A DNA stretch of 44,455 bases, from NCBI GenBank assembly GCA_016779565.1, contig JADHNJ010000018.1, positions 1 through 44,455 of the forward strand, given 5' to 3'. This stretch comes from Pseudomonadales bacterium (lineage in GTDB: Bacteria > Pseudomonadota > Gammaproteobacteria > Pseudomonadales > Azotimanducaceae). Shown one piece after another: positions 1-44,455 of the stretch (position 1 is the stretch's first letter; the number at the start of each line of letters is the position of its first letter). The notes beneath the pieces are model-generated. The model was not told the DNA's origin. It saw only the letters and a list, made by a program, of their open reading frames with translations, and made no database searches. A program made the translations under genes and the position numbers.

Positions 1-356
1 GCAGCCTGTAAAAATTCTGGTCGAGTCAGATGGTTCTCCATGAGTGCGGCATCATAGAAATTATCAAACAAGACCTGCCCTATAGGGTCAATCACCGTGA
101 TTCTAACTTCCGCACTGGCAAATTCAGGAGGCGTCGGCCTAATCGTTTTTTGAGATAATACGTCGAAGGCAAAATACTCGGCCAAAGGCAACTGGGCCAG
201 AAGCTTTTCCATCGCCGTCTCTTTAGTGGCCTCATCCAATTCGCGCACGGAGTAGACATAAAAACTCACTGCCGAGACCAAAATCAGCAGCATTGAAGTA
301 AACCAAATTCGATAGAACAATCGATTCTTAAAAGAAAAATCTAACCTCGATTTCAT
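1..356 (-). CDS. phoR: PhoR-like phosphate sensor histidine kinase, N-terminal part (runs off window)
   Basis: An open frame begins with ATG at 356 and runs off the left edge, giving about 118 residues. It starts with a short basic segment (MKSRLDFSFKNR), then one hydrophobic segment at about residues 15-33, then an extracytoplasmic stretch ending in MENHLTRPEFLQAA. The MENHLxRPE motif is typical of the sensor domain of PhoR/WalK-type kinases. The gene lies 62 bases downstream of phoB on the same strand, the normal phoB-phoR order. The kinase domains are outside the window, so catalytic residues cannot be checked. The assignment as PhoR rests on the motif plus the neighbour. Confidence 0.85.
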   Translation of the reverse strand, partial: MKSRLDFSFKNRLFYRIWFTSMLLILVSAVSFYVYSVRELDEATKETAMEKLLAQLPLAEYFAFDVLSQKTIRPTPPEFASAEVRITVIDPIGQVLFDNFYDAALMENHLTRPEFLQA

Positions 357-418
357 CCGTTTTAACTCTTCTTTAGCGGCGCTGATCACCAAGTCTGGAA
401 AGGGCAAGGAGAAACGAT

Positions 419-1105
419 TTACTCAACAAAACGATAGCCTAATCCACGCACCGTTTCGATCATACCCGAGTGATTACCGAGTTTTTTTCGCACGGAACGA
501 ATATGTACGTCGATATTTCTATCGACTACCACAACCGCATCACCAACTGCTCTGTTGAGGAGATGCTCGCGGGTTAGCGCTCTCCCCGGGTGTCCTGCTA
601 ATTCTGCCAGTAACTTGAACTCGGTTGCGGTCAACGTCAGAAGCTGACCGCCTAGCTTGGCTTCATATCTTGCAAAATCGATGGAGAGCGGCCCTACTTG
701 GATGTAATCATCGGAGACCTGGCGACTAGTATTCGCGCGCCGCAACAAGGCTTTGACCCGAGCCAACATTTCTCTAGAGCTAAAGGGTTTGGCAAGATAA
801 TCGTCTGCGCCGAGGCTTAGGCCAATGACAATATCCGATTCTTCTTCTTTCGCCGATAAGATCATGAGCGGTATCGACCGGGTTTTCGGGTCCGCTCTTA
901 GCTGCTGGCAAATTGAGAGGCCATCGATCCCTGGTAGCATCAAATCTAGAATAACCAATCCGGGTCGCTTGCTTTGGATTAAAGCCAAACCCTCATCACC
1001 ATCGCCTGCCAACAAGACCTCGTAGCCTTCTCGTCGTAGGTTATAGGCAACCACGTCCTGAATTGCTTGTTCGTCTTCAACGACTACGATTAACGGTTTG
1101 TTCAT
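419..1105 (-). CDS. phoB: Phosphate regulon response regulator PhoB (OmpR family)
   Basis: This 228-residue protein is a DNA-binding response regulator that activates phosphate-starvation genes when phosphorylated by PhoR. The receiver domain (about 1-120) has the acidic pair E10/D11, the phosphoacceptor D54 in VILDLMLPG and the conserved lysine in LAKPF. The winged-helix domain (about 130-228) ends in ETVRGLGYRF, the OmpR/PhoB signature. Length and start (MNKPLIVVVEDE) fit the family. It starts only 33 bases after the fabB stop, so it may be partly read from the fabA-fabB promoter. I see no clear Pho box in that short gap, so either autoregulation acts further upstream or the site is too diverged to recognise. 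Confidence 0.95.
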   Translation of the reverse strand: MNKPLIVVVEDEQAIQDVVAYNLRREGYEVLLAGDGDEGLALIQSKRPGLVILDLMLPGIDGLSICQQLRADPKTRSIPLMILSAKEEESDIVIGLSLGADDYLAKPFSSREMLARVKALLRRANTSRQVSDDYIQVGPLSIDFARYEAKLGGQLLTLTATEFKLLAELAGHPGRALTREHLLNRAVGDAVVVVDRNIDVHIRSVRKKLGNHSGMIETVRGLGYRFVE

Positions 1106-1138
1106 CGAGAGGCCTAACTTATCGAAGATCGCAACAAC

Positions 1139-2350
1139 CTAACTCAACCGCTGGAAAACTAGGCTGGCATTGGTGCCGCCGAAACCAAAGCTGTTAGACA
1201 TGACCGTAGTCAGACCCGCGTTATCCAACCGCTGTGTAACCACGGGTAGGTCACCCAATTCGGGGTCCAGGGTGTCAATGTTCGCTGACGCGCAAATGAA
1301 GTCGTGCTCAAGCATAAGTAATGAGTATATCGCCTCATGCACGCCGGCAGCCCCCAACGAATGACCACTTAGCGATTTGGTTGAACTGATTTTTGGAATA
1401 TTGTCACCAAACAACCTGCGGATGGCCGCCACCTCTGACGGGTCTCCGGCAGGGGTACTGGTGCCATGGGCATTGATGTAGTCGATTTTCTCAATGTGCT
1501 CTGCGGCCATTCGCATCGCCCGTTCACCGCCTTCGCCACTGGGTGCGACCATATCAAAGCCATCTGAGGTCGCAGCGTAGCCTACGATTTCAGCATAAAT
1601 TCTAGCGCCACGCGCTTTCGCGTGTTCCAGCTCTTCAACCACCAAAAAGCCTGCGCCGCCGGCAATCACGAAACCATCTCGATCAGCATCGAAAGCGCGG
1701 GAAGCGGCACTAGGTTCATCGTTGCGCTTGGTGGAGAGTGCACCCATGGCATCGAATAGCGCAGTCATCGACCAATGCTCTTCTTCTCCACCACCAGCGA
1801 AGACAACCGCTTGTTTGCCTAACTGAATCTGCTCTAAGGCGTGTCCAATACAATGCGCACTAGTCGAGCAGGCACTTGTAATCGAGTAATTGATGCCTTT
1901 AATCGCAAAGGCGGTCGCGAGACAAGCAGAGACGGTTGAGCTCATAGTGCGCGTAACTCGATAGGGGCCTACACGTTTGAGCCCCTTATCTCGCAATATA
2001 TCGGCGGATTCAGTGAGGTTCGAGGAACTCGCGCCGCCCGAGCCAGCTACAATACCCGTTCGCTCATGCGATACAACATCGGGAGATAGTCCCGAATCTG
2101 TAATAGCCTCTTTGAGCGCAATATAGGAAAAAGCCGCTGCATCGCCCATGAATCGTCGAAGTTTTCGGTCGATTAAGGACTCTATATCGATCTCTATGCT
2201 GCCTGCGATATGCGAGCGAAGTCCCATTGCTTCATAGCTTGGCTGAAACTTAATGCCAGACCGGGTTGCTTTGAGGGATTCTAAAGTTTCGGCAACCGTA
2301 TTGCCTAGAGGAGATACGACGCCCATCCCCGTGATAACGGCTCTTTTCAT
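1139..2350 (-). CDS. fabB: Beta-ketoacyl-ACP synthase I (FabB)
   Basis: This is a 403-residue condensing enzyme that elongates unsaturated and saturated acyl-ACPs with malonyl-ACP in type II fatty acid synthesis. The thiolase-fold Cys-His-His triad is visible: C161 in [11 protein letters not shown]295 in [12 protein letters not shown] and H330 in SGHSLGAAG. It starts [16 protein letters not shown], as usual for FabB, with TAAGGA upstream. It follows fabA by 65 bases on the same strand, the standard fabA-fabB operon of gammaproteobacteria that make unsaturated fatty acids anaerobically. A second condensing enzyme, FabF, is encoded at 17976-19217. The fabA neighbour and the length favour FabB over FabF. 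Confidence 0.95.
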
Positions 2351-2415
2351 AACTTCAGTGTCCTTAGAATCTTATGATTCACTTTGACCTATGGGGTTCG
2401 AGGTGCCTGCTTACC

Positions 2416-2943
2416 CTAATTAAAATCGTCCAGTGATGTGAACAATCCAACTTTGATGCTGTCGGCGGTATAGATTTGTTTATCGTCAACAAAAACTAAA
2501 CAATCGGCAATACCAAGCACGGTCGCGCCTTCTCTAATCCGCGTGACATCAATTTCATAGCGAACAAGCTTGTTGGAGGGCAAGATTTGTCCTCGAAAAC
2601 CAACTTTACCGCAGCCTAGAGCGCGGCCTAAACCGAGATTGCCCTTCCAAGCTAAAAAAAACCCGAGTAGCTGCCAAAGCGCGTCCAATCCAAGACATCC
2701 CGGCATCACTGGATCATCGACAAAATGGCAATCAAAAAACCATAGGTCTGGATGAATATCTAACTCAGCCCGAATTTGCCCTTTATCATTCTTGCCACCA
2801 TCTGCGCTGATATCGGTAATCCTATCTACCATGAGCATCTTATCGACCGGAAGGTGCGCACCGCCAGGTCCGAAAAGCTTTCCAAAGCCACAATCGATTA
2901 GTGCTGGTTTATCGAATGCGTGGATATGACTGATGTTTTGCAT
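2416..2943 (-). CDS. fabA: 3-hydroxydecanoyl-ACP dehydratase/isomerase (FabA)
   Basis: FabA (175 residues) dehydrates 3-hydroxydecanoyl-ACP and isomerises trans-2 to cis-3-decenoyl-ACP, the branch point to unsaturated fatty acids. The hotdog fold carries H73 in CHFVDDPVMPG and D87 in LGLDALWQLLGF, matching the catalytic His/Asp pair of E. coli FabA (H70, D84). The C-terminus IYTADSIKVGLF is also typical. It is the first gene of the fabA-fabB(-phoB) run and is divergent from lpxA, with a 232-base shared control region. I could not recognise a FabR/DesT-type palindrome with confidence, so regulation is left open. Confidence 0.96.
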   Translation of the reverse strand: MQNISHIHAFDKPALIDCGFGKLFGPGGAHLPVDKMLMVDRITDISADGGKNDKGQIRAELDIHPDLWFFDCHFVDDPVMPGCLGLDALWQLLGFFLAWKGNLGLGRALGCGKVGFRGQILPSNKLVRYEIDVTRIREGATVLGIADCLVFVDDKQIYTADSIKVGLFTSLDDFN

Positions 2944-3015
2944 AAAAGGTCTCGAACTCTGCTCAAGTGCATGGTTGATTCGCGGAGTATAGCATTCGCT
3001 TATTGGAATAAAACT

Positions 3016-3043
3016 TTGACATCCATGAGATAATCTGGATATT
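3016..3043 (+). promoter_or_regulatory. Candidate sigma70 promoter for lpxA
   Basis: A perfect -35 hexamer TTGACA (3016-3021) is followed after 16 bases by GATATT (3038-3043), a fair -10. It points toward lpxA, about 130 bases before its ATG. The region is the divergent spacer between fabA and lpxA, so the site could also affect fabA. This is a motif reading only. Confidence 0.35.
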
Positions 3044-3175
3044 TGTCGGCAGGGAGCATGGGACTATCGGCGTATTCCTGACAGTGTTTTGAATCTGCGA
3101 CCGAAACTACGACCTGACCTAACGCGCGTTCACGCGAAACGCTAACCTAGGTTCTTAAGCATTGCAGGAGCTTTC

Positions 3176-3985
3176 ATGAATCATATCAGTCAACTAGCGG
3201 TGGTTCATCCCGACGCTACAATTGGCGACGACGTCACTGTTGGTCCTTTTTGCACGATCGGCGCGCACGTTGTAATTGGCGATCGCACGCACTTAAAAAG
3301 CCATGTTGTGGTTGACGGGTATACCACCCTCGGCAGTGACTGTACCATTTACCCCTTCACGACCCTTGGCATTGCCTCTCAAGACTTGAAGCATGACCCA
3401 AGTAGCAGAACTTTCACTCAAATCGGTGATCGATGCATCATCCGAGAGTTCGTATCTGTGCACAGTGGCACTGAGCCAGAAAGTATTACCTCCATTGGTG
3501 ACGACTGCGCGCTCTTGGCTCACGCCCACGTCGCGCACAATTGCACCGTCGGCAACCATGTCGTGATGAGCCACAGCGCAACACTAGGCGGTCATGTAGA
3601 TGTGGGAGATTACGCCAATATTGGGGGGCTTGCGGCGGTTCACCAATTTTGTCGTATCGGTCAGGTATCAATGGTCGCCGGTATGGCGCGCGTTGTCCAG
3701 GACGTACTCCCCTTCACCATCGCTGAGGGCTTCCCTGCCCATATGAGAGTAGTGAACAAAGTTGGCTTGGAGCGAGCAGGGTTCACGGGAGATGAAATCA
3801 AAGAAATTCGTAGAGTTTTCAGAACATTGTTTACCCGAGAACTTCGGTTAGAGGACGCCCTCAAAACAGTTGCCGCGGAACCAGACAACTCACCCAATGT
3901 GCAAGTTATGCTTGATGCCATAACGCTATCCCAGCGAGGGTTGGCGAGACCGGAAAGCGCGACTTATGAAATGAACGTCAGTTAA
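3176..3985 (+). CDS. lpxA: UDP-N-acetylglucosamine O-acyltransferase (LpxA)
   Basis: LpxA (269 residues) transfers a 3-hydroxyacyl chain from ACP to UDP-GlcNAc, the first step of lipid A synthesis in the cytoplasm. The left-handed beta-helix hexapeptide repeats fill residues about 8-185. The catalytic His lies in HVAHNCTVG (H121, matching E. coli H125), and the conserved GGLAAVHQFC block is present. At the position of the E. coli acyl-length ruler G173 this protein also has Gly (about G169, in MVAGMARV), which by analogy suggests a long hydroxyacyl chain. An AGGAG ribosome site at 3166-3170 supports the start. It is odd that lpxD, fabZ and lpxB are not adjacent; the gene stands alone, 9 bases before a HAD hydrolase. 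Confidence 0.92.
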   Translation: MNHISQLAVVHPDATIGDDVTVGPFCTIGAHVVIGDRTHLKSHVVVDGYTTLGSDCTIYPFTTLGIASQDLKHDPSSRTFTQIGDRCIIREFVSVHSGTEPESITSIGDDCALLAHAHVAHNCTVGNHVVMSHSATLGGHVDVGDYANIGGLAAVHQFCRIGQVSMVAGMARVVQDVLPFTIAEGFPAHMRVVNKVGLERAGFTGDEIKEIRRVFRTLFTRELRLEDALKTVAAEPDNSPNVQVMLDAITLSQRGLARPESATYEMNVS

Positions 3986-3994
3986 GGGTCACAT

Positions 3995-4639
3995 ATGTTG
4001 AAAGTGGTTTTATGGGATTTTGGCGGTGTATTAACAACAAGCCCTTTTGAAGCGTTCACTCGCTTTGAACAAGATAACGATCTGCCGACAGACTTTATTC
4101 GTTCCATTAATGCAACAAATCCAGATGACAATGCTTGGGCACAATTTGAAAGCAATGCTATTGATGCGGATGCCTTTGACGAGGCCTTTGCAATCGAATC
4201 AAAGGCCAAAGGTTTTGAGGTGCGAGGCAAAGCCGTGCTGGCGCTGTTATCTGGTGATATTCGACCCAATATGGTTTCGGCCTTAAAACAGATCAAAACC
4301 ATGTATCGTGTCGGATGCATTACGAATAATGTTAAATCTGGTCAGGGCGCAGGCATGGCTCGATCGAGCCAGAAGGCAGCCGCGATCGCTGAAGTGATGG
4401 CTTTATTCGATGTTGTTATTGAATCGAGTTTGGTTGGCATCCGGAAGCCCAATCCCAAGATTTATCAAATGGCTTGCGAAGCGATGGACGTTACGCCTGA
4501 AGATGCGCTTTTTATAGATGATCTTGGCATTAATCTCAAACCGGCTAAGGCCCTTGGAATGCAGACCATCAAGGTGTTGAACGAAAATCAGGCGCTCGCC
4601 GACCTTGAGTTAGCCCTTGGGATGACATTTGACCTTTAA
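3995..4639 (+). CDS. HAD-IA family hydrolase, phosphatase-like
   Basis: This is a 214-residue haloacid-dehalogenase-superfamily protein. Motif I is VVLWDFGGVL with the nucleophile D8; the usual second Asp is Gly here, as in several HAD-IA members related to the N-terminal domains of epoxide hydrolase and ACAD10. Motif II is CITNN, motif III the lysine in GIRKPNPKIY, and motif IV the acidic pair in LFIDDLG. It is probably a small-molecule phosphatase; the substrate cannot be told. It begins 9 bases after lpxA and is likely co-transcribed. Its stop overlaps that of the convergent galactokinase by 4 bases, leaving no room for a terminator between them. Confidence 0.8.
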   Translation: MLKVVLWDFGGVLTTSPFEAFTRFEQDNDLPTDFIRSINATNPDDNAWAQFESNAIDADAFDEAFAIESKAKGFEVRGKAVLALLSGDIRPNMVSALKQIKTMYRVGCITNNVKSGQGAGMARSSQKAAAIAEVMALFDVVIESSLVGIRKPNPKIYQMACEAMDVTPEDALFIDDLGINLKPAKALGMQTIKVLNENQALADLELALGMTFDL

Positions 4640-5802
4640 AGCTCAATGATTTGAGTGCCTGTTGCTGGCTCGCATGTGATGAGCCTTGGTTCGAGTCCAG
4701 TCTCCGCCATATAGCGGTTCTTAACCAATGACGCATGGGATCTGGCATCTCGGGTTCTGATTAAGCTAATCGCGCAGCCTCCAAATCCTGCTCCGGTCAT
4801 CCTTGCGCCTAGAGACAAACCAGACGACTTACTTAGACTACAAATGAGATCCAATTCAGGACAGCTAACCTCGTAGTCTCGCTGAAGAGATCTGTGACTA
4901 TCTTGCATGAGTTGACCAAATTGCTCTAAATCGTCGGCGTTAATCGCGTCAGCCGCCTGTTTTACGCGACGCTGTTCGCTAAAAATATGGCGCGCACGCC
5001 GGTTCAATGAGGGGTCGGTTAGTTTATCAAGGCAGTTAACCATTTCTGCCTCCGGACACAACGCGAGTCCTCCTGCAGGAATCTTCTCACCTAATATCGA
5101 TTTGATCTGCTGAATTTCATCAACCCGTTGCGCATAACCTGAACTGGCTAAGGTTCGAGGCACTCGAGTGTCCATTACGACAAAACAGTAGTCCGGAGGC
5201 AGGGCCTTTAATTGTTCGAACTTCAGGGTCTGACAAGCAAGCACAATCGCACCGCCAATAAGCACACTGACCGGATCCATGATCCCTGAGGGCACACCCA
5301 CGAATTGATTCTCTGCTTGCTGACAAAGTAGCGCCAAACTCAGGCGCTCGCCTCTTGCGCCAAGGGCAAGCACTTCCCCGGTTAATGCTTGATGGTTAAT
5401 GAGACTCATCATTGCTAATAGGGACGCCGAACTCGACAAACCGCCGGCATCGATGTCCGACCTTATATAAAGGTCAAAACCCTTAGCCAATTGACGATGA
5501 ACTCCGAGTCGCAGAATGCCTTGGGGGTAGTCTCGCCATTGACCGCAGGGTTTTTGGGCAACGTCCAGCGGGTTAATTGCCACCTGTTGCCCGAATTGTT
5601 CGCTGTAGACGTTGATCTGTGAACTCTGGTTGAACCGATACCAACCATGAATCGACTGATTGATGGCCATTGGCATGACTAACCCACCACAATAATCGAT
5701 GTGCTCACCGATTAGGTTGATCCTTCCCGGTGAGCGGATGTAATGCGTTGGCGATCCGTCAAAGCGTTGATTGAACTCCTTCAAAATAGAATTAGGAACC
5801 AT
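4636..5802 (-). CDS. galK: Galactokinase (GHMP kinase family)
   Basis: This 388-residue GHMP kinase phosphorylates galactose at C1 with ATP (Leloir pathway). The galactokinase signature GRINLIGEHIDYCGG lies near residues 25-40, the ATP-binding GHMP motif is GGLSSSASLLAM, the catalytic Asp is in SGIMDPVSVLIGG, and the C-terminal GHMP motif is MTGAGFGGCAISLI. Length is close to E. coli GalK (382). No galT, galE or sugar transporter is adjacent, which is unusual. A related sugar kinase activity (for example on N-acetylgalactosamine) cannot be excluded. It is convergent with, and overlaps, the HAD gene. Confidence 0.88.
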   Translation of the reverse strand: MVPNSILKEFNQRFDGSPTHYIRSPGRINLIGEHIDYCGGLVMPMAINQSIHGWYRFNQSSQINVYSEQFGQQVAINPLDVAQKPCGQWRDYPQGILRLGVHRQLAKGFDLYIRSDIDAGGLSSSASLLAMMSLINHQALTGEVLALGARGERLSLALLCQQAENQFVGVPSGIMDPVSVLIGGAIVLACQTLKFEQLKALPPDYCFVVMDTRVPRTLASSGYAQRVDEIQQIKSILGEKIPAGGLALCPEAEMVNCLDKLTDPSLNRRARHIFSEQRRVKQAADAINADDLEQFGQLMQDSHRSLQRDYEVSCPELDLICSLSKSSGLSLGARMTGAGFGGCAISLIRTRDARSHASLVKNRYMAETGLEPRLITCEPATGTQIIEL

Positions 5803-6021
5803 TGGTGTAGTCCGTCTTTACGCCCGAGACTAGATGAAAACAGAAAATGAGACTAAATCTGTGCCCGGATCACGCATTGCCTGCCCCCTTTTTCGTGAGT
5901 TTTGAAGATCTCGATTGGCCAATGGAACCTATGATTTGGGTGAAAGTAACATTCCCCATTTAAGACCGCAGCCACATGGCTAAAGCCCATTTGATTTACG
6001 TGAATACTTAGTCGGCCGCCT

Positions 6022-6264
6022 CTAGCCTGCTGCAATTTTCTGGATGAAATGCAGCTCGCTATGGGGTTCAAAGGTCGCGAGAAAGGGTTGGTCAACAATC
6101 TCTCCATCGATCACAAAGGCCAACTCCGTCAGAGCTTCTGAAGGCAAGCAAGGCAATAAGACCGTGAGCTCTTGTAGTAGATCACGATAGCTCAAAGCCG
6201 TGACCTCAATGCAGTTGCGCCCGGCCAAAGTCTCCAGATTGCCTGACAATCTCAAGGTTGCCAT
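6022..6264 (-). CDS. MoaD/ThiS-like ubiquitin-fold small protein
   Basis: An 80-residue protein lies 6 bases after the molybdenum hydroxylase large subunit. Its pattern (ATLRLSGNLETLAG at the start, LPSEALTELAFVIDGEIVDQPFLATFEPHSELHFI later) fits the beta-grasp fold of MoaD and ThiS sulfur carriers. These normally end in Gly-Gly, which is adenylated and thiocarboxylated. This one ends KIAAG followed by TAG, so it lacks the diglycine as translated. It may assist molybdenum cofactor sulfuration for its partner enzyme, may be a non-sulfur variant, or may need a frameshift or processing. Fold assignment is by pattern only. Confidence 0.6.
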   Translation of the reverse strand: MATLRLSGNLETLAGRNCIEVTALSYRDLLQELTVLLPCLPSEALTELAFVIDGEIVDQPFLATFEPHSELHFIQKIAAG

Positions 6265-6270
6265 CTTGAC

Positions 6271-8523
6271 CTAGCTTTTGCTAAGCAACAGCTCAAGAAC
6301 TTTTGGCGGCGAACAAGGCAGGGAAGTAACCGGCATACCAATGGCCTCCGCGACCGCCGTTCCCACCGCTGCTAGTGGCGGCACAATGCCCGTTTCACCA
6401 ACCCCCCGCACACCGAACGGATGGAAGCTGTTAGGAACTTCAACAATTATCGTTTCAATAGGAGGTAGGTCCGAAGCGAGCGGTATTCGGTAATCCAAGA
6501 AGCCTGCGTTTTCCATGACCCCCTCGGCACTGTAGACATACTCTTCATTTAATGCCCAACCAATACCTTGGACCGCTCCACCTTGGAACTGCCCTTCGAC
6601 ATAACTTGGATGTATCGCCTTACCAGCATCTTGAATCGCAGTATAGCGAACCACATCTGTCTTGCCTGTGTCGGGATCAACCTTCACGTCACAGATATGA
6701 ACCGCAAAGCTGGGTCCTGCGCCCCGGGCGTTAATGTTTGCGGTCCCTGATATTTGGCCTCCGGTTTTTTCTGCGTTGGCGCAGATTTCCGCTAAGCTTA
6801 AGCGATCTTCGCCAGCGAGATTTGCAGCGACGCCATCGCTATACTCGACCTGCTCTGCTGTGACATTCCACATAGCCGCTGCTCGGCTTTTAAGTTGATC
6901 AACAACCGATTCTGCTGCTTCAATTACTGCCATGCCGGTTGCAAAAGTGGTACGACTGCCACCTGTTGTCTGGTTATAAGCAACGTGCTCAGTGTCGGCC
7001 ACGATCGGGTTGAGCTTACCCGGCGCAATACCCAACACTTCTGCAGCCATCATCTGCATCGACGCTCTTGAGCCGCCAATATCGGGCGATCCCTCAAGAA
7101 TGGTACCGGTGCCATCTGGGTTCAAGTTGATTATGACGCTCGATTGCCCCCCAATATTGAACCAGAATCCCGCTGCCAAGCCACGACCAACGTGCTCTCC
7201 TAAAGACGACCGATAATGATCACTGTTTTTTGCCGCCTCTAAGCATGCTTCGAGTCCCACAACCTTAAGTTTAGGCCCGTAGATGGTCTGAGTCCCCTCT
7301 TTGGCAGCATTTTTTAAACGAAGATCAATCGGATCCATACCGATTTTTGCTGCAAGCTCGTTGACAGCCATTTCCGCAGCAAACTCTGACTGAGGCGCAC
7401 CAGGCGCGCGATAAGCCGCGACTTTAGGTTTATTGACGACGACATCGAACCCTTCTACATATAAGTTTTCAACGTCATACGGCGTAAAAACCGTCATGCA
7501 GCCTGGCCCCATGGGCGAGCCCGAAAAAGCACCTGCCTCATAATGAAGCGTCGCCTGCATCGCAGTAATCGTACCGTCCATTTTTGCGCCAATTTTGATT
7601 GTACTTTGGCTCGCCGAAGCAGGGCCCGAGGCGCGAAAGACATCCTCTCGTGTCATCGTCATTTTGACGGGCCGCCCCGACTTTTTAGACAGTATCAGCG
7701 CTACCGGCTCGAGATACACCGTAGTCTTACCACCAAAACCGCCGCCTATTTCACTAGCCACAACTTTGAGTTGGCCTAATTCGAGATTTAGCAGCTGCGC
7801 AACCCGGGCGCGAACATCAAAATGTCCTTGGGTTGGGCACCATATCGTAGAGGGGCCGTTATCATCAAACCTGACAACCGTTGCGTGGGGTTCAATATAA
7901 CCTTGATGAACGGTAGGTGTATTATAAGATCGCTCCACGATCACCTCGGCTTCCGCGAAGCCCGCCTCGATATCGCCTTTTTTCAATTCCATTCTTGCTG
8001 CAATATTTGACGGTTCGGTTGCTGGTTCGAGCAAACCTTGAGTCATCATGGTCGGATGGAGTAGCGGTGCATCGTCTGCAATTGCGGCATCGATCGTCAG
8101 CACCGGTGTTAGCGGCTCGTATTCCACGTCTATAAGCGCAAGGGCAGCCGTTGCCGCTGCCTCAGTTCGGGCTGCTACTGCAGCGACGGCCTGACCGTGA
8201 TAAAGCACCTTATTTTTTGCCAAGATATTCTCAGCGGTCTCCATAAGACTGCTTTTAAGCGTGCCCGCAGCCGCTGCCGCATCATTGACCGATGGGAAAT
8301 CCTGGAAAGTCGCAACTGCCAGCACATCGGAACTTGCTTCTGCTCTCGTCGTATCGAGAGACAAAATATTTGCGTGGGCATGGGGTGACCTTAAGATGGC
8401 GCCCCAAATCATTCCAGGCATACTCATGTCGGCGCCATAATTTGCCTTACCGGTTACCTTGTCAAAACCATCTGGACGAATCGTTCGTTGACCAATGTGT
8501 TTAAACGCTCTGGCTTCACTCAT
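6271..8523 (-). CDS. Xanthine dehydrogenase family protein, molybdopterin-binding large subunit
   Basis: This 750-residue protein is the catalytic subunit of a molybdenum hydroxylase of the xanthine dehydrogenase/aldehyde oxidase/CO dehydrogenase family. Visible motifs are GQRTIRPDGFDKVTGKANYGAD near the N-terminus (N-terminal domain), the cofactor-binding SEIGGGFGGKT, and GVRGVGETGIVPP holding the catalytic Glu near the C-terminus. The active-site loop reads AYRAPGAP, unlike the AYRCSFR of true form I CO dehydrogenase or the AYRGAGR of form II, so CO is unlikely as substrate. An upstream ATG at 8628 is in frame, but the ATG at 8523 starts the conserved sequence and overlaps the small subunit by 8 bases, as expected for coupled genes. 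The substrate is unknown. Confidence 0.9.
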   Translation of the reverse strand: MSEARAFKHIGQRTIRPDGFDKVTGKANYGADMSMPGMIWGAILRSPHAHANILSLDTTRAEASSDVLAVATFQDFPSVNDAAAAAGTLKSSLMETAENILAKNKVLYHGQAVAAVAARTEAAATAALALIDVEYEPLTPVLTIDAAIADDAPLLHPTMMTQGLLEPATEPSNIAARMELKKGDIEAGFAEAEVIVERSYNTPTVHQGYIEPHATVVRFDDNGPSTIWCPTQGHFDVRARVAQLLNLELGQLKVVASEIGGGFGGKTTVYLEPVALILSKKSGRPVKMTMTREDVFRASGPASASQSTIKIGAKMDGTITAMQATLHYEAGAFSGSPMGPGCMTVFTPYDVENLYVEGFDVVVNKPKVAAYRAPGAPQSEFAAEMAVNELAAKIGMDPIDLRLKNAAKEGTQTIYGPKLKVVGLEACLEAAKNSDHYRSSLGEHVGRGLAAGFWFNIGGQSSVIINLNPDGTGTILEGSPDIGGSRASMQMMAAEVLGIAPGKLNPIVADTEHVAYNQTTGGSRTTFATGMAVIEAAESVVDQLKSRAAAMWNVTAEQVEYSDGVAANLAGEDRLSLAEICANAEKTGGQISGTANINARGAGPSFAVHICDVKVDPDTGKTDVVRYTAIQDAGKAIHPSYVEGQFQGGAVQGIGWALNEEYVYSAEGVMENAGFLDYRIPLASDLPPIETIIVEVPNSFHPFGVRGVGETGIVPPLAAVGTAVAEAIGMPVTSLPCSPPKVLELLLSKS

Positions 8524-9001
8524 GGGCTTCTCCTTGACGCATGGTTTCGGCAGCATCCATGACTGCCTTAATGATTTTATCGTAGCCTGTGCAGCGGCAG
8601 AGGTTCCCCGCCAGATAATATCTAGCATCTGCCTCTGTTGGATTAGGGTTTTCTGCTAACAGGGCTTTAGTAGCGACAATCAAGCCAGGGGTGCAAATCC
8701 CGCATTGCAAAGCTGCGTGCTCTAAAAACTTTTCTTGGATAACATGCAGGTGATCTGCTGAGGCAACCCCTTCGACTGTTTCAATGCGAGCGCCTTCAGC
8801 CTCAACGCCTAGGACGAGGCAGGCGCAAACAAGCTCGCCATCAAGCATCACCGAGCAAGCACCACAATCACCCGATCCACAGCCCTCTTTCGTTCCGGTC
8901 ATACCAAGATTATCGCGCAGTACCTTCAGCAGGGTCTCAGCTGGATCACAAAGAAATTCAACCGGTTCTTGATTTATTGTTGTTGAAACGTGCGCTTTCA
9001 T
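8516..9001 (-). CDS. Molybdenum hydroxylase, [2Fe-2S] small subunit
   Basis: This 161-residue iron-sulfur subunit passes electrons from the molybdenum centre to FAD. The N-terminal ferredoxin-like cluster is bound by GCGSGDCGACSV plus a later Cys (LVCACLV), and the C-terminal four-helix cluster by QCGICTPG and LCRCTGY. Both clusters are complete. It starts in a 4-base ATGA overlap with the FAD subunit and overlaps the large subunit by 8 bases, so the three subunits are translationally coupled. Length is typical of CoxS/XdhC-type subunits. Confidence 0.95.
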   Translation of the reverse strand: MKAHVSTTINQEPVEFLCDPAETLLKVLRDNLGMTGTKEGCGSGDCGACSVMLDGELVCACLVLGVEAEGARIETVEGVASADHLHVIQEKFLEHAALQCGICTPGLIVATKALLAENPNPTEADARYYLAGNLCRCTGYDKIIKAVMDAAETMRQGEAHE

Positions 9002-9870
9002 CTTAAGGCTCCTACTCTCTCAGCGGCTAAAGTGGCTGCACGACGGGTAAGTACTCCAACGACATGGCGCCGGAAGGCAACGGTACCTCGTCGATCCGAT
9101 ATTGGGTTTGCTGCATCAGAAGCTGCCGCCGCCGCGGCAGTTAGGGCGGTTTCATCGAGGCGTGAACCGATCAGAGCCGTCGCCGCGTCTGGCACAACAA
9201 TGGCAGTGGGTGCAACCGCGCCAATTGCAACTTTCGCCGCCGTGCAGATACCGTCTTCGTCAAGTGTTAAGCTAACGGCAGCGCCAGCCACCGCGATATC
9301 CATTTCAGTTCGGGGAATAAAGCGTAGGTAAGCATCTTGGGTTCTAGGTAGGGGTTGTGGAATTTCAAGACTGGCTAGCATTTCTCCCGGCTCAAGGCAG
9401 TTCTGCCCGACCCCGGTCACAAACGCCTCTACAGGAACGCGCCGACGGCCGTTGGTACCCTCGACCAGACAGATCGCTCCGTTGGCGATCAGCGCGGGAA
9501 TCGTATCTGCAGCGGGAGATGCATTACAAAGATTACCTCCGACACTTGCTCTACCTTGAACTTGAGTTGAGCCGATCAGGTAAGCGGCTTCAACCAAACC
9601 AGGGTAAAGCGCCTTGATATCCTGACGCCTCGTTAACTTGGCACAGCACAGGGCTGGTCCGAGTTTAAGTCCGCCCTCATCGAGCGTCGCAGCGGTCATC
9701 TCAGGGATTTTTTTTACATCCACGATGAGCCTATCTGTCTGCAGCATTCGCTGCATCTGAATAATTAAATCAGTGCCACCGGACATGACTTTTGCTGGTA
9801 GCGATGCATTTGCGATCAACGATATCGCTTCATCCAGCGTGGTGGGCGCATGGTAAGTGAGAGCAGCCAT
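8998..9870 (-). CDS. Molybdenum hydroxylase, FAD-binding medium subunit
   Basis: This 290-residue FAD subunit is of the CoxM/XdhB type. The two FAD-binding signatures are visible: AKVMSGGTDLIIQM (residues about 26-39) and TQVQGRASVGGNLCNASPAAD (about 102-122). The second half has the CO-dehydrogenase flavoprotein C-terminal pattern (RFIPRTEMDIAVAGAAVSL). It is the first gene of the operon in the order FAD, 2Fe-2S, molybdenum, MoaD-like. GGAG sits just before the ATG at 9870. There is no extra [4Fe-4S] insertion as in 4-hydroxybenzoyl-CoA reductase, which argues against that activity. No maturation gene of the CoxD/XdhC chaperone type is in the window. Confidence 0.94.
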   Translation of the reverse strand: MAALTYHAPTTLDEAISLIANASLPAKVMSGGTDLIIQMQRMLQTDRLIVDVKKIPEMTAATLDEGGLKLGPALCCAKLTRRQDIKALYPGLVEAAYLIGSTQVQGRASVGGNLCNASPAADTIPALIANGAICLVEGTNGRRRVPVEAFVTGVGQNCLEPGEMLASLEIPQPLPRTQDAYLRFIPRTEMDIAVAGAAVSLTLDEDGICTAAKVAIGAVAPTAIVVPDAATALIGSRLDETALTAAAAAASDAANPISDRRGTVAFRRHVVGVLTRRAATLAAERVGALR

Positions 9871-9962
9871 AAGTTCTCCAGTAGGCCTCGTTATTTGAAC
9901 GTTGTTATATCATGGGTTGCCGGCGCTTGCATCTGAGAATCCAGCTAAGGTTCAGTCCGCGC

Positions 9963-10352
9963 TCACCCTGCCGCGAGATCGAGCGAAATCGCGATGATGC
10001 CACCGATGATCATGATCAAAATAGGCAATTCAGACACCAAAGTGCCAAGCGTTCGAGAAGCAGGGTCTCGTGTGTAGGACACCGCATAAAGCAGTCGACC
10101 CACCAGATAGATCAATCCAAGCCCAGCGGCGTAATATTGGCCGACATAATAGCCAAATAGCCAAAGCGCCGGCAGAAACACTATGAGCTTCTCAAGGGTG
10201 TTGTAATGCACACGAAACCAACGCTCAAACTGTTCGTGACCAGTGGTTGCTGGTGCCTTAACGCCGTAAACGCCCCGGGCACGTCCGACTAAAATTCCGA
10301 ATACAACGAACTGTAAAACAGCAAGTAAGCTAATAAGTCCCACGAGTTCCAT
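9963..10352 (-). CDS. MAPEG-family membrane protein
   Basis: This 129-residue integral membrane protein has about four hydrophobic segments: residues 3-22, 53-70, 74-92 and 107-126. The cytosolic loop GHEQFERWFRVHYNTLEKLI matches the MAPEG family (membrane-associated proteins in eicosanoid and glutathione metabolism), which includes microsomal glutathione transferases; the N and E of HYNTLEK are family hallmarks. It may act as a glutathione transferase or peroxidase, but bacterial members are mostly uncharacterised. It sits 92 bases upstream of the molybdenum hydroxylase genes on the same strand, with no evident functional tie. Confidence 0.82.
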   Translation of the reverse strand: MELVGLISLLAVLQFVVFGILVGRARGVYGVKAPATTGHEQFERWFRVHYNTLEKLIVFLPALWLFGYYVGQYYAAGLGLIYLVGRLLYAVSYTRDPASRTLGTLVSELPILIMIIGGIIAISLDLAAG

Positions 10353-10866
10353 GACGTCAATCCTTTATATTGTGGTTAAGTAAGCATGATACAGGTCATA
10401 CCAGATGAGGTTATAGTCTGTGCCCCCCTGTCAGACTGCTAACCGGCTCTGAGGGCCTTGCAGTTTGCTCGGCAACCCGCCACCATGCAAGGAGAAATCC
10501 GTCATTGCCCACAAGCAGCTCAAAACTTGAGCATGCTAGAGAAGGCCATTGTGCCCCTGATCTCAAAAACCTTACCTCAGCCTCAAAATAGGCTCAGTCA
10601 AACGATCACAAAACCTACTACTATTGCTCAACATCCCCTAATTTTGAAACCTTACAGGAGAAATAGCATCTGATCAGATCTCAAAATATGTGGTTAACAC
10701 AGTCTTTTAAGCAAAATCGACCAGCGTGGAAGGTGGATCTGGGATAAACTACCCTCTCAAAGTTAGGCTACGTCAGGCCTACCTGCGTTGACCACAAGAT
10801 CGAGTGAAAAGTTAAGGTCAATGCTGAACGCGTGCCGAGCTAAATCGATAAAATAAGGGAGATTAG
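10353..10866 (+). other. Intergenic region between MAPEG and the GNAT gene
   Basis: This 514-base region lies between divergent genes. I see no convincing gene; the one short plus-strand frame (10458-10673) has low-complexity content and no ribosome site. It holds a perfect 12-base palindrome, ATCTGATCAGAT (10668-10679), a possible operator, and the ribosome site AAGGGAG (10855-10861) of the GNAT gene. A TTGACC at 10788-10793 could be a -35, but its -10 is poor. Promoters for both flanking genes should lie here. Confidence 0.5.
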
Positions 10867-11346
10867 ATGATTGTAGTTCGTTCGGCGACGCTACAGGACG
10901 CCTCAGTGATCGCGGATTTTAATATCGCGATGGCACTTGAAACAGAAGCGAAGACGCTTGATCAAGTGCGTATTCATGAGGGCGTTAGAACTATGGCCGC
11001 TAATCCAGATTTAGGCTTTTATCTGGTTGCTTGTAAAGCTGATCTGATCGTCGGTTGTTTAGGCGTGACTTATGAGTGGAGTGATTGGCGATGCGGCTTA
11101 TTCTGGTGGATTCAAAGTGTCTATGTCCATCCAGACCACCGAAATCAAGGCGCATTTTCCGAGATGTTTACAACTACTTTTCAGCAGGCAAAACAAAGCG
11201 GTAATGTCGTTGGGTTAAGGTTGTATGCAGAAAAAGATAACGAGCGAGCCATCAGCACTTATCATCGATTAGGCATGGCTACGACAGATTATCGATTGTT
11301 GGAGATCCCGTTATTGGCTGATGAGGATCCTATCGATGGACCTTAA
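10867..11346 (+). CDS. GNAT-family N-acetyltransferase
   Basis: This 159-residue protein has the GNAT fold. The acetyl-CoA-binding motif A appears as SVYVHPDHRNQGAFSEM, followed by LRLYAEKDNERAISTYHRLGM, the usual motif B with the Tyr near the end. A strong AAGGGAG lies 5 bases before the ATG. Its end overlaps the start of the ATP-grasp gene by 11 bases, so the two are translationally coupled. That suggests it works with the ATP-grasp/alpha-E pair, perhaps acetylating or ligating the same product. Some GNAT-like proteins in amidoligase systems form peptide bonds, but nothing in this sequence decides between roles. Confidence 0.85.
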   Translation: MIVVRSATLQDASVIADFNIAMALETEAKTLDQVRIHEGVRTMAANPDLGFYLVACKADLIVGCLGVTYEWSDWRCGLFWWIQSVYVHPDHRNQGAFSEMFTTTFQQAKQSGNVVGLRLYAEKDNERAISTYHRLGMATTDYRLLEIPLLADEDPIDGP

Positions 11347-12805
11347 GGACTATCGCTTATCTGATGGCTTGTACGACGAATTGGTTACCCAATCTGGGCG
11401 CGGGCGGATTGGTTTCGGCGAGTTGTCTAAATTTTTGCGGAAATCCGATGCGGCGAGTTTGAATCAAAAAAAAGCGGCTGCCGAGCTTGCGATCAAAACG
11501 TTAGGCATCAGTTTCACGGTTTACAGTGACGGTGAGAATATCGACCGCCAGTGGCCGTTTGACATCATTCCTAGGCTTATCCAGGAAGCAGAATGGCGCA
11601 GAATAGAATCCGGGTTAAAACAGCGATTAAAAGCGCTTAACTGCTTTATTACAGATGTGTATAACGGGCGAAACATCATTAAAGATGGCATTGTGCCCGG
11701 AGATATTATCCAGTCCTCGAAAGATTACCGTCCCGAATGTGAAGGTATGCGTCCAAAGTTTGATGTTTGGGCGCACATTTGTGGCACAGATTTGATCCGA
11801 GATGCCGATGGCACGGTCTATGTGCTTGAAGACAATTTAAGGGTGCCTTCTGGCGTCTCCTACATGCTTGAAAATCGCAACATTAGTAAACGCATCATGC
11901 CGGAACTCATTGAGCGGCATGGTGTATTGCCAATGGACGACTACCCTTCACAACTATTCGATACCCTTTGCTCCATTTCTCCTCGAGCTATTAAATCGCC
12001 CGAGGTGGTTTTATTAACACCTGGCACTTTTAATTCTGCATATTTTGAGCATGCTTTTCTGGCCCAGCGAATGGGTGTCGAGTTGGTCGAAGGCGCTGAC
12101 CTAATGGTTGACTCTGATGACTTTGTCTACATGAAAACAGTCGAAGGACCGGCCAAAGTCGACGTGATTTATCGACGTATAGATGACCAATTCTTAGACC
12201 CAGAAGTCTTCCGAGCAGATTCAATGCTGGGTGTGCCTGGTCTGATGCGTGCCTGGCGAGCAGGTCATGTTGCTATTGCCAATGCGCCCGGGGTCGGTGT
12301 TGCCGATGACAAAGTTGTCTACACCTATGTGCCTGCCATGATTCGGTACTACCTTAGTGAGGAACCCATCTTGCCTAATGTGCCAAGCTACCTTTGCTCT
12401 GACCCAGATCAGCGCCAATTTGTTTTAGAAAATCTGCGAGATTTGGTGGTGAAACCAGCCAATGAGTCAGGTGGTTACGGCATGTATATTGGGCCCAGAG
12501 AAACCGAAAAGTTTACCGGGAAAATGCGCAAGCAGATTGTTAAAAACCCAAGAAACTATATGGCTCAACCGATCATCAGCTTGTCAACGGTGCCGACTTG
12601 GATCGACGACAAACTCGACCCCCGACATGTTGACCTAAGGCCGTTCATACTCCAAGGCAAACATAATTACGTAACTGCCGGCGGACTCACTCGAGTCGCG
12701 TTGGTGAAAGGTTCACTCGTAGTCAATTCGTCACAAGGTGGCGGCAGCAAAGACACATGGATTGTCAGGACCAACGTAGCAGAGGCAACCGCCCGTGTTG
12801 TCTAG
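11336..12805 (+). CDS. Circularly permuted type 2 ATP-grasp protein
   Basis: This protein of 489 residues matches the circularly permuted ATP-grasp family linked with alpha-E proteins, predicted to be a peptide or amide ligase. Recognisable blocks are RPECEGMRPKFDVWAHICG, DGTVYVLEDNLRVPSGVSYM, PLIPR-like strands around TPGTFNSAYFEHAFLA, and the nucleotide-binding VVKPANESGGYGMYIGP, with the ending TRVALVKGSLVVNSSQGGGSKDTW. The ATG at 11336 is preferred to the one at 11321 because GAGG sits 9 bases before it and it trims the overlap with the GNAT gene. Its 3' end overlaps the alpha-E gene by 11 bases. The substrate is not known. Confidence 0.9.
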   Translation: MDLKDYRLSDGLYDELVTQSGRGRIGFGELSKFLRKSDAASLNQKKAAAELAIKTLGISFTVYSDGENIDRQWPFDIIPRLIQEAEWRRIESGLKQRLKALNCFITDVYNGRNIIKDGIVPGDIIQSSKDYRPECEGMRPKFDVWAHICGTDLIRDADGTVYVLEDNLRVPSGVSYMLENRNISKRIMPELIERHGVLPMDDYPSQLFDTLCSISPRAIKSPEVVLLTPGTFNSAYFEHAFLAQRMGVELVEGADLMVDSDDFVYMKTVEGPAKVDVIYRRIDDQFLDPEVFRADSMLGVPGLMRAWRAGHVAIANAPGVGVADDKVVYTYVPAMIRYYLSEEPILPNVPSYLCSDPDQRQFVLENLRDLVVKPANESGGYGMYIGPRETEKFTGKMRKQIVKNPRNYMAQPIISLSTVPTWIDDKLDPRHVDLRPFILQGKHNYVTAGGLTRVALVKGSLVVNSSQGGGSKDTWIVRTNVAEATARVV

Positions 12806-13715
12806 AGTTGCCGAGAGACTGTATTGGTTTGGTCGGTATATGGAGCGAACCGAAAACATTGCGCGCTTGATCGCCGTCTACTCAAATTTGTTATTGGATT
12901 TGCCTAAATCGGCGTTTATTTGGGACTCCTTAGTTAAGATTACTGGGTTTGAGTCAGAGTTTGAGGATCGTTTTGCTGCTGCTAGCGAGCGCAACGTGGT
13001 CAAATTTTTGTTTGATGATCCGAGCTGTTCTTTACGAGCAACGACTCGACAAGCCCGTGAAAATGCCCGAACCACCCGTGATCTGATGCCAAATGAAGTT
13101 TGGGAGAAAATGAATGAGCTACATTATCTGCTTGCGGCCGATGTATCGAAATGCATTAATCGCAATCGTCGACATACCTTTTTGTCCGAGATCATCGATT
13201 TGTGCCTTGAGCTCAACGGTTACTTAAATGGCAGTATGAGTCGAAAGTCCCCTTATTATTTTCTAAAACTGGGTCGAAATATCGAACGAGCCGATATGAC
13301 AACGAGGGTTATCGATGTTGCCTGCCTTAACCTTATTGGTTTAACAAAAATTCAGGAAGCGCAAGACAATATTTTGTGGATGGGGGTTTTACAATCGCTC
13401 AACGCTCATCAGATGTATCGTCAACAGGTTCAGGATCGAATAAACGACGTAGATGTGGTCGACTTTCTACTGAAGGACGAACATTTCCCTAGAAGTGTCG
13501 GCTACTGTATCAGTGACGTCACGAGAAGCATTAAACACTTACCCAATAACACCTTAGCTTTGAGGGCCGCAAGACGCGTTAAACGCATTACCACTAAGGT
13601 GAGCACAGACGTGCTTTTAGACTCAGAACAATTACACGCGTCTATCGACGACATTCAGGAAAAGCTGTCGGCCGTACACTCAAGTCTTCTTCAAAGCTGG
13701 TTTAGAACCAGCTGA
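12795..13715 (+). CDS. Alpha-E domain-containing protein
   Basis: This 306-residue, all-helical protein has the alpha-E family start MLSRVAERLYWFGRYMERTENIARL (positions 1-25). It begins with GTG at 12795, inside the end of the ATP-grasp gene. Other family features are the conserved Arg/Asn-rich helix REQARTTRD-like segment (RENARTTRDLMPNEVWE) and FLKLGRNIERADMTTRVID. Alpha-E proteins are almost always paired with permuted ATP-grasp ligases and often with a transglutaminase and the Anbu peptidase. The biochemical role is unknown. Here it closes the plus-strand operon; Anbu is nearby on the other strand and the transglutaminase is missing. Confidence 0.9.
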   Translation: MLSRVAERLYWFGRYMERTENIARLIAVYSNLLLDLPKSAFIWDSLVKITGFESEFEDRFAAASERNVVKFLFDDPSCSLRATTRQARENARTTRDLMPNEVWEKMNELHYLLAADVSKCINRNRRHTFLSEIIDLCLELNGYLNGSMSRKSPYYFLKLGRNIERADMTTRVIDVACLNLIGLTKIQEAQDNILWMGVLQSLNAHQMYRQQVQDRINDVDVVDFLLKDEHFPRSVGYCISDVTRSIKHLPNNTLALRAARRVKRITTKVSTDVLLDSEQLHASIDDIQEKLSAVHSSLLQSWFRTS

Positions 13716-13876
13716 CCCGGCGTGCAGGCCCTCCCTCACAACTTTAACGTTCACCCTCTTATCTATGAGCGAGTCCTTTTAGGCTGCAGACGTTCGCGCT
13801 AGGCAACCTGTGCAACCCGAGCTCACCCCGGGTAAGACTGTTCGTTTAGATATGGGCGTTAGATGACGGGCGTTGC

Positions 13877-13993
13877 GATTTAGATTCATGCTTTATGAAC
13901 ACGCTCTAAATTCCTGCCTTAGGTTTACGCTCTATGATCACGCTTTAAGTTAGTGCCTTACGTTGACCCTTTAAGTTCACCTTTTAAGTTCAC
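13877..13993. repeat. Degenerate 13-nt tandem array (9 units)
   Basis: Nine consecutive 13-base units, consensus about GCTTTAAGTTCAC, run without gaps from 13877 to 13993; the last two (from 13968 and 13981) are almost identical and the outer ones are more diverged. The array fills the spacer between the convergent alpha-E and Anbu genes. A related single unit sits near 13742. There are no spacers, so it is not a CRISPR. It resembles a slipped-strand minisatellite that has drifted. The function is unknown. Confidence 0.75.
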
Positions 13994-14007
13994 GGTAGGT
14001 CTCGGCC

Positions 14008-14757
14008 CTACCTTTCAGAGGCAGCATTTTGATCCCACGCGCCGCTCCAGGCTATTGGCGGCATATTGTTGAAGGCTTCTTTGAGTCGTTCATCCCAAGC
14101 TGCATTTAACTTTCGTAAGTATTCACTCGACTCCTCAAAACGATATCTTCTATCCGAGGTTAGTGTGTCAACATCGTACATTAAGACCTCGATGGGTGGG
14201 CCTACCGTTAAATTACTTCGCATAGTCGAGTCCATTGAGACCAAACCGCATAAAGCTGCGGTCTCAAGGCTGATGTCCGGCCCAATAATCCGATCGAGAA
14301 TGGGCTTGCCGTATTTGCTCTCGCCAATCTGAAGGAAAGGCGTGTCTCTGGAGGTCGTGATGTGGTTACCCTGGGGATAGATAAGATAAGCGCCAGGCTT
14401 TTGTCCAGAAATCTGGCCGCCAACGATGAAGCTAGCTTCGAAAGCCTTACCGCCGCCAGTATGTTTTTCTTGCTGCTCGACAGAACACTGACCGACGTAA
14501 TCTGCAATGTCATCCAGAGAGCTAAGGGTCGCAATACTCTCAGTGTTGGTATTTCCAATATCTCGTTTGATTTGACCAATAACCCCTTGGGTTGTCGCCA
14601 AATTGCCGCTTGAGAGCACCACTAACTGCCGTTGCCCGGGCTGATCAAAAACGTACATTTTTGAATAGGTTGATACATTATCAACGCCCGCATTGGTTCT
14701 CGAGTCACTCAAGAAGCAAAGCCCGGCGTCGGTGCGAATCGCTACACAATAGGTCAT
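14008..14757 (-). CDS. Anbu (bacterial proteasome homologue) peptidase
   Basis: This 249-residue protein is an Ntn-hydrolase related to HslV and the proteasome beta subunit. It starts MTYCVAIRTDAGLCFLSDSR, so removal of Met would expose Thr as the nucleophile, as in Anbu. The following SDSRTNAG and YSKMYVF carry the Asp and Lys expected near the active site, and GGKAFEASFIVGGQISG is also typical. Length fits Anbu rather than HslV (about 175). Anbu is often encoded with the ATP-grasp, alpha-E and transglutaminase genes. Here the first two lie convergently beyond a repeat array, and Anbu follows pilZ by 42 bases, where tatD is found in Pseudomonas. Confidence 0.9.
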   Translation of the reverse strand: MTYCVAIRTDAGLCFLSDSRTNAGVDNVSTYSKMYVFDQPGQRQLVVLSSGNLATTQGVIGQIKRDIGNTNTESIATLSSLDDIADYVGQCSVEQQEKHTGGGKAFEASFIVGGQISGQKPGAYLIYPQGNHITTSRDTPFLQIGESKYGKPILDRIIGPDISLETAALCGLVSMDSTMRSNLTVGPPIEVLMYDVDTLTSDRRYRFEESSEYLRKLNAAWDERLKEAFNNMPPIAWSGAWDQNAASER

Positions 14758-14799
14758 AAGAAACGCTTCACCTGTTTTATTACTGACACGTAGCGCAAA

Positions 14800-15153
14800 C
14801 TACATCGTTGCCGTTGCGGCCGGACTCTTTAAAGTACCTGCCAGCAACGTTTCGATTCTATCTTTGACGTCATTATCGGGATCGAGAAACTGCACTCCAA
14901 TTCCGGAACGGTGCGGCGCTTTGACTTCTCGGCCAGCTTGCCAGACAACCTTTACCGCCAGTGGTATTTGTTCTAGCTCATCCGGTAGCGTCAACAGTAG
15001 GAAGAATTCTTCTCCTAAACCATGCCAAGTGTCCGCTAAAAACAAGCCTCCGTATTGCACGAAGGGCATGTAGATAGCCTGCAACTCTTGCTCTGAGCCT
15101 ATCGTTTTAGTGACCAGATTTTTTCCGGTAGACTGGCGCTTTAGGGTTTGCAC
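14800..15153 (-). CDS. pilZ: Type IV pilus assembly protein PilZ
   Basis: This 117-residue PilZ-domain protein is of the pilus-biogenesis type, needed for type IV pilus assembly and twitching. Conserved blocks are AIYMPFVQYGGLFLAD, IPLAVKVVWQAG and GIGVQFLDPDNDVKDRIETLLAG, and the C-terminus ends in TM as in Pseudomonas PilZ. Canonical c-di-GMP-binding RxxxR and NxSxxG motifs are absent, as in true PilZ orthologues. It starts with GTG at 15153, 65 bases after holB, the same order as in Pseudomonas and Xanthomonas. The exact start is less certain than the identity. Confidence 0.88.
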   Translation of the reverse strand: MQTLKRQSTGKNLVTKTIGSEQELQAIYMPFVQYGGLFLADTWHGLGEEFFLLLTLPDELEQIPLAVKVVWQAGREVKAPHRSGIGVQFLDPDNDVKDRIETLLAGTLKSPAATATM

Positions 15154-15218
15154 AATTAACTTCTTAACGGATTATCAAAAAAAGTTTGCACTAATGGTGG
15201 CCTTTGCACAAGCCAAAA

Positions 15219-16202
15219 CTACCCAACCTTCGTGTTTAAAACAAAGCGCTCAAGAAGCAACCCTGGGTTTAGGTTATGCCCAGCTAAAAGGGCTTGCCGT
15301 ACCTCAACGCAGCGTTCGGCCAGGCGAAGTAATTGCCTGCGTTCGAGACTCTGGCTCAAAACCTCGGCCAACTGTTCAAACCGACTAAGTTCACGCGCTC
15401 CGGGGGGAACGCACTGGAACCGTTGTGCCTGACTAATTGCCCGATACAGTACCTCAAACAACAGCTCTGGTTGAATTTTTGATTGCAACAATTGAGCAGC
15501 TTTGACGCCGCTGACCTCTCCATGAAACCAAGCCAAAAGCCCATCGATTAAACCAAGATAATCGCCTTGCCCATCGACGGCCAGGAAACGATCCGTCGTA
15601 AGAGGCAACTGTCCTGTCATGGTATAGAGTGACTCAATCGCTTCGGCGGCTAAATTTGAATGACGCGCTTCCAACCAGGCCTTGGCTGCTGCTTCAGACG
15701 CGGCGGCAAGATAAACCATCTGGCAGCGACTACGAATGGTCGGCAGTAGTTGTGACGGCTGGTTTGAAATCAAGATAATAAAGGTATTGGCAACAGGCTC
15801 TTCTAACAGCTTTAGCAACGCATTGCTGGCGTACAGATTCATTTGATCCACCGTGTCGAGCACCAACACTTTACTGAGGCCTTGCTGGGCCGTCTGGTGA
15901 CTCCATTCGATGGCAGTTCTTACTTGTTCAATTTTAATCTGCTTGGTCTCCTCTGGATGTACCCAGCGAAGATCTGCATGACTGCCGGCTCGTCTAAAAT
16001 GACAACTATTGCAGGAGTTACAACCGCCAATTTGCCCGCTCTGGCATAACATCAATGTGGCCAGTTCCATCGCAAAATTTCTTGCCGATGCGACCTCCCG
16101 CCCTGAGTCAGATACCAGCAAAGCATGAACAAGCGAGCCTGCTGTAAATCGATTTTGCATCGACTCTAGAGAGGACTGATGCCACGGCAGATGCAAATTC
16201 AT
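15219..16202 (-). CDS. holB: DNA polymerase III subunit delta-prime
   Basis: The 327-residue delta-prime subunit is a component of the clamp loader that opens and places the beta clamp. It has a degenerate P-loop region (LLVSDSGREVASARNFA), as expected for a non-hydrolysing delta-prime, a zinc-binding Cys cluster (CNSCNSCHF preceded by LCQSGQ), KVLVLDTVDQMNLYASNALLKLLEEP and the SRC motif in TIRSRCQMV. Its ATG overlaps the tmk stop by 4 bases (ATGA), the usual tmk-holB coupling. Confidence 0.95.
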   Translation of the reverse strand: MNLHLPWHQSSLESMQNRFTAGSLVHALLVSDSGREVASARNFAMELATLMLCQSGQIGGCNSCNSCHFRRAGSHADLRWVHPEETKQIKIEQVRTAIEWSHQTAQQGLSKVLVLDTVDQMNLYASNALLKLLEEPVANTFIILISNQPSQLLPTIRSRCQMVYLAAASEAAAKAWLEARHSNLAAEAIESLYTMTGQLPLTTDRFLAVDGQGDYLGLIDGLLAWFHGEVSGVKAAQLLQSKIQPELLFEVLYRAISQAQRFQCVPPGARELSRFEQLAEVLSQSLERRQLLRLAERCVEVRQALLAGHNLNPGLLLERFVLNTKVG

Positions 16203-16852
16203 CTGTTTGACTGACCCAAGTCTTGCCAGAAGCGATCTAAGTGACCTAGAGCCAGCCCAGTGACTTCCGATAAAGCGTTTGTTGCATCGATCACATGTAT
16301 TCGGGGCGCAGTTTGAGCGCGATCAAGAAAGCCTGCCCTAACACGCTCAAAAAAATCCTTTTGCTCACGCTCAAACCGGTCTGGAGTCCCGACCTCTCCC
16401 GCTCGCTTAAGGCCAAGGTCTACAGGGACATCTAATAAAAAAGTGATGTCGGGTTGAAACCTTTGAATCATTAACCGTTCAAAGGCTGCAATCACTGATG
16501 CATCTATTCCCCTGCCGCTACCCTGATACGCGTAGCTACTATCGGTAAAGCGATCACAGACCACCCATTCACCACGGGCTAGCGCGGGTTTAATCACCTC
16601 TGAAACATGTTGCGCCCTCGCTGCGAACATCATGGCCAGTTCGGCGATGGGCGTGACATTGCTGAGGTCAGGGTCAAGCAAGAGGCCTCGTAAACCTTCC
16701 CCGAGCGCCGTACCGCCAGGTTCACGGGTGGTGGTCACAACCAAGCCTTTATCGTTTAACCAATCCTCGATCGCCACCAACAAACTAGATTTTCCTGCGC
16801 CTTCTGCGCCTTCAAGCGTAACAAATTGGCCGACGGTGGTTTTTTGATCCAT
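16199..16852 (-). CDS. tmk: Thymidylate kinase
   Basis: This 217-residue dTMP kinase converts dTMP to dTDP with ATP. The P-loop is EGAEGAGKSSLL at about residues 14-25, the DR(Y/F) motif is VVCDRFTDSSYAYQGSGRG, and the LID region follows FLLDVPVDLGLKRAG. Length is typical. It sits between mltG (41 bases away) and holB (4-base overlap) in the conserved block. In Pseudomonas-type gene order pabC and fabF are upstream of mltG; here pabC is absent. Confidence 0.95.
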   Translation of the reverse strand: MDQKTTVGQFVTLEGAEGAGKSSLLVAIEDWLNDKGLVVTTTREPGGTALGEGLRGLLLDPDLSNVTPIAELAMMFAARAQHVSEVIKPALARGEWVVCDRFTDSSYAYQGSGRGIDASVIAAFERLMIQRFQPDITFLLDVPVDLGLKRAGEVGTPDRFEREQKDFFERVRAGFLDRAQTAPRIHVIDATNALSEVTGLALGHLDRFWQDLGQSNR

Positions 16853-16893
16853 GATTTAGTCTACCACCGTCTACAGGCGTATGGCGGGGCTTT

Positions 16894-17901
16894 TCAATTG
16901 ACAACCGGGTTTTTGTTTCGTTGAAATTTATCAACTGCTCGCTCGTGAGCTATTAACGTATTTGAAAACTCACTGCTACCGTCCCCACGAGCAACAAAAT
17001 AGAGCCATTTCCCTTCCGCTGGATTCATAACAGCTTGTATAGCCCCTTGTCCGGGGTTGCAAATTGCTGTCGGTGGGAGCCCCTTGCGACGATAGCTATT
17101 GTAAGGACCATCTTCTCTTAAATGTCGTCGAGTTAAATCGCCATCAAAAGCCTCACCTAAACCATAAATAATCGTTGGATCAGACTGCAAGCGCATGTCT
17201 TGCTCAAGGCGATTGAGAAAAACCCGCGCTATTTTTTTTTGGTCCTCATAGTTACCGGACTCGCGTTCGACAATTGATGCCAAAATGATTAGTTCATCAA
17301 TCGTTTCAAGCGTTGGGTGTTCGGTGGCTCGCCAAGCTTTATCGACCACCTTAATCATTGACTGATGCGCATAGCGCAGCACATCGATATCTGTATCTCC
17401 CCAGGTGTAGTGATAGGTCTCTGGATGTAACCAGCCTTCAAGGCTTACTGCCCGACCGATGATTGCTTCGGCAAGCGCTTCGGAACTGAGCCTCCGCGAA
17501 ATTGCTCTCAGCCCTTCCTGTGCATAAAGCCTTGACCGCCATTGCATCACCGTTAACCCTTCCGGGAATGTGACAGACCTGTAGTAGACATCGCCTCTAC
17601 GCAACATCTGCAACAACTCAGCCAGAGTCTGCTCTGGCAGCAATTGATACTCACCAGCTAAAACCGGCTCGCCGTTTGAAAATAAACGATCCAGGCCCTT
17701 GAGCAACCACACGGGTTGTTGCCAGATTCCTCGACGAGTGAGTTCCGCCGCTATGGTCGTCAGATTACCACCTGTTGGGACTCGCAGATATTCCGGCTGT
17801 TTTAGCCCGAGGGCACTACCGTAGACGCTGCTCAGGCATAAAAGGGCAACGATCGTTATGCCAAAGCTTAAGCAAAGAACAACGGTCGTAATACGATTCA
17901 A
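16894..17901 (-). CDS. mltG: Endolytic murein transglycosylase MltG
   Basis: This 335-residue inner-membrane enzyme cuts nascent glycan strands and acts as a terminator of chain growth. One N-terminal transmembrane segment spans about residues 5-28, followed by a LysM-like region. The YceG-family catalytic Glu lies in ASIVERESGNYEDQKKIARV, followed by DPTIIYGLG and the ending NPGQGAIQAVMNPAEGKWLYFVARG. The start at 17901 is TTG, with GGAT 8 bases before it; the frame fits the family N-terminus, but the precise start is uncertain. In many relatives pabC precedes it; here fabF does. Confidence 0.93.
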   Translation of the reverse strand: MNRITTVVLCLSFGITIVALLCLSSVYGSALGLKQPEYLRVPTGGNLTTIAAELTRRGIWQQPVWLLKGLDRLFSNGEPVLAGEYQLLPEQTLAELLQMLRRGDVYYRSVTFPEGLTVMQWRSRLYAQEGLRAISRRLSSEALAEAIIGRAVSLEGWLHPETYHYTWGDTDIDVLRYAHQSMIKVVDKAWRATEHPTLETIDELIILASIVERESGNYEDQKKIARVFLNRLEQDMRLQSDPTIIYGLGEAFDGDLTRRHLREDGPYNSYRRKGLPPTAICNPGQGAIQAVMNPAEGKWLYFVARGDGSSEFSNTLIAHERAVDKFQRNKNPVVN

Positions 17902-17975
17902 TGTATCGGATCCAAAATTAGGATTTTTGCTGATGGCACCTTCAATGCGGCCATCTCTTAATCATAGCAAATAGC

Positions 17976-19217
17976 CTATGGCTTAAAGGTTTTAAAAATG
18001 AGGGTACCATTCGTGCCCCCAAAGCCGAAAGAATTACTGAGCACCACGTCAAGCGCTCGAGGCCTAGCATATTGCGGCACATAATCAAGGTCGCAGCCAT
18101 CACCGGGCTCATCCAAATTAATGGTCGGTGGCGCTACATTATCAGTCAACGCCTTTATGGAAATGGCCGCCTCTATAGCTCCAGCGGCGCCAAGTGCATG
18201 ACCAATCATCGACTTAGTTGAACTAACACACAAACGGTTCGCATGCCCTCCAAAAACCGCCTTAATTGCCTCTGTTTCAGCGACGTCGCCAAGAGGCGTC
18301 GATGTGCCATGAGCATTAATATAATCCACAGCTGTCGGCAAAAGCGCAGCATCGTTTAATGCGGTTTGCATGGATCTTGCTGCACCCGCTCCGTTTTCCG
18401 CCGGCGAAGTCATGTGAGCCGCATCTGCGCTCATACCAAAGCCTGCCAACTCGCAATAGATGTTCGCACCACGAGCCTCAGCGTGCTCGAGAGACTCTAA
18501 GACCAATACTGCAGCCCCATCGCTAAGAACAAAACCATCTCGATTTTTGTCCCAGGGCCTACTGGCCTCTTGGGGCGATTCATTTCGGGTACTCAAGGCT
18601 TTCATGGACGAAAAGCCTGCCATAGTTGTAGGAGATGTTGCTTTCTCAGCACCGCCAGCGAGCATGACATCGGCGTCACCATAAGCAATCATTCTAGCAG
18701 CGAGCCCAATGTTATGCGTTCCCGTGGTGCAAGCGGTTGTTACAGCGATGTTTGGCCCCTGAAAACCATAATGAATCGACAGGTGTCCTGCTACCATATT
18801 GATGATGCAAGAAGGGACAAAAAACGGGGAGACTTTTTGAGGTCCCCTGGCTAACAGCACATCGTGACAAGTCTCAATGGTCTTAATACCGCCGATCCCA
18901 GATCCTACAGCAACCCCGACTCGATCGAGAGACAGCGTACTCACCTCAAGCCCGGAATCATTGACAGCTTGAATGCCAGCGACGATGCCATGCTGGATGA
19001 ATCCATCCATTCTTCTGGCCTCTTTGGCAGGGAGGTAGGCCGTCAAGTCAAACTCGGGTACATGTCCACCAAAGCGCACGGGATAGTCTTCCACCGGAAA
19101 AGTGGTGATAGGCCTGATGCCGGAGACGCCGCTTTTAATTGCCTGCCAGCTCGACTCTAGATCGACCCCAACGGGCGTTAGGGCGCCCATTCCTGTGATG
19201 ACGACACGCCGTCTCAC
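17976..19217 (-). CDS. fabF: Beta-ketoacyl-ACP synthase II (FabF)
   Basis: This 413-residue condensing enzyme elongates acyl-ACP, including palmitoleoyl to cis-vaccenoyl. The triad is C163 in [10 protein letters not shown], His in [12 protein letters not shown] and His in [10 protein letters not shown]. The N-terminus [17 protein letters not shown] comes from a GTG at 19217. It follows acpP by 114 bases, the standard acpP-fabF order. Together with FabB (1139-2350), the organism has both long-chain condensing enzymes, as in E. coli. Confidence 0.96.
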
Positions 19218-19331
19218 GGGCTCGCGGTGCCCAACGTTAAGGTTTCAGAAACCACAGAAACAAGAGGAAGTGAAACGCTATTGATTGCGAGCCCTCTCAT
19301 AGTGCTGAGCCGATGCTTGCGAATAGCGCGG

Positions 19332-19565
19332 TTAAGTGTGAGCTTCGATATAGTCAACAGCTTCTTTCACCGTTGTAATCTTTTCCGCTTCTTCATCAGG
19401 AATTTCGGTTTCGAACTCCTCTTCAAGCGCCATAACCAATTCTACGGTATCTAATGAATCAGCGCCTAGATCTTCAACAAAGGAGGCTTCCAAGGTGACT
19501 TCGCTTTCTTTGACGCCCAATTGCTCACACACCAGTTTCGTCACGCGTTCTACGATTGTGCTCAT
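19332..19565 (-). CDS. acpP: Acyl carrier protein
   Basis: This is a 77-residue acidic carrier protein. The phosphopantetheine attachment Ser is S37 (S36 after Met loss) in [20 protein letters not shown], identical in layout to E. coli AcpP. It carries growing acyl chains for the Fab enzymes around it and for LpxA. AGGAG lies upstream of the ATG at a rather long spacing (11 bases). It sits between fabG and fabF with separate spacers of about 95 and 114 bases, which may allow its own promoter and high expression. Confidence 0.98.
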
Positions 19566-19660
19566 GCTTTGATATTCTCCTGAGGTTATACAGCGCTGCT
19601 GCGGTAGTTTAATAAATGGATCATCACGTTAAAAGTCTTTATTTTGGGTCTGCTTGCGGC

Positions 19661-20386
19661 TCACGCGGTGTACATACCGCCATTGATATGTAAGGTTTCA
19701 CCCGTGATGTAGCTCGCATCTTCACTTGCAAGGAATTTAACCAACGCCGCGACTTCTTCTGGTTTGCCTAACCTTGCTGCGGGCACGCGAGCTAACATGG
19801 CCGAGCGCTGGTCTGAGGATAAAGCGGTCGTCATATCTGTTTCGATGAATCCTGGCGCCACCGAGTTCACTGTAATATTGCGACTAGCAACCTCCGCTCC
19901 TAGCGCTCGACTGAACCCCTCGATCCCTGCTTTAGAGGCAGCATAATTTGACTGCCCGCCATTGCCCATTCTGCCTACCACTGAACTCAGATTAATGACC
20001 CTACCAAACTTTGCCTTCATCATGCCGCGCAGTAAGCCTTGGGTCAGCTGAAACACCCCGCTTAAGTTGGTGGCGATGACATCGTGCCACTCCTCTGCCT
20101 TCATTCGCATAAGTAAATTGTCTTTGGTGATGCCCGCATTATTCACCAGAATTAGGGGTGTTTCTTGATCTTGTTTTAACGCCTCTAGAAAGTTAGACAC
20201 GCTCTGTTGAACTGCCAAATCGACGACGTAGCCCCGGCCTTTGCCACCTAATAATGCCGAGATGTTCTCCGCTCCCGCTTCGGTCGTTGCTGTGCCTAGC
20301 ACACGATAGCCTGCCTCTACCATTGCAGCCGCGATCGCCTGACCAATTCCCCTAGAGGCGCCGGTTATAACAGCCGTTTTTGTCAC
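19661..20386 (-). CDS. fabG: 3-oxoacyl-ACP reductase (FabG)
   Basis: This 241-residue short-chain dehydrogenase reduces 3-ketoacyl-ACP with NADPH. It has the Rossmann motif TGASRGIGQAIA, NNAGIT, the catalytic Ser in INLSSVVGRMGN and the YAASKAG Tyr/Lys pair. The C-terminus ITGETLHINGGMYTA is classic FabG. It starts with GTG at 20386, overlapping the fabD stop by 4 bases (GTGA), so its translation is coupled to fabD. Confidence 0.96.
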   Translation of the reverse strand: MTKTAVITGASRGIGQAIAAAMVEAGYRVLGTATTEAGAENISALLGGKGRGYVVDLAVQQSVSNFLEALKQDQETPLILVNNAGITKDNLLMRMKAEEWHDVIATNLSGVFQLTQGLLRGMMKAKFGRVINLSSVVGRMGNGGQSNYAASKAGIEGFSRALGAEVASRNITVNSVAPGFIETDMTTALSSDQRSAMLARVPAARLGKPEEVAALVKFLASEDASYITGETLHINGGMYTA

Positions 20387-21312
20387 ACAGCCCCCAAATT
20401 TACGCTGAGCGCCGATTCTCGGCTGTCGATATTATGTGCCCTCAACGCTTTATCAATCCGTCTATTGAGCCCTGTTAGCACCTTGCCAGGACCGCATTCG
20501 ACGACATCCGTAACCCCAGCCGAGGCGAGAAACTCAACGCTTTCGGTCCAGCGCACAGCGCTATACATTTGTGTTATCAGATTCTGTTTAATAGTTTCAG
20601 GATCAACACAATCGGACGCTAGCACATTTTGCACAATCGGGATCTTTGGTGGCTGGAACTGAAAGTCCTCGAGACTCATCGCCAATTGCTCTGCAGCGGG
20701 TCTCATAAGTTCACTGTGAAATGGCGCGCTGACATTCAGAGGAATGGCGCGTTTAGCACCAGCGGTTTTGCATAATTCTATAGCAACTGCCAGCGCTTCG
20801 CTGGTACCTGAAATGACGACTTGACCAGGTGCATTGAGGTTTGCGGCCTGGACTTGGCCTAGATCTGTAGCTTCGCTGGCTTTCTGGCAAGCTTCAACAA
20901 TCGCATCGTCGCTTAGTCCCATCACTGCGGCCATGCCTCCCTCACCTATCGGAACCGCAGCTTGCATCAACTGGCCACGAGTTTGCACCATCTGAACGCC
21001 CTCTCGAAGTGAAACAACCCCGGCAGCGACCAAGGCAGAATACTCCCCCAAACTATGGCCGGCCAGATAGGCAGGCTGAGCACCATGCTGAATCCAGATT
21101 CTCCAGAGCGCGACACTGGCAGTCAGCAGAGCGGGTTGGGTGAATTCGGTCTCGTTCAAGCGGGCTTCTGGGCCCTCTTGAATCAGACGCCAAAGATCAT
21201 AGCCTAGTGCGTCTGAAGCTTCCTCAAAGGTAGGCGCCACGGCCTCCGCACTTTCTTGAAGCATCCCAATCGATTGGGACCCTTGTCCAGGAAAAACAAA
21301 AGCTAATGTCAT
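20383..21312 (-). CDS. fabD: Malonyl-CoA:ACP transacylase (FabD)
   Basis: This 309-residue enzyme loads malonyl groups from CoA onto ACP. The N-terminus is FVFPGQGSQSIGM, the nucleophilic Ser lies in AGHSLGEYSALVAAG (about S91), the Arg in MQTRGQLMQ-like VQTRGQLMQAAVP, and the second catalytic His in VSAPFHSELM. It lies 69 bases after rpmF. In most gammaproteobacteria plsX (often with fabH) lies between rpmF and fabD; neither is here. Confidence 0.96.
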   Translation of the reverse strand: MTLAFVFPGQGSQSIGMLQESAEAVAPTFEEASDALGYDLWRLIQEGPEARLNETEFTQPALLTASVALWRIWIQHGAQPAYLAGHSLGEYSALVAAGVVSLREGVQMVQTRGQLMQAAVPIGEGGMAAVMGLSDDAIVEACQKASEATDLGQVQAANLNAPGQVVISGTSEALAVAIELCKTAGAKRAIPLNVSAPFHSELMRPAAEQLAMSLEDFQFQPPKIPIVQNVLASDCVDPETIKQNLITQMYSAVRWTESVEFLASAGVTDVVECGPGKVLTGLNRRIDKALRAHNIDSRESALSVNLGAV

Positions 21313-21381
21313 GAGTAGGATCTCGGTAGCAATCTCTGACGCTTTCGGTCAGAGCTTAACATCCCTAACCAGAGCGATTTA

Positions 21382-21567
21382 TCAGTCCTCATCGCCAGCG
21401 GAATGAACGACTTTTTTGCCTCGATAAAAACCATCAGCCGTCACGTGATGACGACGGTGGGTCTCCCCAGTTGTTGGGTCTTCCGACAGCGTAGGTTTCT
21501 TCAATCCGTCATGGGCTCGACGCATACCTCTTTTGGATCGCGAAACTTTATCCTGTTGTACTGCCAT
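21382..21567 (-). CDS. rpmF: 50S ribosomal protein L32
   Basis: This 61-residue L32 begins [20 protein letters not shown], the family signature, and continues with [19 protein letters not shown]. It lacks the four zinc-binding Cys, so it is the zinc-independent form usual in gammaproteobacteria. It follows yceD by 9 bases, the conserved yceD-rpmF pair that co-regulates ribosomal and lipid genes. Downstream comes fabD directly, without plsX. Confidence 0.97.
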
Positions 21568-21576
21568 GAGAGTCTC

Positions 21577-22161
21577 CTAGTCAGGGTTTGTGGTAGTCAT
21601 TTTCTTTAAGTTAGCAAAAGGCCTTTGTCGCGGCTCGGCTGTAAAATTGGGATCAATCGCTAGCGAGGGTTGGCTAACATGCAGTTCTGTCTCGGTTGCA
21701 CCTTCTTCAATCCTCGTCACCTCACAATGCTCGTGCTTTGGCACCATCGGCATCGCCAGTAACAACTGGTCTTCTAACAACGCGGCGACTTCGACAAAAT
21801 CCCCTTCAGTTAACAGGTAATCAACTGAAACGGGCAAACGTTCAATCACATCGCTTCTATTCGACAACACTAGTTCGTGTTGACTGGCAGCCTTTATCTC
21901 CATTTCCTCCAAACACCTTTGGCAGGGCCAGGAATAGTCAAAGGAAGCTTCGACGGACACGATATGTCGGTGAGGCGCATCCTGTTTAAAGGTTAAAAGC
22001 GCCTGTACTGGCTGTATTGCCTTGTCCGACTTAGAGGGGCCCTCAGCCAAGAGAGCTAGCAGTCGTGGCAACCTTGCCACGGGTATAACCCCTTGGTATC
22101 GGCTTTCTTCGTCCCCGAGCCGGATGTATCGAATCCTTTTTGGTAGAGCCTCTGCTAACAT
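21577..22161 (-). CDS. yceD: YceD family protein (DUF177), 23S rRNA accumulation protein
   Basis: This 194-residue protein is of the DUF177/YceD family, which in E. coli affects 23S rRNA maturation. The conserved core is SFDYSWPCQRCLEEMEIKAASQ (CxxC) and VEVAALLEDQLLLAMPMVPKHE with a second Cys before the end. It is directly upstream of rpmF, its near-universal partner. The start at ATG 22161 gives MLAEALPKRIRYIRLGDE; there is no closer start. It diverges from maf with a 63-base gap, so a promoter pair must be compact here. Confidence 0.88.
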   Translation of the reverse strand: MLAEALPKRIRYIRLGDEESRYQGVIPVARLPRLLALLAEGPSKSDKAIQPVQALLTFKQDAPHRHIVSVEASFDYSWPCQRCLEEMEIKAASQHELVLSNRSDVIERLPVSVDYLLTEGDFVEVAALLEDQLLLAMPMVPKHEHCEVTRIEEGATETELHVSQPSLAIDPNFTAEPRQRPFANLKKMTTTNPD

Positions 22162-22224
22162 AAGGAGCGCATCTTATGCATCTGTACTGAAGCTGTCAAA
22201 ACATTATTCTATAACGAGGAACAG

Positions 22225-22863
22225 ATGAACTCGCTTAAATCGACCTCTTTACCGCCCTTGGTTCTGGCATCAGGTTCTGCTATTCGAAAGCGGCTATTAA
22301 AAAACGCTCAATTGCCAGTCATTACCTTGCTGCCAAATTTTGATGAGGGGGCAAAGGAAGCGTTTTCAGCCGAAGAAACCGCTAGATTCAATGCCGAGGG
22401 AAAAGCTAAATCAGTTTATTTAAGGGCGCTCGAGACTTACGGCCAAGAGGTCATTGTAATCGGCTCAGATCAAGTATGTTGCCTTGCCAGCGGTGAACAA
22501 CTGCATAAACCTGGGACCACAGAAAATGCTATCAAACAACTGTCACAAGCCTCGGGACAACTTCTGACTTTTACGACCTCCCTGGCACTGATGGTCGGGC
22601 ACCAAATTCACGCCTCCTTGACCACTGAATGCCGAGTAAAACTCCGCGATCTCGATCACAGCGAAATCTGTGAATACGTGGCAGCGGATCAACCTCTCGC
22701 GAGTGCGGGAAGCTTTCACGCTGAAGGCGCAGGTCAGCGACTCATTGAATCTATCGAGACCGAAGACATCAACATTTTATATGGCCTGCCTTTGTTAGCG
22801 CTTCTAAAGGCACTCAGAGATTTAGACCGTGTACCTGGCTATAGCCTTCCCAATCAATCTTGA
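22225..22863 (+). CDS. Maf/YceF-family nucleotide pyrophosphatase
   Basis: This is a 212-residue Maf-like protein. The N-terminal LVLASGSAIRKRLLKNAQLP, the core VIGSDQVCCL and the C-terminal AGSFHAEGAGQRLIESIETEDINILYGLPLLAL match the YceF subgroup, which hydrolyses m7GTP and other noncanonical NTPs. The GSDQV motif is characteristic of YceF rather than YhdE (which has ADT). The family start LASxSPRR is changed to LASGSAIRK, so Arg/Lys at the phosphate site is partly kept. Position next to yceD-rpmF and rluC matches Pseudomonas. The exact substrate is inferred. Confidence 0.85.
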   Translation: MNSLKSTSLPPLVLASGSAIRKRLLKNAQLPVITLLPNFDEGAKEAFSAEETARFNAEGKAKSVYLRALETYGQEVIVIGSDQVCCLASGEQLHKPGTTENAIKQLSQASGQLLTFTTSLALMVGHQIHASLTTECRVKLRDLDHSEICEYVAADQPLASAGSFHAEGAGQRLIESIETEDINILYGLPLLALLKALRDLDRVPGYSLPNQS

Positions 22864-22877
22864 AGCGCTTTCGCTTC
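22862..22877. terminator. Hairpin between convergent maf and rluC
   Basis: GAAGCG (22862-22867), loop CTTT, then CGCTTC (22872-22877) form a perfect 6-base-pair stem that overlaps the maf stop codon. It lies in the 25-base gap between convergent genes. There is no good U-run on either side, so it is at best a weak terminator or an RNA-end stabiliser. Confidence 0.35.
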
Positions 22878-22888
22878 GGGAGGCTTCC

Positions 22889-23848
22889 TTACTGGTGCAA
22901 AGATTCGATAAACAGCTTCATTTGAGGTTCCAGAGGCGCCTCAAGTCTAAAGGCTTCAAGCCGACCCGGTGCCTCCGAGCTGGCTCCTCGATGGCTCAAT
23001 GATGTTGCGTGAAGCATCATTCGTGGTGGTTTTAGCTGAAGATCCTGAGCTGCATGGCCATATTTTACATCGCCGACTATAGGGCAGCCTTGCGAAGCCA
23101 CATGCACACGAATTTGGTGCATTCGCCCGGTAACTAGGGTTGCAGACAACCAAGTCGTTCTTAAAAAACGTTTTTTAACCTTAAATATTGTCTTCGAAGG
23201 CTTGCCTTCAGCATCAATCCGACTGACTCGATCACCGTTTTCATGGGAAATCTTGAGAATGGGCTGATCAATAATCGTTACTTTTTCAGGCCATTGACCA
23301 TGTACAACGAGATCATACTGCTTAGTCAAACGAACTTTTTCCCGCAACTCTGCCTGAAAACGACGCAGAAACGCCCTTTTTTTGGCAATCAGCAGCAGGC
23401 CAGAGGTATCCCTATCTAACCGATGCGCTAACTCCAGGTAGTGTGCGTCCGGTCGATGGGCTCGCAGCGCCTCAATCAAACCGCCTTGCAAACCACTTCC
23501 TCCATGGACGGCGAGTCCTGCCGGCTTATTAAATGCAATCATCTGCTCATCTTCATACACAATATGGTCTAGGACCGGAATGAAGCGATAATCGATACTA
23601 TCTGGTTCTGCAGACCGTTGTACCGGCGGCACCCTGAGTAAATCTCCCGCTTTGAGCTTGTAATCAGGTCTTACCCGGCCTTTGTTGATTCTGACTTCGC
23701 CTTTACGAATCATTTGATAAATTCGAGTCTTTGGGACCCCTTTTAGGCGTGTCTTTAGGAAATTATCGAGTCTTTGTCCGGCCCGATCATCGGCAACCGT
23801 CAACCATTGAACCGGTTCTTGGATCATTATCCCTTGATTGGCTTGCAT
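22889..23848 (-). CDS. rluC: 23S rRNA pseudouridine synthase RluC
   Basis: This 319-residue enzyme is predicted to make pseudouridines at 23S rRNA positions 955, 2504 and 2580. It has an N-terminal S4 RNA-binding domain (RAGQRLDNFLKTRLKGVPKTRIYQ... RKGEVRINKGRV) and the RluA-family catalytic motif AHRLDRDTSGLLLIAK with the essential Asp. The ending matches TGRMHQIRVHVASQGCPIVGD. It is divergent from rne, as in E. coli and Pseudomonas. The ATG at 23848 is used; a second ATG at 23827 with AAGGG before it is possible. Confidence 0.92.
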   Translation of the reverse strand: MQANQGIMIQEPVQWLTVADDRAGQRLDNFLKTRLKGVPKTRIYQMIRKGEVRINKGRVRPDYKLKAGDLLRVPPVQRSAEPDSIDYRFIPVLDHIVYEDEQMIAFNKPAGLAVHGGSGLQGGLIEALRAHRPDAHYLELAHRLDRDTSGLLLIAKKRAFLRRFQAELREKVRLTKQYDLVVHGQWPEKVTIIDQPILKISHENGDRVSRIDAEGKPSKTIFKVKKRFLRTTWLSATLVTGRMHQIRVHVASQGCPIVGDVKYGHAAQDLQLKPPRMMLHATSLSHRGASSEAPGRLEAFRLEAPLEPQMKLFIESLHQ

Positions 23849-24383
23849 TTTTTTGCTTTACCCTCGCCCAGAAGCTGTTATGATCCGCTCGTCGACCCAT
23901 AACAAACGTTGGGGGCCGACAATTGATAAGTTTACCCCGGTTTGAGAAAAACCGTAAAATTAATCTTATCTGAGTACATACTGCAGAGACCCGGGCTTGC
24001 TTATTTAGCACTCGAGGAACAAAACGACTGAATACGTTGATGCAGTCTTACAACTGCTGACATCGACTACGAACGGGCCAAATATTGGCCAAAAACGGAA
24101 GAATGCGCGAACGCGAACAGTATCGCCAAATCGAATTATACTAAGAATGAGGTTGTGCTAGATCGTAAGGTACTTTACGAGTGTACATATATTTACAGCT
24201 CCTATGATTATGATAACAAACAGATAGGAATGTGTACCTAGCAACTTGATTGAATATTAGCTAATGCTTCTTGGGAAGCCTGATAAGCTCGGTTAAACCG
24301 AGGCCAGAAATAAGACACATTTAGGCACATCAGTTGGTTTGCCGATACCTGACGCCCTGCGCTTCGCAGACTAAGGTATCGTT
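23849..24383 (+). other. rluC-rne divergent spacer with long rne leader
   Basis: This 535-base gene-free region lies between divergent rluC and rne. A long untranslated leader is normal for rne. A 15-base inverted repeat, GGCCAA-ATA-TTGGCC (24076-24090), followed by an A-run, and an AT-rich stretch around 24185-24220 (containing TTTACA and GATAAC) are candidates for promoter or operator parts, but hexamer spacing is not good enough to call a promoter. The 3' part holds three hairpins annotated separately. I see no convincing small gene. Confidence 0.55.
24266..24369 (+). promoter_or_regulatory. Structured rne 5' leader: three hairpins
   Basis: Three perfect short stems lie just upstream of rne: GCTTC-TTGG-GAAGC (24266-24279), CTCGG-TTAAA-CCGAG (24288-24302) and CTGCG-CTT-CGCAG (24357-24369). 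The last ends two bases before the TAAGG ribosome site (24372-24376). In E. coli, hairpins of the rne leader are bound by RNase E to shorten its own mRNA; a similar feedback role is an inference here. Confidence 0.45.
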
Positions 24384-27017
24384 ATGAAAAGAATGCTCAT
24401 CAATGCAACACACAGCGAGGAGCTGAGAGTTGCCCTCGTCGACGGCCAGAGGCTTTACGATTTAGACATCGAAAGCTTGGCAAGAGATCAAAAGAAATCA
24501 AATATTTACAAAGGAAAGATTACGCGGGTTGAGCCTAGCCTCGAAGCCGCTTTTGTCGACTTTGGTGGTAATCGACATGGCTTTCTCCCGTTAAAAGAAA
24601 TATCTCGGGAATACTTTGCAAAGTCCAATGGAGACCACAAAGGGCGCATTAATATCGCCGATGTAGTCAAAGAAGGACAAGAGATTATTGTTCAAGTAGA
24701 CAAGGAAGAGCGTGGCACCAAAGGCGCCGCGTTAACAACCTTTTATAGCCTTGCAGGTCGCTATCTCGTGTTGATGCCGAACAATCCGAGAGCAGGCGGC
24801 ATTAGTCGAAGGATTGAAGGCGACGAGCGGGACGACTTAAAAGATGCCTTGGCCACCCTAGAGATCCCAAAAGATATGGGCGCCATCGTAAGAACTGCTG
24901 GAGTAGGCAGATCTGCGGAAGAATTGCAGTGGGATCTTAAGTATCTCTTGCAACTAGCTGAAGCGATTAAGATTGCCGCTGAAAGTCGTGCGGCCCCTTT
25001 CCTCATCTATCAAGAAGGTGATGTCATCACCCGTGCTGTCAGAGATTATATGCGCGATGACATTGGTGAGATTTTAATTGATACCGATGATGCGTTCGAC
25101 CAGGCAACCTCTTTTGTTTCTCAAGTTATGCCGCATCTGGCCAGTCGGGTAAAGCGTTATACCAGCGATGTGCCCTTATTTAATCGCTACCAAATTGAAG
25201 GCCAAATTGAGTCGGCCTTCCAGCGGGAGGTTCGTCTACCGTCCGGGGGCTCGGTGGTCATCGATCCGACAGAGGCACTGGTGTCTATTGATATTAACTC
25301 TGCACGTGCAACCAAGGGATCAGACATCGAAGAAACGGCCCTAAATACCAATCTTGAAGCAGCAGACGAGATCTGTCGTCAATTAAGGTTGCGCGACATC
25401 GGCGGTCTTGTCGTGATCGATTTTATTGATATGACTTCGACTAAAAACCAGCGTTTGGTTGAAAACCGCGTACGAGACGCCCTAGAAGTAGATCGTGCGA
25501 AAATTCAAGTGGGTCGAATATCGCGGTTTGGTCTCCTTGAAATGAGTCGGCAGCGTTTACGACCCTCCTTACGCGAAATCAGTCATATATTGTGCCCCCG
25601 ATGCGAGGGCCTTGGAACAATCCGGGATATAGAGTCCAGTGCGCTTGCGATTCTTCGGTTGATACAAGAAGAAGCACTGAAAGACTCCAGCGCAGAAATC
25701 AGAGCTTTTCTACCGGTTCCGGTGGCAGCTTTTGTTCTCAACGAGAAGCGCCAAATGATCGCGGATATTGAGGCTCACAACAAAGTTAGGCTGTTGATTG
25801 TTCCAAGCGTTGACATGCAAACGCCACACTACCGGGTTGAGCGGCTCAGAAATAATGATGTGGTTAGTGATGAAGCCAGTTACAACATCTCTCCTGAGGT
25901 AGAAGAAGAAGTCGCAGAGACTGACATTGATTTGCGGCCAGCGGTAAGAGAGACCGCTGCTGTGTCAGTCGTAAGGGACGAGGCGCCAACAACAAACGCC
26001 GTTACTGCACCCACCCACCCCGCCGAAGCACGATCTGGAACAGGGCGTTCGAAAAAACCAGCTAATAAGAAACCTAAACCAGCGGCCAAGAAATCATCTA
26101 CGCCTTCTTTGCTGAGTCGGATAATTGCTTCGATCTTTGGATCGAGTGACATCAAATCTACTAACAAGACGAGTGATAAATCTAAGGTCACTAAAGCCAA
26201 ACGGAAACCTGTTAGCAGCAAAAAACCAAGCAATAAAACGAGCGACGCTCAAATCTCAGACACCGCTCATTCATCGGGCGATGGCAAAAAACGCAGCCCA
26301 GCTGGCCGTCGTCGCGGTGGTCGTGGTCAGGGACAAAATACTGAGACAAACAATAAGCCGACAGATAAAGCTAGCAATGAATCTGTAGAGGCAAATACCC
26401 AAGCAGTCAGTGCTTCAAGCCCTCGAGAGGAGAATCCGCAGGATAAGCGCAACCAAGGCAATCGTGAGCGTAACCAACGACGCAGACGCAGCAAGCAGAC
26501 CACTGATGTCTCGGTCCAAGATGAACATACCGCATCAAGCACTGCAGCTGACATAACTGCAGCTGACATAACTGCAGCTGACATAGAAGCAGCACAGGCC
26601 GTTCCGCAGCCAGAAAAGACAGCCGAGCCAGCGATACTTAGCGAAACCGTACAATCGATTGAGCCCTTAGCAAGCCCTGAATCGACCATCACAAGTGTAG
26701 AGTCGGCGCAACAGGCGGAAGATCTTGCGCGTCACTCGGTTACTGAAACTCAAGAGACTGCTGGCGTCGTCGAACGCGAAGTGCTTGATACCGGTTCTAC
26801 TGTAAGTGCAAGCGAATTGCAGCTATTGGCTCGACCCTGGACTTGGGGTAAAGCCGGTAACGACCCACGAGTCGCCGCTAAGCCTGCCGTAGTAGGCCCT
26901 GTGTTGGAAGATGTCATTCTGGCGCCACATGTTAATGACCTACCCTACATACCTGTAGACTACGACGACAGCCATCCAAGTCGATGGCAACGCGCTGCAA
27001 ATGACCCTAGAAATTAG
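24384..27017 (+). CDS. rne: Ribonuclease E
   Basis: This 877-residue endoribonuclease is the core of the RNA degradosome. It starts [30 protein letters not shown]-like (first 20: [20 protein letters not shown]), the RNase E hallmark. The S1 domain is about residues 37-120, the DNase I-like catalytic part includes [10 protein letters not shown] and VVIDFIDM with the two metal-binding Asp, and the Zn-link is [12 protein letters not shown] near residue 404. The C-terminal half (about 510-877) is disordered, rich in K, R, A and T, with an amphipathic [13 protein letters not shown] segment near 575-587 that could be the membrane anchor. Two NDPR motifs at the end ([14 protein letters not shown]) resemble short motifs reported in Pseudomonas RNase E. 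A TAADI triplet repeat lies near 720-735. Confidence 0.97.
26541..26585 (+). repeat. Three perfect 15-nt direct repeats inside rne
   Basis: ACTGCAGCTGACATA is repeated three times without change (26541-26555, 26556-26570, 26571-26585), encoding TAADI three times in the disordered scaffold of RNase E. The unit is five codons, so copy-number change keeps the frame. It is a recent-looking expansion. Confidence 0.9.
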
Positions 27018-27045
27018 CCTCGACGCCTTAGGCATCGGCGATTTT

Positions 27046-28062
27046 CTAGCGACTCAAAGCCAAAGGCTGAAGCGTGGTCGGCTCTATTTCTAGTTCAACG
27101 CCAAACTTGGCGTTGACAGATGCTTGGATCGCTTTTGCCAAGGCCAACACGTCTGCCAGCGTCGCTCGCCCTGCATTCTCGAGCACCAATCGATGTCGGG
27201 ATGAAATGCGAGCATCCCCCACTCGATGGCGACTGTCTACGGCTAATTCGATGAGTCGTGCGGCAGACACCTTAAATCCATCTTGACTCCGGTTAAAACC
27301 GCTACTGATGCCTGACGCTTCCAGCAGGGATTTTTGGGCGGCTGAGATCATTGGATTTTTAAAAAAGCTCCCAACATTACCCAATTGTCGATAATCCGGC
27401 AGTTTTCGCTGCCTGATCGCTAGAATCACAGCTCGAAGACTGTCAGCTGAGCCACCAATAGCTTTAGGCAATCCTGCCAAATCTGGGTAACTCAGATTCG
27501 GTCGATACTCACGGGACAGCCTGAGATTGACGGCGGTTATGATGTAAGGCGATGCTGTAAGGGTTCTAAACCGGCTAGATCGATAGCCAAAGTCGCAATC
27601 GGTTGCAGAAAGCCTGCGGAGCGTCTGGGTTGCTAAATCGAAGACCTCAACACTATCGACAAATTGGCTTAACTCAACACCGTAAGCACCAATATTCTGC
27701 ACAGGTGCTGCTCCAACTGTCCCGGGAATGCCCGATAAATTCTCAAGACCATAGAGCCTTTGAGACAACATTTCGGCAACCAGATCATCCCAGATTACGC
27801 CAGCGCCAACACGCACCGTTTCATCTTCTACTACTATGGTTAAATCAGCGCTCTGCAGCACTAGGCCATCAATGTACGGCGCTAGCAATACATTGCTGCC
27901 GCCACCTAACAAGTACATATTCAAACCCTGCTCAACAGCGTGGTTCACAGCCGCCGCAAGGTCGTCGTTAGAATCAAAGCGATGGAAACTATGGCAAGTG
28001 GCGCTGAGCCGAAAGGTATTTAGATCCGATAGATCGAAAGTATTTTGGATCTCGATAGTCAT
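27046..28062 (-). CDS. murB: UDP-N-acetylenolpyruvoylglucosamine reductase MurB
   Basis: This 338-residue flavoprotein reduces enolpyruvyl-UDP-GlcNAc to UDP-MurNAc in peptidoglycan synthesis. It is a type I MurB: LGGGSNVLL binds FAD near residues 53-61, NLSGIPGTVGAAPVQNIGAYG is the second FAD block, the catalytic Ser is in GNVGSFFKNP and the catalytic Glu near the C-terminus lies in FGVELEIEP. It is convergent with rne with only 28 bases between; a weak CGCC/GGCG stem there (about 27022-27045) followed by ATTTT may end rne transcription. In Pseudomonas murB and rne are also neighbours. Confidence 0.95.
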   Translation of the reverse strand: MTIEIQNTFDLSDLNTFRLSATCHSFHRFDSNDDLAAAVNHAVEQGLNMYLLGGGSNVLLAPYIDGLVLQSADLTIVVEDETVRVGAGVIWDDLVAEMLSQRLYGLENLSGIPGTVGAAPVQNIGAYGVELSQFVDSVEVFDLATQTLRRLSATDCDFGYRSSRFRTLTASPYIITAVNLRLSREYRPNLSYPDLAGLPKAIGGSADSLRAVILAIRQRKLPDYRQLGNVGSFFKNPMISAAQKSLLEASGISSGFNRSQDGFKVSAARLIELAVDSRHRVGDARISSRHRLVLENAGRATLADVLALAKAIQASVNAKFGVELEIEPTTLQPLALSR

Positions 28063-28134
28063 TTGAGGCTTAGCTGTCTCCCGATCGAATTAGGTTCAGT
28101 GTATACTCGATAAGGACAATCATAGGGGAATCAA

Positions 28135-28905
28135 ATGCAATTAAAAGACAAAGTTGCCTTCATAACTGGCGGCGCTTCAGGACTAGGTCGTGCGACAGCA
28201 GAAAACTTCATCAATGCTGGTGCCAAGGTTATTTTATTCGATCTCAACGAGGAAAATGCAGAAAAAACTGCACAAGAACTGGGCGAGCACGCAACTTACG
28301 CTGCAGGCGACGTTGCTGATGAGACGGCAGTATCGGCCGCTATCGAAAAAGGATTGAGCGCGTTCGGCGCGATCCATGTCAACATCAATAGTGCTGGCAT
28401 AGGCGCTGCTGCTCGCACCCTTGGTAAAGATGGGCCGATGCCGCTCAAAACCTTTGAATTTATTGTCCGAGTCAATCTTGTTGGTACTTTTAACTGTCTG
28501 CGCCTCTGTGCAGACGCAATGACAAAGAACGAGGTGCTGACCGAAGATGGGGAGCGAGGCGTGATTGTTAATGTCGCCTCTGTTGCCGCGTTCGATGGTC
28601 AGATTGGTCAAGCCGCTTACAGCGCAAGCAAGGGCGGCGTCGCGGGCATGACGTTGCCAATTGCTAGAGATCTTGCGCGATCAGGCGTTCGGATTGCGAC
28701 GATAGCACCTGGTATCTTTGAAACGCCAATGATGAAGTTTGCTCCTCCCCAGGTGCGCGAGCCCCTAATCGAGATGACTCAGTTTCCAAAACGATTAGGT
28801 CAACCCGAAGAATTCGCGCAGACAGCTGCCTACATCGTAGAGTGTGGCTACATCAATGGTGAAGTGATTCGTTTAGATAGCGGTATTCGAATGGCGCCGA
28901 AATAG
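28135..28905 (+). CDS. SDR dehydrogenase, 3-hydroxyacyl-CoA dehydrogenase type 2 (HSD10)-like
   Basis: This 256-residue short-chain dehydrogenase has the NAD-binding TGGASGLGRATA, an Asp (LFDLN) that favours NAD over NADP, NSAGIG, the catalytic Ser in VNVASVAAFDGQIGQ and the pair YSASKGG. The insert with GPMPLKTFEFIVRVNLVGTFN and the block MTLPIARDLARSGVRI are typical of human HSD10-like 3-hydroxy-2-methylacyl-CoA dehydrogenases, which act in isoleucine and short-chain acyl-CoA oxidation. AGGGG lies before the ATG. It stands alone between murB and a terminator. Isoleucine breakdown yields propionyl-CoA, which could feed the operon at 38437-42041; that link is speculative. Confidence 0.85.
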   Translation: MQLKDKVAFITGGASGLGRATAENFINAGAKVILFDLNEENAEKTAQELGEHATYAAGDVADETAVSAAIEKGLSAFGAIHVNINSAGIGAAARTLGKDGPMPLKTFEFIVRVNLVGTFNCLRLCADAMTKNEVLTEDGERGVIVNVASVAAFDGQIGQAAYSASKGGVAGMTLPIARDLARSGVRIATIAPGIFETPMMKFAPPQVREPLIEMTQFPKRLGQPEEFAQTAAYIVECGYINGEVIRLDSGIRMAPK

Positions 28906-28916
28906 ATAAAAACCTT

Positions 28917-28957
28917 TCCCGCCCTAGTTTATCGATGCTAGCGGCGGGACCATTTTT
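28917..28957. terminator. Bidirectional rho-independent terminator
   Basis: TCCCGCC (28917-28923) pairs with GGCGGGA (28943-28949), with an inner CTAG/CTAG pair and a loop. A T-run (28953-28957) follows on the plus strand for the dehydrogenase gene, and an A-run (28907-28912) serves the minus strand for the histidine kinase that ends at 29004. It sits exactly between convergent genes. Confidence 0.8.
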
Positions 28958-29003
28958 CCACTCAAAAACAGGGCTATCCGCCAATATTGGGCATTTTTGC
29001 AGC

Positions 29004-31349
29004 TCAAATAGTATTGGCCGCATCTAGTCGTGTGACAAATTCAATCAAGTCTTTTTGGTTAAAAGGCTTGCTTAGAATATTGTCCGGCGGCAATGCCGTA
29101 AACTGTGAGCGAGCCAACTCAGTGGCGATGCCGGTAAGAATACCAATTTTTAAATGTGGGTGCTGGGTTTGGCAAAATTCAATCAGCCCCATACCATCTT
29201 CTGTTTTGGGCAGGGCCAAGTCCGTTAGCAATATCGACAGCTGCGTACCACGAGCGGAGAGCTCGAGGAGAGCCGCACTTAGGCTGTCTGCAGCCAATAC
29301 CTTGTAGCCAACCGATTCCAAAAAGGATTGACTGATAAATCTGAGATCGGCATGGGTCTCAACGAGCAAGATCTGCTTTAATTGAGCAGGGTTTTTCGGG
29401 TGAGTTGCCGTTTGCATGCCCCCTTTTCTTTGGGAAGCAGCTACCTTCGAGGCAACGCCCGCAATGGTGGCATCTGATTCAGGCTCCGTGATGCTCGAGG
29501 ACGTCGAGCGAGTCTCACCTCGAGGAAGTATTTCTTCCTTTTGAGGAGTTTCCGCACTTGAAAGCGGGAGGTATATATAGAAGGTCGATCCCTGGCCAGG
29601 CGTGCTCTCTACCCGAATAAAGCCGTCACTCTGGACCACAAAACCAAAAACAGAAGCCAGCCCCATGCCTGTGCCCGCTCCATCGGATTTAGTCGTATAA
29701 AAAGGCTCGAAAACTCGATTCATGACATCTGGTGTCATACCCATGCCATTGTCCGCAACGGATAAACAGATTAATGACTGCCCTCTTAAATTAGGTGGCA
29801 AATACGCATTGCGCTCTTCAGAGGTTGGTGGCCGGATAACGAGCTTCAATTCACCTCCGTCAGGCATTGCGTGATTGGCATTCACCACCAAATTTAGCAG
29901 GGCATTTACCAACGCCCCGTTGTCCAGCATCACTCGATCAATTTCCTCGGAGGCTTCAAAAATGAGTCGTACCTTTCGACCTGCTGCCTGCCTCAATAGC
30001 TCGAGGTTATTTTCAATGATTTCGCTTACTGAGATCACTTCAGGATCTAATACTTGTTTCCGAGAAAAAGATAGCAGCTGACCCACCAGCCTACCGCCCT
30101 CATCGGTTGCTTTTTTCGCTACGCCTAAGCTCTTTTTGACGACCGTGTTCGCATCTTGGTAATCGGCTTCTATAACATCTAGCGCGCCTTGAATGAGCTG
30201 TAAGAGATTATTGAAATCATGTGAAACGCCGCTAGTAAGCTCACCCAGGGATGTCAATTTTTGAGCGTGAGCCAGATTATATTCCAACTGTTTTCGTGCC
30301 CGCATATCCCGAACAAACGACAGGATAACCGGACGGTCTTCTATCTCAATCATAGAAGATGTGCTTTCAACCGGTATCTCATTGCCATCGGCGGCCCGAA
30401 TTACTGATTCTCTTCGATGCGCCTCTAACGAATGAATAAAACGGACTCGACTCATCCATTCCTGCTCATTTAAGCTTGAGGTAATGTCTAGTACTGAAAG
30501 GCGCAACAGCGCTTCTAGCCCGTAGCCAGTGAGTTCACAAGCCGTTTGATTTGCATACACAATGTCACCGGTTGCTTGATCGAAAAGAAAGCATGCATCG
30601 CCCGCACCATCTAGAATCGACTTAAAGCGTTGCTCATTGGCGGCTATTTGTCGTAATTGTTGCCTTTGTAGCTCAAAATTACGATTCACCTTTGCAACCA
30701 GCGCTCCGAGCTCATCTTTTTCGTGCCCTGATGGGATTGCGAGGTCGGACCCTGATTCAGACGATGCCTCAAGACCTGCCAGCAAGCGCTGAACAGGCGT
30801 AATAATTTGCAACCGAATGAGTAGGAGTAAAACCAATAACACCATCCCGATTCTGGCTGAGGCTAAACCGAGAAAGAACAGATTACGTTCAGCAAAATCA
30901 ACCAACCCTCGGTCGACATTGAACCAAATCGTTAATTTGCCGGCTTGCTCAGCGCTTGTATCCTGGTGCAACGTAATGAATTCTGGCGTCCTTTGTTCTA
31001 CCAAAAAATGAACCAAAGGCATTTCTGGTATTGGATCCGTTCTGGTAATTTTGGCCAAGCTATTACCTGATGCGCCTAATATTTCAGCTGCATCAATGAT
31101 TTCTGACGTGAGCAGAATTTGAAGGGTCCGCTCGGCGAGCGCCTCATTCTCAGTTTGGGAGGCTTGATGCATAAGAGGCAAAAGCTCATTCAAATGCTCT
31201 TGATAAGCTTTTTGATCTTTTCCAACCTCGCGCTCGAACTCTACGTAGACTTGTGTGACACTGAAGCCGACACTTACGAGTAAAACAGTTATCACAGCGT
31301 AGGCTGCGATTCGGACCGCTAGCGAATTAAAACGGCTTACTGTTTCCAC
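29004..31349 (-). CDS. Hybrid sensor histidine kinase with PAS and receiver domains
   Basis: This 781-residue membrane kinase has transmembrane segments at about residues 10-30 and 165-185 bounding a periplasmic sensor of about 130 residues, then HAMP (about 186-240), PAS (about 245-350), HisKA with the phospho-His in SGVSHDFNNLLQ (about H376), HATPase with NANHAM, DNGMGM and GTGMGLASVFGFV (about 490-610), a Ser/Thr-rich linker, and a C-terminal receiver (about 660-781) with phosphoacceptor D710 in LLTDLALP and Lys in LSKPF. The receiver acidic pair is only E (LLVETHAD), unusual for metal binding. The SHDFNN type usually signals through a separate regulator; none is adjacent. It starts 74 bases after the selenoprotein gene and may share its transcript. 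Confidence 0.9.
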   Translation of the reverse strand: METVSRFNSLAVRIAAYAVITVLLVSVGFSVTQVYVEFEREVGKDQKAYQEHLNELLPLMHQASQTENEALAERTLQILLTSEIIDAAEILGASGNSLAKITRTDPIPEMPLVHFLVEQRTPEFITLHQDTSAEQAGKLTIWFNVDRGLVDFAERNLFFLGLASARIGMVLLVLLLLIRLQIITPVQRLLAGLEASSESGSDLAIPSGHEKDELGALVAKVNRNFELQRQQLRQIAANEQRFKSILDGAGDACFLFDQATGDIVYANQTACELTGYGLEALLRLSVLDITSSLNEQEWMSRVRFIHSLEAHRRESVIRAADGNEIPVESTSSMIEIEDRPVILSFVRDMRARKQLEYNLAHAQKLTSLGELTSGVSHDFNNLLQLIQGALDVIEADYQDANTVVKKSLGVAKKATDEGGRLVGQLLSFSRKQVLDPEVISVSEIIENNLELLRQAAGRKVRLIFEASEEIDRVMLDNGALVNALLNLVVNANHAMPDGGELKLVIRPPTSEERNAYLPPNLRGQSLICLSVADNGMGMTPDVMNRVFEPFYTTKSDGAGTGMGLASVFGFVVQSDGFIRVESTPGQGSTFYIYLPLSSAETPQKEEILPRGETRSTSSSITEPESDATIAGVASKVAASQRKGGMQTATHPKNPAQLKQILLVETHADLRFISQSFLESVGYKVLAADSLSAALLELSARGTQLSILLTDLALPKTEDGMGLIEFCQTQHPHLKIGILTGIATELARSQFTALPPDNILSKPFNQKDLIEFVTRLDAANTI

Positions 31350-31423
31350 TGCTTTACACGACTCGTCAATGGATTCTCCTGTCGCATCGATTATCTTAAT
31401 CTGGGCGAGACGGGCTTATGAAT

Positions 31424-31942
31424 CTAGTCCGTTTGCTCGACCAAAGCGTTTAAAACATCAGGAAAAGCCGACTCCGCGATAATCCTCATCTCGTCATCCG
31501 TTCTATCCTGAATGGGATGTTCAACAAACAACCGATATGGATGAAACCCAAGCGACTCGCCCTGGGCCGCTGCTGCTTGTTCAAACTCTACGGTGGCTAT
31601 GAATGCCCCCGGAATACCGCGTCGATCAAGGTCTAAAATGTCATGCAAACTGCACGACGTACATGACCCTCAGTCTGCGAGCGCTTCTAGCACGGCATCG
31701 CAGTCACCAGCAATTTCTTGCCTCAGTGTATCTGGCGCTACCCGGGTAAAGGTTGGCTTTTTATAGCGCCGCGTTTCAGCCCCATGCTGCTTTAGCAGAT
31801 CTTCAATACGGTCCAAAAAAACATTGCCTCGAGGTTTGGAAATATCCAGCAACGCAACCCGCTTACCTTTCAAGTCGGTTAGCCTTGCTAATGGTTGGCG
31901 GCCCTCTGGGGTCAACTCGGACGTTGGGTCTAACATTTCCAT
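31424..31942 (-). CDS. UGSC-family selenoprotein (selenocysteine at in-frame TGA)
   Basis: Two short frames join into one 172-residue protein if the TGA at 31670-31672 is read as selenocysteine: residues 1-90, Sec91, then GSCTSCSL and the rest to the stop at 31424. The result holds the motif Sec-Gly-Ser-Cys, which names the UGSC selenoprotein family known from marine bacterial genomes. The downstream part has no ATG before its conserved start, so an independent gene is unlikely. A stem-loop suitable as a bacterial SECIS starts 11 bases after the TGA. The gene follows the thioredoxin-fused gene by 11 bases, with AAGGA as ribosome site. The family's reaction is unknown; Sec plus nearby Cys (Sec91, Cys94, Cys97) implies redox chemistry. 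selA-D must be elsewhere. Confidence 0.9.
31640..31672 (-). promoter_or_regulatory. Bacterial SECIS element with UGA(Sec)
   Basis: After TGA (31672-31670) and 11 spacer bases, GTCGTGCA pairs with TGCATGAC around a GTT loop (31658-31640): eight pairs, one of them G-U. E. coli fdhF has its minimal SECIS helix also 11 bases after UGA, with UGCA-GGUC-UGCA at the tip; the tip here is UGCA-GUU-UGCA. A G at the first loop position and the 19-base distance to the loop fit the bacterial SECIS rules. The hairpin was found by eye. Confidence 0.85.
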
Positions 31943-31953
31943 ACAATTTTCCT

Positions 31954-33369
31954 TTATGTATAAATTTCTTTGGTAACTGGGACGCTGCCAATGGCACCGC
32001 TGGCACCCCAGCCTGCTATGATCGCCGAAAACAAACCCGCTCTACCACCGGCCCGCACTATCCTCAGACCACCGTCTCTGAATTTGCAAATCGTTCGATC
32101 TTTAAGTGTCTCAGGTATTCCTTCAGCGATGCCTTGCGCGCCTTGTACAAGTTCAGCGCCGGGTATCATCAACAGCTCTATAAGCTCATCAATCAACCGA
32201 TTTTTTTGCCAGTTAGCGTCTCGGAAAACGCGCTCGTGTTCGGGCGAGATAACCAAAAACGCATCGGATCCCTGTACCATTTTAGGATGTCCAATAGCGC
32301 GCAACCCTGCAGCAAAAGAACGAGCCAAAGACTCGGGCGTTCTTGATTTTTGATCCACGATTCCCTGCATCCCGTCGGCAGCAAATACCGTCACAGTCGA
32401 TTGCTGAGGAGCGAAGCCTGAATCTTCTGCCAAAGATGGCCAACAGGAATTCAGTTCGTCTTCGGCAAAACAAAAGGTATATTTACCAGGATTTCCTAGG
32501 GCAGCCCGATCGACACCACCGGGCTTGCCGCCACCCACATTTCGTATAACCAGTTGAAGCGCTCGCCCAATCGTTGCGTTCGCACGATTGCCTTGGCCCA
32601 AGGCGTTGCCACCACTATTCATCCCGATCGACCTCGATATCGGCCCGTTGACTACTATCATAGGTCCAGAAAAATAAGTCGTCGCCAATAAACCATGCAT
32701 GCAAAACTGGTCTTCCAGCACGGCCTCTACTGCGGTTATAACAACCGGTAAATATTCTGGTAGGCAGCCTGCCATAACGGCGTTGATCGCAATTTTCTCA
32801 ACAGTACATGGTGCATAGTCCGGCGGGACAGACCCTATCAACTCCTGAGGCGACCGGGTTGTACCAGCCAGCATTCGAAAAACTCGTTCAGCTGTCGGAG
32901 GTATTACTGGCAGGCCATCAGACCAACCTTGGTCGAAGCCAACTTCAAACGGGTCAACGTCTTCGAAGGCAAGACGTCTTGATACCAGTTTATCTTGATC
33001 AAATCGTGCGGCGAGGCGCTCTTGCATCCCTGGGTCGTGAGTTTTAGAGCCACAACCAGGTCGAAAGGCTGGAATATCTGAAGTTAAGGTTAAACCGAGT
33101 ATCGACTGCCATTGGTCGCGATCCCAACCGTGGGTCCGAGCAACTTCCTGTCCATCTTCATCAACAATTAACGTTGGTACAACTTCAATACCCAATTTGT
33201 GTGAAATTTCTAAGGTCTCATCATAATTGACGGCAATGTCTGCGGCGAAATCCAGCGTATCCTGGGAAATAATTTTGGTCGTTGGAAGTTCTGCGAGTAA
33301 CCTAATGACAGGTTCAATAAGCAGGCAGGTTTCGCAGCTTTTCTTTACTACCAAAGTTAAGTTAGGCAT
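31954..33369 (-). CDS. Thioredoxin-domain protein fused to a UGSC-associated domain
   Basis: This protein of 471 residues (start ATG 33369, sharing one base with the kdsB stop) begins with a thioredoxin-like domain, about residues 1-85: strand LTLVVKKS, active site CETC (C12, C15), and the cis-Pro in VVPTLIV. The remaining 385 residues are a separate domain with GWSDGLPVIPPTAERV (about 145-160), HGLLATTYFSGPMIVVNGP and RNVGGGKPGGVDRAALGNPGKYTFCFAE. I do not know a named function for that domain. It lies 11 bases upstream of the UGSC selenoprotein, so a redox partnership (the CxxC reducing the Sec protein) is a natural inference. The in-frame upstream ATG at 33399 is less likely because it lies inside kdsB. 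Confidence 0.75.
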   Translation of the reverse strand: MPNLTLVVKKSCETCLLIEPVIRLLAELPTTKIISQDTLDFAADIAVNYDETLEISHKLGIEVVPTLIVDEDGQEVARTHGWDRDQWQSILGLTLTSDIPAFRPGCGSKTHDPGMQERLAARFDQDKLVSRRLAFEDVDPFEVGFDQGWSDGLPVIPPTAERVFRMLAGTTRSPQELIGSVPPDYAPCTVEKIAINAVMAGCLPEYLPVVITAVEAVLEDQFCMHGLLATTYFSGPMIVVNGPISRSIGMNSGGNALGQGNRANATIGRALQLVIRNVGGGKPGGVDRAALGNPGKYTFCFAEDELNSCWPSLAEDSGFAPQQSTVTVFAADGMQGIVDQKSRTPESLARSFAAGLRAIGHPKMVQGSDAFLVISPEHERVFRDANWQKNRLIDELIELLMIPGAELVQGAQGIAEGIPETLKDRTICKFRDGGLRIVRAGGRAGLFSAIIAGWGASGAIGSVPVTKEIYT

Positions 33370-34118
33370 CAGCAGCTTACTCCGGCAAAATGGCGACAAA
33401 CACGGTCAAGATCTTCTTGGGTGTCTACTCCTGGCAGAATGGTCTCATTAGCAGGATCAACGTGTATATGAGCATCGTGGTCTAGGGCTCTTAGCTGCTC
33501 CAACTGCTCTAAGGCTTCGATTCTAGCCACCGGCCATCCTACGAAACGCTTTATAAAACCTGCGCGGTAAGCATAAAGCCCAATGTGACGCATGACATCA
33601 AGCGGCGCCCCAGGCAGGCTATCCCTATTGAAAGGAATCATGGACCGGCTGAAATATAAGGCTCGGCCCGAGCTAGAAAAGACCACTTTGACACTATCAG
33701 GCGCCTCTGGGTTCTCAGTGGGAGAGAAAGAACAAGCTAGCGTTGCCATATCCGCACCCGATGACACGAGATTATTGGCGACTTGATCTAAACAGGCTGG
33801 CGGCATTAAGGGCTCATCGCCTTGCAAATTTACCACAACGGTCTCGTCTTCAAGCTTCAGCGCTGAAACAGCTTCCGCAACTCGATCGGTGCCTGAAGTG
33901 GCCTCTGCGTGAGTCATGATGACCTCCACTTTACCTTCAAGCACTTTAGCAATCTCTGGGTGGTCCGTTGCAACAACGACCTGGGTAGCGCTGCTCTGAA
34001 GCCCCTGGGTTACCACCCTTTCTATCATGGTAAGACCCGCAATATCGCGCAGTGGTTTGCCGGGCAAGCGAGTGCTCGCATAACGCGCCGGTATGACAAT
34101 CACATACTCAACGCTCAC
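33369..34118 (-). CDS. kdsB: 3-deoxy-manno-octulosonate cytidylyltransferase (CMP-KDO synthetase)
   Basis: This 249-residue enzyme activates KDO as CMP-KDO for attachment to lipid A. The N-terminal [20 protein letters not shown] is the nucleotide-binding signature, followed by [31 protein letters not shown] and [11 protein letters not shown], all conserved in KdsB. The start is GTG at 34118, in a 4-base GTGA overlap with the Trm112-like gene. Its stop shares one base with the ATG of the thioredoxin-fused gene, so the selenoprotein genes sit at the end of an envelope operon. Confidence 0.95.
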
Positions 34119-34321
34119 TTAGCAATGTTATCCAACTGATCAGGATTTTCACTAGAGAGCGGTAGAGCCTCACTAGGCAGCATGACCGGGATATCATCTT
34201 TAATAGGGTAAGCCAATCGGTCTAAAGAGCAAATCAACACCTGTTTTGCCGAATCATGGATTAATCCGCCCTTACAAATGGGGCAGACTAAAATCTCTAG
34301 TAATCGTGGACTGACCGTCAT
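34115..34321 (-). CDS. Trm112 family protein (YcaR-like)
   Basis: This 68-residue small protein has a zinc-binding-like CPICKGGL, a later Cys ([24 protein letters not shown]) and the conserved AYPI..GIP..L pattern of YcaR/Trm112. It is found between lpxK and kdsB in most gammaproteobacteria, as here. The eukaryotic relative activates methyltransferases; the bacterial role is unsettled. It overlaps kdsB by 4 bases. Confidence 0.9.
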
Positions 34322-34400
34322 TTATCAAACCCCTATAACAGCTAATAATAATCAGATTAAATCACACAAGCCCAAGGATTTCCTTAGACCACCCATCATC

Positions 34401-37280
34401 CTATTCGGCACTGTCAAAACCCCTACTAGCGAGTCTCGCCATTAGGGAAGTTTCGACATTTTTGGGCAATGTAACTTCAATGCACAAAACCAAAATATCA
34501 GCTGAGATACTCTGCAAATCCAGCGACCTGCAGCGAAAATAATCTTTTTCCGTCATGACAACCGGTTCCCCACCAGGAAACTGCAAATCAGCTTCCGTTA
34601 GCACTGCGTGATCAGGCCAAGGGTGCTCGATCACAACACTACCCAGATCCCGAAGCGTGTTGAAAAACCGTTGGGGATGCCCGATTCCTGCAACCGCATG
34701 GAGCCTCAAATTGCTCAGTTTCCTGATCGGTATCGTCAATCCTGTTTTTGCGTCAAGTAACGATGAAGGGTTAGCAAATACACGATCCGACGTTTCGGGA
34801 GCAACCTGGAAACGATCGGTTCCATTGACTAAAACCGCATCAACCGAAGCCAACCGACTAGGCTTTTCACGTAATGGTCCCGCGGGCATTATTTGACCAT
34901 TGCCGAACCCGCGCTCACCGTCTACGACAGCAATCTCAAAATCTCGTTTTAAGGCATAATGCTGCAAACCATCGTCGCTAATGATGACATTGCAATCGCC
35001 AGAATCGGCTAACAAGGCGGCTGCGGCTGTTCGATCGCGACAGCAAATCGTCGGTACCGAGGTTCTTGCATGAATCAGTAACGGTTCGTCACCGACATCC
35101 TCTGGACGCGACGATAAATTAACGCGCACCGGTTTTTTTGCAGTACCACCAAAGCCCCGAGAGATTACGCCAGGTCGAAATCCCCTTGACTGTAAAAATT
35201 TAACAAGCGCGATCACCACCGGGGTCTTGCCAGTACCTCCAGCGGTGATATTACCGACGACGATAATGGGTAGCTCACAGTGATAAGCGTTTTTTTCATG
35301 CTTAGACCGGCGTCTCCTAGCTTGAGAAATCCAATCAACGACCCAACCCAATGGCTTCAGCACTGTTAACCAAGCCGAGCCCTCATACCAAGCGTTGGGC
35401 AACCACATCCCAAGACGAAATCGATTGGCCTCTACCGGCAGAGGATAAGGTCTAACCGAAACCTCAGGCTCTATAGCGGCCACTTCTATTGGCGTATCCT
35501 GCGAAGTTTCGAAAAATTGCGCATAGCGAGCGCCTCGAGCTAGAAGCTCTTGGTGTGTTCCGGATTCTTTAATTTCTCCATCTTCCAGGACAAGGATTCG
35601 ATCTGCCTTTTCAATCGTAGACAGCCTATGCGCGATTACAATCACCGTCCTGCCTCGCACGACTTCGTCGAGCGCGATCTGGATAGCTCGCTCTGATTCA
35701 GCATCTAGGGCGGAAGTTGCCTCATCTAAGATGAGAATCGGAGCATCTTTTAGCAGCGCGCGGGCTATTGCCAGACGCTGACGCTGCCCGCCCGACAGCA
35801 AGACTCCATTATCCCCTACTTGAGTTTCTAAACCCTGCTCAAATCCTTGAATAAAATCCCAAGCTTGCGCAGATTTCGCAGCCTCGATGATGCGCTCAGA
35901 CGATTCGTTACGCAAAGCCCCATAAGCAATGTTGTTTGCGATCGTATCGTTAAATAATGTAACGGTCTGACTGACAAAGGCCATATGTTGCCGAAGGTTT
36001 TGACGGCTGAACGATGTAACGGGGTGACCATCAAGCAAAATTGCCCCTGAGGATGGTTCATAAAACCTTGGAATTAATGTCGCTAGTGTCGACTTGCCAG
36101 CACCACTTGATCCAACCAGCGCGATGGTCTCACCGGGGGCAGCTACAAAGGAAATATTGTTGAGCACAGCACTTTCGCTACCCGCGTAGCTAAAAGACAC
36201 GTCACGAAACTCGATACGTCCTTCGACCTGGTTCAGGGCGAGCGAGCCATGATCTATTTCCGTAGGTTCATCAAGCACTTCGAAAAGGTCGGCTGAAGCG
36301 GCAATTCCTTTTTGCACGATTGCAATAATATCGGTCAATTGGCGAATGGGCTTGGCCAACAAACCACCTGTTGTAATGAACGCAACTACATCGCCAGTTG
36401 ACATATCACCTCGAATAGCAGGCTCGAGCAACAGCCAAACGAGTCCGGCCAAAACCACCGAAACGATGACTTGAATCACAGGAGTTGCGATCGCCGAAGT
36501 CAATACCATCTTCATGGATTGATTGCGATTGAGCGCGCTGACCTTTCCAAATCTCGACCGCTCATAGTCCTCAGCGCCAAATGATCTAACCTCTCGATAA
36601 CCCTGAACAGCTTCGGACGCAACTTGAGTAACATCTCCCATTGAGTCTTGAATCCGCTCGCTGATTTTTCGAAATCGCCTCCCAGCAATTCTCGCGAGCA
36701 CCCCGATCAATGGCGCTGCGATCAGAAACAAAAGTGTCAATCGCCAGTTCAGATACAGCAAGAAGCCCAAGTAGCCCAATACTGTAAGCCCTTCCCTAAA
36801 GAGAATTTTTACAGCATCCGTCGCAGCCCCTGTGACTTGGGTGACATGATAGGTAAGTTTTGCAACGAGATGTCCAAAGGCGTGGTTATCATAATAGCTA
36901 CTCGGCAACTTCAGAAAACGATCAAAAAGCTCCGTTCTTAAATCGAATATCATTTTATTCGCCGCATAATGAATAAAATAATTTCCTACTAGCGTGCCCA
37001 ACCCGCGAATCAAAACGATCAGAACGATTGCACTAGGCACAAATACCTGATTGTCGATGATGCCGATGTTTAGAAAAGTCGATAAACGCTCAATCACCCC
37101 ATGGTCAGTGACTACTTGTCCGCTTTGCAGAGAATCAACCAGATAGGATACCAACTGCACGACGCTGACATTGGCAATGGAATACAACAAAAACCCAAGA
37201 AGGCTTAGGAAAAAAGCAGCCCAGGGCGTATATCCAAGCAAACGCCGATAGACCGAGGTGTCGCTCATTGACCCAGTCAT
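34401..37280 (-). CDS. MsbA-LpxK fusion: lipid A ABC flippase and tetraacyldisaccharide 4'-kinase
   Basis: This 959-residue protein is continuous through two normally separate genes. Residues about 1-590 are MsbA: six transmembrane segments to about 310, Walker A GSSGAGKST (about 390), LSGGQRQRLAIARALL (about 495), Walker B ILILDEATSALD and HRLSTIEKAD. After a linker of about 30 residues, residues about 620-959 are LpxK: NAWYEGSAWLTVLKPLG, P-loop VVGNITAGGTGKTPVV (about 677), GVISRGFGG, VIISDDGLQHYALKRD (about 770) and VMTEKDYFRC. The kinase adds the 4'-phosphate to lipid A precursor and the transporter flips lipid A across the inner membrane. The ATG at 37280 overlaps the exbD stop (ATGA). 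Order exbB-exbD-msbA/lpxK-ycaR-kdsB otherwise matches relatives. Confidence 0.93.
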   Translation of the reverse strand: MTGSMSDTSVYRRLLGYTPWAAFFLSLLGFLLYSIANVSVVQLVSYLVDSLQSGQVVTDHGVIERLSTFLNIGIIDNQVFVPSAIVLIVLIRGLGTLVGNYFIHYAANKMIFDLRTELFDRFLKLPSSYYDNHAFGHLVAKLTYHVTQVTGAATDAVKILFREGLTVLGYLGFLLYLNWRLTLLFLIAAPLIGVLARIAGRRFRKISERIQDSMGDVTQVASEAVQGYREVRSFGAEDYERSRFGKVSALNRNQSMKMVLTSAIATPVIQVIVSVVLAGLVWLLLEPAIRGDMSTGDVVAFITTGGLLAKPIRQLTDIIAIVQKGIAASADLFEVLDEPTEIDHGSLALNQVEGRIEFRDVSFSYAGSESAVLNNISFVAAPGETIALVGSSGAGKSTLATLIPRFYEPSSGAILLDGHPVTSFSRQNLRQHMAFVSQTVTLFNDTIANNIAYGALRNESSERIIEAAKSAQAWDFIQGFEQGLETQVGDNGVLLSGGQRQRLAIARALLKDAPILILDEATSALDAESERAIQIALDEVVRGRTVIVIAHRLSTIEKADRILVLEDGEIKESGTHQELLARGARYAQFFETSQDTPIEVAAIEPEVSVRPYPLPVEANRFRLGMWLPNAWYEGSAWLTVLKPLGWVVDWISQARRRRSKHEKNAYHCELPIIVVGNITAGGTGKTPVVIALVKFLQSRGFRPGVISRGFGGTAKKPVRVNLSSRPEDVGDEPLLIHARTSVPTICCRDRTAAAALLADSGDCNVIISDDGLQHYALKRDFEIAVVDGERGFGNGQIMPAGPLREKPSRLASVDAVLVNGTDRFQVAPETSDRVFANPSSLLDAKTGLTIPIRKLSNLRLHAVAGIGHPQRFFNTLRDLGSVVIEHPWPDHAVLTEADLQFPGGEPVVMTEKDYFRCRSLDLQSISADILVLCIEVTLPKNVETSLMARLASRGFDSAE

Positions 37281-37723
37281 AAAGTTCCCCCGGGTTCAGA
37301 CGCGGCTCTACTTTGGGTTTTCATTTGAATTTGCGTTTGTCCAGCTTGCTGAAGCACGTCAAGCATATCGATCACTCGCTGATGGGGCGTGTTCGCATCT
37401 GCCATCAAAATGATTTGCTCGGGTCTTTTGGTCTCTAAAGCCCCGACCGTTGCTAATCTAAGTTGTTCTAAAGTTGTGCCAATAAGCCTTTGCCCATTAA
37501 TTGAGTATTTCCCATCCGCAGAGATTGCAATGACAAATTCTTTCTCTAAGGCTTCTTCTGAGGCTTCGGCGCTTCCGTCAGCGGCAGGTAATGTCAGGTC
37601 AAGTTGTGTCTCGAGGGTAAACGATGTCGACACCATAAAAAAGATCAGCAATAAAAACACCACATCGATCAGAGGCGTTAAGTTAACGTCCACCTGCGTG
37701 TCGCGATGTCTAACAAAATTCAC
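37277..37723 (-). CDS. ExbD/TolR-family biopolymer transport protein
   Basis: This 148-residue protein has one N-terminal membrane helix in VNLTPLIDVVFLLLIFFMVS, containing the conserved Asp of the proton channel, and a periplasmic domain ending in a glycine-rich tail. I take the GTG at 37723, which forms a GTGA overlap with the exbB stop and gives the family-like start MNFVRHRDTQVDV; a start at 37759 would add 12 residues inside exbB. With ExbB it forms a proton-driven motor. This pair in front of lpxK is a conserved neighbourhood whose energised partner is not settled. Confidence 0.9.
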   Translation of the reverse strand: MNFVRHRDTQVDVNLTPLIDVVFLLLIFFMVSTSFTLETQLDLTLPAADGSAEASEEALEKEFVIAISADGKYSINGQRLIGTTLEQLRLATVGALETKRPEQIILMADANTPHQRVIDMLDVLQQAGQTQIQMKTQSRAASEPGGTL

Positions 37724-38355
37724 GGACCAGGCTCTATGCGCAAAGTTGCGGATTTCCATGCATACACTTGATCAATTAATCTCTGCGCATCCTGTTGCAT
37801 ATCGATTGCTAGCTCTTCAATTCTTCTAATCAAAAATCGATGGCAAAACAGGGTTGGTATTGCGACCCCAAGACCCGCCGCGGTTGTTATCAACGCTTCC
37901 GATATCCCCCCAGCCAAGGTAGAGGCATGGCCTACTCCCACTAACTGGATAGCACTGAAGACCTTTATCATACCAATCACGGTCCCTAACAAACCCAGCA
38001 GCGGTGTAATTGCCGCTATCGTCCCTAGCGTCGATAAGTAGCGTTCCAAATCATGCACGACCTGAATGCCAGCAGCTTCCATACTGCTGGCCATTGGATC
38101 TCTGCCCGCCTCGCTTTGCTCAATACCTGCAACCAATATCTGTCCTAACGGTGCACGCAGTTGAAACTGATGCAATCGTTCTTTTGACAAAGCGCCCTGC
38201 TCAAACTCTAGGAGTAGCTGGTTCAATAGATCGGTCGGCGCAACGGCCGCTTGACGCAACGTCCAAAGCCGCTCGATGGCTATACCCAAGGCCACCACAG
38301 AGCTAAGCAAGATCGGCCACATAAGCCAACCCCCTGACTTTACGAGCTCAAGCAC
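37720..38355 (-). CDS. MotA/TolQ/ExbB proton channel family protein
   Basis: This 211-residue protein has three membrane segments: about residues 10-30, 110-130 and 150-172. The proton-channel motif is TIAAITPLLGLLGTVIGMIKVFSAI, and the third helix is GISEALITTAAGLGVAIPTL. It starts with GTG at 38355 after a strong AAAGGAG (7 bases before). It is the first gene of the run toward kdsB and the selenoprotein, with a short 81-base spacer after the CoA-transferase gene that may carry the operon's promoter or simply continue the transcript. Confidence 0.92.
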   Translation of the reverse strand: MLELVKSGGWLMWPILLSSVVALGIAIERLWTLRQAAVAPTDLLNQLLLEFEQGALSKERLHQFQLRAPLGQILVAGIEQSEAGRDPMASSMEAAGIQVVHDLERYLSTLGTIAAITPLLGLLGTVIGMIKVFSAIQLVGVGHASTLAGGISEALITTAAGLGVAIPTLFCHRFLIRRIEELAIDMQQDAQRLIDQVYAWKSATLRIEPGP

Positions 38356-38436
38356 GCTTTAACTCCTTTGATAACAGCGAACACTTTATCATAAGCGACC
38401 AGACAACTTAGATGCTTTCTAGGCTCATACCGATGG

Positions 38437-39648
38437 CTAGGCAACGATTTTCTCATCAAACAATCTAGCGATTTCATGATTTGGCAGATTCAAGTCCTCA
38501 GCCAAAATTTGTTCGGTATGTTCACCTAAAGCGGGCGCTTGTAATGCTGGCAGGTTGTTGGCGACAGAAAACCGAATCGGGCTTGCCGGCACAAGAAACG
38601 CCCCAATTCCTGGATGATTGAGCTTTTCAAACATCGGATTATCTTCTGAACAATCCTCGTCCTCGCTTAGCAGTGCCTTGAATGTGCGATAAGGACCAAA
38701 GCACACGCCATGCTCCGACAAGGATTTGGAGACTTCATCACCGTTTCTCGATATAAACCAAGGTGCCAACATAGCCTCTATGGCAACCCGATGCTCAAAT
38801 CGAGCACCCTCGGTCAAAAGATCATTGCCAACGGCATCACAGTATGCTGCTAGGTCGTCCGCACTGTCCGTTGCGGTGATCAAAGCTTGCCACTGCTTTA
38901 ACGTCAACGCGACCACCATAAATCGATGACCATCTTTAGTGAGAAAATCTTTACCAAAGGCACCATAGAGATAATTGCCTGACTTCGCTCTGGGCTCGTC
39001 CAAGATTGTCGCCTCAGCGATGTTGCCGAGATGGCCAGCGGTGGCCAGCGCCACATCTTTGAGCGCAAGTTCAACTAACTGTCCTTGACCTGACAATCGC
39101 CTATGGCGCTCAGCTGCCAGGAGCGCTGTTGCCGCCATCTGGCCCGCAATGTTGTCCCATGCAGGCAAGACATGGTTGGTGGGCTCTAAACTGGAAGATT
39201 GACCGGTTATGTCGGCAAACCCGACAGCTGGATTGACGGTGTAATCAACCTCGGAGCCGCCGCGGCGATCGCCTTTTATATTGACGTAGATTAAATCCTC
39301 CCTCGCTAATCGGAGATTGTCGTAGGAAAGCCACCCTTTAGCAGGGAAATTCGTGAGGAAAAGACCTGCATCAGGCCCTGGTCTCGCTAATAAGGCTTTG
39401 ACCAAAGCTTGAGCCTCTGGTTTGCGGATATCGAGCTGTATAGAACGCTTTCCTTTATTGAGACCTGCCCAAAACAGGCTCACTCCAGTCTGCGTCAGGG
39501 GCCAGCGACCGTAATCTAGTCCGCCGCCAATAGGATCGAAACGAATGACATCCGCACCAAGTTGCGCCAATGTCATGCCTCCCAGGGGCGCAGCAACGAA
39601 GGCACTGCCCTCAACAACCCGCATACCACTTAAAATACCTAGGTTCAT
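38437..39648 (-). CDS. CaiB/BaiF CoA-transferase, 2-methylfumaryl-CoA isomerase (Mct)-like
   Basis: This 403-residue class III CoA-transferase reads MNLGILSGMRVVEGSAFVAA at the start, followed by PLGGMTLAQLGADVIRFDP and KGKRSIQLDIRKPEAQ. To my reading it is closest to Mct, which moves CoA within mesaconyl-CoA from C1 to C4 in the second cycle of the 3-hydroxypropionate bicycle; the SAFVAAPLGGMTLAQLGADVIRFDPIGGGLD region (positions 15-45) is especially alike. The ATG at 39648 is chosen over 39666 because AAAGGGGG lies just before it. It follows the Mch-like gene by 105 bases. Other CaiB/BaiF substrates cannot be excluded without comparison. Confidence 0.78.
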   Translation of the reverse strand: MNLGILSGMRVVEGSAFVAAPLGGMTLAQLGADVIRFDPIGGGLDYGRWPLTQTGVSLFWAGLNKGKRSIQLDIRKPEAQALVKALLARPGPDAGLFLTNFPAKGWLSYDNLRLAREDLIYVNIKGDRRGGSEVDYTVNPAVGFADITGQSSSLEPTNHVLPAWDNIAGQMAATALLAAERHRRLSGQGQLVELALKDVALATAGHLGNIAEATILDEPRAKSGNYLYGAFGKDFLTKDGHRFMVVALTLKQWQALITATDSADDLAAYCDAVGNDLLTEGARFEHRVAIEAMLAPWFISRNGDEVSKSLSEHGVCFGPYRTFKALLSEDEDCSEDNPMFEKLNHPGIGAFLVPASPIRFSVANNLPALQAPALGEHTEQILAEDLNLPNHEIARLFDEKIVA

Positions 39649-39753
39649 TGCGCCCCCTTTTATCATTTCACCGAACGTTCAATTAGGGCTCAACAGACCC
39701 TGGGTCACAGACAATATGCGACAAACGCTTTAGAGTCACAATCCTGCCAAATC

Positions 39754-40755
39754 TTAAGGCAGCAGTACTGCCAAAGACCATTCGAGGACAGTGTCATCTG
39801 TCATGCCCTCGGGGGCTTCAGGGCCTCGACGGGCCAAAACCGTCACATGTAACTTCGCAATGCGAGCGTGTTCGTGCTGAAGGATCGCTTCACAGTCAAT
39901 TGATGATGAGAGAATATCCTGCTCAAAAACCGGTCCGACATGATCACATCGATACCAGGCGAGCACACCCAACATATGCGGTAATGCCAACGATAATTGT
40001 TTAGCCGCCATCGCAATGGTATGACCGCCATAAACCAAACGCTTATCGTAGACACTTCGTGTTGCATCAGTGTGAGTCATGGCTAGATTGAGCGTCATCC
40101 TCACCAACTCGGGCGCAAGCGTCACCGTATCCGCGGCCTCAACGTTGAGTAGGCCCAGCGGTAACGGGGCATTTGATTGCGGATATCTATCGCGATAGGC
40201 GTCAAAATTCCAGGCTGGAACATGCGCTAGTAGCTGTTCATCTGTGATCAGCTCAGGCATCACGGCAAAGTCATCAGCGTGACCGGTATTTGCCGTAACA
40301 TCCCTACAAGGGATCATGGGACATCGCCAGAAATGTAAAACTACGACACCGTCTTGATTTTCTACTCTTATCTCCAGCGCGACCATGCCGGATGCGGCGC
40401 GGCCAGTTTTGATGGCATTCTGACGGAGCGCAATCACCTTTGTAGAGGTCGTGAGCGTATCGCCCACAAAAACCGGCGCCAGCAGTTGTAATCCGCGATA
40501 GAACAAATTACCGAGCACACGCTGGCTAGGCAACGTACTTTGACCTATCGCAAGATTGCATACCAATGCCGGATTCACCAGGCTTCTTGATTCACCGGTC
40601 ACGGATTGGGATAAAGGGTTATCGAGGCTCAGGCGCATTCGGTCGCCGAATAACGCCTGATGCAAGGCGACCATACCGTCAGTCAGCGTTACCGAAGGCA
40701 CATCAGAAAAATCCTGTCCGACAAAAAAATCTTCAAAAAACGGTGCATCTTTCAC
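39754..40755 (-). CDS. MaoC-like double-hotdog hydratase, 2-methylfumaryl-CoA hydratase (Mch)-like
   Basis: This protein of 333 residues has two hotdog repeats. The first holds FFEDFFVGQDF, VALHQALFGDRM, LGNLFYRGLQLLAPVFVGDTL and RVENQDGVVVLHFWRCPMIP; the second holds DKRLVYGGHTIAMAAKQLSLALP. This layout and length match mesaconyl-C1-CoA hydratase (Mch), which converts beta-methylmalyl-CoA to mesaconyl-CoA, better than the shorter Meh. The GTG at 40755 is preferred: it makes a GTGA overlap with the aldolase stop and has GAGGGGG 8 bases before; a TTG at 40785 is in frame but lies inside the upstream gene. The Mct-like neighbour supports the role. Confidence 0.72.
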   Translation of the reverse strand: MKDAPFFEDFFVGQDFSDVPSVTLTDGMVALHQALFGDRMRLSLDNPLSQSVTGESRSLVNPALVCNLAIGQSTLPSQRVLGNLFYRGLQLLAPVFVGDTLTTSTKVIALRQNAIKTGRAASGMVALEIRVENQDGVVVLHFWRCPMIPCRDVTANTGHADDFAVMPELITDEQLLAHVPAWNFDAYRDRYPQSNAPLPLGLLNVEAADTVTLAPELVRMTLNLAMTHTDATRSVYDKRLVYGGHTIAMAAKQLSLALPHMLGVLAWYRCDHVGPVFEQDILSSSIDCEAILQHEHARIAKLHVTVLARRGPEAPEGMTDDTVLEWSLAVLLP

Positions 40756-41924
40756 TGCGAACACCCCCTCGTCGAAATTGGCCAAAGCTCGTGGACATGC
40801 TCCTCTCTAACCACATAGTAGTAATCGAATAGATTGACGGTAGGGTCGCAATGGGGCGTAATTAATTTGAGCTTATCTCCTAGCGAAATGTCTCGCGAGG
40901 GATTATTCAATGCGACAATGCCGTGCTCATCACCCCCCCAATAATAGGTTAATCCTTCAATATCTTTAAATTCGGGTACCATTTTATCCGAGGCTAGTGA
41001 TTTGAAACCTGCATCCACGGTGATTGTTCTTGGTTTAGGTTGACTGATTGGCGTTACCAATACAGTCAAGGCAATATCGAAATCATCGAACACCGGCCGA
41101 GCTCGAGTTTCGATATCCCGATACTCGATATCCATAAAGGCGTAAGAGCCTGCTTGTAATTCATTAAGCAGTCCTACATCTGGTTCAAATTCATAAGAAC
41201 CAGTTCCGCCGCCCGACAGAAGAGGCAGCACATAACCTTCGGCTTCTAATAGTTGCTTGGCGTCCTTACCCGCCTGCAGTGCGCGCTGATATTTCTCGTA
41301 ACGCGCCTCTGCGGAAACAATGTGCATACAATGGCCCGCATAGATTTGTAGCCCCTGAAGATTTAAATGCGAACACTCATCCTGAATAAAGGCTGCTAAT
41401 TTTAACAACTCGTCGCCTGGAGCAATTCCTGTGCGCCCAAGACCTGGGTCGATATCGATTAGAACCAAAAGATTAGCACTAACGTGATCAAGCGCCTGCT
41501 CAAGCCCCAAAGCGGATGCTCGGCTATCGACCACAACCGTCAAAGCCTGATTGGTTTTAGCGAGCGTAGCAGCCTTGGCTATCGCCATGGGCTCGATTAA
41601 AGGCGATGTGACCAGAATCGGGGCGATGCCCGCGCGCTGCATAATAGCGGCCTCTGATATTTTCGCACAACAAATGCCCTGGGCGCCCAAGGCCAATTGC
41701 TTTTTGGCGATAATAGGGCATTTGTGCATTTTACTGTGAGGCCTAAGCGCTATTCCAGTTGCCTCACTCCATTTGCCCATGATCGCTAGGTTCGCGTCGA
41801 GCACAGTCTCGTCAAGTAGCAAAGCAGGGGTTGGTAATTCGGTTACAGGTACCGGATTGTCTAGAATAACCGCCTCGACCGGCCGGCTATCACTCTGCGC
41901 TGCTATCCAGTGATTAAATTCCAT
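40752..41924 (-). CDS. DSD1-family PLP enzyme: D-threonine/3-hydroxyaspartate aldolase-like
   Basis: This protein of 390 residues has a fold-type III (alanine racemase-like) PLP barrel. The PLP Lys is K65 in LRPHSKMHKCP (family RPHxKTHK), followed by LIDIDPGLGRTGI, GLQIYAGH and LSGGGTGSYE. The C-terminal metal site reads LITPHCDPTVNLFD, the His-Cys pair of DSD1/D-threonine aldolases. Such enzymes cleave D-threonine or 3-hydroxyaspartate to glycine plus acetaldehyde or glyoxylate, or dehydrate D-serine. Glyoxylate would suit the Mch/Mct neighbours. The ATG at 41924 (AGAGGG upstream, 11-base overlap with the CDF gene) is used rather than 42041, which would lie deep in that gene. Confidence 0.82.
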   Translation of the reverse strand: MEFNHWIAAQSDSRPVEAVILDNPVPVTELPTPALLLDETVLDANLAIMGKWSEATGIALRPHSKMHKCPIIAKKQLALGAQGICCAKISEAAIMQRAGIAPILVTSPLIEPMAIAKAATLAKTNQALTVVVDSRASALGLEQALDHVSANLLVLIDIDPGLGRTGIAPGDELLKLAAFIQDECSHLNLQGLQIYAGHCMHIVSAEARYEKYQRALQAGKDAKQLLEAEGYVLPLLSGGGTGSYEFEPDVGLLNELQAGSYAFMDIEYRDIETRARPVFDDFDIALTVLVTPISQPKPRTITVDAGFKSLASDKMVPEFKDIEGLTYYWGGDEHGIVALNNPSRDISLGDKLKLITPHCDPTVNLFDYYYVVREEHVHELWPISTRGCSQ

Positions 41925-42837
41925 GCGCCCTCTCTTGATCACAATCTTGGGTTTGACAATCCTCGCCTCGCTCAACCTGCAAGGTAACGTGGTGAATAGA
42001 AAACTGATCAGCCAAAGTTTTACTGACTGACTGGTAACCATCTGGAACAGCCCATAGCGGTTGCTCCGGCATCACGAGATGGGCCGTAAGGCCCGTTTCT
42101 CGGGTGCTCATGGCCCAAATATGCAAATCGTGAACGGCCTCTACCCCTGGGATAGTAAGTAGGTAATTTGTCACTGCTTGCTGGTCTATATTTAAGGGAA
42201 CGGCGTCCAAAATTAACGCCAAAGCATCTCTAAGCATGCGCCAGGTCAGCCCCAGAATGACAGCAACGATCACCAGCGCCACGATAGGATCAATCCAATA
42301 GGCAGAAGTGTAATAGAGTGCAACACCTGAAATAACGACGCCAGCAGACACTAGCGCGTCAAAGGCTAAGTGCAAGAATGCGCCCTTAATGTTGAGATCG
42401 TGGTGACTTTGACGAAGGAATAAAAGCGCCGTACCCCCGTTAACTAAAATGCCGAGCGCCGCGACAAAAATAACCACCTCAACCGCGATAGGCGTCGGCG
42501 ACATCAATTTTTCAAAAGCGCCCAAAGCGATATAAAACGAGGCGATTATTAACACGACGGCATTAACAAGTGCCGCTAAAATAGTCGTTCGCCGATAGCC
42601 ATAACTAAAGCGAGCACTCGCTTTTTTGGTCACTAAATAGCTAGCAGCCCACGCCAACGCCAACCCAAGCACGTCACTCAGGTTATGACCTGCATCGGCG
42701 AGCAACCCGACAGAATCCGCCGATAAAGCCAGCAAGGCCTCGACCACGGTAAACGATAAGTTAGCCGCAACAGCGAGCCCAAAACTCAAATTTAGCTGTC
42801 CCGCTAGCTGATGATGATGTTCATGGTGGTCATGCAT
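41914..42837 (-). CDS. Cation diffusion facilitator family metal exporter
   Basis: This 307-residue membrane transporter of the CzcD/ZitB group exports Zn2+ or similar ions in exchange for protons. It has a His-rich N-terminus (MHDHHEHHH), six membrane segments, the metal site residues in TM2 (LLADAGHNLSDV) and TM5 (LHLAFDALVSAGVV), both His/Asp pairs, and a cytosolic C-terminal domain with VEAVHDLHIWAMS and HVTLQVERGED. The zinc-like site fits a link with the metal-dependent aldolase that overlaps its end by 11 bases, but that may be chance. Confidence 0.92.
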   Translation of the reverse strand: MHDHHEHHHQLAGQLNLSFGLAVAANLSFTVVEALLALSADSVGLLADAGHNLSDVLGLALAWAASYLVTKKASARFSYGYRRTTILAALVNAVVLIIASFYIALGAFEKLMSPTPIAVEVVIFVAALGILVNGGTALLFLRQSHHDLNIKGAFLHLAFDALVSAGVVISGVALYYTSAYWIDPIVALVIVAVILGLTWRMLRDALALILDAVPLNIDQQAVTNYLLTIPGVEAVHDLHIWAMSTRETGLTAHLVMPEQPLWAVPDGYQSVSKTLADQFSIHHVTLQVERGEDCQTQDCDQERAHGI

Positions 42838-42890
42838 AACACATGCTCTTTATTTGAATACCGATCATTACAGGCTCGATGCAGCCTGCC

Positions 42891-44012
42891 TTATATCGTC
42901 AACAGATCGTTCACCTCATTCGCAATTGCTAACGATGCAGTTAGCCCCGGCGACTCGATCCCAAACAGATTGACCAAGTTTGGCAATGCTTGAGCCGATT
43001 CCTCCCGGATCACAAAATCCGCAGGTGCATCGAGAGGCCCTTGAATCTTGGGACGAATGCCCGAATAACTCGGAATCAAGTCGTCTTCTTTCAAGTCCGG
43101 AAAATATCGTCGAATCGCCTCAAAGTAGAGCCGCCGCCTTTCCAGATTTACGTGATAGATTTCTTCGTCAATGTATTCAACATCGGGGCCAAATTTTACC
43201 TGCCCGCCAAGATCGATTGTCGCATGAATACCAAGGCCGGCACCACTTGATGGGGGCACTGGATAAATCAAGTGCCTAAAGGGGTTTTTGCCTCTAAGAC
43301 TAAAATAATTTCCTCTGCAAAAGTAAAGTTCCGGAATACTAGATAGCGATATCCCTTGGATCGTCCGCGCGACTGTTTGAGCTCCAAGGCCCGCGGCATT
43401 CACAACTGCAGTTGCTCTTATAACAAATGGGTCCGGTTCGCCCTCGATTGAGACAACAACTTCATAGCCCTCCGAGACCGCTCGGATACCCACCACCTCA
43501 GCATGAGTACTTAAAACACCACCTTTTGCTTCAAAATCTCCAAGTAATGCCTGCATATAATCGTGAGCGCTCACAATACCTGTTGATGGGGAATATAAGG
43601 CTGCTACGGCGTTGACGGCGGGTTCCTTACGATTAATTTCAGCACGCGAGCATGGCACCAGGTCATTGACACCGTTTTCCAACCCTTGTTGATAGATCTC
43701 CGTCAATTTATCTGCCTCGTTAGCATCGGACGCGACGATAAATTTCCCGCATGCTTGATGGGGCACGGCGAACTGTTCACAGAAGGCATAGAGCAGCTGC
43801 TTGCCCTCGACACAAAGTTGCGCTTTTTTAGATTTGGATGGGTAATAAATGCCCGCGTGGATAACTTCACTATTGCGACTGCTGACGCCCTGCCCAATCT
43901 GGGCCTGTTTTTCTATTAACAGGCAATCGTGACCAGCGCCTGCAAGCGCCCTTGCAATACTAAGACCGACGGCGCCTGCTCCGATTACAACGCAAGTGAC
44001 ATGAAAAGACAT
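42891..44012 (-). CDS. FAD-dependent oxidoreductase, L-2-hydroxyglutarate oxidase (LhgO)-like
   Basis: This protein of 373 residues is a DAO-superfamily flavoprotein. The dinucleotide fold is CVVIGAGAVGLSIARALAGAG with Glu at the end of strand two (LLIEK), then the family motif SSRNSEVIHAGIYYPSKSKKA, VNAAGLGAQTVART, and the C-terminal FAD block LFGIESPGLTASLAIANEV. The NSEVIHAGIYY motif marks LhgO-type 2-hydroxyacid oxidases rather than glycine oxidase. The exact substrate is not certain. The ATG at 44012 starts the Rossmann strand; one at 44063 adds 17 unlikely residues. It heads a five-gene minus-strand set (53-base gap to the CDF gene). Confidence 0.83.
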   Translation of the reverse strand: MSFHVTCVVIGAGAVGLSIARALAGAGHDCLLIEKQAQIGQGVSSRNSEVIHAGIYYPSKSKKAQLCVEGKQLLYAFCEQFAVPHQACGKFIVASDANEADKLTEIYQQGLENGVNDLVPCSRAEINRKEPAVNAVAALYSPSTGIVSAHDYMQALLGDFEAKGGVLSTHAEVVGIRAVSEGYEVVVSIEGEPDPFVIRATAVVNAAGLGAQTVARTIQGISLSSIPELYFCRGNYFSLRGKNPFRHLIYPVPPSSGAGLGIHATIDLGGQVKFGPDVEYIDEEIYHVNLERRRLYFEAIRRYFPDLKEDDLIPSYSGIRPKIQGPLDAPADFVIREESAQALPNLVNLFGIESPGLTASLAIANEVNDLLTI

Positions 44013-44321
44013 AGTTAAAGCATTTAGATGAGTAGCACTTAGTATCTCAGGTTCCACCATCACCGTCGATGAACGCTCATTTACTCACTGAACTCTCATT
44101 TGCCCGCTAAGCCATCATTAAAATGTTTTTCAATGGGCTAATCGTTTTCGGAGCGTTAGGCGGCGATGCTTCTATCTTGCGATTTTATGCGGGCAGTTTT
44201 AAGCAAGCGATTTTGTGCGAGCTATTTTGTGCAAATTATTTTGTACGAGCTATTTTATACGAGCAGTTCTGTTCGAGCCGTGTTGATCGATTTTTATTAC
44301 CTAAGCACTAGGTTGGTCAAA
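44013..44321. other. Gene-free region upstream of the LhgO-like gene
   Basis: Apart from the 14-nt array listed separately, this 309-base stretch shows no convincing gene. A plus-strand frame at 44123-44311 is built largely from the repeat and has no ribosome site. It should hold the promoter of the five-gene minus-strand operon, but I cannot point to clear hexamers. Confidence 0.5.
44179..44290. repeat. Degenerate 14-nt tandem array (8 units)
   Basis: Eight back-to-back 14-base units fill 44179-44290 exactly, with a consensus near GCTATTTTGTACGA. Units start at 44179, 44193, 44207, 44221, 44235, 44249, 44263 and 44277. The middle ones are the most alike and the last two the most drifted. 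No spacers are present. It resembles the 13-nt array at 13877-13993 in length, GC-led T-rich units and intergenic placement. Confidence 0.8.
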
Positions 44322-44455
44322 ATGAAGACTTTCCATTCTGCTGTCTCTTTTGTCTCTTTTGTCTCTTTTATCTCTTTTGTCTCTTTTGTCTCTTTTGTCT
44401 CTTTTGTCTCTTTTGTCTCTTATATCTTAAATGTTTTGTTACTTAGGTCTGTTTT
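44322..44455 (+). CDS. Possible repeat-encoded hydrophobic protein, partial (uncertain)
   Basis: An ATG at 44322 opens a frame that runs through the 9-nt array and off the window, giving about 44 residues: MKTFHSA, then VSF repeated (with one ISF and a final VSY), then ILNVLLLRSV. Because the unit is three codons, copy changes preserve the frame. The start resembles a signal-peptide or membrane segment, but the ribosome site is poor (AGGTTGG, rather far) and the peptide could be an accident of the repeat. The continuation beyond the window would decide. Confidence 0.2.
   Translation, partial: MKTFHSAVSFVSFVSFISFVSFVSFVSFVSFVSYILNVLLLRSV
44343..44423. repeat. 9-nt tandem array (9 units)
   Basis: GTCTCTTTT is repeated nine times from 44343; the fourth copy has A for the first G and the last reads GTCTCTTAT. 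Seven of nine units are identical, so this array is much younger than the 13- and 14-nt arrays. One strand is purely pyrimidine apart from the single G (or A) of each unit. Confidence 0.95.

Follow-up and report, generated by a model that had tools for sequence, protein, structure and literature searches.

The UGSC gene, its partner, and their genomic neighborhood

Within the window (the whole 44,455-nucleotide stretch of DNA analyzed here), two minus-strand open reading frames, 31670-31942 (90 amino acids) and 31424-31648 (74 amino acids), are mutually in phase. Read with the TGA at 31670-31672 as selenocysteine (Sec), the minus-strand segment 31424-31942 encodes a protein of 172 residues that includes the motif U91-G-S-C94-T-S-C97. 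A preceding sequence-only reading had recognized two frames in phase across a single TGA giving Sec-Gly-Ser-Cys, and had singled out Sec91 with Cys94/Cys97; both the product and these residues are upheld. In profile searches, the joined protein scores 145.1 bits against NF041046 (“UGSC family (seleno)protein”; cut-off 125) and 143.3 bits against PF24696 (cut-off 25), which bears out the UGSC-family assignment proposed in the same reading. Taken singly, each half matches the corresponding half of these two models, the pattern expected when a recoded codon divides a single gene. The halves alone score 53.6 and 55.1 bits (NCBIfam), each below the cut-off of 125; thus, the warning that automatic annotation would misname the gene holds for the separate halves, whereas the read-through product would receive the family name. 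The U/C-G-S-C motif of the family is present at the Sec site as U91-G-S-C94, with G92, S93, and C94 invariant among 42 aligned proteins. In its full-length match, UGSC motif, and in-frame TGA with a SECIS element, the gene is like the family represented by NF041046/PF24696, with no essential difference. It is a member of an already described selenoprotein family with curated models, and the family itself is not novel.

Directly upstream on the same strand lies a gene (31954-33369) that we call the partner and that the sequence-only reading did not mention. It encodes 471 residues from an ATG at 33369, and its stop lies 11 bases from the UGSC start. Its thioredoxin-like domain (residues 1-93; 33091-33369, minus strand) contains the motif C12-E-T-C15 and a thioredoxin match at residues 12-84. 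This is joined to a core domain of about residues 139-471 (31957-32955, minus strand), in which C202 and C300 are invariant among 37 aligned proteins and for which no named Pfam or NCBIfam family was found above scattered weak matches. The pair is preceded, on the same strand, by a YcaR-like gene (65 bits, cut-off 126) and kdsB at 33369-34321. Because the kdsB stop and the partner ATG (33369) overlap by one base, the pair may be cotranscribed with LPS genes here. A 959-residue frame at 34401-37280 (minus strand) is a fusion of a lipid A transporter with a kinase, matching MsbA over residues 11-592 (685 bits) and LpxK over residues 644-923 (242 bits). The segment 29004-31349 (minus strand), downstream of UGSC, encodes a hybrid PAS histidine kinase with a receiver domain.

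Pairing of the UGSC and partner genes

The comparison covers 101 loci, namely the window, 20 loci among the best genome matches, and the best 80 of 358 related loci. The peptide used in the locus search carried Cys in place of Sec, which favors Cys forms; because the loci are the best matches, distant and Cys forms are under-sampled among them. Leaving the window aside, 97 of the 100 UGSC loci have a relative of the partner. The partner-less loci are one with 666 bases upstream (L068), one with 32 bases upstream (L108), and one with 6 kb devoid of the partner (L072). Across 58 related genomes, UGSC occurs in 35 and the partner in the same 35, with no genome possessing one alone. These genomes yield 67 UGSC matches (some of them fragments), 61 of which have the partner within 139 bases, on the same strand in 59 of the 61. 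Gene order varies among these 61 pairs, with the partner first in 36 and UGSC first in 25; partner length also varies, with 28 long versions that include the thioredoxin part and 33 short ones (including a few fragments). Every other neighbor family that looks real is confined to at most 20 of 81 loci. This distribution suggests that UGSC and the partner form a near-obligate pair, and the pairing itself may be new: the parts of the UGSC literature available to us hold no statement on a paired partner or on a link to GrdB. Strict pairing with one partner gene offers a direct handle on the reaction.

Predicted folds of the two proteins

The predicted structure of the UGSC protein (pLDDT 92.4) alternates strands and helices, from strand 28-33 to helix 149-167, in a Rossmann-like domain; Sec91 follows strand 83-89 and sits where helix 92-107 begins. 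Among the structural matches listed are flavodoxins, response-regulator receivers, and Rossmann enzymes, but no thioredoxin. UGSC is described as likely thioredoxin (Trx)-like in the available part of an earlier survey (PMC2398784), a fold that the predicted model does not support. One could nevertheless view UGSC as a thioredoxin-fold thiol oxidoreductase or peroxidase, with the partner merely an electron donor, a view to which both the UxxC motif and the Trx domain of the partner lend themselves. We consider this unlikely, given the confidently modeled Rossmann-like placement of Sec, the nature of the structural matches, and the retention of the partner core where the Trx part is absent.

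The partner model raises a different alternative, in which the two proteins would work as a hydratase or lyase, the partner core being like class I fumarase and the Sec protein acting as redox activator. Foldseek ranks 1-4 of the partner model are all occupied by Leishmania fumarate hydratases (E 6.6e-4 to 1.3e-3 over 352-356 columns), which we take to be of class I. However, the TM-score is at most 0.22 with an rmsd of 16-17, the partner has no Pfam fumarase match, and only two cysteines are invariant in the core, which is few for an Fe-S cluster. The Foldseek likeness (best E 6.6e-4, TM 0.22) is too weak to use, and a hydratase or lyase seems decidedly improbable.

Conservation of the Sec codon and of the downstream half

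TGA occupies the Sec site at all 101 loci, and the record titles of these loci span several phyla; those in the best 80 of the 358 related loci include Gammaproteobacteria, Actinomycetes, Acidimicrobiales, Deltaproteobacteria, and others. Among the 67 UGSC matches in the 58 related genomes, 61 contain one TGA and six none. A divergent UGSC paralogue without a stop (L180; genome G016, contig C111, 9475-9957) reads GDSECSSAS as against GDUGSCSTC elsewhere, with Ser at the Sec site and no adjoining partner. Two UGSC pairs (L050 and L087) that resemble aquatic-bacterial ones stand under the title “MAG: Klebsiella pneumoniae”; these titles are probably wrong. Comparisons with 10 relatives indicate purifying selection on both halves of the gene, with pN of 0.17-0.30 before the TGA and 0.12-0.30 after it, against pS of 0.68-0.85. 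For the half after the TGA alone, pS is 0.68-0.83. The conservation of the downstream half, on which the sequence-only reading had made its claim depend, is thus seen in all 10 comparisons.

The SECIS hairpin

The hairpin announced in the sequence-only reading is located as described, at 31640-31658 on the minus strand: it begins 11 bases past the TGA and has 8 pairs (one of them G-U) and a GUU loop. The bSECIS model, as given in the accessible part of a published review (PMC13188914), specifies a loop of 3-9 nt with G in the first two loop positions, a stem of 4-16 bp, a UGA-to-loop distance of 16-37 nt, and an MFE of at most -7.5 kcal/mol. The present hairpin agrees with this model throughout (3-nt loop, GUU, 8 bp, 19 nt, -11 kcal/mol), and the predicted SECIS of that reading is supported in this respect. 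The fold energy of -11 kcal/mol belongs to a 42-base stretch containing the hairpin, for which the single-sequence signal is weak because z is only -1.7 and 12 of 200 shuffled versions reach an equally good fold.

On alignment of the loci, the comparative signal is stronger. Among 75 distinct sequences out of the 101 loci, the pairs from the stem base to the loop are kept in 54, 56, 75, 72, 73, 75, 75, and 68 sequences, so that five inner pairs are kept in 72 to 75 of the 75, with a few two-sided changes. The core hairpin lies within the MFE fold of 58 of these sequences. GUG is the commonest UGSC loop (37 of 75); two loci of the divergent short-partner type (L030 and L032) have a CCG loop, and the stem could not be fitted to them. 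Stronger evidence of constraint comes from codons whose residue is common to at least 85% of the 101 loci, near-identical ones included and codons 96 and 99 left out. Mean codon entropy is 0.62 bits in the six hairpin-region codons (94-101) versus 1.45 bits in 49 others. Thus, wherever residue 98 is Ser, its codon is AGT (86 of 86 sequences), as against an entropy of 2.44 bits for the Ser93 codon; Asp101 is GAC in 97 of 101, with six other Asp codons at 0.77 to 1.0 bits; and Cys97 is TGC in 94 of 99, as compared with 64 TGC and 37 TGT for Cys94 (101 loci). Freezing is not seen at Thr95 (1.27 bits) or at His100 (54 CAT, 44 CAC), whose wobble base is mostly part of a G-U or G-C pair. We read the freezing of several silent codon positions in this region as a sign of selection on the RNA.

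The resemblance to the fdhF SECIS asserted from the sequence holds against Escherichia coli MG1655 fdhF: the spacing of 11 bases after the TGA is the same, and the stem tips are nearly identical, TGCA-GGTC-TGCA in fdhF and TGCA-GTT-TGCA here. The two differ in that the fdhF fold has a 4-nt loop and a one-base bulge, in contrast to the 3-nt loop and unbroken 8-pair stem of the present hairpin.

Capacity for selenocysteine decoding

The source genome is a draft of 2.41 Mb in 85 contigs, 80.9% complete. Searches of this draft returned no selA, selB, selC, or selD over cut-off, and the best score in the tRNA-Sec search was a tRNA-Leu. The sequence-only reading had held that a lack of sel genes would count against it; the search result taken alone does so, but a contig gap accounts for selA-selB, though not for selC and selD. 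selA was found in 10 of 14 other genomes of the genus, and in ten stretches from nine of these genomes selA is part of a conserved block. The gene before selA belongs to one family in 9 of the 10 stretches (those holding selA), and the gene after selB to one family in 7 of the 10 (those reaching that gene). Contig C67 of the source genome has the four earlier genes of the block in the same sequence and breaks off within the gene before selA (43% identity, 102 residues); contig C10 starts within the gene after selB (63% identity) and continues with the next five block genes. Because C67 ends and C10 begins inside these flanking genes, gene order places selA-selB of this genome in the assembly gap between the two contigs, a placement that covers selA-selB only. 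Likewise, the draft contains only what we take to be an EF-Tu-like start, cut off by the end of contig C61. Gaps in draft genomes can thus wrongly suggest an inability to decode Sec.

Among stretches from the same genus, ARAGORN detected tRNA-Sec (tca) in G003, G004, G006, G007, G009, and G013, and a tRNA-Lys in G001. The genomes of the genus without selA are G003 (93% complete), G007 (96%), G004 (73%), and G006 (62%). G003 and G007 also have no selB match over cut-off, yet they possess a TGA-containing UGSC gene, tRNA-Sec, and selD; the UGSC gene of G003 is of a divergent UGSCTTG type only, and G007 has both types. G004 likewise has a TGA-containing UGSC gene, tRNA-Sec, and selD. The source genome further contains a second Sec-type gene, a PrdB-like one on contig C11 (701-1633; L166), interrupted by a TGA at its UxxC motif (U164 in UPVC). 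It matches TIGR04483 (9.6e-43; 146.3 bits, below the cut-off of 300), and its TGA is followed after 10 nt by a hairpin of 8 pairs with the loop GUG, for which z is only -0.78 when taken alone.

The failure of the searches of this draft, G003, and G007 to return selA and selB might be taken to mean that the lineage lost Sec decoding and that the UGSC gene is a recent relic, or that its TGA is read by other means. Such a loss is very unlikely in view of the breaks of C67 and C10 within the genes that relatives have on either side of selA-selB, the EF-Tu-like start truncated by the end of C61, the second Sec-type gene, and the persistence of tRNA-Sec and selD in G003, G004, and G007. That the gene is a pseudogene or a sequencing error, its TGA a genuine stop and its second half debris, could appeal to the same lack of sel genes over cut-off and to the low hairpin z, but the chance of this is negligible against an identical TGA at every locus across several phyla by title, purifying selection on the downstream half, and the frozen silent sites of the hairpin.

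Proposed mechanism and comparison with known systems

We therefore regard it as highly probable, on comparative grounds, that 31424-31942 is an intact UGSC selenoprotein gene, whose TGA would be decoded by SelB and Sec-tRNA with the aid of the hairpin directly after it, and whose product would be the Sec subunit in a module of two genes, the other being the upstream partner. The gene is a genuine though unremarkable member of a known family, and it is the partner that adds interest. The family is a prominent one: the consulted part of the GOS survey places UGSC among its major selenoproteins, with 255 Sec copies (PMC2398784), and few selenoproteins are more abundant in aquatic microbes. UGSC is also listed in a 2022 review (PMC9312934) and named among algal selenoproteins (PMC7539508), and a 2026 review says of UGSC and selenoproteins like it that what they do remains largely uncharacterized (PMC13188914), each as seen in excerpt.

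The pair is most likely a thioredoxin-driven Sec reductase, for which we infer the reductive chemistry and the electron path. The partner core would bind the substrate, which the Sec91 selenolate, at the helix start of the Rossmann-like domain, would attack and reductively cleave. Sec91 would then form a selenenylsulfide with Cys94 (or Cys97), and this would be re-reduced by the CxxC thioredoxin domain of the partner or by free thioredoxin. A module with a built-in thioredoxin is at odds with the short form, lacking the thioredoxin part, of more than half of the paired partners (33 of 61). As a whole, this mechanism is put forward tentatively, at somewhat less than even chances.

The glycine and D-proline reductases present a similar outline of mechanism, and their Sec subunits carry UxxC(xxC). 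GrdB itself has a UxxCxxC motif according to the available text of the 2026 review (PMC13188914), as UGSC has in the form UGSCTSC. The likeness to GrdB/GrdF/GrdH and PrdB extends to weak matches of GrdB-type NCBIfam models around Sec in up to 22 of 42 UGSC members (best 3e-5). In contrast, the joined UGSC protein scores 14.9 bits against TIGR01917 (cut-off 602.2), far below membership, and PF07355 (Pfam GRDB) matched none of the 42 members. In hhalign, Sec91 falls opposite Sec164 of the PrdB-like protein with a probability of 20.8% (5.7% with alignment A3), and the Sec region stays unaligned in a run against the single protein. A further difference is that no GrdE/PrdA-type pyruvoyl partner appears among the families that 37 partners match, 16 in Pfam and 11 in NCBIfam (E ≤1, where a distant relative could be missed). 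UGSC is not filed under GrdB/PrdB because it fails their membership cut-offs; the motif and profile matches point to a faint and statistically weak distant kinship with the Sec domain of these reductases. That UGSC works as they do is conceivable, with the balance tilting slightly against it. Slightly more doubtful is the full proposal of UGSC and its partner as an unrecognized two-component Sec-dependent reductase, distant kin of glycine/D-proline reductase, with a built-in thioredoxin drive and with a substrate and a substrate-binding fold that are both new. The UGSC/Unknown_1 fusion reported in the accessible portion of the GOS survey (PMC2398784) likewise combines UGSC with another conserved domain; Unknown_1 may be the present partner.
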